Shown: positions 1-64,000 of the stretch, one piece after another
Layout of the letters: every line of letters starts with the position of its first letter
Position numbering within the stretch: the stretch's first letter is position 1
DNA from: Calditrichia bacterium
GTDB taxonomy: Bacteria > Calditrichota > Calditrichia > RBG-13-44-9 > J075
Direction of reading: 5' to 3'
NCBI GenBank assembly: GCA_028284905.1
Contig: JANQQU010000025.1
Span: 62,001-126,000, forward strand
Length of the DNA stretch: 64,000 nucleotides
Notes under the pieces: generated by a model
Told to the model about the DNA's origin: nothing
Database searches by the model: none
Seen by the model: only the letters and a program-made list of their open reading frames with translations
Program-made: the position numbers and the translations under genes

Positions 1-2640
<2,640 letters not shown>

Positions 2641-2648
2641 GTTGCGCG

Positions 2649-4514
2649 ATGCGACCAGCTAATCATCAGAACTTTAAAAAATTACCGGTTTGGATATTTG
2701 TCCTGCTGCTCCCGCTGATATGCATGGGGCAGAATGTCCGGCATTTAACCATCGATCCAATGACTGAGTACCAGACGATCGATAATTTCGGTGCGTCGGA
2801 TTGTTGGAGTATGCAAAAGGTTGGCGCCTGGTCGACGCTGCAAAAAGAGAAAATAGCCGACCTGCTTTTTTCACCGACCCTGGGCATTGGCCTATCCGGT
2901 TGGCGCTTTAATATTGGTGCAGGAATTAACACCTCGACGATTGCCCATCCCTGGCGAACGGTAGAAACTTTTGAAGTATCGGAAGGGGTGTACGATTGGA
3001 GTCGCCAGGCGAATGAGCGCTGGTTTTTGAATGCGGCCCGGGAACGGGGTGTCTCCACATTTATTGCGTTTGTTAACAGCCCGCCGGGAAGAATGACCCG
3101 CAATGGGGTCACAAATTGCACCGATGGTCTGGGCTCTACAAATTTAAAAGAAGGTTTCGAAGGACAATTTGCCCGCTACCTGGGCGATATCCTTGAATAC
3201 TTCCGGGATAACGAAAACTTGGCATTTGATTATATCAGTCCGCTAAATGAACCGAATTGGGAATGGAACAGCAATAGTAATCAGGAAGGAAATCGGGCCA
3301 GTAATGACGATATAGCTAAAATCGTTGATTCACTCTATGTCGCATTGAATGATCGCAGCCTGGACACGGAAATAATGCTCAGCGAAAGTGGTGATTTACA
3401 TACTAATTTCCAATATGATAACGGCATGGAAAATGAGTATGGCGAAACCTATGGCAATTACCTGGCTTCATTTTTTGGAAATTCTGATGTGAATTCAAAA
3501 ATCAGTAATCACATCGGCAGTCATTCCTATTGGTCGGATTTACTGAATAATGAACTTGTCGAACATCGTCAGGCATTAAAGCTGAAATTAATTCCTTACT
3601 TTTTTCAGGGATTCGATTATTGGGTAACGGAATACACGATTTTGGAAGGTCCCACCGGGGCTGGTGGCCATGGCCGGGATCTTTCTATTAATACCGCCTT
3701 AAATGTTGCCCGGGTGATTCATTTCGATCTGACAATTCTCGATGCTTCGGCCTGGCAGTGGTGGACAGCCGTTTCACCGGAAAATTTTAAAGATGGCTTA
3801 ATCTATACGGACTATTTTAATCCTGGTGATCCGGAATCAATCATACCGTCAAAAACACTTTGGGCATTGGGAAATTACAGTCGCTATATTCGTCCCGGTG
3901 CAAAGCGCATTCAAATTAGTGGGGCAAACGATAAAAATGGTTTAATGGCAACTGCTTATAAGGATGAAAATGAAAGTAAGTTGATAGTAGTGTTAGTGAA
4001 TGTTGGTTTTAATACCGAGACAATATCATTGAATGTTGCCGGTTTGGATAGCCCGGCGGTTACAACCACATTTACACCATTTGTTACATCCGACTTGAGC
4101 GAGGATAATCTAAAAGAATATCCTGGTTTTGCTGCCGATAGTTCTTTTCAAGTACCGGCTCGGTCCATTGTAACACTAACCGGGCAGTTGGCGCCAATTA
4201 CAAGTATCGATAACCGTGGAACGCAGACGCCGAAATCGTTTACGCTGGAGCAAAACTATCCGAATCCGTTTAATTCTTCAACCAATATTCTCTTCACCTT
4301 GCCGGAAAGTTCAATTGTTACTCTGAGTATCTATGACATCCGGGGGAATTTAATCCGGAAAATATTGAATCGGGAAAAACTTAACAGCGGCGTATATCGC
4401 ACTGATTGGGATGGAAAAAACCAGAATGGAGTTTCCGTCGCGACCGGTATATACCTGTTTTCTTTGTCCGCAAACAATTTTCGTTCTACACAGAAAATGA
4501 TGCTACTGAAGTAG
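2649..4514 (+). CDS. GH30-type endo-galactanase-like hydrolase with type IX tail
   Basis: A 621-residue secreted enzyme. An N-terminal hydrophobic segment (about residues 13-28, ending CMGQN) is the signal peptide. The catalytic domain resembles the O-glycosyl hydrolase family 30 group that includes endo-beta-1,6-galactanases (IDNFGASDCWS, GIGLSGWRFNIG, NSPPGRMT). The acid/base is Glu201 in SPLNEPNWEW and the likely nucleophile is Glu328 in WVTEYTILEG. A beta-sandwich segment of about 110 residues follows, then a C-terminal sorting domain from about residue 530 (LEQNYPNPFN, ending in KMMLLK). It sits between the GH2 enzyme and the TonB receptor on the same strand, so the trio probably handles a galactose-containing polymer such as arabinogalactan side chains. 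The family is fairly sure; the exact linkage is inference. Confidence 0.87.
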   Translation: MRPANHQNFKKLPVWIFVLLLPLICMGQNVRHLTIDPMTEYQTIDNFGASDCWSMQKVGAWSTLQKEKIADLLFSPTLGIGLSGWRFNIGAGINTSTIAHPWRTVETFEVSEGVYDWSRQANERWFLNAARERGVSTFIAFVNSPPGRMTRNGVTNCTDGLGSTNLKEGFEGQFARYLGDILEYFRDNENLAFDYISPLNEPNWEWNSNSNQEGNRASNDDIAKIVDSLYVALNDRSLDTEIMLSESGDLHTNFQYDNGMENEYGETYGNYLASFFGNSDVNSKISNHIGSHSYWSDLLNNELVEHRQALKLKLIPYFFQGFDYWVTEYTILEGPTGAGGHGRDLSINTALNVARVIHFDLTILDASAWQWWTAVSPENFKDGLIYTDYFNPGDPESIIPSKTLWALGNYSRYIRPGAKRIQISGANDKNGLMATAYKDENESKLIVVLVNVGFNTETISLNVAGLDSPAVTTTFTPFVTSDLSEDNLKEYPGFAADSSFQVPARSIVTLTGQLAPITSIDNRGTQTPKSFTLEQNYPNPFNSSTNILFTLPESSIVTLSIYDIRGNLIRKILNREKLNSGVYRTDWDGKNQNGVSVATGIYLFSLSANNFRSTQKMMLLK

Positions 4515-4584
4515 CTTAACACACTTTTTAAAAAGGGAATCAGTTTTGAGAGTTATTGACAAAAAGCAGTTCAGAGGCTTTGAT

Positions 4585-7314
4585 ATGATGAAGTGTTTCA
4601 TCCGGATAGGGATGCTGTTTCTGGCTATTAATCTGATTGCTTCATTGCAGGCCCAGACCACCGGAAAAATTACCGGAATAGTCACCGATCAGGCATCCGG
4701 GGAACCGCTGGTAGGTGTAAACATCATTATCGAAGGGCAGGGGATGGGCACCGCCACGGATGCAGACGGCGTCTTTTTCATTCTCAATGTGCCGCCAGGT
4801 ACTTATCGCGTCACCGCCCAGATGATCGGATATGCGCTGACTACCGTGGATCAATTGCGTGTTTCAGTGAACCGTACAGCAACGATTAATTTTGAATTGA
4901 AACCGGCAGTTGTGGAAGGCGAAGTCGTTGAAGTTGTCGCCGAAGCGGTTTCCCTGAAAAAGGACCAGGTTGGCTCCATCCGGAATGTCTCTGCCGATCA
5001 AATCGAGAGCCTGCCGGTGCAAAGCGTTAACGAAGTAATTAATATGCAGGCAGGCGTGGTAAACGGACATTTTCGTGGTGGCCGGCTATATGAAGTTTCC
5101 TACCTGATCGATGGTTTGCAGGTCGATAACTCTTTTGACGGGGAAGGCCGTACGGTTGATGTCGAAACCGAGGTTGTTCAGGATCTGGAGGTCATTACCG
5201 GTACCTTTAATGCCGAATACGGTCGGGCAATGAGCGGAGTGGTTAATGCTGTTACCAAAGATGGGGGGAATAATTTTCACGGCTCTGCCTCGCTGGACTA
5301 TTCCAATTATTACACCGGCAACGGCGATGTTTTTATCGGCTTGTCAAACGGAGAGATTGACCGTAATCAGGATTATAAACTGCAGCTCAGCGGGCCGCTC
5401 TGGAAGAATAAAATTACCTTTTTTACAAATTATCGCTACCAGGATAATAAGAATCATCTAAATGGTATTCGCCGATTCAATGTGAACGACTTCAGTGATT
5501 TCTCCTCCAGCGATTCCTCTCAGTGGTATTCGGAAAATAGTGGGGATGGGACATTCGTACCGATGAATTTTAGCCAGAATACTACTTTTCTAGGAAAACT
5601 GACCGCCAAATTGATTCCCCGGATGAAGCTCTCTCTGCTCTACAATTTTAATGATGATGAATGGGGTGGCTACGATCATTCCTATAAATATAATCCGGAT
5701 GGTCGGGCGCTGTCTCATCGAAATAGTAAGTTATATACGCTGAATATAAACCATTTCCTTTCCCAGCGTTTATTTTATGATTTGAAGTTCTCCTATCTGG
5801 ACAATAGTGATGGCTGGTATGTATTTGAAGATCCCCTTGATAGTCGCTACGTCCACGATTCCTATCTTGAGAGTAATGGCCCGGGTTTTTTTACCGGGGG
5901 GCAGCAGAAGGGACATAGCACCCGGCTCACGAAGGATTTTAACAGCAAGCTGGACTTTAATTGGCAAGTCAACAATACGCATCTCATCAAGAGTGGCGTA
6001 TTGCTGACCCGGCATGAAATTGATAATCGCTGGCTTAGCATCCAGAACGACTTTGATACCCGTCCGGAAGACCAGGATTTACGCTTCTTCGATCCGGAAA
6101 TCAATCGAATGGTTTTCCCCAATTATGCACCGGCAACCTTTCCAGATTCATCGATTCACTCCGACATCTATATCGTTAAACCGGTGGAATTTTCTGCCTA
6201 CGTTCAGGACAAAATGGAATTCGATGAAATGGTGCTTAACCTGGGAGTGCGCTATGATTATTTTGATCCGGCGACAGTAATCCCATCCCAGCCGCGTAAT
6301 CCCGGTAATCAGCTTTCCTTTTTAGATAACCCGGAAAGAATGTCCACATATCCGGATGCGAAAACTCAGTATCAATTGAGTCCAAGATTGGGGCTTTCCT
6401 ATCAGCTGGGACAACGGGCATTACTGCGTTTCAGCTATGGTCATTTCTTTCAGATACCGCCATTCTATGCACTTTATGAGAATCATTCCTTCCGGGTGGC
6501 ACCGAATGATTATGTCACGACGATGGGGAATCCAGAGCTAAAGGCACAGAAAACAATTCAATACGAAGTTGGGCTTTGGCAGGAATTAATGCCGGGGATG
6601 GGACTGGAATTAGCGGTTTATTACCGGGATATTTATGATCTGCTCAGCACGAAAATTATCAGCACGTTTAACCAGATCGAATATGGTCTTTACACCAATA
6701 AAGATTATGGAAATGTGAAAGGCATGGAAGTTAAATTCGATTGGGTCTGGCAAAAATTTTCCGCCTATCTGAACTATACACTGCAGTACACGCGGGGGAA
6801 CGCTGATAATCCTTTGCAAACATTCACCCGTGCCGGAGACAGTCGGGATCCGATACCGACCCTGATACCACTAAGCTGGGATCAACGTCACACCTTGAAC
6901 CTCACACTGGGGTATCAATCGCCACGCTATGGCGCCACATTAACCAGCTATTTTAATTCCGGCGTGCCATTTACCTGGCAGCCAATTTCGGAAAACCGGG
7001 TTGCTAATCTGAATCTCTATCCCAATAACGCGGTGCAGCCCGGTGGTTTTTCTGTCGATCTGCGCGGTTTCCTCGATCTTCTCAAGAAGGATAACCTTAA
7101 GGTGCGCCTGAATGTGCTGGTTTACAATCTGCTTGATCGCTTGAACGAGGATTGGGTCTATAGCCAAACCGGCCGGGCGTATACGGATATTATCCGGGAA
7201 TCTGATCTCAATGACCATCGCAGCAACTTCAATGAATATATCGACAGGATTGAGAATCCATCGATGTTTTCCGCGCCACGACATATTAAAGCAGGCCTGG
7301 AAATCGCATTTTAA
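4585..7314 (+). CDS. TonB-dependent receptor with carboxypeptidase-regulatory domain
   Basis: Outer-membrane active transporter of about 909 residues. The start at 4585 is chosen because AGAGG lies 7 bases upstream and it places the signal peptide (KCFIRIGMLFLAINLIASLQAQ region) at the N terminus; a TTG at 4546 would add 13 residues before it. After the signal comes a CarboxypepD-regulatory-like domain (GKITGIVTDQASGEPLVGVN), then a plug (about residues 100-230, with LIDGLQVDN and FNAEYGRAMSGVVNAVTKDG), then a long beta-barrel ending in Phe. The architecture is SusC/CirA-like, but no SusD homologue follows; the next gene is a large surface protein instead. It is downstream of GH2 and GH30 genes, so oligosaccharide import is the likely role. 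No clear TonB box was seen. Confidence 0.93.
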   Translation: MMKCFIRIGMLFLAINLIASLQAQTTGKITGIVTDQASGEPLVGVNIIIEGQGMGTATDADGVFFILNVPPGTYRVTAQMIGYALTTVDQLRVSVNRTATINFELKPAVVEGEVVEVVAEAVSLKKDQVGSIRNVSADQIESLPVQSVNEVINMQAGVVNGHFRGGRLYEVSYLIDGLQVDNSFDGEGRTVDVETEVVQDLEVITGTFNAEYGRAMSGVVNAVTKDGGNNFHGSASLDYSNYYTGNGDVFIGLSNGEIDRNQDYKLQLSGPLWKNKITFFTNYRYQDNKNHLNGIRRFNVNDFSDFSSSDSSQWYSENSGDGTFVPMNFSQNTTFLGKLTAKLIPRMKLSLLYNFNDDEWGGYDHSYKYNPDGRALSHRNSKLYTLNINHFLSQRLFYDLKFSYLDNSDGWYVFEDPLDSRYVHDSYLESNGPGFFTGGQQKGHSTRLTKDFNSKLDFNWQVNNTHLIKSGVLLTRHEIDNRWLSIQNDFDTRPEDQDLRFFDPEINRMVFPNYAPATFPDSSIHSDIYIVKPVEFSAYVQDKMEFDEMVLNLGVRYDYFDPATVIPSQPRNPGNQLSFLDNPERMSTYPDAKTQYQLSPRLGLSYQLGQRALLRFSYGHFFQIPPFYALYENHSFRVAPNDYVTTMGNPELKAQKTIQYEVGLWQELMPGMGLELAVYYRDIYDLLSTKIISTFNQIEYGLYTNKDYGNVKGMEVKFDWVWQKFSAYLNYTLQYTRGNADNPLQTFTRAGDSRDPIPTLIPLSWDQRHTLNLTLGYQSPRYGATLTSYFNSGVPFTWQPISENRVANLNLYPNNAVQPGGFSVDLRGFLDLLKKDNLKVRLNVLVYNLLDRLNEDWVYSQTGRAYTDIIRESDLNDHRSNFNEYIDRIENPSMFSAPRHIKAGLEIAF

Positions 7315-7345
7315 AAAAGTCAATAACAGGACAGGGATTCATAAA

Positions 7346-10300
7346 ATGATGAAGCGTAATCTTATATTTTTATTCTACTTGGTGTTCTGCCTGCAAGCGT
7401 TGTTTGCCCAGGGAAAACCTTACGAAGGTCCGGATGATGCCGCCGGAGATATCGCCGCTGAGCGGGAAGGGTTTATGACCGGCAACCGCATTTTACTGTA
7501 TTTTCAGAATACCAGCGAGCTTTCCGACTGGCCCCGCGCCAATGCTTCGATTTGGCCGAATACTTTTGACGGTACCCGGATGCTTGATGGCATCGGCTTA
7601 CTGGTCGGGGCCCGGGTTTATCTGGAGAATGATACCATTCCGGTAACGGACCCATTGGAAATACAGTCCCGTACGGATCTGGATACGCTTTATTATCTCC
7701 AAACCAGCTACCGTCAAAAAATGGATACCGATCCGACCGGTACGATCGAATGGGGATTTTACCCGGTTTTTGGTTACATGAACGAAAACAATGAGTATCC
7801 GGCGATGAGTAATCGCCCCGATTCCTGGCCACCATCCGGTTGGCCGTCAGCAGGCAGTGGCCTGAAGTGGCCGGGAGAATGGGACGGACGTTTTGGCCGC
7901 GGGGTTATTTACGCCGATCTGGAAACCTATTTTGCTGTTAATGATGCCCAGGATCAAGAATATCTCGGTCCGGAAGATGTCTTAAAATACTACCCGCGTC
8001 CCGGCGTGAAAATTGGGGATAAAAATCCCGGCGTTACTATTCAGAAAGGGAAACCCTGGGGCGGACTAGGATTACGGGTAGAGCAGCGCGGATTCCAATG
8101 GAATAACCCGCAGGCGCGGGATGCGATTTTCTGGGAATACTCCATCGCCAATATTTCTGATTATGATTTGCCGGAAGTTGCCTTCGGTTACTGGGTAGAT
8201 ACCTGGATTGGGGGAGAAGGCGCCAGCGATGACCTCGGTTTTTTCGATACGCTGGAAGATATGGCCTACAGTTGGGATTTTGACGGGATCGGCTTCGGTG
8301 GACGCCCTACCGGAACGTTAGGATTTGCCTATCTGGAAAGCCCCGGCGTGCCTTATGATAATATCGACAATGACGAAGACGGTTTAGTGGACGAACAGCG
8401 AGATAACGAAGCAATCTCTATCGTTGGCCCCACTGACGGTATCGATGATCTGGATAAGTTTTTGGCATTCTACAAATTGACCGAAGAAGATTTACGCCCT
8501 CACTGGGATGCCGACGAAGATCAGGATTGGGATGATGGAAATGACCTGAATAACAACGGTATTTATGATCCTGGTGAAAACCCCGGTGATGATGTCGGTC
8601 TGGATGGTGTCGGTCCCGGCGAGTTGAACTACTTCGGACCGGATGCTGACGGTACTGAGGGGAATCACAGACCTGATTTTGTGCCCGGCATCGGCTCGGA
8701 GCCGGATTTTAATGAAACCGATGTGAACGAATCAGATATGATCGGATTGACGGCTTTCCAGCTGTTTAATATTCCCAATCAATCCTCGTCCTATCATTGG
8801 TTTGAAGGTGACCGTTCCATGTGGGAGCTGGTCGGGGAGCATAATCTTGTCGAGTGGGCTGGTAGTTTATCCAACCTGATTATGACTTTTGCCTCCGGCC
8901 CTTTCCCACTATTTCAGGGTCGGGTGGAACGTATTTCCATGTCGGAGTTTCACTCCTACGATCCGTTAACCGGATTGAATTCACCGGACCATACCGCCCC
9001 GGCCCTTTTCGAACAGAAGCGTATTGTTCAGGTGATTTACGAGAAAGATTATCGATTCGCTCAACCTCCGAAAATGCCCACCCTGAAGGCGACGGCCGGG
9101 GATGGCAGGGTGGTATTAACCTGGGATAATATTGCCGATACCCGTACTCGTGATCCCTTTCTGGGAAATATCAACGACTTCGAAGGCTATAAAATCTTTC
9201 GGGCCAGCGATAATAAATTTACCGACCCGATTCAGGTAACCGACGGGTATGGCACACTGAGTGGGCTGAAGCCAATCTTTCAATGTGATATTATTGATGA
9301 TCGTAGTGGATTTGCCGAATACGGCGCAGTCAATGGCGCCCAGTATTTCCTTGGTAATGAAACCGGTATTGTTCATCATTTTATTGATGAAAATGTGCAG
9401 AATGGCCGCACCTATTACTATGCGATCGTCGCCTATGATTATGGCTCGGAAACGCTGGGCATCTCTCCTTCGGAAAACAATATCGTTATCGAACTGGATG
9501 AATCCGATGAAGTGCGTTTCTTTGGGCAAAATGTTCAAATCGTAACACCCCGTCAGCAAGCTGCCGGCTATGTACCGCCACAGGTAGAAATCGGGCCATC
9601 ATTCCTGCTGGGTGAGGGGAGTATTACTCCGGAAATCCTCGCTGAACAACAACTGCAGACCAACCATACCTATGTCGTGAAATTTGATATCGATTCGATT
9701 TTTACGATCAATAATGCCAATAATGGTATTCTATACAGCACTAGGGGCTTTTCGGTTTATGATCGGACCAATAACGATACTTTGATCTATCGGGAAACCC
9801 CGGAAAACGCTGTTTATGGAAATATCCTTTATAATGAGGATGATGATTATCATTTTCTCAATCCAGCCTCCACAATTACTTCCGACGTATTTGACGGTCT
9901 GCAATTGATTATTGACACGCCGGTAGAAACCGCTGCAATCAACTTTGAGAAGTCCGGTTGGCTGGTCGGGGAAAGCGCCATCCGAATTACCCCAACGATC
10001 CGCGAGTCACAATTTTTCCCCTGGGATTATGATATAGTCTTCACCGATAATCCCTCCGAATACACCGGCCGGGTTACCCAGACCAATACCGTTCGCGATG
10101 AAAATGATAATCGCGGCCTTAACAATTTACTGACCGGACAGGAATTCAGCTTCTTCATCATCAACAAAACTTTCTCCGATTCCCTCGGCGAGTACGAAAA
10201 GATGGATCTGATCGTTCAGGACCTCAACGGCAATCAACAATATGATATGCGTGATGACCGGATTTTTGTTGGGCCGGTCACCAGTAGTGGTCGCTGGGGA

Positions 10301-10786
10301 GGCACGCTGTTCATCATTGATTTTAATGATGTTAGCAGTGACAATGAATTGCCACGAAACAACGATGTCTATCATGTTAGCTATTCTCGCCCCTTCTTTG
10401 TTACGGACTCACTCTCCTTTACCGTTTTACCGGCTGGCGAACTCAATGAGGGCGGATTGAAATCGACAATGGATGATATCAAAGTAGTACCCAATCCATA
10501 TGTGGTAACAAATGCAATGGAGCCGGTTGTAGCCAATCAATTTCTCAATCAAAAACGCCGGCTGATGTTTACCAATGTGCCGGCCCGTTGCTCAATCCAG
10601 ATATTCACTTTTAGCGGGGTATTGGTGGATGAAATTCGCGTGGATAACAATCCGGATCGGGGCATTGTTCACTGGGATCTGTTAAGTAAGGAAGGGCTGG
10701 AGATCGCTCCTGGCGTCTATTTTTTCCGGGTAACTGCGGATGCAACCGGAGATGTAAAAATGGGAAAATTTGCTGTTGTCAAATAA
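7346..10786 (+). CDS. Large secreted surface protein following the TonB receptor
   Basis: A 1146-residue protein of unrecognised family. The start at 7346 (MMKRN) is preferred over an upstream in-frame codon at 7211, which lies inside the receptor gene; CAGGG lies about 9 bases upstream and a signal peptide follows (ending ALFAQ). An Asp/Asn/Gly-rich stretch at about residues 340-450 (DNDEDGLVDE, NNNGIYDPGENPGDD) looks like calcium-binding repeats. A fibronectin type III-like domain starts near residue 575 (GDGRVVLTWDNI). The last 100 residues are a variant type IX-like C-terminal domain (VVPNPYVV, then APGVYFFRVTAD and KFAVVK). It starts 31 bases after the receptor, where SusD would normally lie in Bacteroidota, so an accessory glycan-binding role at the receptor is plausible but inferred from position only. 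Confidence 0.8.
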   Translation: MMKRNLIFLFYLVFCLQALFAQGKPYEGPDDAAGDIAAEREGFMTGNRILLYFQNTSELSDWPRANASIWPNTFDGTRMLDGIGLLVGARVYLENDTIPVTDPLEIQSRTDLDTLYYLQTSYRQKMDTDPTGTIEWGFYPVFGYMNENNEYPAMSNRPDSWPPSGWPSAGSGLKWPGEWDGRFGRGVIYADLETYFAVNDAQDQEYLGPEDVLKYYPRPGVKIGDKNPGVTIQKGKPWGGLGLRVEQRGFQWNNPQARDAIFWEYSIANISDYDLPEVAFGYWVDTWIGGEGASDDLGFFDTLEDMAYSWDFDGIGFGGRPTGTLGFAYLESPGVPYDNIDNDEDGLVDEQRDNEAISIVGPTDGIDDLDKFLAFYKLTEEDLRPHWDADEDQDWDDGNDLNNNGIYDPGENPGDDVGLDGVGPGELNYFGPDADGTEGNHRPDFVPGIGSEPDFNETDVNESDMIGLTAFQLFNIPNQSSSYHWFEGDRSMWELVGEHNLVEWAGSLSNLIMTFASGPFPLFQGRVERISMSEFHSYDPLTGLNSPDHTAPALFEQKRIVQVIYEKDYRFAQPPKMPTLKATAGDGRVVLTWDNIADTRTRDPFLGNINDFEGYKIFRASDNKFTDPIQVTDGYGTLSGLKPIFQCDIIDDRSGFAEYGAVNGAQYFLGNETGIVHHFIDENVQNGRTYYYAIVAYDYGSETLGISPSENNIVIELDESDEVRFFGQNVQIVTPRQQAAGYVPPQVEIGPSFLLGEGSITPEILAEQQLQTNHTYVVKFDIDSIFTINNANNGILYSTRGFSVYDRTNNDTLIYRETPENAVYGNILYNEDDDYHFLNPASTITSDVFDGLQLIIDTPVETAAINFEKSGWLVGESAIRITPTIRESQFFPWDYDIVFTDNPSEYTGRVTQTNTVRDENDNRGLNNLLTGQEFSFFIINKTFSDSLGEYEKMDLIVQDLNGNQQYDMRDDRIFVGPVTSSGRWGGTLFIIDFNDVSSDNELPRNNDVYHVSYSRPFFVTDSLSFTVLPAGELNEGGLKSTMDDIKVVPNPYVVTNAMEPVVANQFLNQKRRLMFTNVPARCSIQIFTFSGVLVDEIRVDNNPDRGIVHWDLLSKEGLEIAPGVYFFRVTADATGDVKMGKFAVVK

Positions 10787-10837
10787 AGCAGTCTGTTATT
10801 TCACTGATACAATAACCATAATTCTACAGGAGAAATT

Positions 10838-13225
10838 ATGAAACGATTGATAATGTTTCTCATTCTAATCGGTTCGATTTGTCCACTGGTGGCGCAAACA
10901 TCTCCGGTGTTCTACAATGGCCGTGAATCTCACCCAGATTCCTGGATTTGGACCTGGGGATTTTCCGAAGATCCGCTGCTGCCGGTTGATAACGCCGGAT
11001 ATGCCCCGGGAACGACCGCAATGGTTTGGGGCCCCGGTTTACCGGGTGAACAATACCAGGGTATCTTTTTTGGGTATGATGCCGGATTCGATTTGACCAG
11101 TGTTTGGAATACCGACTCCGTCTATTTTAAGCTGAAAGCGCCAAACGGGATGATTGACACGGATACGATCTATGTCTGGTTGTATGACACTCGCTCGGAT
11201 GATTGGGAATATGCCTCATTCTATAAAATTCCCGGGGTAGATGTGCTGCAGGATGGTGAATGGCATCTGATGAGTGTTGCTCTGACAGATTTTCAGGTGA
11301 ATAACAATCCAACGAACACGGCGGAATTGGCAGCGATTAGTTTCGAAGCTTATGGCACTGCCATAGAATCGGAATTTATCGTTGATGATGTCTGGGTTGG
11401 TAATCCCGATATTAATGCCACGATGACAATTTTTAACGGAAAGGCACTGGCTAACGGGGTAGGTGCAGAAGTCTGGGGATTCGATGACAACACTTTCAAA
11501 TTCGCGCCGGGTGAAGGATTTGTTCCGGGAACCGACGCTATTTTGTGGGAAAATAATAGTAGTACTGGCCCTTATGATGCCGGCATCGGATTCTATTTTG
11601 CACCGCAGGATTTCACCTACGGCATGACCGCAGATACATTTAAAATCAAGATAAAAGCACCGGCAGGAATCAATGACCTTGCCCTGGTGTTATGGGACCA
11701 GGTTTTCTGGACCGCTGTAAAGGTATTGGATAACGTTACCTGGAATGGTGAATGGCAGGAGATTGAAGTACCATTAGCAGATTTTAACCTGGATCCGGAT
11801 TTAAATCTGAAAGATATCTACTACTTTAGTCTTGCCCCTGCTTCTGCACCTGTTCCGGAGAGAATTTTGATCGACGATATCTGGATTGGCAGCCCGTTTA
11901 TCGATTTTACCCCGCCACCGGCACCATCCAATTTGTTGGTGACCAGCGATCCGAGTTTCCCACATGTAAATATTCTCTTCTGGGATAATATCGATACGGA
12001 GGCCGGGGAAACGTATGACATTTATACCAGTAACAGTCCGATTACCAATCTCGATGACCCCGGTGTTTATGCGCTGGAATTAAATATGCCGGAAAGCGAG
12101 GACGCCACCAATAGTGTCGTGCATAGAATTTTCCATCCATTAACCAACGGAGAAGTCTCTGCTTATTATGCCGTATCTGCAACGGACGCTGCCGGTAATG
12201 TTTCCGAAACCTTCGGTGCCACTGATGCTGCATTTCTAAATACTGGTAAAAAGCGGGCAATAATTTCACTCGATAACGTTCCGGCTTTTACTGCCGATGG
12301 CGATCTTTCCGAATGGTCGAACATCGTTCCCTTTAGAATGGTGCCCGATGTGCCACGAGTATCGGGAACCATCGATGATTCTCTGGATTTTTCCGCTTTC
12401 TGCTACGTTGCCATGGACAGTGAAAACCTTTATGTCGCCTTTGATGTTTTTGATGACAATTTCACTTATGATCCGGCCAATATCCAGCCCTGGTGGGAAG
12501 ACGAAGCGATTGAGTTCTTCTTCGGCCTTTACGAGTTAGATGCCCGCCCGCATGCCTTCTTCGAACGAGGCGCCGAGCCGGATTATCGCCTTGTCTTCAA
12601 GCCTTATGAAATTGAACTGTTTAGCGGCGATGTTATCGCAAATAATACAGAGAATTATTATTTTGAGCCGTTAGGACAATCCGATTATGTGCTGGAAGCG
12701 AAAATCCCCTTTAGTGCCATTCAACTGGAAGGCGATGCGCCCTTTACACCACAGGAAGGCATGACCATTCCATTCGAAATTTTTGCAAGTGATGCAGATG
12801 TTGTCGATGGAGGTAATGAAGGGCGCTTGCAATTCGGGTATAATCCTGCCTTGAATCCCTGGGGAGAAGGTCCGGAAGTCTGGACTTTTGCCTGGGTCGG
12901 TTTACCACAATCTGTTTCAATTGATGACACGCCAAACGAAATTGTTTATTCCTATGCGTTAGAAAACAATTATCCAAATCCGTTCAACCCGAACACTACC
13001 ATCCGTTTCTCGATTCCGGAAACGGAGCATGTTACCGTTGAAATTTACAATGTGCTTGGCGCTTTGGTAGATGTTGTTGTTGATGAGCGTATGACTGTCG
13101 GTCGTCACGAGGTTCAGTGGAATGGCCGGAATGTTCAGGGAACATCGGTATCTTCCGGCGTTTATTTCTATCGTATGCAGGCCGGTGATTTTGTTCAAAC
13201 GAACAAGATGATATTGCTTCGCTAA
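10838..13225 (+). CDS. Secreted multi-domain carbohydrate-binding protein (CBM9-like) with type IX tail
   Basis: A 795-residue protein with a strong ribosome site (ACAGGAGA, 4 bases before ATG) and a signal peptide ending LVAQ. Residues about 18-185 and 187-350 are two related beta-sandwich units, each with a WxWGF or VWGFDD start, a KLKAP/KIKAP strand and an end motif of IVDDVWVGNP or LIDDIWIGSP. A fibronectin type III-like domain follows (about 355-455), then a CBM9-like domain (about 475-690: FTADGDLSEW, DSENLYVAFDVFDD). The tail (from about 705) carries LENNYPNPFNPNT and ends KMILLR. No catalytic motif was seen. Its place between the receptor partner and the PorV-like gene suggests a surface protein that holds polysaccharide for the locus enzymes. 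Which glycan it binds is unknown. Confidence 0.82.
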   Translation: MKRLIMFLILIGSICPLVAQTSPVFYNGRESHPDSWIWTWGFSEDPLLPVDNAGYAPGTTAMVWGPGLPGEQYQGIFFGYDAGFDLTSVWNTDSVYFKLKAPNGMIDTDTIYVWLYDTRSDDWEYASFYKIPGVDVLQDGEWHLMSVALTDFQVNNNPTNTAELAAISFEAYGTAIESEFIVDDVWVGNPDINATMTIFNGKALANGVGAEVWGFDDNTFKFAPGEGFVPGTDAILWENNSSTGPYDAGIGFYFAPQDFTYGMTADTFKIKIKAPAGINDLALVLWDQVFWTAVKVLDNVTWNGEWQEIEVPLADFNLDPDLNLKDIYYFSLAPASAPVPERILIDDIWIGSPFIDFTPPPAPSNLLVTSDPSFPHVNILFWDNIDTEAGETYDIYTSNSPITNLDDPGVYALELNMPESEDATNSVVHRIFHPLTNGEVSAYYAVSATDAAGNVSETFGATDAAFLNTGKKRAIISLDNVPAFTADGDLSEWSNIVPFRMVPDVPRVSGTIDDSLDFSAFCYVAMDSENLYVAFDVFDDNFTYDPANIQPWWEDEAIEFFFGLYELDARPHAFFERGAEPDYRLVFKPYEIELFSGDVIANNTENYYFEPLGQSDYVLEAKIPFSAIQLEGDAPFTPQEGMTIPFEIFASDADVVDGGNEGRLQFGYNPALNPWGEGPEVWTFAWVGLPQSVSIDDTPNEIVYSYALENNYPNPFNPNTTIRFSIPETEHVTVEIYNVLGALVDVVVDERMTVGRHEVQWNGRNVQGTSVSSGVYFYRMQAGDFVQTNKMILLR

Positions 13226-13261
13226 GTCGAAAGTCTTTAGTTCTGTCAATTGTGAACGAAA

Positions 13262-13298
13262 ATCAGTTAAGGCCGGTGCGGTTCCGGTCTTGACTGAT
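13262..13298 (+). promoter_or_regulatory. Intercistronic hairpin before the PorV-like gene
   Basis: A 15-pair stem (13262-13276 with 13284-13298, two G-T wobbles) encloses the 7-base loop TGCGGTT. It lies 36 bases after the carbohydrate-binding protein gene and 16 bases before the next ATG. No T-run follows, so a simple intrinsic terminator is unlikely; RNA processing, stabilisation or attenuation between the two genes is possible. Confidence 0.5.
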
Positions 13299-13314
13299 AC
13301 TTGAGGATACTGTA

Positions 13315-14382
13315 ATGAATCAGTACAGAAAAATAATTGTATCTATTGCGTTGGTTTTTTTCCTGGGGACTTTTTCTCATGTTGCCGCCCAAAAACCATA
13401 TCGGGTTGGCACCACTGCCGCCAATTTTCTGGAAATGGGATTTGGCAGTGCGGGAATATCGATGGGGGATGCTTATGTGGCCTCGGCGAATGACCTTACT
13501 TCCATCTATTGGAATCCGGCCGGATTAGGGTTGATGTCCCAAAATGAAGCGCAATTTATGATTCAACCCTATTTCGTTGACACTCGCATCGGGTTTGCCG
13601 GGGCCGGTCTGGTGATGCCCGCTATTGGGACACTTTCCCTGGGGCTGTATTATGTCGACTATGGTGATATGGAAGTAACTACATTGGAGTTACAGGACGG
13701 CACCGGGGAGATGTTTAATGCCAGTGATTATGCCTTCAATCTTTCTTTTGGCCGTCGGATAACCGATTGGTTTTCGTTCGGGATGGGCTTCAAGTTTGTG
13801 TCTTCGCAAATCTGGCATATGAGTGCCAATGCAATTGCCGGAGATTTGGGAGTGATTGTTCAGACTGATTTTCTTTCTCCCAATGCCAAACGTAAAGACG
13901 GCTTAAAAATAGGCATGAGCATCTCCAATTACGGATCAAAAATGCGCTATGATGGCATCGACCTGCTGAATCCGATCGATATACTGCCTAATGAAAATGG
14001 CAATTTTGAATTTGTGCCAGGGCAGTTTAGAACAAACTCCTGGGAATTGCCGCTCATTTTCCGTGTTGGTGTTGCAATGAATCCGATTGTTACCGGGTCA
14101 CATAAACTGTTATTGGCCGTTGATGCGCTTCATCCCAATAATAATACCGAATATGTTAATCTCGGCGCGCAATACGAATATCATCAGCCAACTTTTGGGA
14201 AGTTGTTCCTGCGTGGGGGGTATAAAGCCTTGTTTATGGAAGATTCCGAGTTTGGTATGTCACTGGGCGCCGGTTTGGAAAAACGCTTTATGAACAATCT
14301 TGCGTTAAAATTGGATTACGCTTACCGCCATGTGGGCGTTTTGGGAAATACACATACCTATAGTGTTGGCATTTTATTCTGA
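13315..14382 (+). CDS. PorV/PorQ-family outer-membrane barrel
   Basis: A 355-residue protein with a cleavable signal (ending HVAAQK) and the N-terminal signature of the PorV/PorQ family (FLEMGFGSAGISMGDAYVA, then SIYWNPAGL). The rest is alternating amphipathic strands with a C-terminal SVGILF, as expected for an FadL/PorV-type beta-barrel. In type IX systems PorV shuttles C-terminal-domain proteins to the attachment complex. Here it directly follows two CTD-bearing proteins, so a locus-specific shuttle or an outer-membrane channel are both possible. FCB genomes often carry many paralogues, so it need not be the core secretion PorV. Confidence 0.85.
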   Translation: MNQYRKIIVSIALVFFLGTFSHVAAQKPYRVGTTAANFLEMGFGSAGISMGDAYVASANDLTSIYWNPAGLGLMSQNEAQFMIQPYFVDTRIGFAGAGLVMPAIGTLSLGLYYVDYGDMEVTTLELQDGTGEMFNASDYAFNLSFGRRITDWFSFGMGFKFVSSQIWHMSANAIAGDLGVIVQTDFLSPNAKRKDGLKIGMSISNYGSKMRYDGIDLLNPIDILPNENGNFEFVPGQFRTNSWELPLIFRVGVAMNPIVTGSHKLLLAVDALHPNNNTEYVNLGAQYEYHQPTFGKLFLRGGYKALFMEDSEFGMSLGAGLEKRFMNNLALKLDYAYRHVGVLGNTHTYSVGILF

Positions 14383-14426
14383 GAGAGAATGATGATCCGT
14401 AACCCTCGATCGGCAGAAAATAAAAT

Positions 14427-15968
14427 ATGACCAGAAAAAAAACCGATTTGGATAAGACCATTTTCAGCGCCTCTCTATCACTTCTGCTCGCGGTGACGTT
14501 GCCTTTGTTATTCTGGCCACAGGCAAGTTATGACGCCCTAAATTCAATCAAAATAGCGATTGAAGATAGTTTTGGGGTTATCTATATCTGGACCGCGAGT
14601 GCGGTTTTAGCATTTGTACTGTGGCTGGCATTCAGCAAATACGGACAAATTAAACTGGGGAATGTCGCATCTTCTTTTAGCACTTACAGTTGGGTCGCAA
14701 TGCTCTTTTGTGCTGGTGTCGCCACCGGTATTCTCTATTGGGGAACGATTGAATGGGCATACTATTACGATGTACCCCCATTTGGATTGGCACCCCGCAG
14801 TAACGAAGCAATTGAGTGGGCAGCTACCTACGGCATGTTTCATTGGGGGATTACCGGATGGGCCTATTATGTGTTGCCGACAATTGCGATTGGTTATGCC
14901 TATTATGTAAAAAAGATTCCCTTTATGAGAATCAGCAGTTCATGTGAATCGCTGATTGGAGACTATAGCAATCGTTGGCCTGGTAAAATAATGGACATTT
15001 TTTTTATTGTTGGATTGTTAGGATCTTCAGGCACTTCTCTGGCTCTGGGGACGCCAATGATCGCTGCCAGTATGGAAGAACTCTTCGGGATTGAAAATAC
15101 ATTCTTTTTTAAAGTAGCGGTAATTCTTTGTTGCACGATAATTTTTTCTGTTTCCGTTTACCTGGGATTGGAAAAAGGTATCAAGCGGCTAAGTAATATC
15201 AACGCTACGCTGGCTTTGATTATGTTGCTTTTTGTATTGTTAGCCGGACCGACCGTCTTTATCCTGAAAATGACCACAAATAGCATCGGCCTGATGGCTC
15301 AGAATTTTATAAGGATGAATACCTGGGCAGATCCATTAACTAACTCCCGCTTCGTGGAAGACTGGAGTATCTTCTATTGGGCCTGGTGGGTAGCAGTCGG
15401 ACCATTTATGGGTATATTCGTTGCAAGAATATCCCGGGGAAGAAGTATAAAACAAGTTATACTGGGATCGCTTTTCTTCGGCAGTCTGGGATGCACGCTG
15501 TTCTACGGCGTTTTTGGCAATTACGCCCTGTATCTGGAGTTGAACGATCTGTTGCCGATAACAGAATTGGTTGGGGCAGGGAATGCACCAATGGCGATTG
15601 CCAAGATTGTCGGATCTCTGCCTGCCGGGCAAATTGTGCTCTTCTTGTTTGCCGCCATTAGCCTTGTGTTTATGGCAACAACATTTGATTCTATCTCCTA
15701 CACGCTCGCTTCCAGTGCCAGTAAAGAACTGGAGGTAAATGAGGAACCGGAGCGCTGGCATCGGCTGTTCTGGGCTTTTGCTCTGGCATTGCTGCCAATC
15801 GCCTTGATGCTCGTTAGCGGTTTGGATGCCTTAAAAACAGCTGTGTTAATTTCTGCACCGCCCTTAGTTGTGGTGTATGTTATGATGGCCTGGTCGTTGC
15901 TAAAGAGTTTTCAGGGATATCCGCCGGAAACCATCATGAAAGATAGTGAACTAATTGAAAAAAGCTGA
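14427..15968 (+). CDS. BCCT-family transporter
   Basis: Inner-membrane secondary transporter of 513 residues with about 12 hydrophobic segments. The BCCT signature is clear: GVATGILYWGTIEWAYYY, followed by a Trp-rich stretch (FHWGITGWAYYVLP) and WAWWVAVGPFMGIFVARISRG in the region of TM8-9. The family moves quaternary ammonium compounds such as betaine, carnitine or choline with Na+ or H+. It starts 44 bases after the PorV-like gene on the same strand, with a weak ribosome site. The C-terminal cytoplasmic tail is short, so strong osmosensing of the BetP type is not obvious. The substrate cannot be read from sequence. Its link to the glycan genes may be only positional. Confidence 0.92.
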   Translation: MTRKKTDLDKTIFSASLSLLLAVTLPLLFWPQASYDALNSIKIAIEDSFGVIYIWTASAVLAFVLWLAFSKYGQIKLGNVASSFSTYSWVAMLFCAGVATGILYWGTIEWAYYYDVPPFGLAPRSNEAIEWAATYGMFHWGITGWAYYVLPTIAIGYAYYVKKIPFMRISSSCESLIGDYSNRWPGKIMDIFFIVGLLGSSGTSLALGTPMIAASMEELFGIENTFFFKVAVILCCTIIFSVSVYLGLEKGIKRLSNINATLALIMLLFVLLAGPTVFILKMTTNSIGLMAQNFIRMNTWADPLTNSRFVEDWSIFYWAWWVAVGPFMGIFVARISRGRSIKQVILGSLFFGSLGCTLFYGVFGNYALYLELNDLLPITELVGAGNAPMAIAKIVGSLPAGQIVLFLFAAISLVFMATTFDSISYTLASSASKELEVNEEPERWHRLFWAFALALLPIALMLVSGLDALKTAVLISAPPLVVVYVMMAWSLLKSFQGYPPETIMKDSELIEKS

Positions 15969-15976
15969 ATAAGAAG

Positions 15977-16771
15977 ATGAACTATTCCTTACCGGGGTTA
16001 AGCAAGCATATTCGGGTGGTTATATCCGGTGGTGCGGATGGTATTGGCCGAACGATCGCCGAAACGTTTCTGGCGCAACAGGTGCAGACAGCGATATTTG
16101 ATATCTCCGAAAGTGCTGTTGCCGAATACCGTAAGCGTTATCCGCATTCAATGGCTGCAGTGGTCGATGTTGCAGATGCCAGGCAGGTTGAGGCATTCTT
16201 TCGCCAGGTTGCAAACAAATTGGACGGAATCGATATCCTGATCAACAACGTCGGCATTGCCGGTCCAACAGCAGCCGTGGAAGATATCTCACCAGCAGAT
16301 TGGGAACGAACCCTGGCGGTTAATCTCAATGGTATGTTTTATTGTTTGCGAAACGCGGTACCATTGTTGAAAGCAGCCGGCGGGGGAGCTGTAATCAATA
16401 TCGCTTCCAGTGCCGCTTTCTTTGGATATCCGTTACGTTCGCCTTACGCCGCAAGTAAATGGGCGGCAATTGGCCTAACGAAAACGTTGGCAATGGAACT
16501 GGGGCCATTTAATATTCGGGTGAATGCGATTTGCCCCGGCAGCGTAAACGGACCGCGCATTCAGCGGGTGATTGAGAAGGAAGCGTCCGTTCGGAAAGTA
16601 ATGCCGGAAAATGTTCGGGATATCTATTTGCGACAAGTCTCTCTCAGAACTTTTGTTGATGCCGAGGATGTCGCAAATACCATACTCTTTCTTTGTTCCG
16701 ATCTGGGAAAAAATATTTCCGGCCAGGCATTGGGAGTGGATGGTCATACAGAAACGCTTTCCAACGGTTGA
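15977..16771 (+). CDS. Short-chain dehydrogenase/reductase
   Basis: A 264-residue classical SDR that starts 8 bases after the transporter gene. The Rossmann nucleotide-binding motif is SGGADGIG (TGxxxGxG variant with Ser for Thr), NNVG replaces the usual NNAG, and the catalytic Ser (NIASSAAFFG) and YxxxK (YAASK) are intact. FDIS after strand 2 with an acidic residue suggests NAD preference. The C-terminal ISGQALGVDGH is the usual SDR ending. Substrate is unknown; sugar or hydroxyacid oxidation would fit this neighbourhood. Tight spacing with BCCT and the following reductase suggests one transcript. Confidence 0.9.
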   Translation: MNYSLPGLSKHIRVVISGGADGIGRTIAETFLAQQVQTAIFDISESAVAEYRKRYPHSMAAVVDVADARQVEAFFRQVANKLDGIDILINNVGIAGPTAAVEDISPADWERTLAVNLNGMFYCLRNAVPLLKAAGGGAVINIASSAAFFGYPLRSPYAASKWAAIGLTKTLAMELGPFNIRVNAICPGSVNGPRIQRVIEKEASVRKVMPENVRDIYLRQVSLRTFVDAEDVANTILFLCSDLGKNISGQALGVDGHTETLSNG

Positions 16772-16816
16772 TGAAATTGTTCGGGAATAAAAAATGATTG
16801 TTTAGGAGATGAAAGC

Positions 16817-17803
16817 ATGAAAGCAGCAAGGTTTGAAACATTTGGTTCTGCAGCAGATACGTTAATTGTTGGCGATTGGGAAATGCCCGCAGCAGGTGCC
16901 GGAGAGGTGCTTGTCAAGTTGTTTACTTCCGGCGTTAATCCTTCCGACGTTAAAAAGCGGGCCGGCGCTGCGCCAACGCTTCTTGATAACGGTCCAGTGA
17001 TACCTCATAGTGATGGTGCCGGGATAATCGAAGCTGTTGGAGAAGGCGTGTCAAAAGTCCGCATTGGGGAGCGCGTGTGGGTCTATAATGCTCAATATGG
17101 CCGACGATTCGGCACAGCAGCGGAATATGTCTCATTACCAGCCTCGCAAGTTGTTGCATTGCCGGATAATACAGATTTTGCAACTGGTGCCTGTATCGGC
17201 ATTCCAATGATGACAGCCCATCGATGCGTATCTGCGGACGGTTCAGTTGCCGGTAAATGCATTTTGGTTACCGGAGGGGCTGGCAGAGTTGGCTATTATG
17301 CGATCCAGATGGCGAAGATTTTGGGAGCCACAGTCATTGCTACAGCCAGCAATGAGAAAGGGCAGGCGCAATGTAGAGCTGCCGGTGCAGATTTTGTTAC
17401 CGGGCATCCGACTAAAAATTCTGTAAAACAGATACAGGAATTTACTGAAGGAAAAGGCGTTGATCGGGTAATCGAAGGTGAGTTTGGCGCGAATTTAGTT
17501 CCAGTCTTGGACGTGCTTAAAACCAGCGGTGTGATCGCTACATATTCATCTATGATCGTTCCGGAACCACAGCTACCCTTTCGCCGAATGATGTTTATGG
17601 ATCTCACCCTGCGACTGGTGTTGGTCTATGCAATGCCGGAGAAAGCAAAGCAGGATGCTATCTCGGATATTACCACTTTTCTGAAAAGCAATCAATTACA
17701 ACATCGCATTGTTCAGCAATTGCCATTGGCACAGATCGCCAGTGCACATGAGATGATTGAAACTGGCAACCAGTTTGGTTGTGTCATTCTTCAATGCCAA
17801 TAA
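16817..17803 (+). CDS. Zinc-independent quinone oxidoreductase-like MDR protein
   Basis: Medium-chain reductase of 328 residues with AGGAGATG just upstream of ATG. The N-terminal GroES-like domain has GEVLVKLFTSGVNPSDVKKR and IPHSDGAGIIEAVG, and the nucleotide-binding fold has VTGGAGRVGYYAIQMAK (AxxGxVG-type). The zinc ligands of alcohol dehydrogenases are absent, as in NADPH:quinone reductases (QOR) and zeta-crystallin. It probably reduces quinones or enones with NADPH in the cytoplasm. It is last in the run of plus-strand genes that starts with GH2; 46 bases separate it from the SDR gene. Confidence 0.88.
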   Translation: MKAARFETFGSAADTLIVGDWEMPAAGAGEVLVKLFTSGVNPSDVKKRAGAAPTLLDNGPVIPHSDGAGIIEAVGEGVSKVRIGERVWVYNAQYGRRFGTAAEYVSLPASQVVALPDNTDFATGACIGIPMMTAHRCVSADGSVAGKCILVTGGAGRVGYYAIQMAKILGATVIATASNEKGQAQCRAAGADFVTGHPTKNSVKQIQEFTEGKGVDRVIEGEFGANLVPVLDVLKTSGVIATYSSMIVPEPQLPFRRMMFMDLTLRLVLVYAMPEKAKQDAISDITTFLKSNQLQHRIVQQLPLAQIASAHEMIETGNQFGCVILQCQ

Positions 17804-17810
17804 TTGTTTG

Positions 17811-17859
17811 CCGGCGTGGTGAGGGGAAAATGAAGCCACCACACTCTTCGGCACGCCGG
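17811..17859. repeat. Imperfect inverted repeat after the QOR-like gene
   Basis: CCGGCGTG at 17811-17818 pairs with CACGCCGG at 17852-17859, and an inner TGGTG/CACCA pairing is possible. It starts 7 bases after the stop codon. There is no clear T-run, so a terminator role is uncertain. The other bases up to 17987 show no feature. Confidence 0.4.
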
Positions 17860-17987
17860 TAATAATAAGTCAGCCATTTCGTCTATACTTTAGCAGATAA
17901 TTTCTCTGCTAAAAAATAAAAACGAACATTTTCCCCACCAGGTAAGTAACAGAATAATAAATTACCTGAAAACTGCCGGGGGTTAAT

Positions 17988-20387
17988 ATGTTGGGAAACT
18001 ATTTAAAGGTCACCTTCCGTAATTTATTCCGCCACAAGTTTTATACGTTGCTAAATATTCTAGGTCTTTCTCTGGGAATTGCTTGTGCGATGCTAATCGT
18101 TAATTACATCCAGCATGAGCGTTCGTATGATCTATTCCATGAGAATGCCGAACGGATTTATCGTTTAAATGCCCGTTATGAAATTGGTAACCGGGTGGAT
18201 CATTATGCCAACGTGCCCCGCCCACTTGGACCAACCCTGGCAAAAGATTACCCGGAAGTGCTGGAATTTGCCCGGGTAGTCAAGCACAATCGATACACTG
18301 GTAATAAAGTGCTGATTCGCAATGCTGACAATAAAGAGCGGGCTGTGGAGGAAGACTTGGTCTTTGCGGCCGATTCTGCCTATTTCAAGATCTTTTCCCA
18401 TCAGTTCCTGGCTGGTGACCCTCTAACTGCCCTCAATGCGTCCAACGCCGCTGTCATCACCCGCAGCATTGCCCGGAAAGTCTTTGGCACGATGGATGTG
18501 CTGAACCGGGAAATCACTATTGATAATTCCGCAGTTTTTCGCATTAGCGGTATCATTGAAGATCTGCCGGAAACTACTCATTTGCCATTCACTGTGCTGC
18601 TTTCCTGGCAGACTTTTCATAGCAAAAGAGATTTACAGCGCTGGATTGGCGGGCATGTATATACCTATCTCTTGTTTCCGCCGGTACATGATACCGATGC
18701 TTTTATGGCGAAATTTCCGGCCTTTTACGAAAAGTATATGGCCGCAACATTTCAGCAGTTCAATGGCAAGTTCGACCTGATGATCCAGCCGCTGCCCGCA
18801 ATACACCTCCATTCCCATCTGCAATGGGAGGCTGCTGAGAATGGCAATATTCTTTATGTATATATTTTTGGCGCTGTCGGATTATTTATTTTGCTGATTG
18901 CCTGCATCAATTATATGAATTTGGCAACAGCCCGGGCCGCTGCCCGCATGGATGAAGTAGGGATGCGAAAAGTGCTCGGGGCCGATCGCCAGGCGTTAAT
19001 ACGCCAATTCTTTGGCGAATCCTTGCTTATGGCATTTTTGTCTTTCCTGGTTGCGCTTCTCCTGGTGCTGTTGTTCCAACCAGCGGTGAATACACTGGCT
19101 GGAAAGACATTAAGTGGCAACTTTCTCAATTGGCAAACGATTTCCGCTTTATTACTTATTGCATTGACTGCCGGCCTAGTCTCCGGGATTTATCCGGCAT
19201 TATATCTATCCGGTTTTCAGCCGATTCGTCTGTTGAAAAAGCAGGGGCAGGCAACAAAGGCGGCATTGCGTAAAGCATTGGTGGTCGTTCAGTTTGCGAT
19301 TTCCATCATCATCATTATTGCAACTGCAACAGTGCATGATCAATTGAATTACAGCCGGGAAAAAGAACTGGGATTTAACCGGGAAAATATCCTTGTGCTT
19401 ACTGTCCGCGATAGCGAAATGGAAAAACAGTTGGCAGCGATTAAAGCCGAACTGCTGCAACATCCGAATATTCTGAAGGCGGCAACATCACCGGATTTAC
19501 CGGGGAAAGATTTAAACCATACCGCGATGCAAATCGAGACCCCTGAAGGTAGTATGGAAGATCAAACGGTGCAGTTTATGTTCGTGGATCATGATTATCT
19601 GGACCTCATGGAAATGCAGCTGATTGCCGGAAGAAATTTCGATCGGTCGCGGGTGAGTGACCCCGAGCGGGCAATCATTATCAATCAAACTCTGGCGAAG
19701 AAATTTCAATGGGATAACCCGGTTGGCAAGCGGGTGCATTTTGCCGGGGACACGACGGACATCTTTGTGGTTGGTGTCGTAAATGATTTTCATATCGGCT
19801 CGCTGCATCATGAGATAGCACCGGTTGTCATTGCCTTGTCCGAACAGGAACGCGGGAAGTTGTATTTACGAATTCGAAATGAAGACCTGGCAAATACCCT
19901 GGCATTTGTAAAAGAAAAATGGGCATCATTCGATGCAAATTTTCCCCTGGACTATCTCTTTCTGGATGAAAATTACTTCAAGCTCTATGAGGCGGATGAA
20001 AAATTAGCGACGATATTTCAGTATTGTGCGATTATCGCGATTTTTATTTCCTGCCTGGGATTATTGGGGTTGTCTGCATATACAACGGCGCATCGCACTA
20101 AGGAAATAGGCGTTAGGAAAGTTCTCGGAGCGACCATTAGTAATATCGTGATATTATTGTCCAAGGATTACATAAAGTTGGTTTTATTCGCGAATGTTCT
20201 CGCCTGGCCGATTGCCTTTTATGTGATGAATTATTGGTTGGAAGGATTTGCTTACCGCACTGAATTAGACTGGGGGATATTTTTACTGGCCGCCGCCGCC
20301 GCAGCTTTAATTGCATTGGTAACCATTAGTTTCCTCTCGATAAAAGCGGCATTAATAAATCCGGCAGATTCGTTAAGGTATGAGTAG
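17988..20387 (+). CDS. MacB/FtsX-like ABC transporter permease
   Basis: Inner-membrane protein of 799 residues with the two-lobed layout of large FCB permeases. It has an N-terminal TM (residues about 20-42, LLNILGLSLGIACAMLIV), a periplasmic MacB-like domain, a three-TM FtsX block (about 285-430), a second periplasmic domain, and a final FtsX block (about 685-790). The FtsX signature EVGMRKVLGA appears in the first block and KEIGVRKVLGA in the last. No ATPase gene is adjacent, so the partner must be encoded elsewhere. A paralogue lies at 56386. Such proteins act in mechanotransmission or efflux rather than classical import; the substrate is unknown. Confidence 0.92.
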   Translation: MLGNYLKVTFRNLFRHKFYTLLNILGLSLGIACAMLIVNYIQHERSYDLFHENAERIYRLNARYEIGNRVDHYANVPRPLGPTLAKDYPEVLEFARVVKHNRYTGNKVLIRNADNKERAVEEDLVFAADSAYFKIFSHQFLAGDPLTALNASNAAVITRSIARKVFGTMDVLNREITIDNSAVFRISGIIEDLPETTHLPFTVLLSWQTFHSKRDLQRWIGGHVYTYLLFPPVHDTDAFMAKFPAFYEKYMAATFQQFNGKFDLMIQPLPAIHLHSHLQWEAAENGNILYVYIFGAVGLFILLIACINYMNLATARAAARMDEVGMRKVLGADRQALIRQFFGESLLMAFLSFLVALLLVLLFQPAVNTLAGKTLSGNFLNWQTISALLLIALTAGLVSGIYPALYLSGFQPIRLLKKQGQATKAALRKALVVVQFAISIIIIIATATVHDQLNYSREKELGFNRENILVLTVRDSEMEKQLAAIKAELLQHPNILKAATSPDLPGKDLNHTAMQIETPEGSMEDQTVQFMFVDHDYLDLMEMQLIAGRNFDRSRVSDPERAIIINQTLAKKFQWDNPVGKRVHFAGDTTDIFVVGVVNDFHIGSLHHEIAPVVIALSEQERGKLYLRIRNEDLANTLAFVKEKWASFDANFPLDYLFLDENYFKLYEADEKLATIFQYCAIIAIFISCLGLLGLSAYTTAHRTKEIGVRKVLGATISNIVILLSKDYIKLVLFANVLAWPIAFYVMNYWLEGFAYRTELDWGIFLLAAAAAALIALVTISFLSIKAALINPADSLRYE

Positions 20388-20394
20388 AATTTGA

Positions 20395-20421
20395 GAAGCT
20401 GCTGATTGTCAGCAGTTTCTT
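20395..20421 (+). terminator. Intrinsic terminator after permease gene
   Basis: An 11-pair stem (20395-20405 with 20409-20419, one G-T pair) with loop TTG is followed by TTCTT-rich sequence, 8 bases past the stop codon. It fits an intrinsic terminator. The remaining bases to 20733 are AT-rich and hold no gene; TATATTTG at 20594-20601 resembles a Bacteroidota -7 box but no well-spaced -33 box is visible. Confidence 0.65.
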
Positions 20422-20733
20422 CCGGATATCTAAACCGATCGATATTGAAACCAAAAATTAAAAAAATATGCACGATTTAGTGATACTTCTGTGATAATCA
20501 ATCTGTATATTGGCATATTATATCAATTATAACTTCGCACATTTTTTCTTTAACGTTCTTTGATCGTCTTTACTGACTATTTCTGTAAAGTACTATATTT
20601 GTATCAAAAAAAATCTGCCTAAAGAGTGCAGGAGTGCTATAAGTTGTATCCTACCCGGCATATTCAACTTCCCAATAGTTCAGTTTAACTCAGACACAAT
20701 TTGTAATGCAATTGATTATCATGGAGGATAATT

Positions 20734-22200
20734 ATGCCCATTTGCCAACTATGCGGCACCAGAAATTTGCCGCATATGACCCAGTGTTCAAAGTGTCACT
20801 CCGGGCTGCCCCAAAATAGCGGAAACCAGGCGATCGAGCCGCCCGGGCAATCGGGAATTCGTCCGGTGAATAACCCTCAGATCAATGTTCAGGGAGCGCC
20901 GCCAATGGAAACAAGCGGTCACCGGGGAAATATGCAAACAATCATTGAGCAGCGTTTGCAGCAAGCGGATGCATCCATATACCAGCATCCGATTAGCCCC
21001 AATCAAGGGCCACCACGGCCACCGATGACCACCACAGTAAAAGTGTTAATAGGACTTATTGCTATAGCCATACTGGTCGGCATGGTAGTGATTACTATGC
21101 AAATTAGCAATTCCGCTTCCGGGGGGAGCGCTGTTTTTGCGGTTGCGGAGAACTTTTACGATGCCGGCAAAAATACCGAAGCGATGATGGCGTATCAGGA
21201 CTTCCTGCATCAATATCCAAACGATGCGTTGGCGCCGTTAGCAATACAAAGAATGCAGGTAATTCGGGAGTTGTTAGCAGAGGATTTCGCTTCTGGAAAG
21301 ATACAAACAACCATTGATGATTTGATGCGGAAAGCGGAACTGGCGTATGATAATCAACAATTTCTGAAGCCACGACGTAATAATGCTATCTCCCATATTT
21401 CGAAAATTTTACTGCTCGACCCTAACCATTCCGCGGCGTTGGGATTACGGGGAGATATTATTGATCACTTCGCAGAATTGGGGAATACCGCTGTTCGCAA
21501 AAATCAATTGCAGAATGCCGTCGATCATTATTCTAAGATTCTGCAAATAAATCCGGATGATACATTTTTTAAAGAGCAAATTTCCCAGTTAACGGCCAGA
21601 ATCGCCCGCGCGGAGCAGCGGAAAAATGAACAGTTACTTGCAGAACAGAACGCCGCGATTCAACAATCTGAAGAGGATGATAATGCAGAGCGTAACAGCA
21701 TTGAACTGGTAGAAACAAGCAAACTGCTGGATACAACAGCAATACCGGAAAACAATGCAATGATAGAAACTAGTAATTCCTCCCCGGGGGAAGCGTTGAA
21801 TACTAATTCTGCTGGCGATGAGGAAATTACTTCCGTTACCAATACAAATTCTAACATCACCAACCGGGGCAGCAGGGAAAACTCATCTCCAATTGTTCGA
21901 AGTATTCAGCCATCGAATTACTGGAAACATGTAAAAAGCCATCTCCTTCCCGGCACAACTATTCTTGAGGAATCGGATAACATTCTGGTGCTTTACCAGT
22001 CCAGCATTAATGACTCGCTGGTGCTTTCCCGGGATAATTCTCGCCATGCGGATATCTTCGGCAGCACCCGGCAAAAGCGTGGTGGTAATCCCTATCGAAC
22101 CTGGACGGCGTGGAAAAATAATATTTCCACAGAAGACCATAAATTCCGCTGGCAACAATTTTTAAGTGACAATTTTATAAATGAAATTCACTTAAAATGA
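20734..22200 (+). CDS. Zinc-ribbon membrane protein with TPR-like region
   Basis: A 488-residue protein of no named family, preceded by GGAGG. The N terminus is a zinc ribbon (Cys4, Cys7, Cys18, Cys21: CQLCGT and CSKCHSG). A Pro/Gln-rich linker leads to a single membrane segment (about residues 104-126, VLIGLIAIAILVGMVVI). Two TPR-like segments follow (about 134-160, FYDAGKNTEAMMAYQDFLHQ; and about 245-280, KNQLQNAVDHYSKILQINPDD), then an acidic Ser/Asn-rich stretch and a C-terminal domain of about 90 residues with WKHVKSHLLPGTTILEE. Topology would put the ribbon in the cytoplasm and the repeats in the periplasm. A scaffold role is a guess. No enzyme motif was seen. Confidence 0.8.
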   Translation: MPICQLCGTRNLPHMTQCSKCHSGLPQNSGNQAIEPPGQSGIRPVNNPQINVQGAPPMETSGHRGNMQTIIEQRLQQADASIYQHPISPNQGPPRPPMTTTVKVLIGLIAIAILVGMVVITMQISNSASGGSAVFAVAENFYDAGKNTEAMMAYQDFLHQYPNDALAPLAIQRMQVIRELLAEDFASGKIQTTIDDLMRKAELAYDNQQFLKPRRNNAISHISKILLLDPNHSAALGLRGDIIDHFAELGNTAVRKNQLQNAVDHYSKILQINPDDTFFKEQISQLTARIARAEQRKNEQLLAEQNAAIQQSEEDDNAERNSIELVETSKLLDTTAIPENNAMIETSNSSPGEALNTNSAGDEEITSVTNTNSNITNRGSRENSSPIVRSIQPSNYWKHVKSHLLPGTTILEESDNILVLYQSSINDSLVLSRDNSRHADIFGSTRQKRGGNPYRTWTAWKNNISTEDHKFRWQQFLSDNFINEIHLK

Positions 22201-22285
22201 GATGTGTTTCGACAGGACAAGAAGTGGGAACTAAGTAAAAAATTAAACTCACCATTCGCACATCTTTCTGAACAAGGAGGTCGGA

Positions 22286-23044
22286 ATGCAAAAATATTAT
22301 AACTTAGTGCTAATAATACTTTCAATTTTAACTCTGGACCTGTATGGACAGCTGGTGGACGACATCAGTGTTCATTATTCCTATATCCATATTACGGAAG
22401 CCAAATTCACTGACGTAAATGCCGAACCACGGATCAATCGGCAATATGCCGGGGTCGATTTAGGCATTGGCCGCGGCACCATTGGTGTGTTGTATCAAAA
22501 AACGACATCGCCGGGAGATTCTCCTGTGGGTACACCGGAAGAGGGAATTATGATTACTGCCGGTTATGACTTTGTGCTCTCAAGAGCAATGCGCCTGGAG
22601 GGATACGGTCGTATCGGCGTCAGTCCGGATATTAATCCGGCGCAACCTTTATATGCAACAGATACCGATGTTCGCCTGAACCTGGTATGGTATAACCGTG
22701 ATGGCGTTGGCCGGCTGGGCGGCGGTGCCTTCTTTCCATCGACATATGTCGGGGTCATTGTCAATCGATATGGTCGAATACAGGAAATTGCGGGTCTGGG
22801 AACCTGGTGGCAGGGGATCGGACTTTACATCACCGGATTCCACTCCTTTAACGGCGTTGATGATCCATTAAATACCGTGGAAGATGCCGACATCCGTTTT
22901 GCGAATATTAAAAACAGTGGCGTCTCTTTTAGTGTCAGCTACGATTTCAAAAATTTGAAGATGTGGGTGAAAAAGAATGAACCGTTGGAAAATGGCGGGA
23001 ATGATCTAACTTTTTCCGCGCAGTATCAGTTTTATTTTGATTAA
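22286..23044 (+). CDS. Small predicted outer-membrane or periplasmic protein
   Basis: A 252-residue protein with a perfect ribosome site (AAGGAGG, 22276-22282) and a signal peptide (residues 1-20, ending DLYGQ). The mature part has alternating hydrophobic/polar strands with many Tyr and Gly (VHYSYIHITEAKF, GVDLGIGRGTIGVLYQ) and ends in QYQFYFD, which suggests a small beta-barrel. No family is recognised. It converges with the LytTR regulator gene, 22 bases away. Function is unknown. Confidence 0.7.
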   Translation: MQKYYNLVLIILSILTLDLYGQLVDDISVHYSYIHITEAKFTDVNAEPRINRQYAGVDLGIGRGTIGVLYQKTTSPGDSPVGTPEEGIMITAGYDFVLSRAMRLEGYGRIGVSPDINPAQPLYATDTDVRLNLVWYNRDGVGRLGGGAFFPSTYVGVIVNRYGRIQEIAGLGTWWQGIGLYITGFHSFNGVDDPLNTVEDADIRFANIKNSGVSFSVSYDFKNLKMWVKKNEPLENGGNDLTFSAQYQFYFD

Positions 23045-23066
23045 GTTTAGAGTTCAGAGTTTATAG

Positions 23067-23891
23067 TTATTTGTTTTTGTCAGATAAAAGGGCATCAAGA
23101 GGCTTGCGATAGTTTCTGCTGCCCTTTATTTGTTTTCCGTTGGTGAGGGTCAGGTAAAAATCGCCATTAAAAAAAGGCTCCCAGGAGCGAATCGCACGAA
23201 TATTTACGATGGTCGAACGATGCACGCGCAGAAATACATTCTCCGGTAAGCGGGTCGCCATATTTTTGAGCCGCTCCCGCACCATATAATGTGCATTCGC
23301 TGTTATAATCTTGACAAAGTAATCCTGTGCTTCGATCGATAAAATTTCATCAAATGGCAGAAAATATACTTTGCCGGAGGATTTTATTACCAACCGATCG
23401 GCCAAGGGGGAATTCTCCGTCGCAGCGCCCTGAATCAGGGATGCTTGTGGGTTGGCAGCCTGCGATTTAACATAATTTTTTAGCAGCTGGGAAAGGTTGT
23501 CCTGAACATCCTGTAAAGCGGCTGAGTCAATATGATCCTTCGCGCGTTCTAGTGCTTGATAAAAGCGATCGTCGGTAAATGGTTTTAGCAGATAATCTAT
23601 GGCATGAATTTCAAACGCTTTCAGGGCGTATTGATCGTAGGCGGTTGTGAAAATAACTGCCGGCATTATATCCGCAGGCAGGCTGTTCAATACTTCAAAG
23701 CCATTGATTTCCGGCATCTGAATATCCAGGAAGAGAATCTCCGGGCGAAATTGCGCAATTGCTTCAATGGCAACCATGCCATTTTCGCAGATCGTTACCA
23801 GATCGATTTCCTTATCCTTCTCCAGCAAAACCCTTATGCCATCCCGGGCTTTTTTTTCATCATCTACTGCTATGGTTTTAAACCGTCTCAT
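23067..23891 (-). CDS. LytTR-family response regulator
   Basis: A 274-residue regulator. The N-terminal receiver domain has acidic residues DDE (10-12), the phospho-acceptor Asp56 in ILFLDIQMPE, conserved Thr/Lys positions (FTTAYDQYALKAFEIHAIDYLLKP). A linker of about 60 residues leads to a LytTR DNA-binding domain (about 170-270: KVYFLPFDEILSIEAQDYFVKI, RVHRSTIVN and ending with KGSRNYRKPL). Its start overlaps the 3' end of the kinase gene by 14 bases, which indicates translational coupling. LytTR regulators of this type often control surface or envelope genes; targets are unknown here. Confidence 0.94.
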   Translation of the reverse strand: MRRFKTIAVDDEKKARDGIRVLLEKDKEIDLVTICENGMVAIEAIAQFRPEILFLDIQMPEINGFEVLNSLPADIMPAVIFTTAYDQYALKAFEIHAIDYLLKPFTDDRFYQALERAKDHIDSAALQDVQDNLSQLLKNYVKSQAANPQASLIQGAATENSPLADRLVIKSSGKVYFLPFDEILSIEAQDYFVKIITANAHYMVRERLKNMATRLPENVFLRVHRSTIVNIRAIRSWEPFFNGDFYLTLTNGKQIKGSRNYRKPLDALLSDKNK

Positions 23892-24960
23892 TCACGATCT
23901 CTTCTTTTTCCTGATGGGGAATTTTAATGGTTACCTGAACGCCGCCAACTGCATTCTCGACACGAAGCTCGTGATTGCCGGGATAAAGCTGCTGCAGACG
24001 GCTGCGGGTGTTGCTAAGGCCAATGCCACCGTTGTTTGCAACAGGCGGGTTATTTTCCAGCGGCGGACCGGAATTATACACCATCATCATTAAACTACCG
24101 TCGGATACATCTACGGAAATATCAATCTTACCATCGCCCATTTGCCGGCTAATGCCATGTTTAAAAGCGTTTTCGACAATGGGCTGCAGCAGCAAATTGG
24201 GGACAAGGGCATTCTCGCTATTTGGGTTTACTGAAAACTCGATGGTTAAACGGTCTTCGAAACGCGCTTGTTCGATTTTCAAATATTTCTTTAAAAGGTC
24301 GATCTCTTCGCTGAGCGAAATTAACTGAGTGTCTGCGCGGGTAAGGGAAGTACGCAGTAGATCGCTGAGTGCTGATATCATATTGACCGCCGGTCCGGAT
24401 TTACCGGTTCGGACCAACATGGATATGGTATTATGAGCGTTAAAGAGAAAGTGCGGCTGTAGTTGCATTTTCAGGGTTTGTAATTTTGCCTGGGTTAACT
24501 GCGATTCCAGCTGCAGTGCAACCAGGGTTTTCTGTTGGTATTTTTGATAGTAATCAAATGCAAACAGTATAATCAAAACCACCCAATAGGCCAGCATGCT
24601 ATTTACCCATGAGGGAATAAAGCGCATAGTAAAATTCTCAATGAAAACTGTCCAAAAGGAAGCAGTTGCCGCCGTGGCATCGTATAGGGAAAGATTGAAT
24701 AACAGGGAAACGATAAGCACATGAATTGCGCCGTAAATAGTGCTGAGCAGCAAATGAGTGACAAACTTTACCGGCCAGCTCTGGCGGTTAAAATAGAGAA
24801 AGGTTTGATAAATTAGGTAGCTAAGAATTATCCAGGCAAGGGCATATATCGATACAAATGTCAGGGAGAAACCCCAGTCGAAAGGGCGTCCATAATTAAC
24901 TGCATTTACATAATTCTTGAGCAGATCGACGATCGCCAGCAGCAGCCAAAAGCCAATCAT
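23878..24960 (-). CDS. LytS-type sensor histidine kinase
   Basis: A 360-residue membrane kinase of the His_kinase/GHKL group. Four hydrophobic segments fill about residues 1-140, a short coiled region follows, then the phospho-acceptor block with His170 in LQPHFLFNAHNTISML. The ATP-binding domain has the N box (LLQPIVENAFKHGI) and a G box (NGGIGLSNTRSRLQQLY). There is no extracytoplasmic sensor domain of size, so the signal is probably sensed in the membrane. It is transcribed with, and overlaps, the LytTR regulator. Confidence 0.94.
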   Translation of the reverse strand: MIGFWLLLAIVDLLKNYVNAVNYGRPFDWGFSLTFVSIYALAWIILSYLIYQTFLYFNRQSWPVKFVTHLLLSTIYGAIHVLIVSLLFNLSLYDATAATASFWTVFIENFTMRFIPSWVNSMLAYWVVLIILFAFDYYQKYQQKTLVALQLESQLTQAKLQTLKMQLQPHFLFNAHNTISMLVRTGKSGPAVNMISALSDLLRTSLTRADTQLISLSEEIDLLKKYLKIEQARFEDRLTIEFSVNPNSENALVPNLLLQPIVENAFKHGISRQMGDGKIDISVDVSDGSLMMMVYNSGPPLENNPPVANNGGIGLSNTRSRLQQLYPGNHELRVENAVGGVQVTIKIPHQEKEEIVNETV

Positions 24961-25120
24961 AAATACGAGTGCAAACGGAAATTTTTGGATTAGCTTCTTA
25001 ATAATATTGCCCTTTCTTTCATCGTCATAATTTACTAATTATTTTCGATTTAGTCATTTATAAAAAGTTTCATAAACAGTACATATTTCTTGGTTGACCT
25101 TTCGAAGCACTGTTGATGAA

Positions 25121-25131
25121 AATCTTCTGGC
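25121..25131 (+). repeat. Left subterminal inverted repeat of IS
   Basis: AATCTTCTGGC, matched exactly in inverted orientation at 26537-26547. It lies about 327 bases past the transposase stop codon (3' side). Confidence 0.65.
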
Positions 25132-25457
25132 CTTTTGGGTCCTCCGGATTTGGAGCTTGGGAAGAGGGAAGACCTTTGGTTTTGTTTGTTGACCGATTTT
25201 GATGTTGCCATTATCTGTTGGTATTTGCCTTATCACTTTATTAGGAACTCGCCATGATGGTCTTATGGTCTCATCCATTTATTTGGTATTTGCCCCGAGC
25301 CTTCCGGGGTGGCTTTAGCTGCTTCAAGCCGATACATGAAGTGAACTCAGGAGTTGACCCGGCCGGTGTACATTCACGGATAGGATCGTCAATGCGATCA
25401 TGGCTAAAAAGGTACTACCGGCCTTCCTCGCGGCATCCAACAAAGACCCCTTCTATT
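25132..25457 (-). ncRNA. Candidate bridge/seek guide RNA region in 3' end of IS
   Basis: About 325 non-coding bases lie between the transposase stop and the subterminal repeat. In IS1111-type elements this end carries the guide RNA that directs target choice. Two clear stem-loops are visible: CCCCG/CGGGG (25293-25297 with 25305-25309, 7-base loop) and GATCG/CGATC (25384-25388 with 25395-25399, 6-base loop). The RNA's exact ends and its target/donor loops cannot be set by eye. The call rests mostly on position. Confidence 0.4.
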
Positions 25458-26474
25458 CTATTTGAAGGGTTGTTGGCGGGTCAACATCCAAAAGACCGCT
25501 TTGGCTATTCGTCTGGCCAAATTAGTTTTGGCTCTTATTTTTCCATGTTTTCTGACATCTCGGTTATATTTAGCTTTGTATTTAGGATGCCTTCTGGCCG
25601 TATGAGCGGCGATGACAAAGGCATATTTCAGAAAGTAGTTACAATGTTTGTTGAGCTTGATAATTCCTTTTCGGCCGGCGCTTTCATCTTCGACCGGCGC
25701 CAGGCCGCTATAGGAAATCAGATATTTCGGTGACTCAAAATAGGAGATAGAAAATATTTCGCTCATGATGATTCTGGCGGTTACAATACCGATACCCGGT
25801 GTGGTGAGCAGCAGTTTGATAGATGGATCCTTTTCGGGTAAGCATTTGTTCAGTCTGCGTTCTGTTGATTCAAGCTGCTTGTTAATCAGCCGAATTTGAT
25901 CTAAGAATTGCCCGATCATATGAGGGATATACCCCTGGAGATGATCAAGTGATGACAATTCGGGGTCATCCAGCAATGCCCGAGTCGTAGAGCGAATGCC
26001 ATGCATGGCCAAAATAGCCTGGATACGATTCGATAAGCTGCGGCTTAGCCCAACCAACATGAAACGATGGCGGCAAAGGCTGCGAAGCTCTAGCTCAGCT
26101 GCACTCGCTAAGTGAATCACCGGGCTTACGCCTAAACGATCAATCTCGCTTAGCATCTCGGCATCGATCCGATCATTCTTGGCGCGGCCATAGCCCTTTT
26201 GAACGGACAACTCTTGTGCTAAATTACGACTGCGGCGAGGATCAACCACTTGCAGTTTTGATACCTTTGCTTGAGATAAGAGCAACTGGCTGATCCACCA
26301 ATGGTTGCGACCTGCTTCCAGCGATACCGACAGCGGGCCTTCAAGCTCATCAAGAACAGACAAAAGCGCCGCTTCTGATGTCGCTATCCTGCTCTTGAGA
26401 CCTAATGTGCCATCTGACGTCATGTGTTGAACCTGAATATGTTTCTTGTGAATATCTAAACCAACATAGTTCAT
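25458..26474 (-). CDS. IS110-family transposase
   Basis: DEDD-type transposase/recombinase of 338 residues. The start at 26474 gives MNYVGLDIHKKHIQVQ with AGGAG upstream; an in-frame codon 60 bases earlier lacks support. The N-terminal RuvC-like domain has the first Asp in GLDIHKK, a Glu in SLEAGRN and acidic residues in KNDRIDAEML. The C-terminal part (transposase IS116/IS110/IS902) has TTPGIGIVTA and the conserved Ser-Gly in SYSGLAPVEDESAGRKG. The gene appears intact, so the element may be active. It interrupts the space between the LytS kinase and a TPR protein gene. Confidence 0.95.
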   Translation of the reverse strand: MNYVGLDIHKKHIQVQHMTSDGTLGLKSRIATSEAALLSVLDELEGPLSVSLEAGRNHWWISQLLLSQAKVSKLQVVDPRRSRNLAQELSVQKGYGRAKNDRIDAEMLSEIDRLGVSPVIHLASAAELELRSLCRHRFMLVGLSRSLSNRIQAILAMHGIRSTTRALLDDPELSSLDHLQGYIPHMIGQFLDQIRLINKQLESTERRLNKCLPEKDPSIKLLLTTPGIGIVTARIIMSEIFSISYFESPKYLISYSGLAPVEDESAGRKGIIKLNKHCNYFLKYAFVIAAHTARRHPKYKAKYNRDVRKHGKIRAKTNLARRIAKAVFWMLTRQQPFK

Positions 26475-26536
26475 AACGAATCTCCTGGTTGCTTGTGGTG
26501 AAGGTTTTTGCTCACAGCTGCAATCTCGCTGCAAGC

Positions 26537-26547
26537 GCCAGAAGATT
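26537..26547 (-). repeat. Right subterminal inverted repeat of IS
   Basis: Reverse complement of the copy at 25121-25131, 63 bases upstream of the transposase start. Confidence 0.65.
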
Positions 26548-26565
26548 CAATACTTTTTACTACTT

Positions 26566-26593
26566 CACGGATGGCACGGATAGACACGGATTA
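26566..26593 (+). repeat. CACGGAT repeat, left copy
   Basis: Three spaced CACGGAT units directly outside the IS. A reverse-oriented relative lies at 27061-27089, so the pair brackets about 470 bases of non-coding DNA. The tail TATGAAATTAA also recurs near 27026. Confidence 0.55.
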
Positions 26594-26708
26594 ATATGAA
26601 ATTAAGGTTATTAAATTCATAAGTATTTAATTAGACTGCAAACTAAGTTTTTAAGGTCTTGAAGATTTAATAGTAAAAGGCAATATGAGCATGTTAAATC
26701 TCTGTTTG

Positions 26709-26791
26709 GACCTCACCCCCCGGCCCCTCTCCTAAGAGGCGAGGGGAGAAAGCCCCCATCTCCTTTCAGGAGAGGGGCTAGGGGTGAGGTC
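26709..26791. repeat. 83-bp near-perfect inverted repeat (CCTCACCCC type)
   Basis: The left arm 26709-26733 and right arm 26768-26791 (24-25 bases) are complementary apart from one extra base and one mismatch. The arms run from GACCTCACCCC to GGGGTGAGGTC. The centre is purine-rich. It lies in gene-free DNA between the IS and the TPR protein gene, and looks like a dispersed MITE- or REP-like unit. No coding potential was seen from 26594 to 27118. Confidence 0.65.
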
Positions 26792-26984
26792 AGAAACAAC
26801 CAGCTACCCGGTAGAATCCATATATTGCTGAAGAAAAAATAAAATCTGCCAACCGCTACTGTAACTGCCTCGAATAGAAAATTTAACAATATTTAGTTTA
26901 CGATCTATTTAAGTAAGCGGACAAAAATCTTAATGATAAAGAAGTGAACTAAAAAGGTTAATTGCACAGCCCACTCGGCCATTG

Positions 26985-27014
26985 TTGCCCATTTGCAAAT
27001 CTACAAATGGGCAA
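26985..27014. repeat. Perfect 11-bp stem hairpin
   Basis: TTGCCCATTTG (26985-26995) pairs with CAAATGGGCAA (27004-27014) around an 8-base loop. No T-run follows on either strand. It is probably another small palindromic repeat of this gene-free stretch. Confidence 0.5.
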
Positions 27015-27060
27015 ATGACACGGATATATGAAATTAATGGTTCACAAATCCGTCACTACT

Positions 27061-27089
27061 TAATCCGTGAAAATCCGTGCCATCAGTGG
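27061..27089 (-). repeat. CACGGAT repeat, right inverted copy
   Basis: Reverse-strand relative of the 26566-26593 repeat (ATCCGTG units, GTGCCATCAG end). It lies just beyond the 3' end of the minus-strand TPR protein gene. Confidence 0.55.
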
Positions 27090-27118
27090 CTTTATAAAAT
27101 TATGGAACCGGTTATTTC

Positions 27119-27808
27119 TCAGGAGCCCGCTTCGCCGGCCAACAGTTTATCCGCATAAGGTAACCAGAACGGCAGCCATTCGGAATTCCAGTGCGTTGTT
27201 TCACTGCGATCTATCGTTGTTTCTGCAAATTTCGCTTTTGCCGTTTGCAGTAGTATTTTCCCGGCATATACTTTTCCAAGATCCTTTTCGCGTTGGCCTT
27301 CGTTGATCAAATCCGTTCCACTCATGACATATAGCAATGGATTATCGGGGTCTGCCTTCGCTGCCTTTACAAACTCCTCCTTGGCCATTTCCGTATATTT
27401 GTCTTTAATCGATTCGTCAAACCATCCCCGGAATTTATATACCAATATCTGTAATGTATGAATCGCCGACCGGTTTTCATCACTTTTGTCCTCTAATAAT
27501 TCGTAAGCTTTGTCCAGATGTTTCTGTGCTTTATCAATATATGCCATGGGATCTTCACTTTGATTGGTTCTTTTCACCAGTCTCCCTACCTGGGTAAGCA
27601 TATATGCCGTCCAGTAATGACCCAGCCATTGATCTTCGTATTTTTGACTGACATCTTCAAATGCTTTTAAGGCAATCTGTTCTGAGGCATAAGATGATGC
27701 TGTATCGTGAATCGTTAACGCACGCTTCATTGCTGATTTAAAATTACTGTTTTCTGCACATAAGCTGCCGGTAAAACAAATGATCAATAAAATTAACAGA
27801 TGCTTCAT
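27119..27808 (-). CDS. Secreted TPR-like helical protein
   Basis: A 229-residue protein with AAAGGAG 6 bases before ATG and a signal peptide (MKHLLILLIICFTGSLCAE, possible lipobox-like Cys17). The mature part is all-helical with TPR-like spacing (YIDKAQKHLDKAYELLEDKSD; MAKEEFVKAAKADPDNPLLYV). The family is not named; similar small periplasmic TPR proteins are common in Bacteroidota. It is divergent from the S41 protease gene. A protein-interaction role is likely, and the partner is unknown. Confidence 0.78.
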   Translation of the reverse strand: MKHLLILLIICFTGSLCAENSNFKSAMKRALTIHDTASSYASEQIALKAFEDVSQKYEDQWLGHYWTAYMLTQVGRLVKRTNQSEDPMAYIDKAQKHLDKAYELLEDKSDENRSAIHTLQILVYKFRGWFDESIKDKYTEMAKEEFVKAAKADPDNPLLYVMSGTDLINEGQREKDLGKVYAGKILLQTAKAKFAETTIDRSETTHWNSEWLPFWLPYADKLLAGEAGS

Positions 27809-27962
27809 CTGTAATCTCCTTTACAGGTTTTATGAACGGTTGCAGACATCACCGGTCGCAGGAACGATGACCGCTGTTTCTGAGCAATGCTAATTTCTGA
27901 GAATCGATTTGCAAAGTGGATATCAGCAAAAGGCCGGATCTCGTTCGTAAAAGGAGGCAAGA

Positions 27963-28049
27963 ATGCAGGGAAATAATCGCTGCAGCGATTACCACATGGA
28001 TTGGGTACGGCAGTTTTCCGGAATTCATTGTAAACTGCTATGCAAATAA
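27963..28049 (+). CDS. Possible 28-residue leader peptide
   Basis: A short frame starts at ATG 27963 with a perfect ribosome site (AAGGAGG, 27951-27957, 5-base spacing) and ends with TAA at 28047-28049. The stop is one base before the GGAGGA that serves the S41 protease gene. The predicted peptide has four Cys or Cys-flanking positions (NNRCSDYHMDW, GIHCKLLCK) and no signal peptide. It may be a regulatory leader, or a chance frame; there is no homology evidence. Confidence 0.35.
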   Translation: MQGNNRCSDYHMDWVRQFSGIHCKLLCK

Positions 28050-28059
28050 AGGAGGATCT

Positions 28060-29904
28060 ATGCGGCTATTGATAATACTTACACTTTTCTTTGTAAATAC
28101 TATGATTTATGCCCAGCTGTTCCCGGGATTGCCATTGCCGAAAGCATCAGCAAAATCGGATTTTAAATGGGCCGAAAAATATGGGAAGCGCAGTACCGAA
28201 TTTACTGTCGAAGACTGGCGACAGATAATCGACGCGACCTGGGGGCCGGGTATTTCCACCAGCGAGAAATTGGCACTTTTTGATTTCTGGTTCAATGAAG
28301 TCGATCTGACTTATGCCGGATTCCATAATGATGATATTGATATCTTTGCCTTGCGGGACCGTTATCGCCCGGAAATTGAGGCTGGAGTCAGTCGGGGGCG
28401 CTTCAGTGGCATCATGAATCATTTTACCTTTCAGTTGAATGAATTGCATACCTATATCTTCGATGTGCCGGTGTGGATTACCGGAAAAAGCAGAGGTATT
28501 CCCTTGATGACGATTGGGCAGTGGAGTTTGAATCAGCACTTCGGTGCGCTGCTGACACCACTGCCGGATAGCTCCCTGTTGGTCTACAAAGCATTGCCAG
28601 GCCATCCGATTGGGCTGCAGCCGGGTGATGTTGTCCTCGGATATGATGGTGTGCCCTGGAAAGATATTTATCCCACCCTGCTGGAGGCAGAGCTGCCAAT
28701 ATTTTATAACTCAGTTAACGCCAGCACAAAAGCCGCGAATGACTATTACATCTTGCAGGCAGCGGGACTTAACTGGCATCTTTTTGACACCATAGACATT
28801 CTTAAATATGGCAGTAATGATACTCTGCATTACGACACCAATCTGCTCGCCGGGCAGAGCCGGACAATCTGGGGAAGCGAACAAATTGACGTTCCCGGCG
28901 TGGAGTGGCCGGATCGCAGTAATGGTGATCGGGTCAGCTGGGGCGTCGTTGAAGGTACGCAAATAGGCTACATCTATGTCACTTCCTGGTCGTTTGATGC
29001 TCAGTTCAATATTCGCGCCCAGTTCCGCCAGGCAGTGGATAGCCTGATGCATCATACCGATACCGATGGGATTATCTTTGATTTTCGATATAATACCGGT
29101 GGAGGCGCATTGGGGCGGGACGGTTTTCAGCTGTTGTTCAATACAATTGCCCCCACGGTTGGCTTTGATAAAAAATTTCGTTCGAGCAATCACTTCGTGA
29201 TGATTCCTGATCCATTGCGCCCGGCCGCGAATCTGGTAATTCAGGGAAATCCGTTGACATTTTATGATAAACCCATCGCCATTTTGATTGGTCCGGGGTC
29301 TATTAGCGCGGGAGAATTGGAAGCATTGCGCTTGTCATTTCATCCGCGGGCAAGGATTTTTGGGAGAGAAGCACCCGGCGGTAATACCGGCTCGGATTTT
29401 ATTGACGTCGGCAATAACGATTGGTTTGCATCATTGTCGAATAGTGCCATGTATCGAGTAAGCGATCATCAATACCTGGTGCATATCGGTCTCGCCCCGG
29501 ATGAACCGGTTTGGTTCGATCGGGATGATGCCGCCAATGGCATCGACACCATAGTTGAAAGTGCAAAAACATGGATTATGAGTCAAACAGTTGGTATTGG
29601 GGATGATGCATCCGCTGGACTGCCGATGCGTCATGCACTGGAACAAAATTATCCGAATCCATTTAATCCCAACACAAATATTCGAATTCGGATTGCGGAA
29701 GCGGGAATTGTCGAATTAAAAATTTATGATATTTCTGGCCAACTGGTAAAAACATTGGTGAATGACAGTCGTCCTGAAGGTAATTATGTCGTTCGGTGGG
29801 ATGGTACTGATAATCTGGGGCAGAGCGTTGGCAGTGGAATATATTTCTATGAACTTAACGCCGGATCTTTTCAACAGGTGAAGAAGATGATGTTAATAAA
29901 ATAA
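28060..29904 (+). CDS. Secreted S41-family peptidase with type IX tail
   Basis: A 614-residue protease. ATG 28060 is chosen because GGAGGA lies 3-9 bases upstream and a signal peptide follows (MRLLIILTLFFVNTMIYAQ); an earlier in-frame codon at 27916 has no support. A PDZ-like segment (about residues 190-225, GLQPGDVVLGYDGVPWKDIY) precedes the tail-specific/C-terminal processing peptidase core (IIFDFRYNTGGG; GPGSISAGE with likely nucleophile Ser416). The CTD begins near residue 525 (LEQNYPNPFNPNT) and ends KKMMLIK. Surface-attached S41 proteins of this type cleave exported proteins or peptides; the substrate is unknown. A good terminator follows. Confidence 0.88.
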   Translation: MRLLIILTLFFVNTMIYAQLFPGLPLPKASAKSDFKWAEKYGKRSTEFTVEDWRQIIDATWGPGISTSEKLALFDFWFNEVDLTYAGFHNDDIDIFALRDRYRPEIEAGVSRGRFSGIMNHFTFQLNELHTYIFDVPVWITGKSRGIPLMTIGQWSLNQHFGALLTPLPDSSLLVYKALPGHPIGLQPGDVVLGYDGVPWKDIYPTLLEAELPIFYNSVNASTKAANDYYILQAAGLNWHLFDTIDILKYGSNDTLHYDTNLLAGQSRTIWGSEQIDVPGVEWPDRSNGDRVSWGVVEGTQIGYIYVTSWSFDAQFNIRAQFRQAVDSLMHHTDTDGIIFDFRYNTGGGALGRDGFQLLFNTIAPTVGFDKKFRSSNHFVMIPDPLRPAANLVIQGNPLTFYDKPIAILIGPGSISAGELEALRLSFHPRARIFGREAPGGNTGSDFIDVGNNDWFASLSNSAMYRVSDHQYLVHIGLAPDEPVWFDRDDAANGIDTIVESAKTWIMSQTVGIGDDASAGLPMRHALEQNYPNPFNPNTNIRIRIAEAGIVELKIYDISGQLVKTLVNDSRPEGNYVVRWDGTDNLGQSVGSGIYFYELNAGSFQQVKKMMLIK

Positions 29905-29926
29905 AACGGACTACCCTTTTTATTAA

Positions 29927-29966
29927 ATCCCGGGAAAAGCAGTTGAATATATTCCCGGGATATTTT
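29927..29966 (+). terminator. Intrinsic terminator after S41 gene
   Basis: Ten pairs (ATCCCGGGAA at 29927-29936 with TTCCCGGGAT at 29952-29961) with a 15-base loop are followed by ATTTT. It lies 23 bases after the stop codon. Confidence 0.75.
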
Positions 29967-30014
29967 ACTTTCCGATGCCATCTAATTTGATTATACAAAT
30001 ATTCGGAGAGTAAA

Positions 30015-31793
30015 ATGATTGTTATCGCGAGAAGAACCCTCAATTTAATCATCTGTTGCCTGATAGTTGTATTTTCTGCGCAGGTCAATGCTCAATTGGT
30101 TACCAATGGCGGTTTTGAAAGTTCAGCTGTCGGGGTGATCAGTGGTGGCAGCATTTCCGGTTGGGCAATGTCGTCGAGTGGCAATGTATCCACACCGCCG
30201 GTTTTTGAGATTGTTGATGATACTGTGCAAGAAGGGAATCGGGCGCTGAAGATTCTGGTAAATGCGACCGGCCCCAATCCCTGGGATATCCAGGCCATCG
30301 CCGAAAATATACCAGTTGTGCCGGGAAATGTCTACCGCTATAGCGTTTGGGCAAAGGCTGAGAGTCCCGGTGCACAACTTCATCTCACCGTTGGTAACTA
30401 CAGCTTTAACGAGTATGGCTCGCTTCGCCCGGCAAATCTTCCCGCAGATCAGTGGGAGGAGTTTACCTTTGAATTTGCAATCACCGATCAGGAAACATCG
30501 GCACGGGCACCGATTCATTTCAGTATTGCAGCAAATGTAGGTAATGCAATTTACATCGATAATATGCAAATTATCGATGTGCAGCCTTCCTGGCCCGGCC
30601 CACCATTAGCGACTGGGCAGTCCAAATTTCTCGGTTGCGCATTTAGCGGCACACAAGCGCCGGGTTTCGAGAATTACTGGAACCAGGTAACCCCGGAGAA
30701 TGCCGGGAAGTGGGGGAGTGTTGAAGCAACCCGGGATGTGATGAACTGGACTCAGCTGGACGCAGCATATAATCTCGCCAAAGATAATGGATATCCATTT
30801 CGTTTTCATATTCTTATCTGGGGAAATCAGCAGCCGACCTGGATAGAATCCCTACCGCCAAACGAGCAGCTGGAAGAAATCGAAGAATGGATTGGCGCTG
30901 TTTCCGCTCGATATCCGGACCTCGATTATGTGGAAGTGGTTAATGAGCCCTTGCATGATCCTCCCGCCGGAGTGGGCAATGGCAATTACATCGATGCCTT
31001 GGGGGGAACAGGTGTCACCGGCTGGGACTGGGTGATCAACGCATTCACAATCGCAGATACGATGTTTCCACCATCCACCCAATTGGTCCTAAACGACTTT
31101 AGTATTGTTAATAATACCACCAGCACCAATCAATATGTGGAAATTATTAATTTACTGAAAGATGCAAACCTGATTGATATCATCGGCGTTCAGGGACATG
31201 CCTTCTCCACCACTGCGCCTTCCCAAACAATGATGGATAATCTCAATACGCTGGCAGCAACCGGTCTGCCGATTATGGTTACCGAAATGGATATTGATGG
31301 CCCGACCGATGAAATTCAATTGCAGGAATATCAACGGATCTTTCCGCTGTTTTGGGAGCATCCATCAGTTATGGGCGTAACGCTGTGGGGCTGGCGCCCC
31401 GGACTGTGGCGAAACGAGCAGATGGCATATATCATCGACGAAAACGGCGACGAACGACCGGCGATGACCTGGTTAAGGGATTATTTACAAACATTTGTGA
31501 GTATTGATGATCGGGGTGTGAATGCCTCCGAAAACTTCATACTCAAAGATAATTATCCCAATCCTTTCAATCCGGAAACGGCGATTGAATATTATCTGCC
31601 GAAAACAACAAATATAACATTAACGGTCTATGATGTTCATGGACGGCATTTGCAAACCCTCTTCAAAGGCAGGCAATCCTCGGGTGAGCATAGAATAACT
31701 TTCAATGCGACAAGTTTAGCAAGTGGGGTTTATTTTTATCAGTTGCGAACGCCTTCTTTTTTGGCCGTAAAAAAAATGCTGCTATTGAAATAA
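30015..31793 (+). CDS. GH10 endo-1,4-beta-xylanase with CBM and type IX tail
   Basis: A 592-residue enzyme with GGAG upstream and a signal peptide (ending QVNAQ). Residues about 26-190 form a CBM4/9/22-type beta-sandwich (LVTNGGFESS at the start, IYIDNMQIIDV at the end). The GH10 TIM barrel follows (about 195-485), with WNQVTPENAGKW, HILIWGNQQPTWI, acid/base Glu311 in VEVVNEPLHD and nucleophile Glu424 in IMVTEMDID. The CTD starts near 510 (LKDNYPNPFNPET) and ends KKMLLLK. It hydrolyses internal beta-1,4-xylan bonds; the CBM probably targets xylan. No xylan-specific transporter is next to it. Confidence 0.95.
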   Translation: MIVIARRTLNLIICCLIVVFSAQVNAQLVTNGGFESSAVGVISGGSISGWAMSSSGNVSTPPVFEIVDDTVQEGNRALKILVNATGPNPWDIQAIAENIPVVPGNVYRYSVWAKAESPGAQLHLTVGNYSFNEYGSLRPANLPADQWEEFTFEFAITDQETSARAPIHFSIAANVGNAIYIDNMQIIDVQPSWPGPPLATGQSKFLGCAFSGTQAPGFENYWNQVTPENAGKWGSVEATRDVMNWTQLDAAYNLAKDNGYPFRFHILIWGNQQPTWIESLPPNEQLEEIEEWIGAVSARYPDLDYVEVVNEPLHDPPAGVGNGNYIDALGGTGVTGWDWVINAFTIADTMFPPSTQLVLNDFSIVNNTTSTNQYVEIINLLKDANLIDIIGVQGHAFSTTAPSQTMMDNLNTLAATGLPIMVTEMDIDGPTDEIQLQEYQRIFPLFWEHPSVMGVTLWGWRPGLWRNEQMAYIIDENGDERPAMTWLRDYLQTFVSIDDRGVNASENFILKDNYPNPFNPETAIEYYLPKTTNITLTVYDVHGRHLQTLFKGRQSSGEHRITFNATSLASGVYFYQLRTPSFLAVKKMLLLK

Positions 31794-31796
31794 GGA

Positions 31797-32045
31797 AAAT
31801 TTTCCGGTAGGTCTTGAATAAAAAGCGGTTAGTCTGCAAGTTAAGAATTGTGGACTAACCGGAAATTTGAGACCGTAAACCGGAGGATTTAATGTATCAC
31901 ACAGGCAGTAGTTTGTATGATCGCTCATTGGAAAAGACACCTGTGCAGGTTTTGTAAACTCGCTCAGGCGAGAGTTTGAACTATCCCCAGCAGAAAGCTT
32001 ATGGCTTTTTGCATGTAATTCGCATAAATAGCTGGAAAAAGATAA
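31797..32045. repeat. Intergenic inverted repeats between xylanase and sigma factor genes
   Basis: Two nested pairings follow the xylanase stop: AATTTTCCGGT near 31798-31808 with ACCGGAAATTT at 31858-31868, and GGTTAGTC (31827-31834) with GACTAACC (31853-31860). A further AAAC-TCGC/GCGA-GA-GTTT hairpin sits at about 31956-31976. There is no clear plus-strand T-run. No gene is seen between 31794 and 32103. Confidence 0.45.
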
Positions 32046-32075
32046 CGGGCGAAAAATCATTGATCTTTCCGCCCG
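32046..32075 (-). terminator. Intrinsic terminator of the sigma factor gene
   Basis: On the minus strand an 11-pair stem (ACGGGCGGAAA with TTTTCGCCCGT, one G-T) is followed by TATCTTTTT. It lies about 28 bases after the sigma factor stop codon. Confidence 0.7.
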
Positions 32076-32103
32076 TTTGAATTTTACTATCGAATATTGA
32101 ATA

Positions 32104-32952
32104 TCACTCTAAAAACTGTCGCAATGCCTTACTGCGGGAGGCATGACGCAGGCGACGTAAGGCTTTTTCCTTAATTTGCCGTATCCGCTCCCTGGTAAGA
32201 TTAAACCGATCTCCAATTTCTTCTAAATTCAGTGCATATTCTGCCCCGAGTCCAAAGTATAAACGAATGATTTCTGCCTCTCGTTTGGTTAAAGTGCCCA
32301 TCACGAGTTCAATCTCAAGTTTTAACGATTCGTTTAATAATTCAGAGTCTGGAGATGGTTGTTGGTCGTCTTTAATAACTTCCAATAAAGAACTTTTTTC
32401 GCCCTCCTTGAGAGGAGAATCCATTGACAAGTGCCTTCCGGATACTTTTAAGGTATCAAAAACCTCCAGTGTTTTCATATCCAGTTGTTCCGCAATCTCA
32501 GCCGGGCTGGGTTCTCTTTCAAATACCTGTTCCAGTTCAGAGGCCGCTTTGCCAATTTTACTGAGTGAATTAATCCGATTCAGTGGTAATCGAACCAGGC
32601 GAGCCTGGTTGGCCAGCGCCTGCATAATTCCCTGACGAATCCACCAAACCGCATAGGATATAAATTTGAAACCCCGGCTTTCATCAAAACGATTTGCAGC
32701 CTTTATGAGACCCAAATTACCTTCATTGATTAAGTCTCCAAGAGCCAGACCTTTATTTTGATAAAGTTTCGCGACGCTAACTACAAACCGCAGATTTGCC
32801 CTGGTTAAGGTTTCCAATGCTTTTTCGTCACCGGTTTTAATTCGACGCGCAAGTTCAATTTCTTCCTCCGCGGTTAACAAGGGAACTTCACTAATTTCCT
32901 GTAGATATTTATCAAGCGATTGGCTGGCTCGGTTTCTATACCGTCCCGACAT
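32104..32952 (-). CDS. rpoD: Primary-type sigma-70 factor (short RpoD/SigA)
   Basis: A 282-residue sigma factor. The start at 32952 (MSGRYRNR) has AAGGGGG upstream; an in-frame codon 72 bases earlier lacks a site. It has region 1.2 (QSLDKYLQEISEVPLLTAEEEIELARRI), region 2 with the -10 recognition helix (FKFISYAVWWIRQGIMQALANQ), region 3 and region 4 with a helix-turn-helix (LNLEEIGDRFNLTRERIRQIKEKALRRL). The non-conserved region of proteobacterial RpoD is absent and the length matches the compact primary sigma factors of Bacteroidota, which read TTTG / TAnnTTTG promoters. It is the strongest phylogenetic marker in the window. Confidence 0.93.
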   Translation of the reverse strand: MSGRYRNRASQSLDKYLQEISEVPLLTAEEEIELARRIKTGDEKALETLTRANLRFVVSVAKLYQNKGLALGDLINEGNLGLIKAANRFDESRGFKFISYAVWWIRQGIMQALANQARLVRLPLNRINSLSKIGKAASELEQVFEREPSPAEIAEQLDMKTLEVFDTLKVSGRHLSMDSPLKEGEKSSLLEVIKDDQQPSPDSELLNESLKLEIELVMGTLTKREAEIIRLYFGLGAEYALNLEEIGDRFNLTRERIRQIKEKALRRLRHASRSKALRQFLE

Positions 32953-33053
32953 GCGTATTGCCCCCTTGGGGTGAGATTTTTTATTGATCGTTTTACAAAA
33001 CAGATTGTCTGGTAAGATCTGCAAGGCACTGAGTTTGTTTTTTCAAAATTTCC

Positions 33054-33323
33054 TCAACGCCGTTTTCTTTTTTGCTGAGGCTTTTTAGGATGTGCTTCAT
33101 TAACTACAATAACATATCCTTTTAGCTCGCTATAATTCAGTTTCTCTATTGCTTCCTGAGCTTGGGCTATATTCGCCATTTCGACAAAACCGAATTTTTT
33201 AGACATACCGGTGAATTTGTCGCGGATAATTTTGGCGGAAGAAACCTCACCGAAAGCTGAAAAAGCCTCCTCTAAATCAGATTCGACAACTGACTCCGAT
33301 AAGTTGCCCACATATAGGTTCAT
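33054..33323 (-). CDS. RRM-domain RNA-binding protein
   Basis: An 89-residue protein made of one RNA-recognition motif plus a short basic tail (KKPQQKRKRR). RNP2 is LYVGNL and the RNP1 region is KKFGFVEM. A ribosome site (AAGGAA) precedes ATG. Small bacterial RRM proteins are typical of Bacteroidota and cyanobacteria and often act as cold-induced RNA chaperones. Its placement beside the cold-shock gene fits that. Confidence 0.92.
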   Translation of the reverse strand: MNLYVGNLSESVVESDLEEAFSAFGEVSSAKIIRDKFTGMSKKFGFVEMANIAQAQEAIEKLNYSELKGYVIVVNEAHPKKPQQKRKRR

Positions 33324-33345
33324 CTGCTATTCCTTGTATAAAATC

Positions 33346-33377
33346 AAAAAGGCAACACTGGATAGTGTCGCCTTTTT
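33346..33377 (-). terminator. Terminator between cold-shock and RRM genes
   Basis: Fourteen-base arms (33346-33359 and 33364-33377) with one mismatch and a 4-base loop; A5 and T5 flank the stem on both strands, so it could work bidirectionally. On the minus strand it follows the cold-shock gene by about 110 bases and precedes the RRM start by 22 bases. Confidence 0.75.
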
Positions 33378-33485
33378 GATTAAGAGTTTAAAACACATTT
33401 TTAAATTACAATTTTTCATGCGCATAATCTAAAAGCAGTCTGGGGTAGGCTACTTAATCTGCAACTTTGTCTGAATTGTAATTAG

Positions 33486-33698
33486 TTACAGCACCACAAC
33501 ATCTTGTGCTTGCGGGCCTTTTTTACCTTCTCCGATAGTGAATTCTACTTCTTGCCCTTCTTCCAGGGATCGAAAACCACCGTTATCGCGGATAGAACTA
33601 AAATGAACAAACAATTCCTGTCCATCCTTACTGGTAACAAAACCAAATCCTTTGCTATCGTTAAACCATTTAACGACGCCATTTACTCTTTCTGACAT
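33486..33698 (-). CDS. CspA-family cold-shock protein
   Basis: A 70-residue cold-shock domain protein, full length for the family. RNP1 is KGFGFV and RNP2 is LFVHFS; the N-terminal VKWFND and final PQAQDVVVL are typical. It binds single-stranded RNA/DNA as a chaperone. AAAGGAG precedes ATG. About 200 non-coding bases lie upstream (33699-33901) and may include a long 5' leader as in cspA, but no specific cold box was recognised. Confidence 0.96.
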
Positions 33699-33901
33699 TA
33701 TACTTACTCCTTTGAAAAAAATATTAAGAAAATTATGTGATTAACGGGGTATTCAAGACTGGAGAGAAATTTTACAGGCTGAAATTCCAGAAAACACGTC
33801 TGAAGCTATTGCATGGTTACGCCTGAGTCAAGGATTAAATATCAAATAATCAAAGTTTTACAATACCCGAGCGCTTTAATTGATTCGATGAGTATCTTTC
33901 G

Positions 33902-34243
33902 TTACCCTTCCTTAAAGGTAGCACTATCAAAAATTAGTTGAATGGCGACTATCTTTTCATTGTGTACTTCGAAAAGCTGGGACATTAGAGTTGTAATGCC
34001 TGGTTTTTTGAACCGGTAGATAATGTTGACATAATTGTTTTTTTCGAAGATATGAATTATCTCATAACTGCATTCTTCTGGTGGGTCTTCCTGTAAGCTT
34101 TCAATGTATTCCCGAGGTGACGTACAGTTTATCCATGGGCCGTGGAATTTTAAATCTGCACTGAAAATATCGTACAACTCTGTCAAATTTTCTCCGGAAA
34201 AGAATATATCCAAATATTGAATGACGAGGTCTACAGCTGGCAT
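33902..34243 (-). CDS. NTF2/SnoaL-like small protein
   Basis: A 113-residue protein with the pattern of a SnoaL/NTF2-like fold: helices at the N terminus (VDLVIQYLDIFFSGE), ADLKFHGPWINCTSPREYIESL and alternating strands (IIHIFEKNNYVNIIYRF, LFEVHNEKIVAIQLIFD). Such proteins are pocket enzymes or binding proteins of varied role. It starts 21 bases after the methyltransferase gene on the same strand, so co-transcription is likely. The substrate is unknown. Confidence 0.72.
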   Translation of the reverse strand: MPAVDLVIQYLDIFFSGENLTELYDIFSADLKFHGPWINCTSPREYIESLQEDPPEECSYEIIHIFEKNNYVNIIYRFKKPGITTLMSQLFEVHNEKIVAIQLIFDSATFKEG

Positions 34244-34264
34244 TATTTCTCTTTATTAATAAAG

Positions 34265-35083
34265 TTATCTCAAGCGAATCATACGCACCGCCAACACCGG
34301 GGGAATTTCCGGCATATCTTTCCATTTCAAATATGAGCGCTGTTTTTGATCTGCAGTAAATACGGGTTCTTCCAATCCATTAATGGCAAACCCTTCTGCA
34401 AATGCTGCTGCGAATAAAACCTGTAACGGACGATGGAAAGAAAATTGCGCGACAGGCTGCCCCACAATGCCTTCAGTCTTAAATGCCAAGGAAGTTATAT
34501 AGCGACTGACCTTAATCCCGTTTATGGTGTAATGTCGCCCGTCATCCGTCACCACCCTTTCGGCAAAAGCCGGTTGTGCGGCGGAATGAAAGCAAGGATG
34601 GGTGATGCTAAAGACGAATTGTCCATTGGGGTTGAGTAGCGTTCGTAGGGCGCGCATCATTGGTGTAAGCACCGGAATGTCCATGATCCCCATCGTGCAG
34701 ACTGCATAGTCAAATGTAGATTCACCCAACGAGGAGAGTGCGACTGAATCCGTTGCATCAACTACCCGATAATCTATCCCCAAATGTTTGGGCGTTTTAC
34801 TTTGTGCACGTTTGATAAAATTACTGCTCTGATCAATCGCGGTAACCCGTGCCCCTTTTTCAGCCATTTGCCTGGCTAAACGGCCTGCACCGCAGGCAAT
34901 ATCCAGGACGCTTTCCCCGCCGCTTAGTTGAAGCAACTTATGGGTCGCAGGTTCAATCAGATGAATCTGAAAGTCATTTCCTTCGCCAATTTTTTCATCC
35001 CACCAATCGGCATTCTCTTCCCAAATCGTGCGGTTTTCATCTGTATGTTGCGGAAATTCTCCGGACTTAATATGCGATGCCAT
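34265..35083 (-). CDS. Class I SAM-dependent methyltransferase
   Basis: A 272-residue enzyme with GGAGGGA upstream. Motif I is VLDIACGAGRLA, motif II/acidic loop is VTAIDQSSNFIKRA, and later motifs are FDYAVCTMGIMDI and LLNPNGQFVFSITHPC. It resembles UbiE/methyltransferase type 11 enzymes that act on small molecules. The C-terminal region (LQVLFAAAFAEGFAINGLEEP) fits the same class. Substrate is not visible. It is upstream of the NTF2-like gene in a likely two-gene unit. Confidence 0.88.
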   Translation of the reverse strand: MASHIKSGEFPQHTDENRTIWEENADWWDEKIGEGNDFQIHLIEPATHKLLQLSGGESVLDIACGAGRLARQMAEKGARVTAIDQSSNFIKRAQSKTPKHLGIDYRVVDATDSVALSSLGESTFDYAVCTMGIMDIPVLTPMMRALRTLLNPNGQFVFSITHPCFHSAAQPAFAERVVTDDGRHYTINGIKVSRYITSLAFKTEGIVGQPVAQFSFHRPLQVLFAAAFAEGFAINGLEEPVFTADQKQRSYLKWKDMPEIPPVLAVRMIRLR

Positions 35084-35136
35084 GGTAAACTTCCCTCCAG
35101 GATAGCTGTTACAGAAATGGCCAAAAGGTTTTTTGA

Positions 35137-38100
35137 TTAACGCGGCAGTCGGATAATAAATTCCGTAAACTCGCCCTTCTCACTTTCTAAACGAATTTCT
35201 CCATGATGAACCTTTACGATGATGTCATGCGTGAGTGATAGACCCAGACCGGTGCCTTCACCTGTCGGCTTAGTGGTAAAGAACGGGTTGAAAATTTTTT
35301 CGCGAATATCATCAGGAATGCCATCGCCATTATCATGAATACGCAATTCCACCCATTTACCTTCTTTGCGCGTTGTAACTTTTACCTGTGGCTTAAAGTC
35401 TGCACCGAGTCGTTGATGCTTTTCCAGAACAGCGTAGCAGCTGTTATTCACAATATTGATAACCGCCCGGCTTAAGTCCTGGGGAATTACTTCTATTTTA
35501 CCGATATCATCATCAAATTCTTTCTGGAGAATAATGGAAACTTCCGGATGTTGCGCCTTGAAGCCATGATAGGTCAAATTCAGGTATTCTTCAATCAGCT
35601 CATTAAAATTCACTTCTCCGGATTCTCCGGCAACGCCCCGGGAGTGTTTTAGCATTTCCTTGATGATATTATCTGCCCGTTTACCATGCTCGTTGATGCG
35701 CCCGGCATTCATCTTAATATCGCTCAACAGCTCTTCAACATATTCTTCTGCATCTTCGGAAGGATTCCCGGCCTTAATCGCCGCCATCTCCGTTTCCAGG
35801 TCCTCGACTAACTCGATGGAAAGGCTGGCAAAATTGTTAACAAAGTTGAGAGGATTCTTAATTTCATGAGCAATACCGGCAGTCAGAGAACCTAAAGAAG
35901 CGAGCTTTTCCTGAACGACCAACTTCTCCTGCGTGCGCACTAATTCATCGTTCTTATCTTTTAATTCTTCTGCCTGCATATGAATTTCTTCTGCTTGTTT
36001 GCGTATTTCCTGGGTGCGCTCATGAACTCTTTTTTCCAGGACCATACTGCGTGCTTTCAGCTGGCGGTTACGAATGCGGCTGACGCCGAGGGTTACCAGA
36101 ATAAAACCAAACGCATATATCATGTAGGCAATCCAGGAGCGATACCAGGGTGGCAGAATGCTGAAAGCGAAAGCTGCTTCATTACTGATATGTCCATAGA
36201 CATTTCTCACCCGGACGCGAAAAACATAACTGCCTTCCGGAATATTGGTGTGTTCTTTAACGGGAGACTTCCGCCAATCAGACCATTTCCGGTCGAATCC
36301 CTCCAGGATATACTGATATTGATTATCGGATTTGTTGCTAAAATAGGCGGCTGCGAATTCAAAGCTGATCGCATTATCGCTATAATCCAGGGTCACGGTT
36401 GGTTGATTCGAATTGCTGTTCCCGGATGGTGCAATATCGCCAAAGTAGATTACGGAATCACTGTTCAGCAGGCTAACCTTCCGAATGTAGGCATCGTAAT
36501 CGATATCATTATGGGAGATAATCTCAGGATTATAACGGATGAGCCCTTCGGAAGTGCCAAACCAGGTGGTGCCATCATTTTCCGGATAGATCGTATAGAC
36601 GATGTCTCCCAACGCGGCAATCGGATTAAAAGGGGTTTGATGAACAGTATATCCACCATTGTTATCCGGCACTGCCCGGGCAATATTCACCTGCCCTTCT
36701 TTTACAGAATATAACCAGACATTCTTTTGCGGATCTTCAACGACATATTGTATTTCCAGTGTGGTATCGGCAAATGCGGGCCCAAAGGTGTTGTCGGAAG
36801 GAAAGGCATCCTTTTCCGAATCGTAGTAGCGCAAACCGGCGGAGGTCGGGAAAATTGCCCGCCCGTTTATAGTGCTTACATAGGCAAAACCAGATGGCAG
36901 GCCATCTTTATCGTCATACTGTTTACCGCGAATATTTCGGGGATTTTTGAAGTTTTGATTTTTGATGTCCGTTATTCTCCACAAAGTGCCTGTCCAGGTT
37001 TCCAGCCACAAAGTGCCATCCTGTTCTTCAACAATGTGGGCGACTTCCGAGTCTGTATCGGCAAGTTTTCCCCTGTCCAGCCAAACGCCGTTTTCCCGTT
37101 CTATTACCGCCAGACCGTCGACGAGTCCGACAAATACCCGGTTGCTGTCCCGCGAGGACTGATGAAGCGTTTGCGTATAAATCCAATCACTTTTCAGGTG
37201 GGAAACGCCATTGTCATTGATGATATAAATGCCGGCATCTGTTGCTGCAAGAAGATCCTGACCGGCGGAAAGCAATGCCCAGCAATTGGTAACAATTGCC
37301 TTCTCCGGCTTGAATTGGGGCATTTTAGCTGAGCTGCCAAATCCGGAGATGTTTTCCAGCGGTTTTGTTTCCTGAGAATAAATTCCCCGATAGCGGCCAT
37401 AACGACCAATCATATATAGTTTATCCTGATGACGCTGAATAACACTAACATCGCTCTGGATACCGGCATTCTCCGAAAAGAAAGAAAAATTGGAGGGGAG
37501 TTCTGCCCTTGCAATGCCATCGTAGAGCGCCAGCCAGAGATTTCCCTGCCGATCCGGGTATAATGCTTGTACGCCCCCGTCTCTGATCCCGGTTTCCTCG
37601 GAAAGAATTTCCATCGGTTCTCCGGCAGCATTCATCGTAACCATACCACCCCGGTCTGTCCCGAAGGCGTAAATGCCATTACTAAGCAAACTGCCGGTAG
37701 ATAATTGGTTGGTTTTAAAATACTCTGTCGCAGCAGATTGAAAAGGTTTTACAACATTCCCTGATGATAAAAAAAGGCCATTAGTATAGGTGCCTATTAA
37801 AATTGAGTCCCGGGAAGAAACATTGGGGTAGGGGAGCATTACGGAAACTTCCGCTTCCGGGAAATAATTTTTTCTGAATGCCGGAACCAATGCCCTATCG
37901 GACATCTTCATTAGTCCCTTTGTTTTTTCAGAAACGTATAGCTGACCTTGCACTGCAAACATCTGTCCGAACCATTCCTCCGGTTTCCAGGTTTGCAGTT
38001 GTTGACCATCCCATTTTAAGAGCATTTCCCGGGAGACGCAATAAACACCATCCGGCATAGCCAGCGTAACCCGACCAAGAAAATTTTCGTACTCACCGGT

Positions 38101-38478
38101 TGAATCATTCAATACTGAAGTAAACTGCTTTTTCCCCTGCGGAGTATAAGCCAGGTAACCGAAGTCGCCGTACATGCTGGCGTAAACGAGACTATCCTGG
38201 GAAATTGTTAAAGAGTAAACACTTTCACCGGAAAGCAGGCGCCATTCCACGCCATCATATTCCAGAATTCCCTGTCCGTTGCCGATATACATGATGCCGC
38301 GATGGTCCTGAACAACCGCCCAGTTTTCGCTGTAAGCATTATAATCCCGGAAGCTGTAGTTGTCTATAAAACGATATCCTTCCTGGTTCAGCAAGATGTT
38401 GGGCTGGGCAATAATAGTGAGCGGCAATGTTGATATAAGAAACAGCAGCCAGAAAAAGTGTGGCGGAATTTTTCTCAT
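35137..38478 (-). CDS. Propeller-type sensor histidine kinase (HisKA)
   Basis: A 1113-residue membrane kinase. It has a signal peptide (ending LTIIAQ), about 700 periplasmic residues of two-component-regulator propeller repeats ([46 protein letters not shown]), a Y_Y_Y domain (about 690-775), one TM (about 785-805), a coiled coil ([20 protein letters not shown]), a HisKA block with His871 in [11 protein letters not shown], and a C-terminal HATPase domain ([22 protein letters not shown]). It lacks receiver and AraC domains of Bacteroides hybrid systems. No response regulator is adjacent, so it is an orphan. The ligand may be a glycan, by analogy only. Confidence 0.93.
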
Positions 38479-39022
38479 GAAAAATCCTTCATTCTGTTCA
38501 TCGGTTTATTCCTGTTAAAACATTCCATTATTAATAGGTGGAATCGATTCAATTTTGTCTAACATTAACATATAAACATAAATATAAACCTTATCAAATC
38601 TTTTCCGGTAATATTTGCATATATTTCAAAATATAGTTTGTGAAATTTATTTTTTAATATGGTTTATACGGATTTTATCACACTGTTATTTAAATGAGTT
38701 TCATAAAGTGAAATGTTACGTGTTCTCTTACTCAGCCTTTGTCGAAACCAATCTTTATATAACCCGGGAAATCAAACAATTTAAGACAGCAGCATTGGTG
38801 TCATGTGATGAATTGGCATCCGCAATTTCTGTTTTGAGACCTACAGATATTTCTTAATCGAATTTTTATAAAAAGTTAACAACCTGCGCTATATTTTATG
38901 ATAATTACATAAAAATTAAAAATGTGTTATCTATGTGGATCAGAATTAGAAAAGTAAAAATATTCGAAACGGTTTAACATCGATATACATTATGAGAATA
39001 TGTTATACCTCAGGAGAGAAAA
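38479..39022. other. AT-rich divergent intergenic region
   Basis: This 544-base stretch separates the propeller kinase (minus) from the secreted propeller protein (plus), so it must hold the upstream signals of both. It is markedly AT-rich. A 80-codon frame at 38615-38857 has no ribosome site, signal or recognisable motif and is not called. No hairpin or repeat of note was found, nor a confident promoter. Confidence 0.6.
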
Positions 39023-41434
39023 ATGATGAAATATGGAAAAGCTAATAACTGTTTTCCGAATTGCAGGATGCTGTTTATATCGTTAGTGCTGGCTATGCTG
39101 ACAAGCATGACGCTAACTGCTCAAAATGACTTATTTATTGTTGATGGTGACAATAATGAGTTGTCGAACTGGAATCTCGATACCAATACTAAAACTGTTA
39201 TCATTCCTGGAAATGTGAATAATTCCATTTCCAATGTGGTTTTTGATGCTGCGGACAGCGTTCTCTACTATCTGTATGATGATGGCTTTAGTGAGCAAAC
39301 AGATATTAAACGATTAAACTTGAGAACCATGGCTATAACTACGGCAGTGTCAGATATCGGACTAGCAAATGCATTGGCGTATGACGGTAATAACAAACGT
39401 CTTTATTGGGCCCCTTTTGGCATGGCGAGAATTACTTTCGCTGACTTTTTCGAAGGTGTTTTTACCAACATAGACTTTATCACCACTTCCACAGAGGTTC
39501 GCAGCATTGATGTCGATAAATTGACAAACGATATCTTTTTCATAAACGATAACGGGGAGTCGATTAAAAGAAGACCTTTTGGGAATAGTGCGACAATCGT
39601 ACCGATTCTAACCAGCGCTGAAGGCGGATTTAGCTTTAATGCGTTGGATCTAAAAGTCGACCACCTCGGTCGTCGTGTCTTCTGGGCGGATGACGGGTCT
39701 TCAAAAATATTCAACTGTAACCTTGATGGTAGTGATAATCAGTCTTTCTTTTCTGATTTAAACGTAAATAAAATTTCGTTGGATGTTTATAATAAAAAGG
39801 TGTACTGGAGCGGCATAGAAGCACCGGAAATCCGCAGTGCATTTTACAACGGCACCGAAATCGAGGATTTAACCGGTGAAACATATATCTTTCCGGTAAG
39901 TGTTACTGCAAATATCCCGGAGGTAAACACCGACGTCGGTACTGAGGTTATCGTAGAAGTACCGGTCTTTATCGGCACAGAAGTGGACACCGTTGAAATC
40001 ATCTTTGACAATGTCCTTGTCCCCGGAATAACCACAGTAACTGTCGAGCAACAAAACTGTCCGGATCCTCCTCCTGGCGTCGTTGTTGGAAATCCCCCGA
40101 TTTGTTACTTTATTGAAACCACTACAGAGTTTTCCGGAGAAGCATCGATCCAGCTAAGTTATGCGAATCAAACCTTTTCCGGGATAGATGAAAATCAGAG
40201 AAGCCTTTTTCATTTCACTGGTGTTGTTTGGGAAGAAATCACGGATTCGGTTTTGACAGAAAAGCGGAAGATTAAGGGACGAACCAGCAGTTTTTCACCG
40301 TTTGCAGTATTTGGTCTACCGGAGCCGCCAACTAATATTGATGGCTTAACGATTCTCGCCAACGAAGACGTTGAAATCTCCGCACCGCGGGTTGTCGATG
40401 GTAATATTCATGCCAATGACGATATTTCCCTGAATAGCGGCGGACCCTCCACTTATTACAGCGACTTAACTGCGGTTGATAATATTGACATATCCCGTAG
40501 AAATAGTATTGAAGGTGACGTTACGGCAGAATCCGTCGATAATGACGGAACAATAAGCGGTGCAGTAAATACCGGCAGCAGCCCTTCAGCAATTACTTTA
40601 CCGGTTGTTAGCCCCTTTGTAGCAGGAGGGCCGGATGTATCGGTGGATGATGATGAGGTCATCACACTTCCCCCGGGCAGCTATGGCGAAGTTGAAATTG
40701 AAAGAGATGGTGAACTGCGATTGTCTGCCGGCACTTATTATTTCGAAGAATTAGTCGGCAATACCGATACTCGTTTAAGATTCTTGCTAAGCACCGAAGA
40801 AGACACCATTCGCATTAATGTAACCGATAAACTCCGCTTTGGAAATCGTCAGTTAGTTAGCACTTCTTTAGGAGAAGATGGCAGTGGCAATATCATCTTT
40901 AAGAGTCTGCAAACATCCAACTTAACCATTGGCGGCGGCGCGAATTTGATGGGGACTATCATTGCCCCGGATGCAAAAGTGCGTGCCGGTAAGGATGTTT
41001 TTTTCCGAGGAGTAATGGCCGTGAGAGACGCAGAATTCGGCGCTAGAAGCATCATTCTGGACCATCTTTCAAGTCGGTCATTCCCGAAAAGATCGATTAG
41101 TGATGCACAGACGCTCGCTGAACAATTGCCAGCTGAATATGTGCTCGCTCCGAATTATCCCAATCCGTTTAACCCGGAAACCCGCATTCGTTTTGGTTTG
41201 CCGGCAAGCAGCCAAATGAGCTTGAAAATCTTTAATGTTCAGGGGCAGCTGGTGCGTATCCTCAGTAACGAAACCCGTTCAGCAGGATTCCATGAGTTGG
41301 TTTGGGATGGCACGAATGAGCAGGGCCAGCAAGTGAGTAGTGGTGTATATTTCTATATGCTGCAAGTTTATGGTCAGGCAGATGGCACAGCTGTACAATT
41401 CCAGCAGGTGCGTAAGATGCTTTTCCTGAAATAA
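39023..41434 (+). CDS. Secreted YWTD-like propeller protein with type IX tail
   Basis: An 803-residue protein. AGGAGA precedes two adjacent ATGs (39023, 39026). After the signal peptide (ending MTLTAQ) residues about 33-290 form a beta-propeller like LDL-receptor class B repeats (AYDGNNKRLYWAPFG, HLGRRVFWADDGSSKIF, YNKKVYWSGIEAPEI). Then comes a beta-sandwich region with a two-Cys disulfide candidate (QNCPDPPPG...PPICY), and at about 440-680 a right-handed repeat region (DGNIHANDDISLNSGG, GEVEIERDGELRLSAGTYYF) like polymer-forming or bactofilin-like cell-surface domains. The CTD has LAPNYPNPFNPET and ends KMLFLK. No catalytic site was seen. Adhesion or surface structure is a likely role. Confidence 0.83.
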   Translation: MMKYGKANNCFPNCRMLFISLVLAMLTSMTLTAQNDLFIVDGDNNELSNWNLDTNTKTVIIPGNVNNSISNVVFDAADSVLYYLYDDGFSEQTDIKRLNLRTMAITTAVSDIGLANALAYDGNNKRLYWAPFGMARITFADFFEGVFTNIDFITTSTEVRSIDVDKLTNDIFFINDNGESIKRRPFGNSATIVPILTSAEGGFSFNALDLKVDHLGRRVFWADDGSSKIFNCNLDGSDNQSFFSDLNVNKISLDVYNKKVYWSGIEAPEIRSAFYNGTEIEDLTGETYIFPVSVTANIPEVNTDVGTEVIVEVPVFIGTEVDTVEIIFDNVLVPGITTVTVEQQNCPDPPPGVVVGNPPICYFIETTTEFSGEASIQLSYANQTFSGIDENQRSLFHFTGVVWEEITDSVLTEKRKIKGRTSSFSPFAVFGLPEPPTNIDGLTILANEDVEISAPRVVDGNIHANDDISLNSGGPSTYYSDLTAVDNIDISRRNSIEGDVTAESVDNDGTISGAVNTGSSPSAITLPVVSPFVAGGPDVSVDDDEVITLPPGSYGEVEIERDGELRLSAGTYYFEELVGNTDTRLRFLLSTEEDTIRINVTDKLRFGNRQLVSTSLGEDGSGNIIFKSLQTSNLTIGGGANLMGTIIAPDAKVRAGKDVFFRGVMAVRDAEFGARSIILDHLSSRSFPKRSISDAQTLAEQLPAEYVLAPNYPNPFNPETRIRFGLPASSQMSLKIFNVQGQLVRILSNETRSAGFHELVWDGTNEQGQQVSSGVYFYMLQVYGQADGTAVQFQQVRKMLFLK

Positions 41435-41457
41435 TACATTTAATGATAATGAATTTT

Positions 41458-41498
41458 GCCGGGATGAAAGATAATGAGTCTTTTGTCCCGGCTTTTTT
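41458..41498 (+). terminator. Intrinsic terminator after secreted propeller gene
   Basis: GCCGGGA (41458-41464) pairs with TCCCGGC (41486-41492), with an inner AAAGA/TCTTT pairing, followed by TTTTTT. It lies 23 bases past the stop codon. A separate 8-pair hairpin (41522-41529 with 41537-41544) follows, with no T-run. Confidence 0.85.
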
Positions 41499-41672
41499 AT
41501 TGGTTTCTACCTTCCCTTGTGATTTGGTGAATCTTACACCAAATTCTCTCAAAGAAATTCTTCTTCTGAAACGGCGCTTGATTTAATGATTTCAGCTTGT
41601 TTATTTATTGGGCAGTTTATGCAACTAAATGCAGGCGGTCCCTGATTCTCTAAGCAACGTTTTAAAAGTGAG

Positions 41673-42731
41673 GTGCTCACTATTCAGGCGAAAATTATAC
41701 AGCGTTTAAATTCACTGTTTGTGGAAAATGAATGGATAACCGAACGCTGCTATTTGCGCCGATTGGTAGATAACCAGCCTTTTGTGAGTGCCAATATTAT
41801 CGTCACACTCGAGCACTGCCGCCTGCAGGATGACACACTTCTCCAAAATTTAATATTAGCAAGAAATGGTCTGAAGCGGTATCAAAAGGATCATTTGACC
41901 TATCACTGGCCATTTAAAGGTGGAAAATCCCGGATGCCCAATGCGCTTCTGCTGGGCCGGTTGGATGCACTGGCAATTAGTCCTGACGCAGATTGCAGCT
42001 GCCTGCAGCAAATTGCTTTACAGGAGCACGAGATGATCCCGAAAGTCGCCGAAGAATTGGTCTTCTATCGTGTCGATAATCGCCGCTTTCGCCTGCCCGA
42101 ATTTCAGGCCGTTTTACCAAAGGCGAACGGATCCTACTTAACCTGGTTCCCCCCCAAATCTCAATGCCATAATAAAAAGCTGGAAACGATTGATGTCGCC
42201 GTCGATGCGAACATTCTCTGGTTTTTAGGAAAGTTTGGTATGCTGGATTTACCCGGCTGCACGGAAACCGTTAACTTTCTCCGCGCTATTCTAAAAACGG
42301 ATTTAATCTGTACTGCGCCATTTAAACTGAGTCAGTATTATCCTTACCCGGCCATCATTTTATATTTAATCAGTCGGGCGATAGTTTGGGGTAATCTCAG
42401 TCTGCTGCAGGATAAAAGAGCGCGGATTCTTTCGCTGGCGAATACTATTAAGCCGGGTTCATTTCTTGATCACCTCGCCCTGGCAGCGGTTGGCTGCTTA
42501 TGGAATGATACGACATTGATGGATAAATATCGTTTTCGCTATGATGTCCGGGAAATGCGTAAATCCCCCTTTTATGTACTGCCGATAATCGCAGCGCCGG
42601 TGCAGTACTGGGCGCCGTTGGAAAACATCGCCCGACAGGGGTGGACCCACATGAAATTTGTCAGCGAGGCTTTTCAACTTGCCTTAATGCTCTGGTTATT
42701 GCAGGAACAGCCGGACCTGTTGATTGTCTAA
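41673..42731 (+). CDS. Conserved-looking protein of unknown function
   Basis: A 352-residue cytoplasmic-looking protein with a GTG start and a weak ribosome site. It has no signal peptide and no clear TM. It is rich in Leu/Trp helices and has DVAVDANILWFLGKFG and LPGCTETVNFLRAI in the middle, with WPFKGGKSRMPNALLLGRLDAL earlier. The repeated helix pairs faintly suggest an alpha/alpha-barrel (terpenoid-cyclase/prenyltransferase-like) fold, but no catalytic motif is certain. The DinB-like gene follows after 54 bases and may be in the same unit. No function is assigned. Confidence 0.7.
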   Translation: MLTIQAKIIQRLNSLFVENEWITERCYLRRLVDNQPFVSANIIVTLEHCRLQDDTLLQNLILARNGLKRYQKDHLTYHWPFKGGKSRMPNALLLGRLDALAISPDADCSCLQQIALQEHEMIPKVAEELVFYRVDNRRFRLPEFQAVLPKANGSYLTWFPPKSQCHNKKLETIDVAVDANILWFLGKFGMLDLPGCTETVNFLRAILKTDLICTAPFKLSQYYPYPAIILYLISRAIVWGNLSLLQDKRARILSLANTIKPGSFLDHLALAAVGCLWNDTTLMDKYRFRYDVREMRKSPFYVLPIIAAPVQYWAPLENIARQGWTHMKFVSEAFQLALMLWLLQEQPDLLIV

Positions 42732-42785
42732 AAGATTATCGATATTATTAACATTACATCACCATATTAAACATCAGGAGCTTAT

Positions 42786-43289
42786 ATGCTTGCGAATTTG
42801 AATAAACTGATCGAAAGAGAATTAACATCATTAAAAGCCGAACTGGCTGCTTATCCGGATGAAGGAAGTATCTGGGAGATTCCTGCAGGGATTAGCAATT
42901 CCGCGGGCACTCTGGCACTGCATCTGGTTGGAAATTTGCGACATTTTATTGGGGCGAATTTAGGGAATAGCGGATACATCCGTAATCGTCCGGCGGAATT
43001 TGAATCCCGTAATGTACCCCGGGAGGAGATATACAAACTGATTGATAGTTCCGTCGCAGAAGTGTCCGCAGCACTTACAAACCTGCCACCAGAAAAACTG
43101 GGTGAGCGTTTCCCGCTTAAATTCGGGGACATCTCCGTTCAGAATGACGATTTTCTGCTTCATCTGCTGAGCCATCTGGCTTATCACCTCGGACAGGTGA
43201 ATTATCACCGGCGTTTGGTCACTACTGATGGCAGTTCTACCAGTGCCTTATCCATCCCGAAACTGGCAACAGCCCAACGGGGCGCTTAG
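42786..43289 (+). CDS. DinB-like (DUF1572-type) four-helix protein
   Basis: A 167-residue protein with a strong ribosome site (CAGGAG). It has the DinB/YfiT-type four-helix pattern with the three metal-binding His: one in LALHLVGNLRHFIG and others in LLSHLAYHLGQVNYHRR. Bacillithiol/mycothiol-dependent transferases share this fold; the substrate is not evident. It is upstream of the propeller kinase gene by 46 bases. Family call is good, function open. Confidence 0.85.
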   Translation: MLANLNKLIERELTSLKAELAAYPDEGSIWEIPAGISNSAGTLALHLVGNLRHFIGANLGNSGYIRNRPAEFESRNVPREEIYKLIDSSVAEVSAALTNLPPEKLGERFPLKFGDISVQNDDFLLHLLSHLAYHLGQVNYHRRLVTTDGSSTSALSIPKLATAQRGA

Positions 43290-43335
43290 GGCAAACTCGA
43301 AAATATCGCTAAACTCAAATTCAATTGGTTGGTCA

Positions 43336-46300
43336 ATGAGCAAGGTTTTGACAGGTAAGATATACTCATCAACGGAGGGCAAACTTTGCTGCTTCATTTT
43401 CCTGTTTTTTCTTTGCTTTAACACCTTAACTGCGCAAAATGGCAAGTTGCCGGTGAGTCATATTTCCATAAAACCGGGATTCTCCCAGAATACCATATTT
43501 TGTATTTATCAGGACAGCAGAGGGTTTATGTGGTTTGGCAGCGAGGAAGGTTTGCAACGGTATGATGGCTATCGTTTTCAAGCCTTTTCTCACAATGAGT
43601 TTGACACGCTCTCTATTTCCGATAATATCATTTATGCGATCCATGAAGATTCCCAGGGAAGTTTGTGGATCGGCACGCGTGATGGTGGATTAAATCGCTT
43701 CCATCGCCGGAAAGAAACCTTTCAGCACTATCGCCATTTCCCCGAAAGAAAGGGCAGTTTAAGCGATAATCGTGTACAGGCAATATTGGATGATGAGGAA
43801 GGAAATCTTTGGATCGGCACTGCCGGCGGTGGTTTAAATCGTTATGGTCGGGAGACGAATCAGTTTAGGCAATATCGGCATCAGGCAGATCGCTCCGAAA
43901 GCCTTAGCGATGATAATGTTCGCTTTCTCTTTCAGGACAGTAACAAGCAGCTTTGGGTTGCAACCAACCAGGGCGGGCTGAATCGATTGAGGGAAGATAA
44001 ACGGCAGTTTGAAGTATTTCGACATAACCCCGCAGACCCGACTGGCCTCAGTAATAATACGGTTACCAGTATTGCTGAAGACCGCACGGGACGGCTTTGG
44101 ATTGGTACGGACCAGGGGATAAATTGCCTGGCAATCGAAACTGGCAAGTTTCTGAATATTACCAATAAATTCCCGGCGTTGGCAAAATTAAGGGACGAAA
44201 TTATAACCAATGTGCTCGCCGAATACGATACACCGGAAAGTCCGTTAACTCTCTGGATTGCGACACTTAACGGATTGAAAGCGTTTCAGGAGAAAACCGG
44301 GGAATTAGAATCAGTGTCTTCCACTGCCGGTGTTGATGGTGGCTTTAAAAGCGATAATATTCTCTCATTGTTCAAAGATCGATCCGGGATTATCTGGATT
44401 GGTAGCGAGAATGGCGGTATCAACAAAATTGATCGGAAAAAACAACGATTTTCGCAATATACATTTTCAGAAAATGTTGTAACGACGGGGAGCAATGCCA
44501 TCCGTGCAATCCTGCCGGAAGACGGAAATGCCGATGAATCACTATGGCTGGGAACGGTGTCGGATGGACTGATTCATTTAAATCGCCGTAATGGTGATGT
44601 GCGCAAATTTCGACTGGATGAATCGCTAAGCAGCAATAATGTAACCGCACTTTGGATGACGGATCCCGGTGTCATCTGGGTGGGGACCTGGGGCGGTGGA
44701 TTAAACCGCATGGTCTTTGATTTTCCCGATGGTGCTGCCATCCCGGTCTTGCGTCGTCAGGAAACATTTAAACACGATCCCGGTAATTCAAATAGCTTAA
44801 GTAATGATGTTGTTCAGGCGATTTACAAACCGGCGAATGGCGAATATGCTGCTTGTCTCTGGATTGGTACTGATAATGGCCTGGATTGTTTCGATCTTAA
44901 AACAGCATCCTTTCGTCGATTCCACTATAACCCTGATGATCCGTTTACAATGTCCGATAATCGCATCCAGTCAAACTGTATATTGCAGGATAAGCAAGGG
45001 AATTTGTGGGTCGGGACCTGGCATGGATTAAACGTATTGCCGGCCGGAAAAAAAACAGTTGGTGCGAAGGGGATTGAGAGCAATTTCCAACGCTTTTTAA
45101 ACGATCCGGGAATGATAAACTCCTTAAGTGATAATCAAATTATCTCCCTTCATGAGGACCGTGATAGAAAGCGGAATATAATTTGGGTAGGGACGCACGG
45201 AGGGGGGCTAAATCGCCTGGAATGGTTCGCGCAAAATGGTGTGAGATCTCATTTGGCAAATACCGGTACCGTTCGGATTACCCGGTTTAGTGAAAAGGAT
45301 GGATTGCCTGATGATGTCATCTACGGGATTGCTCAGGATGAGAAAGGGAATATCTGGGTAAGCACAAATTTTGGCATTTCAAAGTTTGATCCTGCCACAG
45401 AAACCTTCAGTAATTTTGATGAACGGGATGGTTTGAGAAATACGCGTTTCTTTTGGGGAGCGGCTGCTTACGACGCCGAGCGGGCAGAAATATTATTTGG
45501 TTCCGATAATGGACTGACAACATTTTTCCCGAATATGTTTGCCGACGATCATTCTCCACCGTCCATATTTATTACTGACTTTCAAATATTTAATCAGTCG
45601 GTAGCTATTTCCGATGGTGAAACCCCTTTGCGTCAGTCTATCCAGGAAGCAGATGAAATCGCCCTGACTCACGAAAGCAATATTTTCTCATTTGAATTCG
45701 CCGTGCTGGATTTTAGCAATCCGGAAAAGAATCAATATGCCTATAAGCTGGAAGGATTTGATAAGGATTGGATATATTCCGGAAAACGGCATTTCGTGAC
45801 CTATACAAATCTCGATGCCGGCAGTTATCAATTTCATGTAAAGGGAAGCAATAGCGATGGTGTGTGGTCCCGAAACGCTGCACCGCTAACGGTAACGGTG
45901 TTACCGCCATTTTGGAAAACCTGGTGGTTTATTGCATTGGCGGCGCTTTTTTTTATTGGCACCTTTACGTATTTTGCTACAGCGCGAGTAAAACAGTTGC
46001 TTGCCGTGGAAAGACTGCGGGCGAAACTGGCGGCAGATCTTCATGATGATATTGGTGCGGGTCTCAGTGAGATATCCATCCTCAGCGAAATCATCTCCAG
46101 TCAGTTGGAAGACGAGCGGCAGGAGCAAAAGAAAATACTTGCCAAAATCAGTGAAGATTCCCGGAACCTGGTCGATCGAATGAGCGATATTGTTTGGCTG
46201 GTCAATCCGCGGCGGGATTCATTATACGATCTCATATTACGTTTAAAAGACTGCTATGCTGAGGTGCTCTCCCTTTCGAATATCTCCTTTCGCTCGGAGA

Positions 46301-46620
46301 ATTTAAAAGCACTGGAAAACATCTCTCTCTCGATGGAGCAGCGCCAAAATCTCTACCTGATTTTTAAGGAGGGAATCAACAACAGCATTAAGTACAGTCA
46401 TTGTAACGAAATATTATTAAATGCTAAAATAGAGGGGAAGCGTTTAGAGATGTTCCTCAAGGATAATGGGCGGGGATTTAATCCGGATACGAATGGTTCG
46501 GGAAATGGCCTTGCCAATATGGCGGCCCGGGCCTCGGCAATTGGCGGTTCGTTGATTATCGATTCCCAGCCGGAGAAGGGCACCGCCATCTATTTTAGTG
46601 GAAATTTAAAAGGAAGGTAG
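43336..46620 (+). CDS. Propeller-type sensor histidine kinase (HisKA_3)
   Basis: A 1094-residue kinase. The start at 43336 gives a signal/anchor segment (KLCCFIFLFFLCFNTLTAQ); an in-frame codon at 43228 lies inside the DinB-like gene. About 13 propeller repeats follow (GSLWIGTRDGGLNRFHRR, NLWIGTAGGGLNRYGRE, IIWIGSENGGINKID), then a Y_Y_Y domain, one TM (about 863-885, WWFIALAALFFIGTFTYF), and a HisKA_3 dimerisation block with His903 in ADLHDDIGAGLSEISIL. The HATPase has NNSIKYSHCNEILLN and GNGLANMAARASAIGG. The NarL-type regulator follows 8 bases later, so the pair forms a complete system. The signal is probably extracytoplasmic, perhaps a polysaccharide. Confidence 0.94.
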   Translation: MSKVLTGKIYSSTEGKLCCFIFLFFLCFNTLTAQNGKLPVSHISIKPGFSQNTIFCIYQDSRGFMWFGSEEGLQRYDGYRFQAFSHNEFDTLSISDNIIYAIHEDSQGSLWIGTRDGGLNRFHRRKETFQHYRHFPERKGSLSDNRVQAILDDEEGNLWIGTAGGGLNRYGRETNQFRQYRHQADRSESLSDDNVRFLFQDSNKQLWVATNQGGLNRLREDKRQFEVFRHNPADPTGLSNNTVTSIAEDRTGRLWIGTDQGINCLAIETGKFLNITNKFPALAKLRDEIITNVLAEYDTPESPLTLWIATLNGLKAFQEKTGELESVSSTAGVDGGFKSDNILSLFKDRSGIIWIGSENGGINKIDRKKQRFSQYTFSENVVTTGSNAIRAILPEDGNADESLWLGTVSDGLIHLNRRNGDVRKFRLDESLSSNNVTALWMTDPGVIWVGTWGGGLNRMVFDFPDGAAIPVLRRQETFKHDPGNSNSLSNDVVQAIYKPANGEYAACLWIGTDNGLDCFDLKTASFRRFHYNPDDPFTMSDNRIQSNCILQDKQGNLWVGTWHGLNVLPAGKKTVGAKGIESNFQRFLNDPGMINSLSDNQIISLHEDRDRKRNIIWVGTHGGGLNRLEWFAQNGVRSHLANTGTVRITRFSEKDGLPDDVIYGIAQDEKGNIWVSTNFGISKFDPATETFSNFDERDGLRNTRFFWGAAAYDAERAEILFGSDNGLTTFFPNMFADDHSPPSIFITDFQIFNQSVAISDGETPLRQSIQEADEIALTHESNIFSFEFAVLDFSNPEKNQYAYKLEGFDKDWIYSGKRHFVTYTNLDAGSYQFHVKGSNSDGVWSRNAAPLTVTVLPPFWKTWWFIALAALFFIGTFTYFATARVKQLLAVERLRAKLAADLHDDIGAGLSEISILSEIISSQLEDERQEQKKILAKISEDSRNLVDRMSDIVWLVNPRRDSLYDLILRLKDCYAEVLSLSNISFRSENLKALENISLSMEQRQNLYLIFKEGINNSIKYSHCNEILLNAKIEGKRLEMFLKDNGRGFNPDTNGSGNGLANMAARASAIGGSLIIDSQPEKGTAIYFSGNLKGR

Positions 46621-46628
46621 GGGACGGG

Positions 46629-47267
46629 ATGATCTCAGTAGTGATAGTAGAAGACCGCGATATGATTCGCAGTGGCCTGGAGATGCTTATTGATGGTACT
46701 GACGGCTATCAGTGCGTCGGTGCTTACCGTGATTGTGAATCCATGCTGGAAAGCGTTGTTGAACTGGACCCTGATATTATACTGATGGACATCGATTTAC
46801 CGGGAATTTCCGGGATTGAAGGGATTAAACGGGTAAAAAAAATCTGCCCGGAGTGCATTATGCTGGTGTTAACGGTCTATGAAGAAAACGAGATGATCTT
46901 CGAAGCGCTTTGCGCCGGCGCCAGTGGCTACCTGGTTAAAAAGACTCCGCCGGCTCGCCTGCTGGAAGCGATCCGTGATGCCTACAATGGCGGTGCGCCG
47001 ATGAGCTCTAATATTGCCCGGAAGGTTGTCAATTTTTTCCAATACAGCAAGCCGGTCATTCCTGATAAATCCAATGATATTTTTACCACCCGGGAAAGGG
47101 AAGTTTTGCAAAGGCTGGTCGAGGGAGATAGTTCGAAAGCGATTGCAGATGCCCTTGGCGTCAGTGTGGAAACTGTGCGTTTTCATTTCCGCAATATCTA
47201 CAAGAAGCTGCATGTGCATTCCAAATCTGAAGCTGTAGCGAAAGCGATTAAGAAGGGGTTGGTTTGA
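46629..47267 (+). CDS. NarL/FixJ-type response regulator
   Basis: A 212-residue regulator: receiver domain with VEDRD (residues 7-11), phospho-acceptor Asp54 in DIILMDIDLPG, conserved Thr/Lys (LVLTVYEE; SGYLVKK), and a C-terminal LuxR-type helix-turn-helix (FTTREREVLQRLVEGDSSK, SVETVRFHFRNIYKKLHVHS). It lies 8 bases after the propeller kinase and is its probable partner. Targets are unknown; the amylase gene is next on the same strand but 430 bases away with hairpins between. Confidence 0.95.
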   Translation: MISVVIVEDRDMIRSGLEMLIDGTDGYQCVGAYRDCESMLESVVELDPDIILMDIDLPGISGIEGIKRVKKICPECIMLVLTVYEENEMIFEALCAGASGYLVKKTPPARLLEAIRDAYNGGAPMSSNIARKVVNFFQYSKPVIPDKSNDIFTTREREVLQRLVEGDSSKAIADALGVSVETVRFHFRNIYKKLHVHSKSEAVAKAIKKGLV

Positions 47268-47310
47268 GGGGGTATGTAATTCGTTGATTATCGAGCATTA
47301 TCAAACTCCT

Positions 47311-47400
47311 GGTTCCAAAACTCCGTTTTGGAACCCAATTATGCGCGAAACTCAGTTTCGTGATGCTGGGATGAGGTCGATTCGCGAAACAGAGTTTCGC
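47311..47400. repeat. Three hairpins with an AAAC-NNN-GTTT core
   Basis: Three perfect palindromes lie in tandem: 47311-47335 (11-pair stem, loop TCC), 47346-47360 (6-7 pairs, loop TCA) and 47384-47400 (7 pairs, loop AGA). All share an AAAC-3 base loop-GTTT core but differ in flanks (GGTTCC versus GCG). None is followed by a T-run. They lie in the 432-base gap between the regulator and amylase genes; the remainder of that gap has no recognised feature. Confidence 0.65.
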
Positions 47401-47699
47401 CGGTAATTGCGTTACCAAACAGGAGTTTTTCCGAAGGAATCACATTGTGGGGTAACGAGGAGTTAACGAGAAGTATATTAAGGTAAGAATATAGTGTTAG
47501 CTGTTTGCGCATCTGCTCACTTGCTCATTTGCCCCTCCCCTCAATCCTACCTAAATGGGTAGGTTTTTCTGCGAAAGTTCCCATAACCCCGAAAAAATCC
47601 CTGCATTTGTGTAGTTGATAAAATATGCTCAATGCTGTATTTTTATTTGTAAGCGTAAAAAACCGCATCCACTCACCGGAGTACCAGGAGGATTTACCC

Positions 47700-50048
47700 A
47701 TGAACATTGCACGACAATCTCTGCTTTCATGTATTTTAATCGTAGTCTTGGGCGCATTTGTCAGCGAACAGGCGCAGGCGCAAAATGATGTGATGATGCA
47801 AGCCTTTTACTGGGACGTGCCCGTCGATGCTACTAATAATAATGGCAGTTGGTGGGATACCCTCAGTGCACAGTCGACAACCCTGAAGAATGCTGGCTTT
47901 ACCGGTATTTGGGTGCCTTCCCCTTCGAAAGGGAATTTTGGCATTTATGATATGGGGTATGGCATTTTCGATCATTATGATCTCGGTAATTATAACCAGA
48001 AAGGCACCACGGAAACCCGTTTTGGCAGCCGGGCAGAACTGGAGAACATGATTTCCACGATGCAGCAGTCGCCGAAGATCGAAGTGTATGCTGATATCAT
48101 TCTCAATCACATCTATACCAGTGATGACGAAAGTGAAGCGAATCCGGCAGTAAAGCAATATGTCTTTGATCATGCCTATCGCAATAATACCCAATACCAG
48201 GCATATCCAACCAACGAAATTCTCTGGGTTATTCCCAATGCATCTCCCGGTGATTACTACATTCAAATTAAAGGATATTTACTCGATTGGAGTGCCGGTA
48301 ATGCTGAGCGTGGTTACGATCTGTTTATCGATTGGACCGGTGCTGGCGCGAATGGTACCGACACCTGGGAATATGAGCCCAACAATGGTGGAGGCCAGTT
48401 CAATAATTTCCCCGGTTCCGGCCGCACCGTCCGCGGGCATATCGAAAACAGCTCTGCGATAGATGAATTTAAAGTAACTGTTTCCAGCAGTCACGATATT
48501 GAAATTCGTCTGACTGCCCGGCGGGAAGATACTTCCGGCGGCTGGACCTGGGCCTGGGCAGATCAAACCAACGGTTACTATCCAGTGGCTGTTTGGCATA
48601 ATGGCAGCAATCTCGCTAACAGCACCCTGGAAGCGCGTACCAATACCGGTATCAGTTATCCGACCCACACCGGTACCGGGGAACAGAATTATACCTGGAA
48701 CTACAGCAATTTTCATCCGGTTGATAATAATGACTGGCTGGGATTTCCCGGCAGCGATGAAATTATCACCAATACCAAATTTTTTGGTAATGACATCAAT
48801 ACCTTTGGCACTGTCGAGCAAACCCGTCTGAAGGATTGGGGCGAGTGGATGGTCGACGAAATTGGCTTCGATGGCTTCCGCCTTGATTTTGTCCGTGGTT
48901 TCCAGGAATCTTTTGTCGCCGATTGGGTGAATAACCTGCCACTGTTGAATGGCAGTCAACGATTTATCGTTGGGGAATACTGGGGTGCTGATTACCGGAT
49001 TAAAAACTGGGTAAACAATGTAGCCAGCAATGGCGCCGATGTTGATGGTTTCGATTTCCCGCTGAAGTTTACCCTGACTAGCATGAGTAATGGGAACCAG
49101 AGCAGCTTTGATATGGCCTGGCTGAACCACGCTGGAATGGTCCGCAATAACTCCGGCAACGGGTTGCCTGGCACATCGGTCGTTACGTTTGTCGACAACC
49201 ACGATACCGGCAAAGAGCATGATAAATGGTTGACGAAGGATTTTGATATGGCTTATGCCTACATCCTTACCCACGAAGGTCGGCCCTGTGTTTTCTATCC
49301 GCATTACTTTGGTGTCACCCAGATAGACGCGCATAACTCTAGCTACCAGGTGACTGCACCGTCAAGTTTGCAGGATGACATCAATAAATTGAATTTTGTC
49401 CGCAAGAACTACCTCGGCGGCACGCTCAATGTGCTTAGCCAGACTGGCAATCCCTGGCCGTCCGGCGATACCTATCATGTCTATGCCGCCCGTCGTCAGG
49501 GCAATGGCACCCGTGATGGGGCGATTGTGGTTATCAATAATCACGATTCCCAAACCAAAGGCCTTTGGGTAGACAGTTCTCCGAGCGGTTTTTCCAACTG
49601 GGCGAATACTACGCTGGTCAATGCCTATGACAATACGCAGACCACCCAGGTTTATGCTGATGGCCGGGTATATGTATCCGCACCTTCCCGCGGTTACAGC
49701 GTTTGGGTGAAGCAGTCTGATTATCTTGCTTATAGTTCCTCAAAGGTTGTCAGCGAAAATGGCGAGATGACCGCACAGGTGCCGAACGCGTTTGAATTGC
49801 TTCCCAGTTATCCCAACCCGTTTAATCCGGCGACCAATATTCGTTTCCAAATACCGGAGAGTGGTCAGGTAACTGTCGAGATATATAATGCACTCGGTCA
49901 GCAGGTGACCACCCTGGTTAACGAATATGCAGAAGCAGGTATGCACGAAAAACGCTGGGATGCGGGCCGCCAATCCAGTGGACTTTATTACCTGCGGATT
50001 AGCTGGAATAATCAGATGAAGACACAGAAGTTGTTGTTGATGAAGTAG
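47700..50048 (+). CDS. GH13 alpha-amylase with an inserted domain and type IX tail
   Basis: A 782-residue secreted enzyme. Start 47700 is set by AGGAGG (47687-47692) and the signal peptide (ending SEQAQAQN). GH13 motifs: ADIILNHIYT (region I), GFRLDFVRG with nucleophile Asp396, IVGEYWG with acid/base Glu426, and FVDNHDTG with Asp502. Between regions I and II an Asn/Gly-rich insertion of about 170 residues (near 190-360) contains a beta-sandwich-like segment (TVRGHIENSSAIDEFKV), larger than a usual B domain. A beta-sandwich C domain precedes the CTD (from about 695, LLPSYPNPFNPAT, ending KLLLMK). It hydrolyses alpha-1,4 glucans such as starch outside the cell. Confidence 0.95.
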   Translation: MNIARQSLLSCILIVVLGAFVSEQAQAQNDVMMQAFYWDVPVDATNNNGSWWDTLSAQSTTLKNAGFTGIWVPSPSKGNFGIYDMGYGIFDHYDLGNYNQKGTTETRFGSRAELENMISTMQQSPKIEVYADIILNHIYTSDDESEANPAVKQYVFDHAYRNNTQYQAYPTNEILWVIPNASPGDYYIQIKGYLLDWSAGNAERGYDLFIDWTGAGANGTDTWEYEPNNGGGQFNNFPGSGRTVRGHIENSSAIDEFKVTVSSSHDIEIRLTARREDTSGGWTWAWADQTNGYYPVAVWHNGSNLANSTLEARTNTGISYPTHTGTGEQNYTWNYSNFHPVDNNDWLGFPGSDEIITNTKFFGNDINTFGTVEQTRLKDWGEWMVDEIGFDGFRLDFVRGFQESFVADWVNNLPLLNGSQRFIVGEYWGADYRIKNWVNNVASNGADVDGFDFPLKFTLTSMSNGNQSSFDMAWLNHAGMVRNNSGNGLPGTSVVTFVDNHDTGKEHDKWLTKDFDMAYAYILTHEGRPCVFYPHYFGVTQIDAHNSSYQVTAPSSLQDDINKLNFVRKNYLGGTLNVLSQTGNPWPSGDTYHVYAARRQGNGTRDGAIVVINNHDSQTKGLWVDSSPSGFSNWANTTLVNAYDNTQTTQVYADGRVYVSAPSRGYSVWVKQSDYLAYSSSKVVSENGEMTAQVPNAFELLPSYPNPFNPATNIRFQIPESGQVTVEIYNALGQQVTTLVNEYAEAGMHEKRWDAGRQSSGLYYLRISWNNQMKTQKLLLMK

Positions 50049-50129
50049 GGAAAGACTTGTTCAGCGTGGCGGCTTGTTGGTAGATGAGTCGCCATGGCTT
50101 TTAGCCGATACGGAATTCTGAGAAGTATG

Positions 50130-50253
50130 GTTCCGCTCCCTGTGGTCGCTAATGGTTAATGGGTTTATTTCCATATCATAATAACCCTTAGCGACCACAG
50201 GGAGCGGAACAATTAGCGCAGCGGAGCCATCAGCGACCAACGGGAGCGGCAAC
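50130..50253. repeat. 23-bp perfect inverted repeat with an extra degenerate arm
   Basis: Arms at 50130-50152 and 50188-50210 are exact complements (starting GTTCCGCTCCC, ending GGGAGCGGAAC), with a further GGGTT/AACCC pairing inside. A degenerate copy of the right arm (CAGCGACC...GGGAGCGG) lies at 50231-50253, next to the fucosidase stop codon. It sits between convergent amylase and fucosidase genes and may both end transcripts and represent a mobile palindrome. Confidence 0.65.
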
Positions 50254-50255
50254 CA

Positions 50256-51710
50256 TCATTTCTTCTCAATCTTAAAAGTATACGCATAATCACAAGGCAT
50301 CTTCGAAGGGTTCACCACTGGCATCGCTACCTCAATATTTTTGCCAGTCTGTTGCCACTGTAAATTTCCATCCATGCCGAGAAAACTGATTTTTGCAGAA
50401 GTTGGCAATGTCAGGCCTTTAATAATCAACTTTTTCTCCGGGAAAATCGGGCAAATTGCGTAGAGGGTATTTTCTTTTGTCGTAAAGAAAATTTCTTTTG
50501 TGGCCTTCCCCGGAGGCGGATTAATCGTTAATTCCATGATGTCATATTTCGATTTGTAGCTGCCTCTTTCCGGTTCATTGATCTCACCAGCGCTCCACTG
50601 ACAAGTATTTTTCCAGGGGCGCGTGCCATAGATCGCCTCTCCGTTCACCGCCAGCCAATTGCCGATATCTGCCAGTTTTTGCTGCATAATTACCGGAATC
50701 CGACCATCACCGGCCGGGCCAATATTAAGGAGCAGATTGCCGCCGCGACTGACGATGTCGATCAGCATGTAAACAAACTCCTGACTGGAATTGTAATGGG
50801 CGGCAGTTTCCATGCGGTTAAATCCGTAGGAATGCCCCATACCGCGATTTTCTTCCCAGGGATTCTCCGCAGTAGAAAGACCGGAGCCGTACTCGGTGGT
50901 ATAGTAACCGCCGTGCTTATGACGTGTATGTTTTCCCCAGCGATCATTGATTACCACATCATCTTTTGCCGGAGATTCATTAATGAGCCAGGTCAACAAT
51001 TCGGTCGCGCGCCAGGTGGTGTGGGGATAATTCCACTCACCGTCGGCGAAAATTACTTCCGGGGAATAATTGTTTACCAAATCCTTGAATTGTGGAATCA
51101 TGTGCTTTTCGACGAAGAGATCGACATCGGTTTGATAGAGGGGATTGAACCACTCGTAGAGGGAATAATAATAGCCCATTTTCAAGCCGGCACCGCGAAC
51201 TGCGTCGGTGAGTTCTTTCAGCAGATTCCGTTGCGGTCCGGTGCTGACACTGTTCCAGGGACGTCCCCAGGAGCGATCCGCTTCTGCGCTCGGCCAAAGG
51301 CAAAATCCATCATGATGCTTCGAGGTTAAAACGACATATTTAGCTCCGGAATTTCTGAAGACACCTGCCCACTGTTCGGCATCGAATAATTCCGTTTTAA
51401 ACTGCCGGGCAAAATCCGGATAAGTGAAATTTTCGCCATAATTTTTTCGATGAAATTCATTGATCATCGCGTGGCCGGGACGCGATTCTGTCAGCAAATC
51501 GTGCCAGTACCATTCGGCATATTCACCGGTCTTTGAAAAGGATGGTACAGCGTATAATCCCCAGTGAATGAAGATGCCAAACTTCGCATCCAGCCACCAC
51601 TGCGGGGTGGGGCGTTTGTCGATTTCTTCCCAGCTGGGTAGGGGGTGGGATTGGATGTTTGTTGAGAAAACCATAAGCACCAGGGCAATGATTAGTGGTG
51701 TTTTGAACAT
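50256..51710 (-). CDS. GH29 alpha-L-fucosidase
   Basis: A 484-residue enzyme. The start at 51710 has AGGAGC just upstream and gives a signal peptide (FKTPLIIALVLMVFSTNIQS); the in-frame codon at 51770 lies in a palindrome. The GH29 domain has WWLDAKFGIFIHWGLYAVPS, KYVVLTSKHHDGFCLWPS and nucleophile Asp223 in EVIFADGEWNYP; a C-terminal beta-sandwich ends the protein. The type IX tail is absent, so it may be periplasmic. It removes terminal alpha-L-fucose from glycans. It follows the DPP-IV-like gene on the same strand. Confidence 0.95.
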   Translation of the reverse strand: MFKTPLIIALVLMVFSTNIQSHPLPSWEEIDKRPTPQWWLDAKFGIFIHWGLYAVPSFSKTGEYAEWYWHDLLTESRPGHAMINEFHRKNYGENFTYPDFARQFKTELFDAEQWAGVFRNSGAKYVVLTSKHHDGFCLWPSAEADRSWGRPWNSVSTGPQRNLLKELTDAVRGAGLKMGYYYSLYEWFNPLYQTDVDLFVEKHMIPQFKDLVNNYSPEVIFADGEWNYPHTTWRATELLTWLINESPAKDDVVINDRWGKHTRHKHGGYYTTEYGSGLSTAENPWEENRGMGHSYGFNRMETAAHYNSSQEFVYMLIDIVSRGGNLLLNIGPAGDGRIPVIMQQKLADIGNWLAVNGEAIYGTRPWKNTCQWSAGEINEPERGSYKSKYDIMELTINPPPGKATKEIFFTTKENTLYAICPIFPEKKLIIKGLTLPTSAKISFLGMDGNLQWQQTGKNIEVAMPVVNPSKMPCDYAYTFKIEKK

Positions 51711-51730
51711 TTGTGCTCCTTTTCGAATGC

Positions 51731-51780
51731 GGAATGACGAATGCGGAACTCGGAATTCATCATTCCGCATTCGTCATTCC
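51731..51780. repeat. 18-bp perfect inverted repeat upstream of fucosidase gene
   Basis: GGAATGACGAATGCGGAA (51731-51748) and its complement (51763-51780) with a 14-base spacer. It fills most of the 85-base gap between the peptidase stop and the fucosidase start, so it may end or attenuate the upstream transcript, or be a REP-like unit. Confidence 0.65.
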
Positions 51781-51795
51781 CAATTCCGCATTTCA

Positions 51796-54033
51796 CTATT
51801 TCTCTAGCGGTAAATTCTCAAGTAGAAAATTGGTCATTTGCCGAAAAAGATGCCGGGATGTATTCTCGCCTTCATTGATGGAATGACTGCGGTTGGGATA
51901 GATCATCATCGAAAAATCCTTGTCATGGAGGATCAACTCATTTACCAATCTTTCGAAACTCTGGTAATGGACATTGTCATCGCCGGTGCCGTGCGCTATA
52001 AAAAGGTTGCCCTGCAGGCGATGGGCGAAGGTGATCGGGGAACCGTTAATATAGCCGTCCTGGTTGGTCGTTGGCAGGCCCATAAATCTTTCCTGATAAA
52101 TGGTGTCATAGAGCCGCTGGTCGCTAACAAAAGCCAGGGCAATACCGGTGCGGTATATTTCCGGGTAGCGAAAAAGTGCGTTCAGCGTCATTTGACCTCC
52201 TCCGCTCCAGCCCCAGCTGCCAACTCGTTCCGGATCGAGGTAAGGTTTGCTGGCCAGAAGTGCCTCTACGGCTGCCGCCTGATCGGCAGATGCCAGGATA
52301 CCGATCTGCTCGTAAATAATTTTCCGCCAGTCGCGACCACGAGGGCCGGGCGTGCCGCGATTATCAACGCTGATGACAACATAACCCAGCTGCGTCAAAT
52401 AAAGATGCCAGAGATAGCGATTACCTCTCCAGCGATCCAGCACCGTTTGTCCGGCGGGCTCGCCGTAAACGAACATCAGTAAAGGATATTGTTTGTTGGG
52501 ATCAAAATTGGGCGGGCGCATTTCCCAGGCATCCAGTTCGATGCTATCTTCGATGGTTACCCGAAAGAATTCCGCCGGCGTTTTTGCTAATGCATTCATC
52601 CGATCTTTAACAGCCTGATTATCGACAAGAGATTTTCGCTGGCGATGATCAGGGAGATTAATCAGCGAGTTGCTGGGGGGGACGCCGAAGCTGGTGGCAG
52701 TATGGAATGCCCACTTCGCGCCCGGAGAAATTTGATAGCTGTGAATGCCCGGCTGATCTGCCGGTGTCAAACGCTGCGGTTCTCCTTTTCCGTCAAGGGA
52801 TGCCCGGTAGAGATAACGCTGGGTAGGATTATCCGGGGAAGCGATGAAATACACCCAGCCGCCTTTTTCGTCGATCATTTCAATACTGACAATATCATAA
52901 TCGCCCGGTGTGAGGAGCTGCTGACTGCTGCCATCGCGGGAGATCAGGTAGAGATGCCGCCAGCCATCCCGCTCGCTCAGCCAGGTGAAGTATTTACCGT
53001 TTTCAAACCACTTCAGATCGTCATGAATATCGATCCAGGCATCATCTTTTTCCACCATAACGGTTTTTACCGAGCCGTCCTTGATGTCGCCCAGCAGCAG
53101 GGTGTTGGTATTTTGCAGGCGATTCATCCGTTGAATCATCACTTCTTTCGAGTTTGCCGCCCACTCCATACGTGGCACGTAATTATTGCGCAGGTCACCG
53201 GGAATATCGAACCAGGTGGACGCACCGCCTTTCGCGGAAATTACCCCGACCGTTACAGCGGAGTTTGTGGTACCGACTTTCGGGTAGGGGAGCGGAATCG
53301 GGCGGGAATAAATACTGTCTGTATTATTGATCATATAAAAAGTGCCCACGCCGCTTTTATCGAATCGCCAATAGGCGATTTTTTCCCCATTCGGGCTCCA
53401 GCTAAAACAGTCGCGCAGGGAGAATTCTTCCTCGTAAACCCAGTCCGAAGTACCGTTGACGATTGTCTCCGAACCGTCGGTCGTAATGGCGAGAATCTCT
53501 TCACTCTTCAATGTCTCGATATAAATATTATTCTCCCGAACGTAACCAACACGCTCCCCGTCCGGGGAAAATTTTGCAAACATTAATGTCGAAGGTTTTG
53601 GGGCATCTTTCCCTAGCTGCTGTAACTTGCCGGATTTCAGATGCAGTACCCAATAATCGCCGCGGGTGTTATGGCGCCAGACTTTTACAGTATTGGTGAA
53701 AATGAGCAGGCGCTTCTTGTCGTTCGACCATTGATAATCATCAATTGCTAACGGTTGATTATGCCCTTCCGGGGTCAGGGCATTACTGGAAACGAGAATC
53801 GTTCGCTCCCCACTGGTCGGATCGTATTGGACAATATCCTCGCCGCCGGTTTCCGGAGATGTCTCCAGGATGGTGTATCCATTGCCATCTTCCAGCCAGC
53901 GGGCCGGGCCGAAACGGGATAGTTTGAATTCATCGGAAGAGAATATCCGTTCGAGAGATAAAGATGATTGTCCCGAAATAGCTGTTGAAAATAGGAAGCT
54001 TATAGCAATTAAAAACAGAAGGATGCGATTCAT
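51796..54033 (-). CDS. Dipeptidyl-peptidase IV-like serine peptidase (S9B)
   Basis: A 745-residue secreted peptidase with signal peptide (ending TAISGQ). The N-terminal DPP-IV propeller (about 35-480) includes the DWVYEEEFSLRD motif whose Glu pair binds the substrate N terminus. The alpha/beta-hydrolase domain has the triad Ser610 in GWSGGG (most DPP-IVs have GWSYGG), Asp685 in GTGDDNVHYQS and His717 in NRSHSI. It removes X-Pro or X-Ala dipeptides from peptides in the periplasm. It is upstream of the fucosidase on the same strand, separated by a palindrome. Confidence 0.95.
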   Translation of the reverse strand: MNRILLFLIAISFLFSTAISGQSSLSLERIFSSDEFKLSRFGPARWLEDGNGYTILETSPETGGEDIVQYDPTSGERTILVSSNALTPEGHNQPLAIDDYQWSNDKKRLLIFTNTVKVWRHNTRGDYWVLHLKSGKLQQLGKDAPKPSTLMFAKFSPDGERVGYVRENNIYIETLKSEEILAITTDGSETIVNGTSDWVYEEEFSLRDCFSWSPNGEKIAYWRFDKSGVGTFYMINNTDSIYSRPIPLPYPKVGTTNSAVTVGVISAKGGASTWFDIPGDLRNNYVPRMEWAANSKEVMIQRMNRLQNTNTLLLGDIKDGSVKTVMVEKDDAWIDIHDDLKWFENGKYFTWLSERDGWRHLYLISRDGSSQQLLTPGDYDIVSIEMIDEKGGWVYFIASPDNPTQRYLYRASLDGKGEPQRLTPADQPGIHSYQISPGAKWAFHTATSFGVPPSNSLINLPDHRQRKSLVDNQAVKDRMNALAKTPAEFFRVTIEDSIELDAWEMRPPNFDPNKQYPLLMFVYGEPAGQTVLDRWRGNRYLWHLYLTQLGYVVISVDNRGTPGPRGRDWRKIIYEQIGILASADQAAAVEALLASKPYLDPERVGSWGWSGGGQMTLNALFRYPEIYRTGIALAFVSDQRLYDTIYQERFMGLPTTNQDGYINGSPITFAHRLQGNLFIAHGTGDDNVHYQSFERLVNELILHDKDFSMMIYPNRSHSINEGENTSRHLFRQMTNFLLENLPLEK

Positions 54034-54187
54034 AATGTCTCCATACAGTTATGCCGCATATACGTGCGCCGTTAGTGGTTTGATGATCTTAAAATTTACG
54101 GCTTTTGTTCGGATAAACAAATAGCCCGATGAGCGTTTTTTGAAATTGTTGGTTATTGGGGAATGTTTGAGGATTGTTTTGTTATCA

Positions 54188-54212
54188 AGCCCGGAGCTTT
54201 ATGCTCCGGGCT
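54188..54212. repeat. 10-bp stem hairpin in 420-base intergenic gap
   Basis: AGCCCGGAGC pairs with GCTCCGGGCT around TTTAT. A second weaker AAGGCC-type pairing (54222-54238) follows, and GC-rich CCCGGGGCGT near 54290 resembles other REP remnants. No T-run is seen. The gap 54034-54454 separates divergent peptidase and methyltransferase genes, and no gene is found in it. Confidence 0.5.
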
Positions 54213-54454
54213 AGGATTGATCGGCCTTTTGGGCCTTGATTTTATAGAGCGAATAACTAAGTCCTGGAAGGGCACACTTTGTAACCCGGGGCGTACAGCC
54301 TCGGTGGTGAGAGAGCAAGAGTGCGGGCATTAGATACTATAACGATCACACGACTTCGGAAATATGTTGATGATCACCCTTCCAATCCGTAGATTACAGG
54401 CCGTTTATGGAAAAGGCTGAAAGATAGAAATTGAAAATTCGCTGAAGGAATCCC

Positions 54455-55255
54455 ATGAGTAAGCAAAATGATCGCGCATTACGTATCTACAACGAAGTGT
54501 TGGAACTGGACCGGCTGCATTACGGCCTCTGGCAGCCAGACGACGAACTGACTATCGACAACCTGAAGATCGCCCAGGAGCGCTACGAGAGTCTCCTGAT
54601 CGATAGCATCCCGAATGGGGTAAATAGCGTGCTGGACGTCGGCTGCGGCACCGGCATTATGAGCAAGCGCTTGATCGCGGAGGGATATGATGTCGAGGGG
54701 CTTTCCCCGGACAATAATCAGCAGAAGCTGTTTACCGAATCGTTAGATGTGCCCTTTCATCACTGCATTTTCGAAGATTTTCAACCGCAGAAGAAATATG
54801 ATTGTTTGATTATGAGCGAATCGGCGCAATACATCAACCTGGAAAAATTCTTCCCGGCAGTGAACAACGCTTTGAAAGCGAACGGTCATCTGATCGTTTG
54901 CGATTACTTCGTAAAAAACGATGCCAGCGGTATTCTTGCGAAAAGCGGTCATAACCTGGAAAATTTCCTAACCCGGGCAAAGAGTGCCGGTTTTACGATT
55001 GTGCAGGAAAAAGACATTACCGCCGACGTTACTAAAACCCTGGACATCGCGAAAAACTTTGCCGATAAACTTTTCCTCGCCGCGGATATCGGCACCGAAA
55101 AGATCCGCGCTAAGCATCCCCATTTGCTGCGCTTTCTGCAGTGGTATTTCCGCAAGAAGATCGAGAAGAGCAAAGAACAATTGGCATTGATTGATTCCGT
55201 CGCGTTTGCCGAGAACAAGAGTTATAATTTTTTTGTTTTTCAATCCGGTGCATAA
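54455..55255 (+). CDS. Class I SAM-dependent methyltransferase
   Basis: A 266-residue enzyme with AAGGA 8 bases upstream. The N-terminal LHYGLWQPDDELTIDNLK is a pattern seen in UbiE/tocopherol-type methyltransferases. Motif I is VLDVGCGTGIMSKRL, and later motifs are YDCLIMSESAQYINL and ALKANGHLIVCDYF. The C-terminal helices (LRFLQWYFRKKIEKSKEQL) may contact the membrane or substrate. The neighbouring genes give no substrate. It is followed by the REP/RAYT cluster. Confidence 0.88.
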   Translation: MSKQNDRALRIYNEVLELDRLHYGLWQPDDELTIDNLKIAQERYESLLIDSIPNGVNSVLDVGCGTGIMSKRLIAEGYDVEGLSPDNNQQKLFTESLDVPFHHCIFEDFQPQKKYDCLIMSESAQYINLEKFFPAVNNALKANGHLIVCDYFVKNDASGILAKSGHNLENFLTRAKSAGFTIVQEKDITADVTKTLDIAKNFADKLFLAADIGTEKIRAKHPHLLRFLQWYFRKKIEKSKEQLALIDSVAFAENKSYNFFVFQSGA

Positions 55256-55327
55256 TTGTGGAAAATGATTTGCAGGGATGAAGAATTCCCGGGCGATTTC
55301 GTGGAATTATGTATATGCAATGTTGTT

Positions 55328-55404
55328 GGTGTAGGGGGGGAAGCATTCCTGGGCAAGATCGTGATTATATCTCCTGCTTTGAGATGGAATGCTTCCCCTA
55401 CACC
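55328..55404. repeat. REP-like palindrome 1, overlaps RAYT stop codon
   Basis: The left arm (55328-55349) and right arm (55386-55404) share GAAGCATTCC / GGAATGCTTC and GTGTAGGGG / CCCCTACAC. The right arm supplies the TAG stop (55398-55400, complement) of the RAYT gene. Confidence 0.8.
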
Positions 55405-55988
55405 TTTAATACATTGTTCAAAATATATCGGCGGACATTGTACAATTCATATTCATTGCGAATAATCCGTTCATAAAAATTGCGTTGCCATAATTTTTTG
55501 CCGGGTGTTTTACGGATTCGGTTTATTTTGCGGGTGGTTACCGATGAAAAATTTTGGATGATGGCGGATAACGATCCGGGTTTGGTGCCATTAGGGCGTT
55601 TTGTCGATGGTGTCGGTGCATGTAGGGACGAAGCATTCCCTTCGGTGATAGTGGATTCACTCTCGGGATTTTTGAAGGAATGCTTCATCCCTACATGACG
55701 CGTCGTCGTATCCTCATCCCCCACCAACCACAAAATTCCATGAAAATGATTTGGCATGGCCACGAATTCATCTAATTTCGCATTCTGAAAATGGGATGGT
55801 ATTTTTTCCCAATGATAGGCGATTATTTTTCCGAAATCATTCAATATCATTTTCTGGTTTCGGATTTCCCCTAAAAGACATTCCCGATTTTTAATACAAA
55901 TGGTTACAAAATATGCACCGGGGCTGGAATAATCATATCCCTTTAACCGGATCGATTTACGATTGTGTTTTTGCGGATCATATTTCAT
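55398..55988 (-). CDS. REP-associated tyrosine transposase (RAYT, Y1 HUH family)
   Basis: A 196-residue single-strand DNA transposase. It has the usual N terminus (RLKGYDYSSPGAYFVTICIKN), the HUH motif in AMPNHFHGILW and the C-terminal region with the catalytic Tyr (WQRNFYERIIRNEYELYNVRRY). RAYTs cut and move REP palindromes. Residues about 98-124 are encoded by a REP-like palindrome inside the gene (55619-55697), which keeps the frame open, and its stop codon lies in another palindrome. The frame is intact, so the enzyme may be active. The N-terminal SD is weak. Confidence 0.93.
   Translation of the reverse strand: MKYDPQKHNRKSIRLKGYDYSSPGAYFVTICIKNRECLLGEIRNQKMILNDFGKIIAYHWEKIPSHFQNAKLDEFVAMPNHFHGILWLVGDEDTTTRHVGMKHSFKNPESESTITEGNASSLHAPTPSTKRPNGTKPGSLSAIIQNFSSVTTRKINRIRKTPGKKLWQRNFYERIIRNEYELYNVRRYILNNVLKV
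55619..55697. repeat. REP-like palindrome 2, inside the RAYT coding sequence
   Basis: Left arm 55619-55639 and right arm 55677-55697 are 21 bases each with one mismatch and carry the same GAAGCATTCC core and TGTAGGGA ends as palindrome 1. It is translated in frame as about 27 residues of the transposase. Confidence 0.8.
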
Positions 55989-56016
55989 TTTCTACATGTC
56001 ATCCTTTTGATTTTTT

Positions 56017-56086
56017 GTGGGGGCGAAGCATTCCTGTTATATTATGTTGCCGAAAAAAGTATTTGCCAGGAATGCTTCGCCCCCAC
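56017..56086. repeat. REP-like palindrome 3, 5' of RAYT
   Basis: Exact 20-base arms (56017-56036 and 56067-56086), with the core GAAGCATTCC and GGGGGCG ends. The spacer holds TGCCGAAAAAA, which recurs in the partial copy at 56106. Confidence 0.8.
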
Positions 56087-56103
56087 ACCAAATATCACCC
56101 TAT

Positions 56104-56145
56104 ATTGCCGAAAAAATGTTTGCCAGGAATGCTTCATTCCCAGGC
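56104..56145. repeat. REP-like partial copy
   Basis: A direct repeat of the right half of palindrome 3 (TGCCGAAAAAA, then TTTGCCAGGAATGCTTC), ending in TTCCCAGGCA instead of the G/C-run. It looks like a tandem duplication with a decayed arm. The rest of 56146-56385 is gene-free. Confidence 0.65.
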
Positions 56146-56385
56146 AATACATTACCATTTATTGTCAGATTTAAGAAAAATAAACGCGGAGGCCAGTGTT
56201 TCTTGGAAAGGCATTTTGATCCTTATTGAGAAATCCTCAATCTCTAACTACATAAAGTAGTAGACTTACGAGCAAGAAAAATTGACCTGTACAGAGAAAT
56301 TATGAAACATAACCGACAATCTTCCGGTATTGGGTAACTATTCACTAACTGAATTGCTTGCCATCAATATTCGGAGGCGTCGCCT

Positions 56386-58848
56386 ATGTTCAAAAATTAC
56401 CTTAAAATTGCTTTACGAAATTTATCCCGCCACAAAATCTTCTCTGCGATCAACATTCTTGGCCTGGCGATTGGGATTGCCGGCTGTCTGTTAATTCTCC
56501 AGTATGTTCGCTTCGAGCTGAGTTACGACAGTTTTAATAACGCGGAAAATATCTATCGCGTCCGCCTGGATCAGTTTGCCAATAATACGCTGGTGTTTAA
56601 GAGTTCCGAAAACTATCCCGGGGTAGGGCCAGCCTTAAAGAAAGAACTGCCGGAAGTGCTGGAATATGCCCGACTCTATAACCTTGGTTCAAAGAACAAC
56701 GTGGTTATTACCTACAACGACGCACCGGGCGAGCCGATTATGTTCAAGCATCGCCGCTTTCTTTATGCGGATTCATCCTTCCTGCCAATGTTTGATTATC
56801 CGATGGTAATGGGAGATGCAAAAACCGCCCTGAAGGATCCACTCACCATGGTGATTTCCGAATCGTATGCGAAGAAGTATTTCGGCGATGAAAATCCCAT
56901 TGGGAAATTTCTTCACCTGAAAGATGATGATTACAACGACGAGCTTTGCAAAGTCACCGGCGTGGTGATAGATCCACCGCCGAATACACACCTGAAATTC
57001 GACGTGTTGATTTCCTACAAAACGCTTTATACCCGGGGCGACTGGGCACCGGGACGTTATGGCACTACCTGGCAGCGCAAGGATATGTATACCTACATCA
57101 CCGTCAAACCGGGCACCGATCAGACTGCGTTGGAAGCAAAATTCCCGGCGATTGTCGATAAATATAATCCCGGACTGGCCGAGCAGAATCGCCGGGACGA
57201 GCTAAGTTTGCAGCCGCTTAAAGAAATTCATCTCTATTCCCATCTCACCGATGAAGCGGAAATTAATGGCAATGGCGATGCCGTCTATTTTCTGTTGATT
57301 ATCGCAGTTTTTATCGTAATTATCGCCTGGGTAAATTATATCAATCTCTCTACCGCACGGGCGATGGAACGGGCGAAAGAAGTGGGATTGCGCAAAGTGG
57401 TTGGTGCTTTCCGCAGTCAACTGATTCGCCAGTTCCTGGCAGAATCCCTGCTGGTCAATTTCTTTGCTGTTTTGCTGGCAGTCGCGTTGGTGATCCTCTC
57501 ACTGAATTACTTCAATCAACTGGCCGGCCTTTCCTTTTCCTGGCCATTATGGAGCGAGCCGTGGTTCTGGGGAGCATTAGTTGGCTTATTTGTCTGTGGC
57601 ACCTTGCTTGCCGGTGGTTACCCTGCTTTTGTGCTCTCTTCTTTTCAACCGATTACAGTATTGCGCGGAAAATTCAGCCGTAGCTCGCAGGGGAACTTTC
57701 TCCGGAAGATTCTCGTGGTGCTGCAATTCGCCGCTTCTGCTGCGTTATTGGTTGGTACGTTTGTCGTGCACGATCAATTGTCATTTATGAATTCCCAGGA
57801 CCTGGGATTCAGTATGGAACAAATGATGGTTGTGGAAAGGCCGGGCATCGCCAGCCGGGACCGCGAGCAGCGTGGGAAGGATGTGGAAGCTTTTAAGAAT
57901 ATGTTAAAAGAAAATCACAATATTAGCGAAGTAACCGCGGCAAATACATTACCGGGAAAAAAGATGCGTTTCAAAACAGGCGTGCGGAAATTTACCGCAA
58001 CCCCGGAAGAAGAAGTGCAATTTACATTCTCCGGCATCGATTATGATTTCATTGATACTTTTGATATGGAAGTTATCGCCGGCAGAAAATTTGATAAAAG
58101 TTATCCCAGCGATGAGGACACTGCTGCGGTTATCACTGCCAGTGCCGCGAAAATGCTCGGCTTTGCCAATCCGGAAGATGCGATCGGGAAAACCCTGGCG
58201 ATATCCCGTTTCCGCTGGAATCCCATTATCATTGGAGTGTTGAAAGATTATCACCAGGAATCATTGAAACTGGAAACCAATCCAACCTTGTTTTACATGA
58301 GCTTCAGTAGTCCGGAATATTTTTATATGAAAGTGAATACTGCTGGCCTGCAAGGCGCGATTGAGCATGTAAGCGCCTCCTGGACTGAGGTTTTTCCGGG
58401 AAATCCCTTCCACTTTTTCTTTCTGGATGATTACTTTAACAAGCAATATGAAACCGATCAAAAATTCGGACAGCTTTTTAGTATCTTCGCTGGGCTGGCT
58501 ATATTTATCGCCAGTTTAGGACTCTTTGGTCTGTCGGCATTCACCACTCGTCAGCGCACCAAAGAGATCGGTGTGCGGAAAGTGCTGGGTGCGAGAATTA
58601 GCACAATTATTCTCCTGCTCAGTAAGGATGTATTTAAACTGGTCGTCATTGCTAACCTCATTGCCTGGCCGTTGATGTATTACATTATGAATCGCTGGCT
58701 GGAGGATTATGCTTATCGGGTGGATATTAACTGGACTTTATTTCTCATTGCCGGCGCAGCGGTGTTGTTAATGGCTTTAGCAACTATCAGCTATGAAACC
58801 TTTCGGGCGGCGACCCGGAATCCGGTAGATTCATTAAAGTATGAATAA
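56386..58848 (+). CDS. MacB/FtsX-like ABC transporter permease (second copy)
   Basis: A paralogue of the 17988 gene with 820 residues and a GGAGG site 10-15 bases upstream. It has the same order: N-terminal TM (INILGLAIGIAGCLLILQYV), periplasmic domain, FtsX block (EVGLRKVVGAFRSQLIRQFL), second periplasmic domain and a final FtsX block (KEIGVRKVLGARISTIILLL). Again no ATPase is adjacent. The DUF1579-like gene follows after 23 bases and may be co-transcribed. Its substrate is unknown; such permeases may act in envelope stress or peptide export. Confidence 0.92.
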   Translation: MFKNYLKIALRNLSRHKIFSAINILGLAIGIAGCLLILQYVRFELSYDSFNNAENIYRVRLDQFANNTLVFKSSENYPGVGPALKKELPEVLEYARLYNLGSKNNVVITYNDAPGEPIMFKHRRFLYADSSFLPMFDYPMVMGDAKTALKDPLTMVISESYAKKYFGDENPIGKFLHLKDDDYNDELCKVTGVVIDPPPNTHLKFDVLISYKTLYTRGDWAPGRYGTTWQRKDMYTYITVKPGTDQTALEAKFPAIVDKYNPGLAEQNRRDELSLQPLKEIHLYSHLTDEAEINGNGDAVYFLLIIAVFIVIIAWVNYINLSTARAMERAKEVGLRKVVGAFRSQLIRQFLAESLLVNFFAVLLAVALVILSLNYFNQLAGLSFSWPLWSEPWFWGALVGLFVCGTLLAGGYPAFVLSSFQPITVLRGKFSRSSQGNFLRKILVVLQFAASAALLVGTFVVHDQLSFMNSQDLGFSMEQMMVVERPGIASRDREQRGKDVEAFKNMLKENHNISEVTAANTLPGKKMRFKTGVRKFTATPEEEVQFTFSGIDYDFIDTFDMEVIAGRKFDKSYPSDEDTAAVITASAAKMLGFANPEDAIGKTLAISRFRWNPIIIGVLKDYHQESLKLETNPTLFYMSFSSPEYFYMKVNTAGLQGAIEHVSASWTEVFPGNPFHFFFLDDYFNKQYETDQKFGQLFSIFAGLAIFIASLGLFGLSAFTTRQRTKEIGVRKVLGARISTIILLLSKDVFKLVVIANLIAWPLMYYIMNRWLEDYAYRVDINWTLFLIAGAAVLLMALATISYETFRAATRNPVDSLKYE

Positions 58849-58871
58849 TATTCCGAACAAATGGTAGCATT

Positions 58872-59441
58872 ATGAAAGGTTCAATTCGCTTTATATATTT
58901 GATTCTATTGATATTAACAATGTCTTTATCTTTGCCTGCCCAAAACTCTTTTGGGCAGGCAAATGTCAATGCGCCGGAAATGGAAAAACTTGCTTATCTA
59001 ACCGGCGATTGGGAAGTGACCAGCTATTTTCGGGGAGAGGACAGTACCTTTTCTCCCAACCCTCATAAAAGTTATTTCAAAGCATATTATTTATATGATG
59101 GCTATATGCTGCAAACTGAATATTACGGAGACGACCCCAACGGATTTTACAGCACAACGCTTATCCGCTGGGATGATTCCACAGCCACATATCATTGCCA
59201 CTTTTTTAATGCAAAGAAAAACCGCACCGTTCTTTTTCTCGGCCGCTTAAGCGGGGAAGTTTTGGAGGTAACCAATCGCGGCGGTTATGCTGCGAAGGAA
59301 GATTATATTTACCGGGAAAGCGATACTCGCTTGTCCGATGATCATTTTCTGAAACATCTCCATCGCTCCGATGATAATGGTAAAAGTTGGCATCAGCTGA
59401 ATTATTATTTTGAATTTCGTCGAAAAAAGAGCGCAAGATAA
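58872..59441 (+). CDS. Secreted DUF1579-like protein
   Basis: A 189-residue protein with a signal peptide (about residues 1-24, ending SLSLPAQ). The mature part has the pattern of DUF1579/lipocalin-like proteins: MEKLAYLTGDWEVTSYF near residue 37, YLYDGYMLQTEYYG, TTLIRWDDSTATYHCHFF. The segment encoding residues 21-31, at the signal-peptide end, is a perfect 15-bp palindrome at DNA level. It overlaps the next gene by one base (TAATG), so they are translated together. Function is unknown. Confidence 0.78.
   Translation: MKGSIRFIYLILLILTMSLSLPAQNSFGQANVNAPEMEKLAYLTGDWEVTSYFRGEDSTFSPNPHKSYFKAYYLYDGYMLQTEYYGDDPNGFYSTTLIRWDDSTATYHCHFFNAKKNRTVLFLGRLSGEVLEVTNRGGYAAKEDYIYRESDTRLSDDHFLKHLHRSDDNGKSWHQLNYYFEFRRKKSAR
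58931..58963. repeat. Perfect 15-bp palindrome within a signal-peptide region
   Basis: TTTGCCTGCCCAAAA (58931-58945) and its exact complement (58949-58963) with loop CTC. It is translated in frame in the DUF1579-like gene. Its AAAACTC-TTTT core resembles the CCAAAACTCCGTTTTGG hairpin at 47311. Confidence 0.85.
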
Positions 59442-59911
59442 TGCCGGAAATTCAACCGCTGGATCATACCGTTTCTGCTACAGCCAAAGCAATTTGGACG
59501 GTTTGCCAAAGATCTTATCAATTGGAAGCAGAGATTCTGGAGGTAGAAACTTTTCCTCCGCTGCAGCGCGGAGTGGATGATATATGCACAGCTCAAACGC
59601 GTTTTTGGGGGATGATGGATCATGCGGTGTTACTGGGAATTATAGAATTGGAAGACCATTCACAAGATCATTACCATATTAACAGCTTATGTGTCGATCC
59701 GGACTTTCATCGAAGAGGAATTGGCCGGAAGTTGGTAAATCATATCGTCCAGATATTGCCAGATTGCCTGCTAACCGTTTCGACAGGCCGGAAGAACGTT
59801 CCGGCCTGCCGTCTGTATCAGAAAACAGGTTTTCAATGGCAGCAGTTTTGGCAAACGAAAAGTATGATTGATATGGTTACTTTCGGACAACATATCTTTA
59901 AAGAAAACTAA
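59441..59911 (+). CDS. GNAT-family N-acetyltransferase
   Basis: A 156-residue acetyltransferase whose ATG overlaps the stop of the upstream gene. Motif A is LCVDPDFHRRGIGRKLVNHI (acetyl-CoA loop RRGIG), followed by ACRLYQKTGFQ of motif B. The substrate is unknown. The codons for about residues 115-123 (STGRKNVPA region) are a perfect 10-bp-stem palindrome at DNA level (59784-59808). It converges with the PKD protein gene 20 bases away. Confidence 0.9.
   Translation: MPEIQPLDHTVSATAKAIWTVCQRSYQLEAEILEVETFPPLQRGVDDICTAQTRFWGMMDHAVLLGIIELEDHSQDHYHINSLCVDPDFHRRGIGRKLVNHIVQILPDCLLTVSTGRKNVPACRLYQKTGFQWQQFWQTKSMIDMVTFGQHIFKEN
59784..59808. repeat. Perfect 10-bp-stem palindrome inside GNAT gene
   Basis: CAGGCCGGAA (59784-59793) and TTCCGGCCTG (59799-59808) with loop GAACG, translated in frame between motif A and motif B of the acetyltransferase. 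Confidence 0.75.
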
Positions 59912-59931
59912 CCTTTACCTTAACCTGCCTA

Positions 59932-62900
59932 CTAATTTTTGAAGATCACTTTTTCCGCAAAATTTCCAATAATCGGCAATTTAAAACGTTTGCCGCCTCG
60001 TAATGCCATTACGATCAACAGCAGCCAGAGGAAGATGCCGACCCCTGCCACTATCCAGAAAATATTGGAATCTTCATTGCCGGTATAAGCAAACAGGAAG
60101 AGTATAATCTGTATCGGCAGGAATGTCAGGAAAGATTGCAAGCCGTGGAACCGAATACATTTCGTTTTCCCGAAAAGCCAACCGATCAAACCGCTGAGGG
60201 CTGCCAATAGATAGCATAATGCGTTCGGAATCGGTTGCTCTTTACACTCTTGCTTCGGAGGCGGGGTAACGGATACGTAATGCGCACGGGTTTTCGTATC
60301 TTCAAGATTACCGTCGCTAACTTTAAGCGATACTTGATATTGCCCGGCTGCCTGGTAGGTATGGCTGGGGTTTTGCTCATTGCTGGAATTACCATCACCA
60401 AAGTGCCAGTGCCAGCTGTTAATCGGATTGCTGCCGGCAGTAGAGGCGTCGGTAAATTGCACCGTTAATGGCGCTTCGCCAACCGTTGGTACGCCGGAAA
60501 AATCAGCGACCGGTGGCGTTTCCGCCTCAATCGTGATGTAATTGTTACGGGTTTTGCTGTCACTCATCTGTCCATCGGAAACAGTGAGCTTGACGGTGTA
60601 GGTGCCCGGCGCTTGGTAGGCATGGGACGGGTGTTGCTCCGTGCCGCTGCCGCCATCACCAAAATCCCACTGCCAGCTGCTGATTGGACTGCTTCCGGGC
60701 GTCGAGCTATCCGTGAACTGCACATTATCGCCCGGCTCGCCGCTTTGTGGATTAGCGCTAAAATCTGCCACCGGCGCTTCCGCAGTGACGGTAATTGGGG
60801 CCGGTGCGGTGGCGGTATCACTGAGGCTGCCATCGGAAACGGTGAGTTTAACGGTGTATTGTCCGGCATTGTTATAAGTATGGCTGGGATTCTGCTCATC
60901 ACTGGTTTGCCCATCGCCGAAATCCCAGCTCCAAATGGTAATGGGATTGGTGCCAGCCTGAGACTGATCGGTGAAGCTGACAGCGAGTGGCGGATTGCCG
61001 TTTTCCGGAGAATGGGTAAACTGGGCTGTCGGCCCTACGGCATTAACGGTAATCGGTGTTTGTGCCGTAGCGGTATCGCTAAGGCTGCCATCGGAAACCG
61101 TTAGCTTGACGGTATAATCCCCGGGGGAAGCATATTGATGCGTCGGGTTTTGCTCACTGCTGGTATTGCCATCACCGAACTCCCATGTCCAGGAAGTAAT
61201 CGGGCTGGAGCCAGCCTGGGATTGATCGGTAAAGCTGACCGATAACGGCGCCGAACCGCTCATCGGATCTGCACTGAATTGCGCTGCCGGTCCTTCGGCG
61301 ATAACCGCGACCTGGTTCGGAGCGGTAGCCGTATCACTGAGTGTGCCATCCGAGACGGTTAGTTTCACGGTATATTTACCAGCGTCGTTATAGGTATGGG
61401 TCGGATGCTGCTCGTCACTGGTTTGTCCATCCCCAAAATCCCAGCTCCAGATAGTAATGGGATTTGTTCCCGCCTGAGATTGATCCGTAAAGTTAACTGT
61501 CAATGGAGGCGCGCCGCTACCCGGCGTAAAAGCCAGCTGAGCTGTCGGCCCCACAGCATTGACGGTAATCGGTGTTTGTGCCGTCGCAGTATCGCTTAAG
61601 CTGCCATCGGATACTGTTAATTTAACGGTGTATTCGCCCGGTGCAGCATAGGTATGGCTGGGATTTTGATCGCTGCTGCTGTTACCATCACCAAAATCCC
61701 ACGCCCAGGAAGTAATCGGGCTGGAGCCAGCCTGGGATTGATCAGTAAAGCTGACCGCCAGAGGTGCTGAACCAGTCATCGGATCTGCACTGAATGCTGC
61801 AACCGGGGGACGAATGATGACAACCGGGACACCATCCATCCACAGCTCATTCACATCGTCGTCTGTTTCATTGACCCAGGCGACGAGCAGTTCGTCCGGG
61901 CAATTTTGTGCCATGGTCGGTGTTTCGCGCATATCGCGATAACCCTGGGCAAGATCCCCGCTCAGGTTACTACTATGATCTATCCAGCCACTGCCATCAT
62001 TGGCAAAATGATAGAAGGTTTCCGGAGGATCCCCACCACGGGTACGTTTTTTAAAAATAGTGTGCAGATGCTGATTGCCGTCAATTTGCAAAGTTAGGGA
62101 ATCCGTATGCTTACCGGCCGGTGAAGCAAATTCACCGACATTGCTCTGCCAATCATTATCCCCGGCAGAAAACACGATGTGTTTAATCACAAAATCATCG
62201 CGATCGTTGAAGCAGAGTAAATGAACATTACCGTCATTATCGACGACCGGGGGCGAGATTGTCCGTGCCTTGGTATCCACATCAGCATTCACAGTCTTCT
62301 CTGCTTCCAATGTGCTGCCATTCCAGCGGCGTGCCGCCATCTCTCTGCCAACCCGATAGGTTAGCAGCAAATCGTCACCGCTATTGCCGACCTGGCAAAC
62401 CCGATGGGGACGATAGGCGTCGGAGAGGTCGCCGGAGGGAATATTGCCCTGATCCTGCCAGTTTGGGGTGCCTGATGGGGTCGCACTATTACAGGTATAA
62501 AAGGCGGCCTGGTAGTCGTTGCCGTCAAATCGTTTCAGAAAAATGCCCCATTTTCCACTCGCAGAGCGGCCAAGGGTGGGATCGCGATATTCCGGGAGCA
62601 CCGTTTCATCTACTTTGTGTTCACCTGCCCAGTTTATGGTGCCATCGGCGGCGAAGTCGCCATACTTAAAATAAAGTTCACGCTGGTCCGGATCGCTACT
62701 GGTGCGCTTTACCCAGGCAATACCAACCCGCTGGTTGACGTCATCATAATGAACATCATAATAGTTACCGTACTGCGACAAGGAATTCTCGGCAGTCGTT
62801 GCGCTGCGGTTTTCTTCATCAGCCAGTGCAGGGACACTGTTTGCACAACGATAAAACAGCTGACTATCCCCGGAAATTTGATCGGCCCAGAACAAATAAT

Positions 62901-62985
62901 ATTTGCCCTGCCGCTTAAAAATTTTCCGTTGAAAGCTAAGACGGACTGATGCATTACTCAGCGTTGAACTGATTATTTTCGGCAT
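59932..62985 (-). CDS. PKD-repeat protein with C-terminal membrane domain
   Basis: A 1017-residue protein. The start at 62985 (MPKIISS) has GGAGGG at 7-base spacing; the ATG two codons earlier is only one base from it. Residues about 1-390 are a propeller-like (BNR-type) region without a signal peptide. Six PKD domains of about 86 residues follow (about 395-910), each with WxWDFGDGxSS-type motifs. The C-terminal 100 residues hold three TM segments (LCYLLAALSGLIGWLFG, FLPIQIILFLFAY, NIFWIVAGVGIFLWLLLIV) resembling DUF4870. There is no type IX tail. PKD units normally sit outside the cell, so export without a leader is puzzling; it may be anchored by the tail. Confidence 0.85.
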   Translation of the reverse strand: MPKIISSTLSNASVRLSFQRKIFKRQGKYYLFWADQISGDSQLFYRCANSVPALADEENRSATTAENSLSQYGNYYDVHYDDVNQRVGIAWVKRTSSDPDQRELYFKYGDFAADGTINWAGEHKVDETVLPEYRDPTLGRSASGKWGIFLKRFDGNDYQAAFYTCNSATPSGTPNWQDQGNIPSGDLSDAYRPHRVCQVGNSGDDLLLTYRVGREMAARRWNGSTLEAEKTVNADVDTKARTISPPVVDNDGNVHLLCFNDRDDFVIKHIVFSAGDNDWQSNVGEFASPAGKHTDSLTLQIDGNQHLHTIFKKRTRGGDPPETFYHFANDGSGWIDHSSNLSGDLAQGYRDMRETPTMAQNCPDELLVAWVNETDDDVNELWMDGVPVVIIRPPVAAFSADPMTGSAPLAVSFTDQSQAGSSPITSWAWDFGDGNSSSDQNPSHTYAAPGEYTVKLTVSDGSLSDTATAQTPITVNAVGPTAQLAFTPGSGAPPLTVNFTDQSQAGTNPITIWSWDFGDGQTSDEQHPTHTYNDAGKYTVKLTVSDGTLSDTATAPNQVAVIAEGPAAQFSADPMSGSAPLSVSFTDQSQAGSSPITSWTWEFGDGNTSSEQNPTHQYASPGDYTVKLTVSDGSLSDTATAQTPITVNAVGPTAQFTHSPENGNPPLAVSFTDQSQAGTNPITIWSWDFGDGQTSDEQNPSHTYNNAGQYTVKLTVSDGSLSDTATAPAPITVTAEAPVADFSANPQSGEPGDNVQFTDSSTPGSSPISSWQWDFGDGGSGTEQHPSHAYQAPGTYTVKLTVSDGQMSDSKTRNNYITIEAETPPVADFSGVPTVGEAPLTVQFTDASTAGSNPINSWHWHFGDGNSSNEQNPSHTYQAAGQYQVSLKVSDGNLEDTKTRAHYVSVTPPPKQECKEQPIPNALCYLLAALSGLIGWLFGKTKCIRFHGLQSFLTFLPIQIILFLFAYTGNEDSNIFWIVAGVGIFLWLLLIVMALRGGKRFKLPIIGNFAEKVIFKN

Positions 62986-63226
62986 GATCATTCCCTCCGA
63001 TCATCGAATTTTGGAGTGAGCAGATTGTTATGATTTTTGTTTTTACAAATTCGGATTATTACTTACGTAGCTAATCCTGAAACCGGTAAAGCCGTTAGAA
63101 AATCTTTAAACTGCTATAATGCTGTATCGCTTTTTAAATCAGAGAATTGAAATAAGCTTCTTGCTGTTTCGCCCCAACAACAGTTTGCTTAAGAGATGGT
63201 ACATGGCATTCCGCCCTGTAAAAAGC

Positions 63227-63250
63227 GGCCAGTTTCTTCCGAGACTGGCC
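63227..63250 (-). terminator. Intrinsic terminator after lipoprotein gene
   Basis: Ten pairs (63227-63236 with 63241-63250, one G-T) with loop TTCC. On the minus strand the stem is followed by GCTTTTTACA. It lies 24 bases past the lipoprotein stop codon, upstream of the PKD gene, which therefore has its own promoter. Confidence 0.75.
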
Positions 63251-63274
63251 AGAAAGATATATATTAATAACTGC

Positions 63275-63721
63275 TTATTGAACAGTTACGGTCGTATCCA
63301 GTGTTTCTGAGCGATGGCACCAAAAGCGGCATGTGTAATCGCCGGGGCCATCGAAAAGCAAAGGCACTTCAGTAATCGTGGATCCAATCGTCTGGATGCA
63401 GGCCTTCTCTTTATCGCGACGGCCAATTACTGTTACGTAAATTTCTCCGTCCTTTTTGGAAATTTCGTAGCGATGAACTTCCCAGCAAGGATCGGGTGTT
63501 TCCACTTTCAGGGAAAACACATGGCCGCTGTCGGTTTGGGTGATACTATTGATGCGAGCCGTATGTAATGCGCGCTCCAGGTAATCATCATTGGATGTTT
63601 CCAGATTGCCGGAAGGGATGCTCCCTGCAAAATTTTCCCGGCTGTTTTCCTGGTTTTGGGCGCAGCTGTAAAGCAGTGCGCCCATTGCGAATATTACGGT
63701 GAAGAGAAATATGCGATTCAT
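63275..63721 (-). CDS. Small predicted lipoprotein
   Basis: A 148-residue protein with a signal peptide and lipobox-like LLYSC (Cys20). The mature part has two Cys (CWEVHRYEIS, CIQTIGST) and a C-terminal CRFWCHRSETLDTTVTVQ that contains a CxxxC pair; it looks like a small beta-sandwich. No family is recognised. AACAGGAT precedes ATG. It lies 18 bases after the surface protein fragment at the window end, on the same strand. Confidence 0.75.
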   Translation of the reverse strand: MNRIFLFTVIFAMGALLYSCAQNQENSRENFAGSIPSGNLETSNDDYLERALHTARINSITQTDSGHVFSLKVETPDPCWEVHRYEISKKDGEIYVTVIGRRDKEKACIQTIGSTITEVPLLFDGPGDYTCRFWCHRSETLDTTVTVQ

Positions 63722-63739
63722 AATTTTATCCTGTTCAGA

Positions 63740-64000
63740 TTAGAAATTACGGACCATTCGCCGCGCTGTACCCAGCAGCATAATAAAAACGGTGAGATTC
63801 AGAACCACCGTCAGCAGGCCGTCCCATTTCCCATTTCCGGTAGAAATAGAAAGTGGGGGAGCACCGGCGCATCCGCCGCCACCAACATCTTCGCTGACTT
63901 CGAAAGTGACCACTCTGCTCTGCCCGGTATTGCCGGCATCATCCGTTGCCCGGACAAAATAGGTAACGGTTGTGCCATAATTCTGGGCCGGGATTTCCCC
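63740..64000 (-). CDS. C-terminal part of a surface protein with Gly-Gly-Cys/TM/Arg tail
   Basis: The frame is open to the window edge; 86 residues are visible. The upstream part looks like a beta-sandwich repeat (VTYFVRATDDAGNTGQSRVV). The tail has GGGGCAGAPP, then a hydrophobic stretch (LLTVVLNLTVFIMLLG) and a basic end (ARRMVRNF). This order (Gly-run plus Cys, TM, Arg) is the general layout of CTERM-type sorting signals such as GlyGly-, Synerg- or MYXO-CTERM. The rest of the protein lies outside the window, so its function is not known. Confidence 0.7.
   Translation of the reverse strand, partial: GEIPAQNYGTTVTYFVRATDDAGNTGQSRVVTFEVSEDVGGGGCAGAPPLSISTGNGKWDGLLTVVLNLTVFIMLLGTARRMVRNF

Follow-up and report, generated by a model that had tools for sequence, protein, structure and literature searches.

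An insertion sequence of the IS110 family was found as a single copy in the window (the whole 64-kb stretch of DNA that was analysed). Its left end is short, its 3' non-coding region (NCR) is long, and it has an exact subterminal inverted repeat (sTIR) of 11 bp; a guide RNA is predicted in the 3' NCR by a match of both sequence and fold. The element is, with good confidence, an autonomous member of the IS110 superfamily whose recombination is guided by RNA in the manner of IS1111. The transposase gene, the sTIR, the fold, the agreement between the guides and a host repeat and the location at the end of that repeat can be read from the sequence itself; the RNA would be produced by the element, bound by the transposase and would direct insertion through a circle. 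The coordinates of the features are listed in Table 1.

Table 1. Features of the insertion sequence and its insertion site, in coordinates of the window
Feature	Position	Strand	Basis
Inferred IS body, flanked on both sides by a TG core (CA on the plus strand; 25108-25109 and 26566-26567), ends +/- about 2 bp	25110..26565	-	repeat homology, GC restoration, guide register
Right flank, TGCTTCGAAA on the minus strand; its junction with the left flank would read ..CGAAGC/CACGGAT	25100..25109	-	flank joining
Right sTIR, minus-strand sequence GCCAGAAGATT, 11-12 bp from the inferred right end	25121..25131	-	exact pair; shuffles
Core of the predicted guide (seek/bridge) RNA, about 133 nt, with the closing stem GUUGACCC/GGGUCAAC	25353..25485	-	fold
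Predicted hairpin 2, target-binding, GGCCGGU...ACCGGCC, with a large internal loop and an apical hairpin (25384-25399)	25361..25423	-	fold
Putative guide strand B (AUCCGUG; the following AA matches too), equal to the top-strand left target	25375..25381	-	flank match and profile
Putative guide strand T (CUUUUUAGCCA), complementary to the right target on the top strand, TGGCTAAAAAG	25401..25411	-	best NCR profile match
Predicted hairpin 1, across the tnp stop codon	25437..25476	-	fold
DEDD transposase/recombinase gene (tnp), 338 aa	25458..26474	-	intact ORF, domain matches, alignment
Ribosome-binding region of tnp, CCAGGAGATT, which repeats the sTIR word imperfectly for a third time and is predicted to pair with the left sTIR when the leader folds	26479..26488	-	fold; shuffles
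Left sTIR, minus-strand sequence AATCTTCTGGC, 18 bp from the inferred left end	26537..26547	-	exact pair; shuffles
Probable target: the end of the dispersed CACGGAT repeat (CACGGATGGCACGGATAGACACGGATTAA) at which the element is inserted	26566..26594	+	genome pattern count; repeat homology

Transposase gene and copy number

The transposase ORF is intact on the minus strand, from an ATG at 26474 to a stop at 25458. The product was matched by both PF01548 and PF02371 of Pfam above the cut-off and by NCBIfam NF033542 ('IS110 family RNA-guided transposase') with 188.5 bits (cut-off 140), and D7, E53, D101, D104 and S265 were invariant in an alignment of 10 rows. It thus has the DEDD RuvC-like domain and the C-terminal Transposase_20 domain by which the IS110 family (as a superfamily including IS1111) is recognized, and these matches and invariant residues bear out the intact DEDD transposase of this family that was named in the first-pass annotation. 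The C-terminal motif is GLAPVEDESAG, in which the Ser of the IS1111 motif GL-P----S(t)G is retained and is followed by A.

Only one copy of the element was detected in the host genome (8.55 Mb, 93 contigs), and the setting of exact ends from other copies, as proposed in the first-pass annotation, found no second copy to work with. Two distant IS110 genes were found elsewhere in the host genome, with 25-26% identity to this transposase. Among 40 genomes of the phylum, no relative besides the transposase itself was obtained at E 1e-40, and matches at E 1e-8 were obtained in 7 genomes, its own included. Among 385 genomes searched at E 1e-20, a match was found in 8 (its own included) and no relative above about 30% identity. 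No close relative was returned from genome and viral contig collections searched with single-protein patterns, and the closest plasmid-borne transposase in the plasmid search shared 28.8% identity. By sequence comparison the transposase is therefore an orphan, at most about 30% identical to anything found.

Such a locus could instead be a decayed or domesticated, inactive remnant, a state that would be compatible with RNA guidance in the past; the single copy, the relatives no closer than about 30% and the GLAPVEDESAG motif at the place where IS1111 and IS110 have SG or TG would agree with it. This explanation was judged unlikely, since the open frame retains every DEDD residue as well as the Ser, the sTIR and the guide fold are intact, the leader has a ribosome-binding site, and single copies are common, 110 of more than 300 IS being at one or two locations according to a passage of PMC11187229.

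Inverted pair and layout

The sequences at 25121-25131 and 26537-26547 form an exact inverted pair of 11 nt. When the two non-coding sides (100 + 358 nt) were shuffled with dinucleotides preserved, a pair of 11 nt was reached in 5 of 1000 shuffles, so that the pair on its own, at about 1 in 200, is not overwhelming. The distance from the left sTIR to the start codon is 73 nt, and the right sTIR ends 337 nt past the stop codon. Both the exact pair and the short 5' and long 3' non-coding ends had been noticed in the first-pass annotation and were confirmed. Its term 'IS1111 layout' holds for the sTIR together with the long 3' NCR, and does not establish IS1111 membership, the transposase lying outside the clade of IS1111 references (see below).

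Inverted repeats of other lengths were observed in two related elements. An IS110 relative (L025) has a 17-bp inverted repeat (TATAAAATGTCAACTCC) located 78 nt before the start codon and 175-188 nt after the gene, and an IS110-family plasmid element (L125) has an exact 29-bp inverted repeat, which is longer than the 7-17 bp of IS1111.

Predicted guide RNA

The minus strand of 25260-25490 was folded with -79 kcal/mol in comparison with -63.2 kcal/mol for shuffles (z = -3.75), and none of 200 shuffles was as stable; the longer stretch 25118-25490 folded less strikingly (z = -1.64). The predicted guide RNA is closed by a perfect stem of 8 bp, which encloses hairpins 1 and 2, and the two strands of the internal loop of hairpin 2 lie around CUUUUUAGCCA and AUCCGUGAA, respectively. 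Pair probabilities were 0.97-1.0 for the apical hairpin (GAUCG-loop-CGAUC) and 0.96-1.0 for the stem and apex of hairpin 2 in five of six sub-windows, the sixth being too short for the stem, and the two guide strands were mostly unpaired (0.68 and 0.80). The stem-loop at 25384-25399, taken as fitting a guide RNA in the first-pass annotation, did prove to be the apical hairpin of the predicted guide loop; the other stem-loop that it named (25293-25309) is present in the fold of 25260-25490 but lies outside the guide hairpin. No Rfam match was obtained within the window.

The 5' arm of the closing stem (25478-25485) is within the last codons of tnp, so that coding and guide sequences would overlap there.

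Insertion site and element ends

A dispersed repeat, CACGGATnnnCACGGATnnnCACGGAT, was found at 82 places of the host genome with at most 2 mismatches, and the reversed control pattern at none. A search with a less strict core preceded by AGCC found the repeat 81 times in the host genome and in 12 of the 40 genomes of the phylum (the host included), mostly in few copies. ATCCGTG in the left flank (in the orientation of the element) is the end of this repeat.

Many copies of the CACGGAT repeat with the TTTTTAGC leader occur in inverted pairs with a spacing of about 70-150 bp; in the window the repeat is present at 26566-26594 and 27060-27099. A second repeat is located at 26626-26700, with 80-89% identity to places on contigs C55, C7 and C73, and is adjoined by a GC-rich hairpin (26717-26784).

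The homology to the repeat ends at 26566. Among 29 readable copies of the repeat, GC stands directly before CACGGAT in 28, with A (19 of 29) and runs of T farther upstream; at this locus CACGGAT is preceded by the TT of the element, and joining the right flank restores the GC form of the repeat itself. The left flank matches the guide loop over 9 nt (ATCCGTGAA). The right flank, by contrast, agrees with the T guide only in part, which counts against the guide assignment, either as TG and then 7 of 9 positions with two G-U pairs, or as TGGCT if one G is lost. Three end models that differ by at most 4 bp were kept, based on the TG core (M1), on the restored GC (M2), and on a left extension of 16 together with an 11-nt B guide (M3), respectively. 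M1 was preferred because both junctions then have TG in common, as in the plasmid element L054. The sequence outside the sTIR under M1 is 18 bp on the left (20 bp with the core) and 11 bp on the right (13 bp with the core), the two variants shift each end by 1-2 bp, and from one copy we infer the exact ends to about 2 bp. The ends, which had been placed near the 11-base pair in the first-pass annotation, would thus be separated from it by about 16-20 bp on the left and 11-13 bp on the right, and not by the 7/3 spacing of IS1111.

All combinations of end positions (676) were also ranked blindly according to the guide match, for this element and for five plasmid elements that match the IS1111-like C-terminal consensus and were used as controls (IS4321, ISKpn4, L054, L055 and L056). 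The known 7/3 ends were ranked first in two of the five controls (IS4321 and L056) and fourth in L054. For this element no pair of ends stood out: (18,12), (18,13) and (20,11) were ranked 76, 33 and 28 of 676, respectively, and (5,21) was at the top, but with guides from other sequence; the candidates with a left extension of 16-19 used the guide loop. Since the blind scan is indecisive here, the end assignment rests on the repeat and not on the scan.

The element could instead span 25118-26554, with classical IS1111 ends that lie 7 and 3 bp beyond the sTIR, and its nearness to the repeat terminus would then be accidental. The 7/3 spacing is given as a rule in a passage of PMC11187229, the scan recovers it in the two controls, and the site joined at 25117/26555 has a match of 20 of 21 nt elsewhere in the genome (E = 0.08). 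With these ends, though, the 9-nt guide match would fall at target positions -18 to -10 and not across the insertion point, 7/3 was ranked only 375 of 676, and neither the stop of the repeat homology at 26566 nor the restoration of GC by the right flank would be accounted for; moreover, a two-copy relative (L009/L015) has sTIR extensions of 12/11, so that longer ones do exist in the family. Classical ends were accordingly judged improbable.

The 20-of-21-nt match to the flanks joined at 7/3 (L044, contig C12 of the host genome, 55715-55735) is probably due to chance.

Agreement of the predicted guides with the repeat terminus

A profile of the repeat terminus was made from 29 copies, with this locus excluded. 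The best match of the half CTTTTTAGCCA in the NCR had 12.3 bits and was guide strand T (next 5.9), and that of the complement of CACGGAT had 13.7 bits and was guide strand B (next 2.4). The best matches of both halves are therefore the two strands of the same loop, and their composite of 25.95 bits was equalled by none of 2000 mononucleotide shuffles (maximum 23.2) and by none of 940 overlapping stretches of equal length from the window. A guide RNA in the 3' end, as proposed in the first-pass annotation, is supported by this result; when compared with the flanking target as suggested there, the loop specifically matches the insertion site (9 nt of the left flank) and the terminus of the host repeat. 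That the NCR merely captured a fragment of the repeat, of which about 80 copies are present in the host genome, is very improbable, as a capture would be one contiguous stretch, whereas the halves here lie on opposite strands of the loop in opposite senses with the apical hairpin between them, and the IS1111 controls have the same split arrangement.

In the proposed RNA-guided insertion, the guide RNA would be transcribed from the 3' non-coding end after the transposase gene, and the two strands of one internal loop would pair with the two strands of the target DNA, CUUUUUAGCCA with the top strand to the right of the insertion point and AUCCGUG with the bottom strand to the left of it. The target spelled by the guides would be the host repeat terminus TTTTTAGC^CACGGAT, the form expected from them being ATCCGTGGCTAAAA, and the element does lie at such a terminus, in the orientation that the guides would demand.

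Comparison with known families

The controls, taken under the 7/3 rule, have an sTIR of 12-14 bp and a 3' NCR of 220-270 nt. Both T and B guides were found in three of the five (IS4321, L054 and L056), with lengths of 9-10 nt and 7-10 nt, respectively, overlapping at the insertion point; at the 7/3 ends, L055 gave T alone and ISKpn4 neither guide at full length. The starts of T and B are 24-27 nt apart in the three controls with both guides and 30 nt apart in this element (T at +46, B at +76). T comes first in all four, which is also the order given for IS1111 in a passage of PMC11187229. The guides of IS4321 flank an apical hairpin, as in this element, and L054 and L056 fold alike with small differences. 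A bottom-strand donor match of 6-7 nt at about -5..0 (-6..-1 in L055) was found at +163 to +196 in four of the five controls, all but ISKpn4. No convincing donor-binding loop was found in this element, in which the only matches near the junctions have 6 nt (ACUUCA at +115 and CAACAG at +237) and are at chance level.

The element resembles IS1111 (IS4321/IS5075, ISEc11, ISKpn4 and ISPa11; seekRNA) in its DEDD transposase (338 aa, against 330-350 aa in IS1111), in the sTIR with short 5' and long 3' NCRs, the longer one being downstream of tnp, in the length of the exact sTIR (11 bp, within the 7-17 bp of IS1111), in the predicted order of the guides, T being 5' of B on either side of an apical hairpin, and in a target within a repeat, ISPa11 being described in part of PMC11187229 as targeting REP. 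It differs from IS1111 in the inferred extensions outside the sTIR (16-20/11-13 bp, from one copy, against 7 (or 6)/3), in the sTIR word (AATCTTCTGGC against ATGGnC... in most controls), in the overlap of the 5' arm of the predicted guide RNA with the end of tnp, and in the motif SA in place of SG/TG. With the bridge-RNA group of IS110 (IS621 and ISCro4) it has in common the DEDD and Ser recombinase, the two-strand guide loop and sequence matches, though weak ones, to the two solved structures (9t56, E 4.8e-5; 8wt6, E 1.1e-4). That group has no long sTIR and, according to a passage of PMC11187229, a guide at the 5' end with the bottom-strand guide first, whereas here the predicted guide is in the 3' NCR with T first.

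L009/L015, from a genome of the same class, is like this element in belonging to the IS110 superfamily and in its 10-bp sTIR, long 3' NCR (500-505 nt), extensions of 12/11 and ribosome-binding site masked by the left sTIR, and is unlike it in its transposase (26% identical), its sTIR word and the lack of a clear guide match. A guide search in the relatives L009, L015, L026 and L030 gave no consistent T/B pair. No inverted pair of at least 8 bp was found near the ends of L026 and L030, and one 8-bp pair, 41-46 bp in, was found in L031.

In a tree of 27 rows, the five IS1111 references formed a clade (100/99), and the transposase studied here was outside it, at the tip of a long branch that had no well-supported neighbour. 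Constrained placements with IS1111, with a group centred on the haloarchaeal plasmid copies and with IS621/ISCro4 were not rejected (p-AU 0.26, 0.24 and 0.30, respectively). The element is therefore filed as a member of the IS110 superfamily that works like IS1111, without the 7/3 feature.

Predicted pairing of the left sTIR with the ribosome-binding region

AATCTTCTGG within the left sTIR pairs with CCAGGAGATT just upstream of the tnp start in the predicted fold, and 1 of 1000 shuffles was as strong; the left sTIR would probably double as a mask over the ribosome-binding site of the transposase in read-through transcripts. For a survey of this pairing, 19 elements were considered and 4 were dropped (3 without an intact frame and 1 without an inverted repeat of at least 9), and the remaining 15 were tested with a pairing region of 26 nt ending at the start codon. 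The pairing was better than 95% of shuffles in 7 of the 15 elements (6 of 14 without this one), and in 8 it was not. The combined Fisher p for the 14 others was 3e-9, which is overstated since the rows are related and the idea was derived from this element and five of these. An earlier, stricter count based on folds covered 6 elements and gave weaker support for each, the pairing being equalled by 1 to 37 of 300 full shuffles. The tendency of the left sTIR to be antisense to its own transposase's ribosome-binding region across IS110/IS1111 elements was seen in the survey set L009, L025, L052-L056, L118, L120, L123 and L125-L128.

The pairing across elements suggests a translational gate. Other IS, for instance IS10, IS50 and IS200, are known to have their ribosome-binding sites masked in read-through transcripts. 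No description of an IS110/IS1111 inverted repeat masking its own ribosome-binding site was recognized in the literature searched (listings of open papers). We tentatively propose, as a possibility rather than the favoured expectation, that an IS1111-like sTIR serves beyond recombination, the left copy being antisense to the ribosome-binding site and the right one a near-copy of it, so that read-in transcripts would be silenced and circle-junction transcripts translated. This element, with its orphan transposase and longer extensions, would then indicate that such a gate together with a 3' guide RNA extends beyond the IS1111 clade. Circle-junction transcripts would then start inside or past the left copy, or the right copy would compete for the left copy. 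In the minimum-energy fold of the joined circle leader the left copy was still on the ribosome-binding site, which argues against the part with a competing right copy.

Implications

RNA-guided recombinases are of interest as programmable tools for genome writing, and the guides known so far have been taken from a few well-sampled clades. With this element a deep branch not sampled before is added, its predicted guide can be read, and the long repeat family backs the guide without experiment. The pairing with the ribosome-binding site would give the sTIR a second, testable job, and, if the longer sTIR spacing is true, the 7/3 rule would not be universal.

Follow-up and report, generated by a model that had tools for sequence, protein, structure and literature searches.

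The window, meaning the whole 64-kb stretch of DNA that was analyzed, carries on its minus strand (positions 55398-55988) an open reading frame of 196 aa that was identified as a RAYT (TnpAREP) gene by its HuH, WQ, and Tyr motifs, its family match, and its fold. The HuH motif reads MPNHFHG (MPNHFH at residues 78-83, NHFH at residues 80-83), WQ is W167-Q168, and the tyrosine helix, YILNNVLKV, bears Tyr188. The protein matched the NCBIfam family NF047646 (REP_Tyr_transpos) with an E value of 1.4e-16, although its 60.7 bits fall short of the curated cutoff of 80, and it scored 22.8 bits for PF01797 against a cutoff of 23. The fold search was decisive: the top PDB match of the AlphaFold model (mean pLDDT 81.6, core mostly ≥90) was 4ER8, a TnpAREP bound to a REP hairpin (Foldseek E 1.7e-5), a structure for which the PDB sequence search alone gave an E value of 0.2, too weak to count. 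Residues 95-119 and 121-131 of the model had pLDDT values below 50 and are predicted to form a disordered loop.

The REP core GAAGCATTCC, which pairs with GGAATGCTTC, has 7 exact occurrences in the window, all inside 55340-56135 (chance, ~0.12). The sequence-only reading of this DNA had counted four palindromes or partial copies flanking or lying in the transposase gene; their placement holds, but the count is three full palindromes and two partial copies. The internal REP (55619-55697; arms CATGTAGGGATGAAGCATTCC / GGAATGCTTCGTCCCTACATG around a 37-nt spacer) is translated as 27 codons in the frame GTA-GGG, giving residues 98-124 with the peptide VGMKHS...GNASSLH, much as had been proposed (about 27 residues), and these residues fall within the predicted disordered stretch 95-131. 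The upstream REP (56010-56093) lies directly 5' of the ribosome-binding region, and half of it is duplicated in tandem as a partial REP made of the spacer and one arm (56101-56142). On the other side of the gene lie the 3' REP (55328-55406) and a degenerate partial arm, TGCAGGGATGAAGAATTCC, with one core mismatch (~55271-55290). The internal and 3' copies have double feet GTAG...CTAC and the upstream copy GTGG...CCAC, all of which fit 5' GT[AG]G and 3' C[TC]AC. Folded as single-stranded DNA, the three full palindromes had z scores of -6.6 to -8.0, compared with +0.5 and -0.7 for two control segments of the same length from the gene.

The 3' REP also shapes the end of the protein: the TAG stop at 55398-55400 (CTA on the plus strand) lies in its GTAG foot, as the sequence-only reading had recognized for the stop, and the REP also encodes the final residue, V196, which is W in relatives. 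The C terminus thus reads NVLKV-stop (55398-55415, minus strand), whereas the usual tail in relatives is NPLKWE..., and P193 and W196, nearly invariant among 52 aligned relatives, are both lost. Because the abutting REP has removed the normal C-terminal tail, these two residues included, the enzyme encoded here may, judging from its sequence, be impaired and this gene copy perhaps decaying.

RAYT-flanking REP palindromes recur elsewhere in the host genome, which is a criterion for a RAYT / TnpAREP. The assembly (8.55 Mb, 93 contigs) contains only 9 exact GAAGCATTCC palindromes, of which 3 lie within 820 bp at the RAYT locus (binomial P ~7e-11) and another 3 on a 17-kb segment of contig C13. 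Two more are read in frame inside the paralogous hybrid sensor kinases L005 and L006 (G000:C45:50626-50682 and C60:4152-4208; peptide PQVGAKHSFSETES...NASHLPG), in what the domains read from the sequence mark as the kinase-receiver linker. A Ser/Thr kinase-like gene adjoining the RAYT of the relative G002 also contains the same REP in frame (L052:4043-4120, WYBG01000503.1; VVGAKHSGQAIPSKQNDIVGNASPLQ), and together the three kinases indicate that in-frame insertion into linkers is generally tolerated. The host also has a second, distant RAYT-like fragment (L011, G000:C13:131968-132228), in which another palindrome, GTAGAGAAAATTCA / TGAATTTTCTCTAC, follows the HuH motif.

A REP inside its own RAYT gene is an already published phenomenon, of which the window locus is a further member. 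Quentin et al. 2018 (PMC6006769) described TnpAREP subclass 2.4 (Bertels group 4) as the one marked out by in-frame REPs between HuH and Tyr, with double-foot REPs both flanking and in frame within tnpAREP, and viewed the insert as peripheral, perhaps with little impact. The window gene shares with that subclass the HuH signature NH[IFV]H (here NHFH) and WQ, a Tyr motif that agrees in part, a variable HuH-Tyr insertion, flanking GT[AG]G double-foot REPs, and in-frame REPs; these motifs and REP features make it a probable member of group 4 / subclass 2.4. It differs in ending YILNNV...stop rather than in YIxNNP plus a tail, since the REP abuts and gives the stop (Y188 is followed by ILNNV with P193 replaced; the relatives L013 and L015 read YIIDNP), and in having a REP with a long 37-nt spacer that belongs to a low-copy family (9 exact palindromes). 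Intragenic GTAG REPs, some supplying TAG stops, were described in 2013 (PMC3733652) and resemble those in the window in their GTAG foot, in providing a TAG stop for a neighboring open reading frame, and in being translated inside genes, but most of the targets listed there are unrelated genes (repair genes, for instance), whereas the target here is the cognate transposase. Rickettsia palindromic elements (RPE) are likewise palindromic repeats in frame in protein genes, yet they end in CGTC (PMC3733652) and hit many unrelated genes; the CGTC tag was absent from the window REPs, whose feet are GTAG or GTGG and whose kind is found chiefly in RAYT genes. IS200/IS605 TnpA has the same fold, HuH/Tyr chemistry, and hairpins near the gene, but those hairpins are subterminal and outside the gene, unlike the internal REP of the window. 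New here are the covariation of the arms, the codivergence of stem and protein, the matching of the linker stem to the gene's own flanks, and the genomes with a sole copy; a limited search of the open-access literature found no report of any of these.

Three orthologues of the same family (L012, L013, and L015; 66 to 69% identical) have a REP at the position and in the frame seen in the window, with the peptide VGAKHSGQPLSSE...GNASPLH; one of them, L012, is frameshifted close to its C terminus. Two of these three, and L132 from another family (61% identical), have internal REPs built of tandem arm-plus-spacer units that keep the frame and share a single 3' arm (L013:1815-1962, L015:1815-1950, and L132:1690-1830); such units may record strand-transfer events. 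The internal copies of L132 have the stem GATGCATTC in place of GAAGCATTC, and GATGC replaces GAAGC in its internal and 3' flanking copies alike, with matching spacers; both stem types are present in L015, and the stem of L135 and L136 is GACGCATGC. One stem pair thereby takes three compensated states, A-T, T-A, and C-G, within the window clade.

A wider survey of 80 genome loci and 40 phylum genomes yielded 90 RAYT open reading frames with recognizable HuH, W, and Tyr motifs; these relatives span many phyla and, having been retrieved for their resemblance to the window clade, do not constitute a random sample of RAYTs. An inverted repeat with a score of at least 10 lay in the HuH-to-W linker of 64 of 89 relatives but in only 1 of 89 N-terminal controls of equal length, and at least 14 nt were shared between linker and flank in 27 of 89, compared with 0 of 89 for the control. 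The linker palindrome is usually perfect and 28 bp long, GTAGGGGCnnnnnn / nnnnnnGCCCCTAC, and in most relatives it lies at a homologous position, 4 to 15 residues after HuH. When arms were placed by their feet only, that is, without selection for pairing, the inner seven pairs were complementary in 78% of cases, compared with a mean of 38% and a maximum of 46% over 2000 permutations, and several Watson-Crick pair types were found at every inner stem position. The linker stem recurred in the flanks of its own gene in 26 of 85 cases (permuted mean 2.7, maximum 9). Stem similarity followed core protein identity (Mantel rho 0.28, reached in 0 of 2000 permutations), rising from 2.2 of 7 matches at <45% core identity to 6.4 of 7 at >70%; these permutation tests are all inflated to some degree by sequence relatedness. 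At 60 to 70% protein identity, stem likeness was 0.56, compared with 0.35 for four-fold third positions, and one stem, GCGAAAAA, is common to a clade of Thermodesulfobacteriota, a gammaproteobacterium, and the phylum of the window itself. In the orthologues, the internal segment is REP DNA and not protein sequence conserved in the usual way: its palindromy persists although stem, peptide, and frame vary. The 4ER8 and NF047646 matches and the likeness of the internal REP to the flanking ones bear out the original identification of a RAYT gene with its cognate, translated REP.

The palindrome was weak or absent in 25 of 89 relatives, and its presence changed 17 times on the tree, 5 of these changes being forced by starred branches; the internal palindrome is therefore not essential, and the mapping did not separate a single origin from multiple ones. 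The idea that a broken HuH motif leads to loss of the palindrome, raised by L134 (HYFH), was rejected because L134 retains a 15-bp stem, GGGCGAAGGATTTCC / GGAAATCCTTCGCCC. Two loci showed other arrangements. In L077, a different perfect 27-bp inverted repeat, CGGGGCGAGGACAATAGTCGTCGGGGC, follows HuH in the RAYT linker and has no GTAG foot. In L128, 33 nt are common to the upstream flank and a linker without a palindrome; since the flank copy is a GTAG REP with a 21-bp stem, the gene may have taken up no more than the inner part of that REP.

The closed genome G007 has three copies of the 28-mer, all at the RAYT locus: one inside the gene and one on each side of it. Across the surveyed genomes, many of which are incomplete metagenome assemblies, copies were counted with the double-foot pattern GTAGGGRCN(11-14)GYCCCTAC, so that the counts cover REPs that have these feet and a short spacer. 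Nine genomes had exactly one pattern palindrome, inside the RAYT linker: five from the set picked for internal palindromes (L057, L063, L070 [Thermus scotoductus], L117, and L130) and four from the unselected phylum genomes (L135, L137, L141, and L143). In the unselected genomes, 6 of 50 pattern sites fell in RAYT linkers, compared with ~0.01 expected under rough assumptions. Together with the covariation of the arms, the codivergence of the stem, and its match to the gene's own flanks, these counts make it less likely that the internal copies were inserted by chance out of a large pool of REPs.

How the palindrome came to be kept can be read in several ways. The sequence-only reading had proposed that the transposase could regulate itself through structure in its mRNA or in single-stranded DNA; at the mRNA level, the transcript hairpin would control RAYT translation or stability. 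Strong hairpins are indeed predicted inside the gene and shortly before its start codon, and control by a 5'-untranslated-region structure has a reported precedent in ISPpu9 (PMC8450116). Mismatches in the stems gave this proposal no support, however: they showed no sense-strand preference for G:U (19 G:T versus 23 A:C). The hairpin also lies in the middle of the gene, where structure is melted by elongating ribosomes, and we regard regulation of this kind as improbable. Less credible still, indeed hardly to be expected, is that the REP-encoded loop (VGAxxSPL-like) is itself the selected feature. The frame that encodes VG is favored (feet were read as GTA-GGG in 64 cases, GT-AGG in 18, and the third frame in 4), but shared ancestry accounts for this bias, and TAG closes the third frame, so that the 4 feet read in it must be GTTG. 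Two frames with very different peptides, across which the DNA palindromy persists, argue against selection on the peptide, as does the predicted disorder of the loop.

With these two readings set aside, maintained DNA palindromy (through selection and/or homogenization) and repeated passive insertion remain. The latter, argued in print in PMC6006769, holds that REPs insert frequently near the transposase, that insertions keeping the frame survive in the flexible HuH-Tyr loop, and that the inner copy has no function. It draws on the predicted disorder of that loop, on the tandem partial duplications with multiple-of-three spacing in L013, L015, and L132, and on the roughly 17 changes in palindrome presence; the in-frame REPs in kinase linkers keep it a serious rival, and the covariation of the arms can also arise from repeated replacement by new REPs. 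We nevertheless consider it clearly less than an even bet: REP-poor genomes still have a copy in the RAYT linker (the 6 of 50 sites above, on the rough expectation given), its position is homologous in most relatives, and the stem type has diverged along with the protein across deep distances yet remains palindromic.

The reading we favor, at a probability of about 0.55, is that this is a group 4 / subclass 2.4 RAYT carrying its internal REP as an inherited, maintained substrate in cis. A copy of the cognate double-foot REP (GTAG...CTAC) sits, in frame, in the predicted disordered loop that separates HuH from the tyrosine helix, and more copies stand at the two ends of the gene; the internal one would travel with the RAYT lineage as a resident substrate. 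Its palindromy would be kept by use as a single-stranded DNA substrate and/or by local homogenization with the flanking REPs, and enzyme and REP would stay linked through horizontal transfer even where the genome has no other REP. It might also provide feedback control, with the enzyme binding or nicking its own gene while that DNA is single-stranded. That the internal REP would serve as a substrate in cis is suggested by what is known of the family and by analogy with E. coli TnpAREP, which in vitro cleaves single-stranded REPs and contacts GTAG (PMC8266576). Comparison with more than 80 relatives suggests that the inner copy belongs to the gene by inheritance and is not an accident. A bolder form of this reading, whose chances we would put a little short of even, extends it to group 4 RAYTs at large: the internal REP would be an ancestral, selected cis-element, a substrate stored in the enzyme's own reading frame, held palindromic by compensatory change over very long times and in many cases without any other REP in the genome, an arrangement under which horizontal transfer could never part enzyme and site.

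RAYTs are domesticated transposases, and we know of no benefit that they bring to the cell. Should the inner REP prove to be something the gene maintains rather than debris, enzyme and substrate would be inherited as one unit, a DNA structure would be preserved even though the peptide read from it can change freely, and breaking the stem by synonymous substitutions would give a simple test of what a RAYT needs its REPs for.
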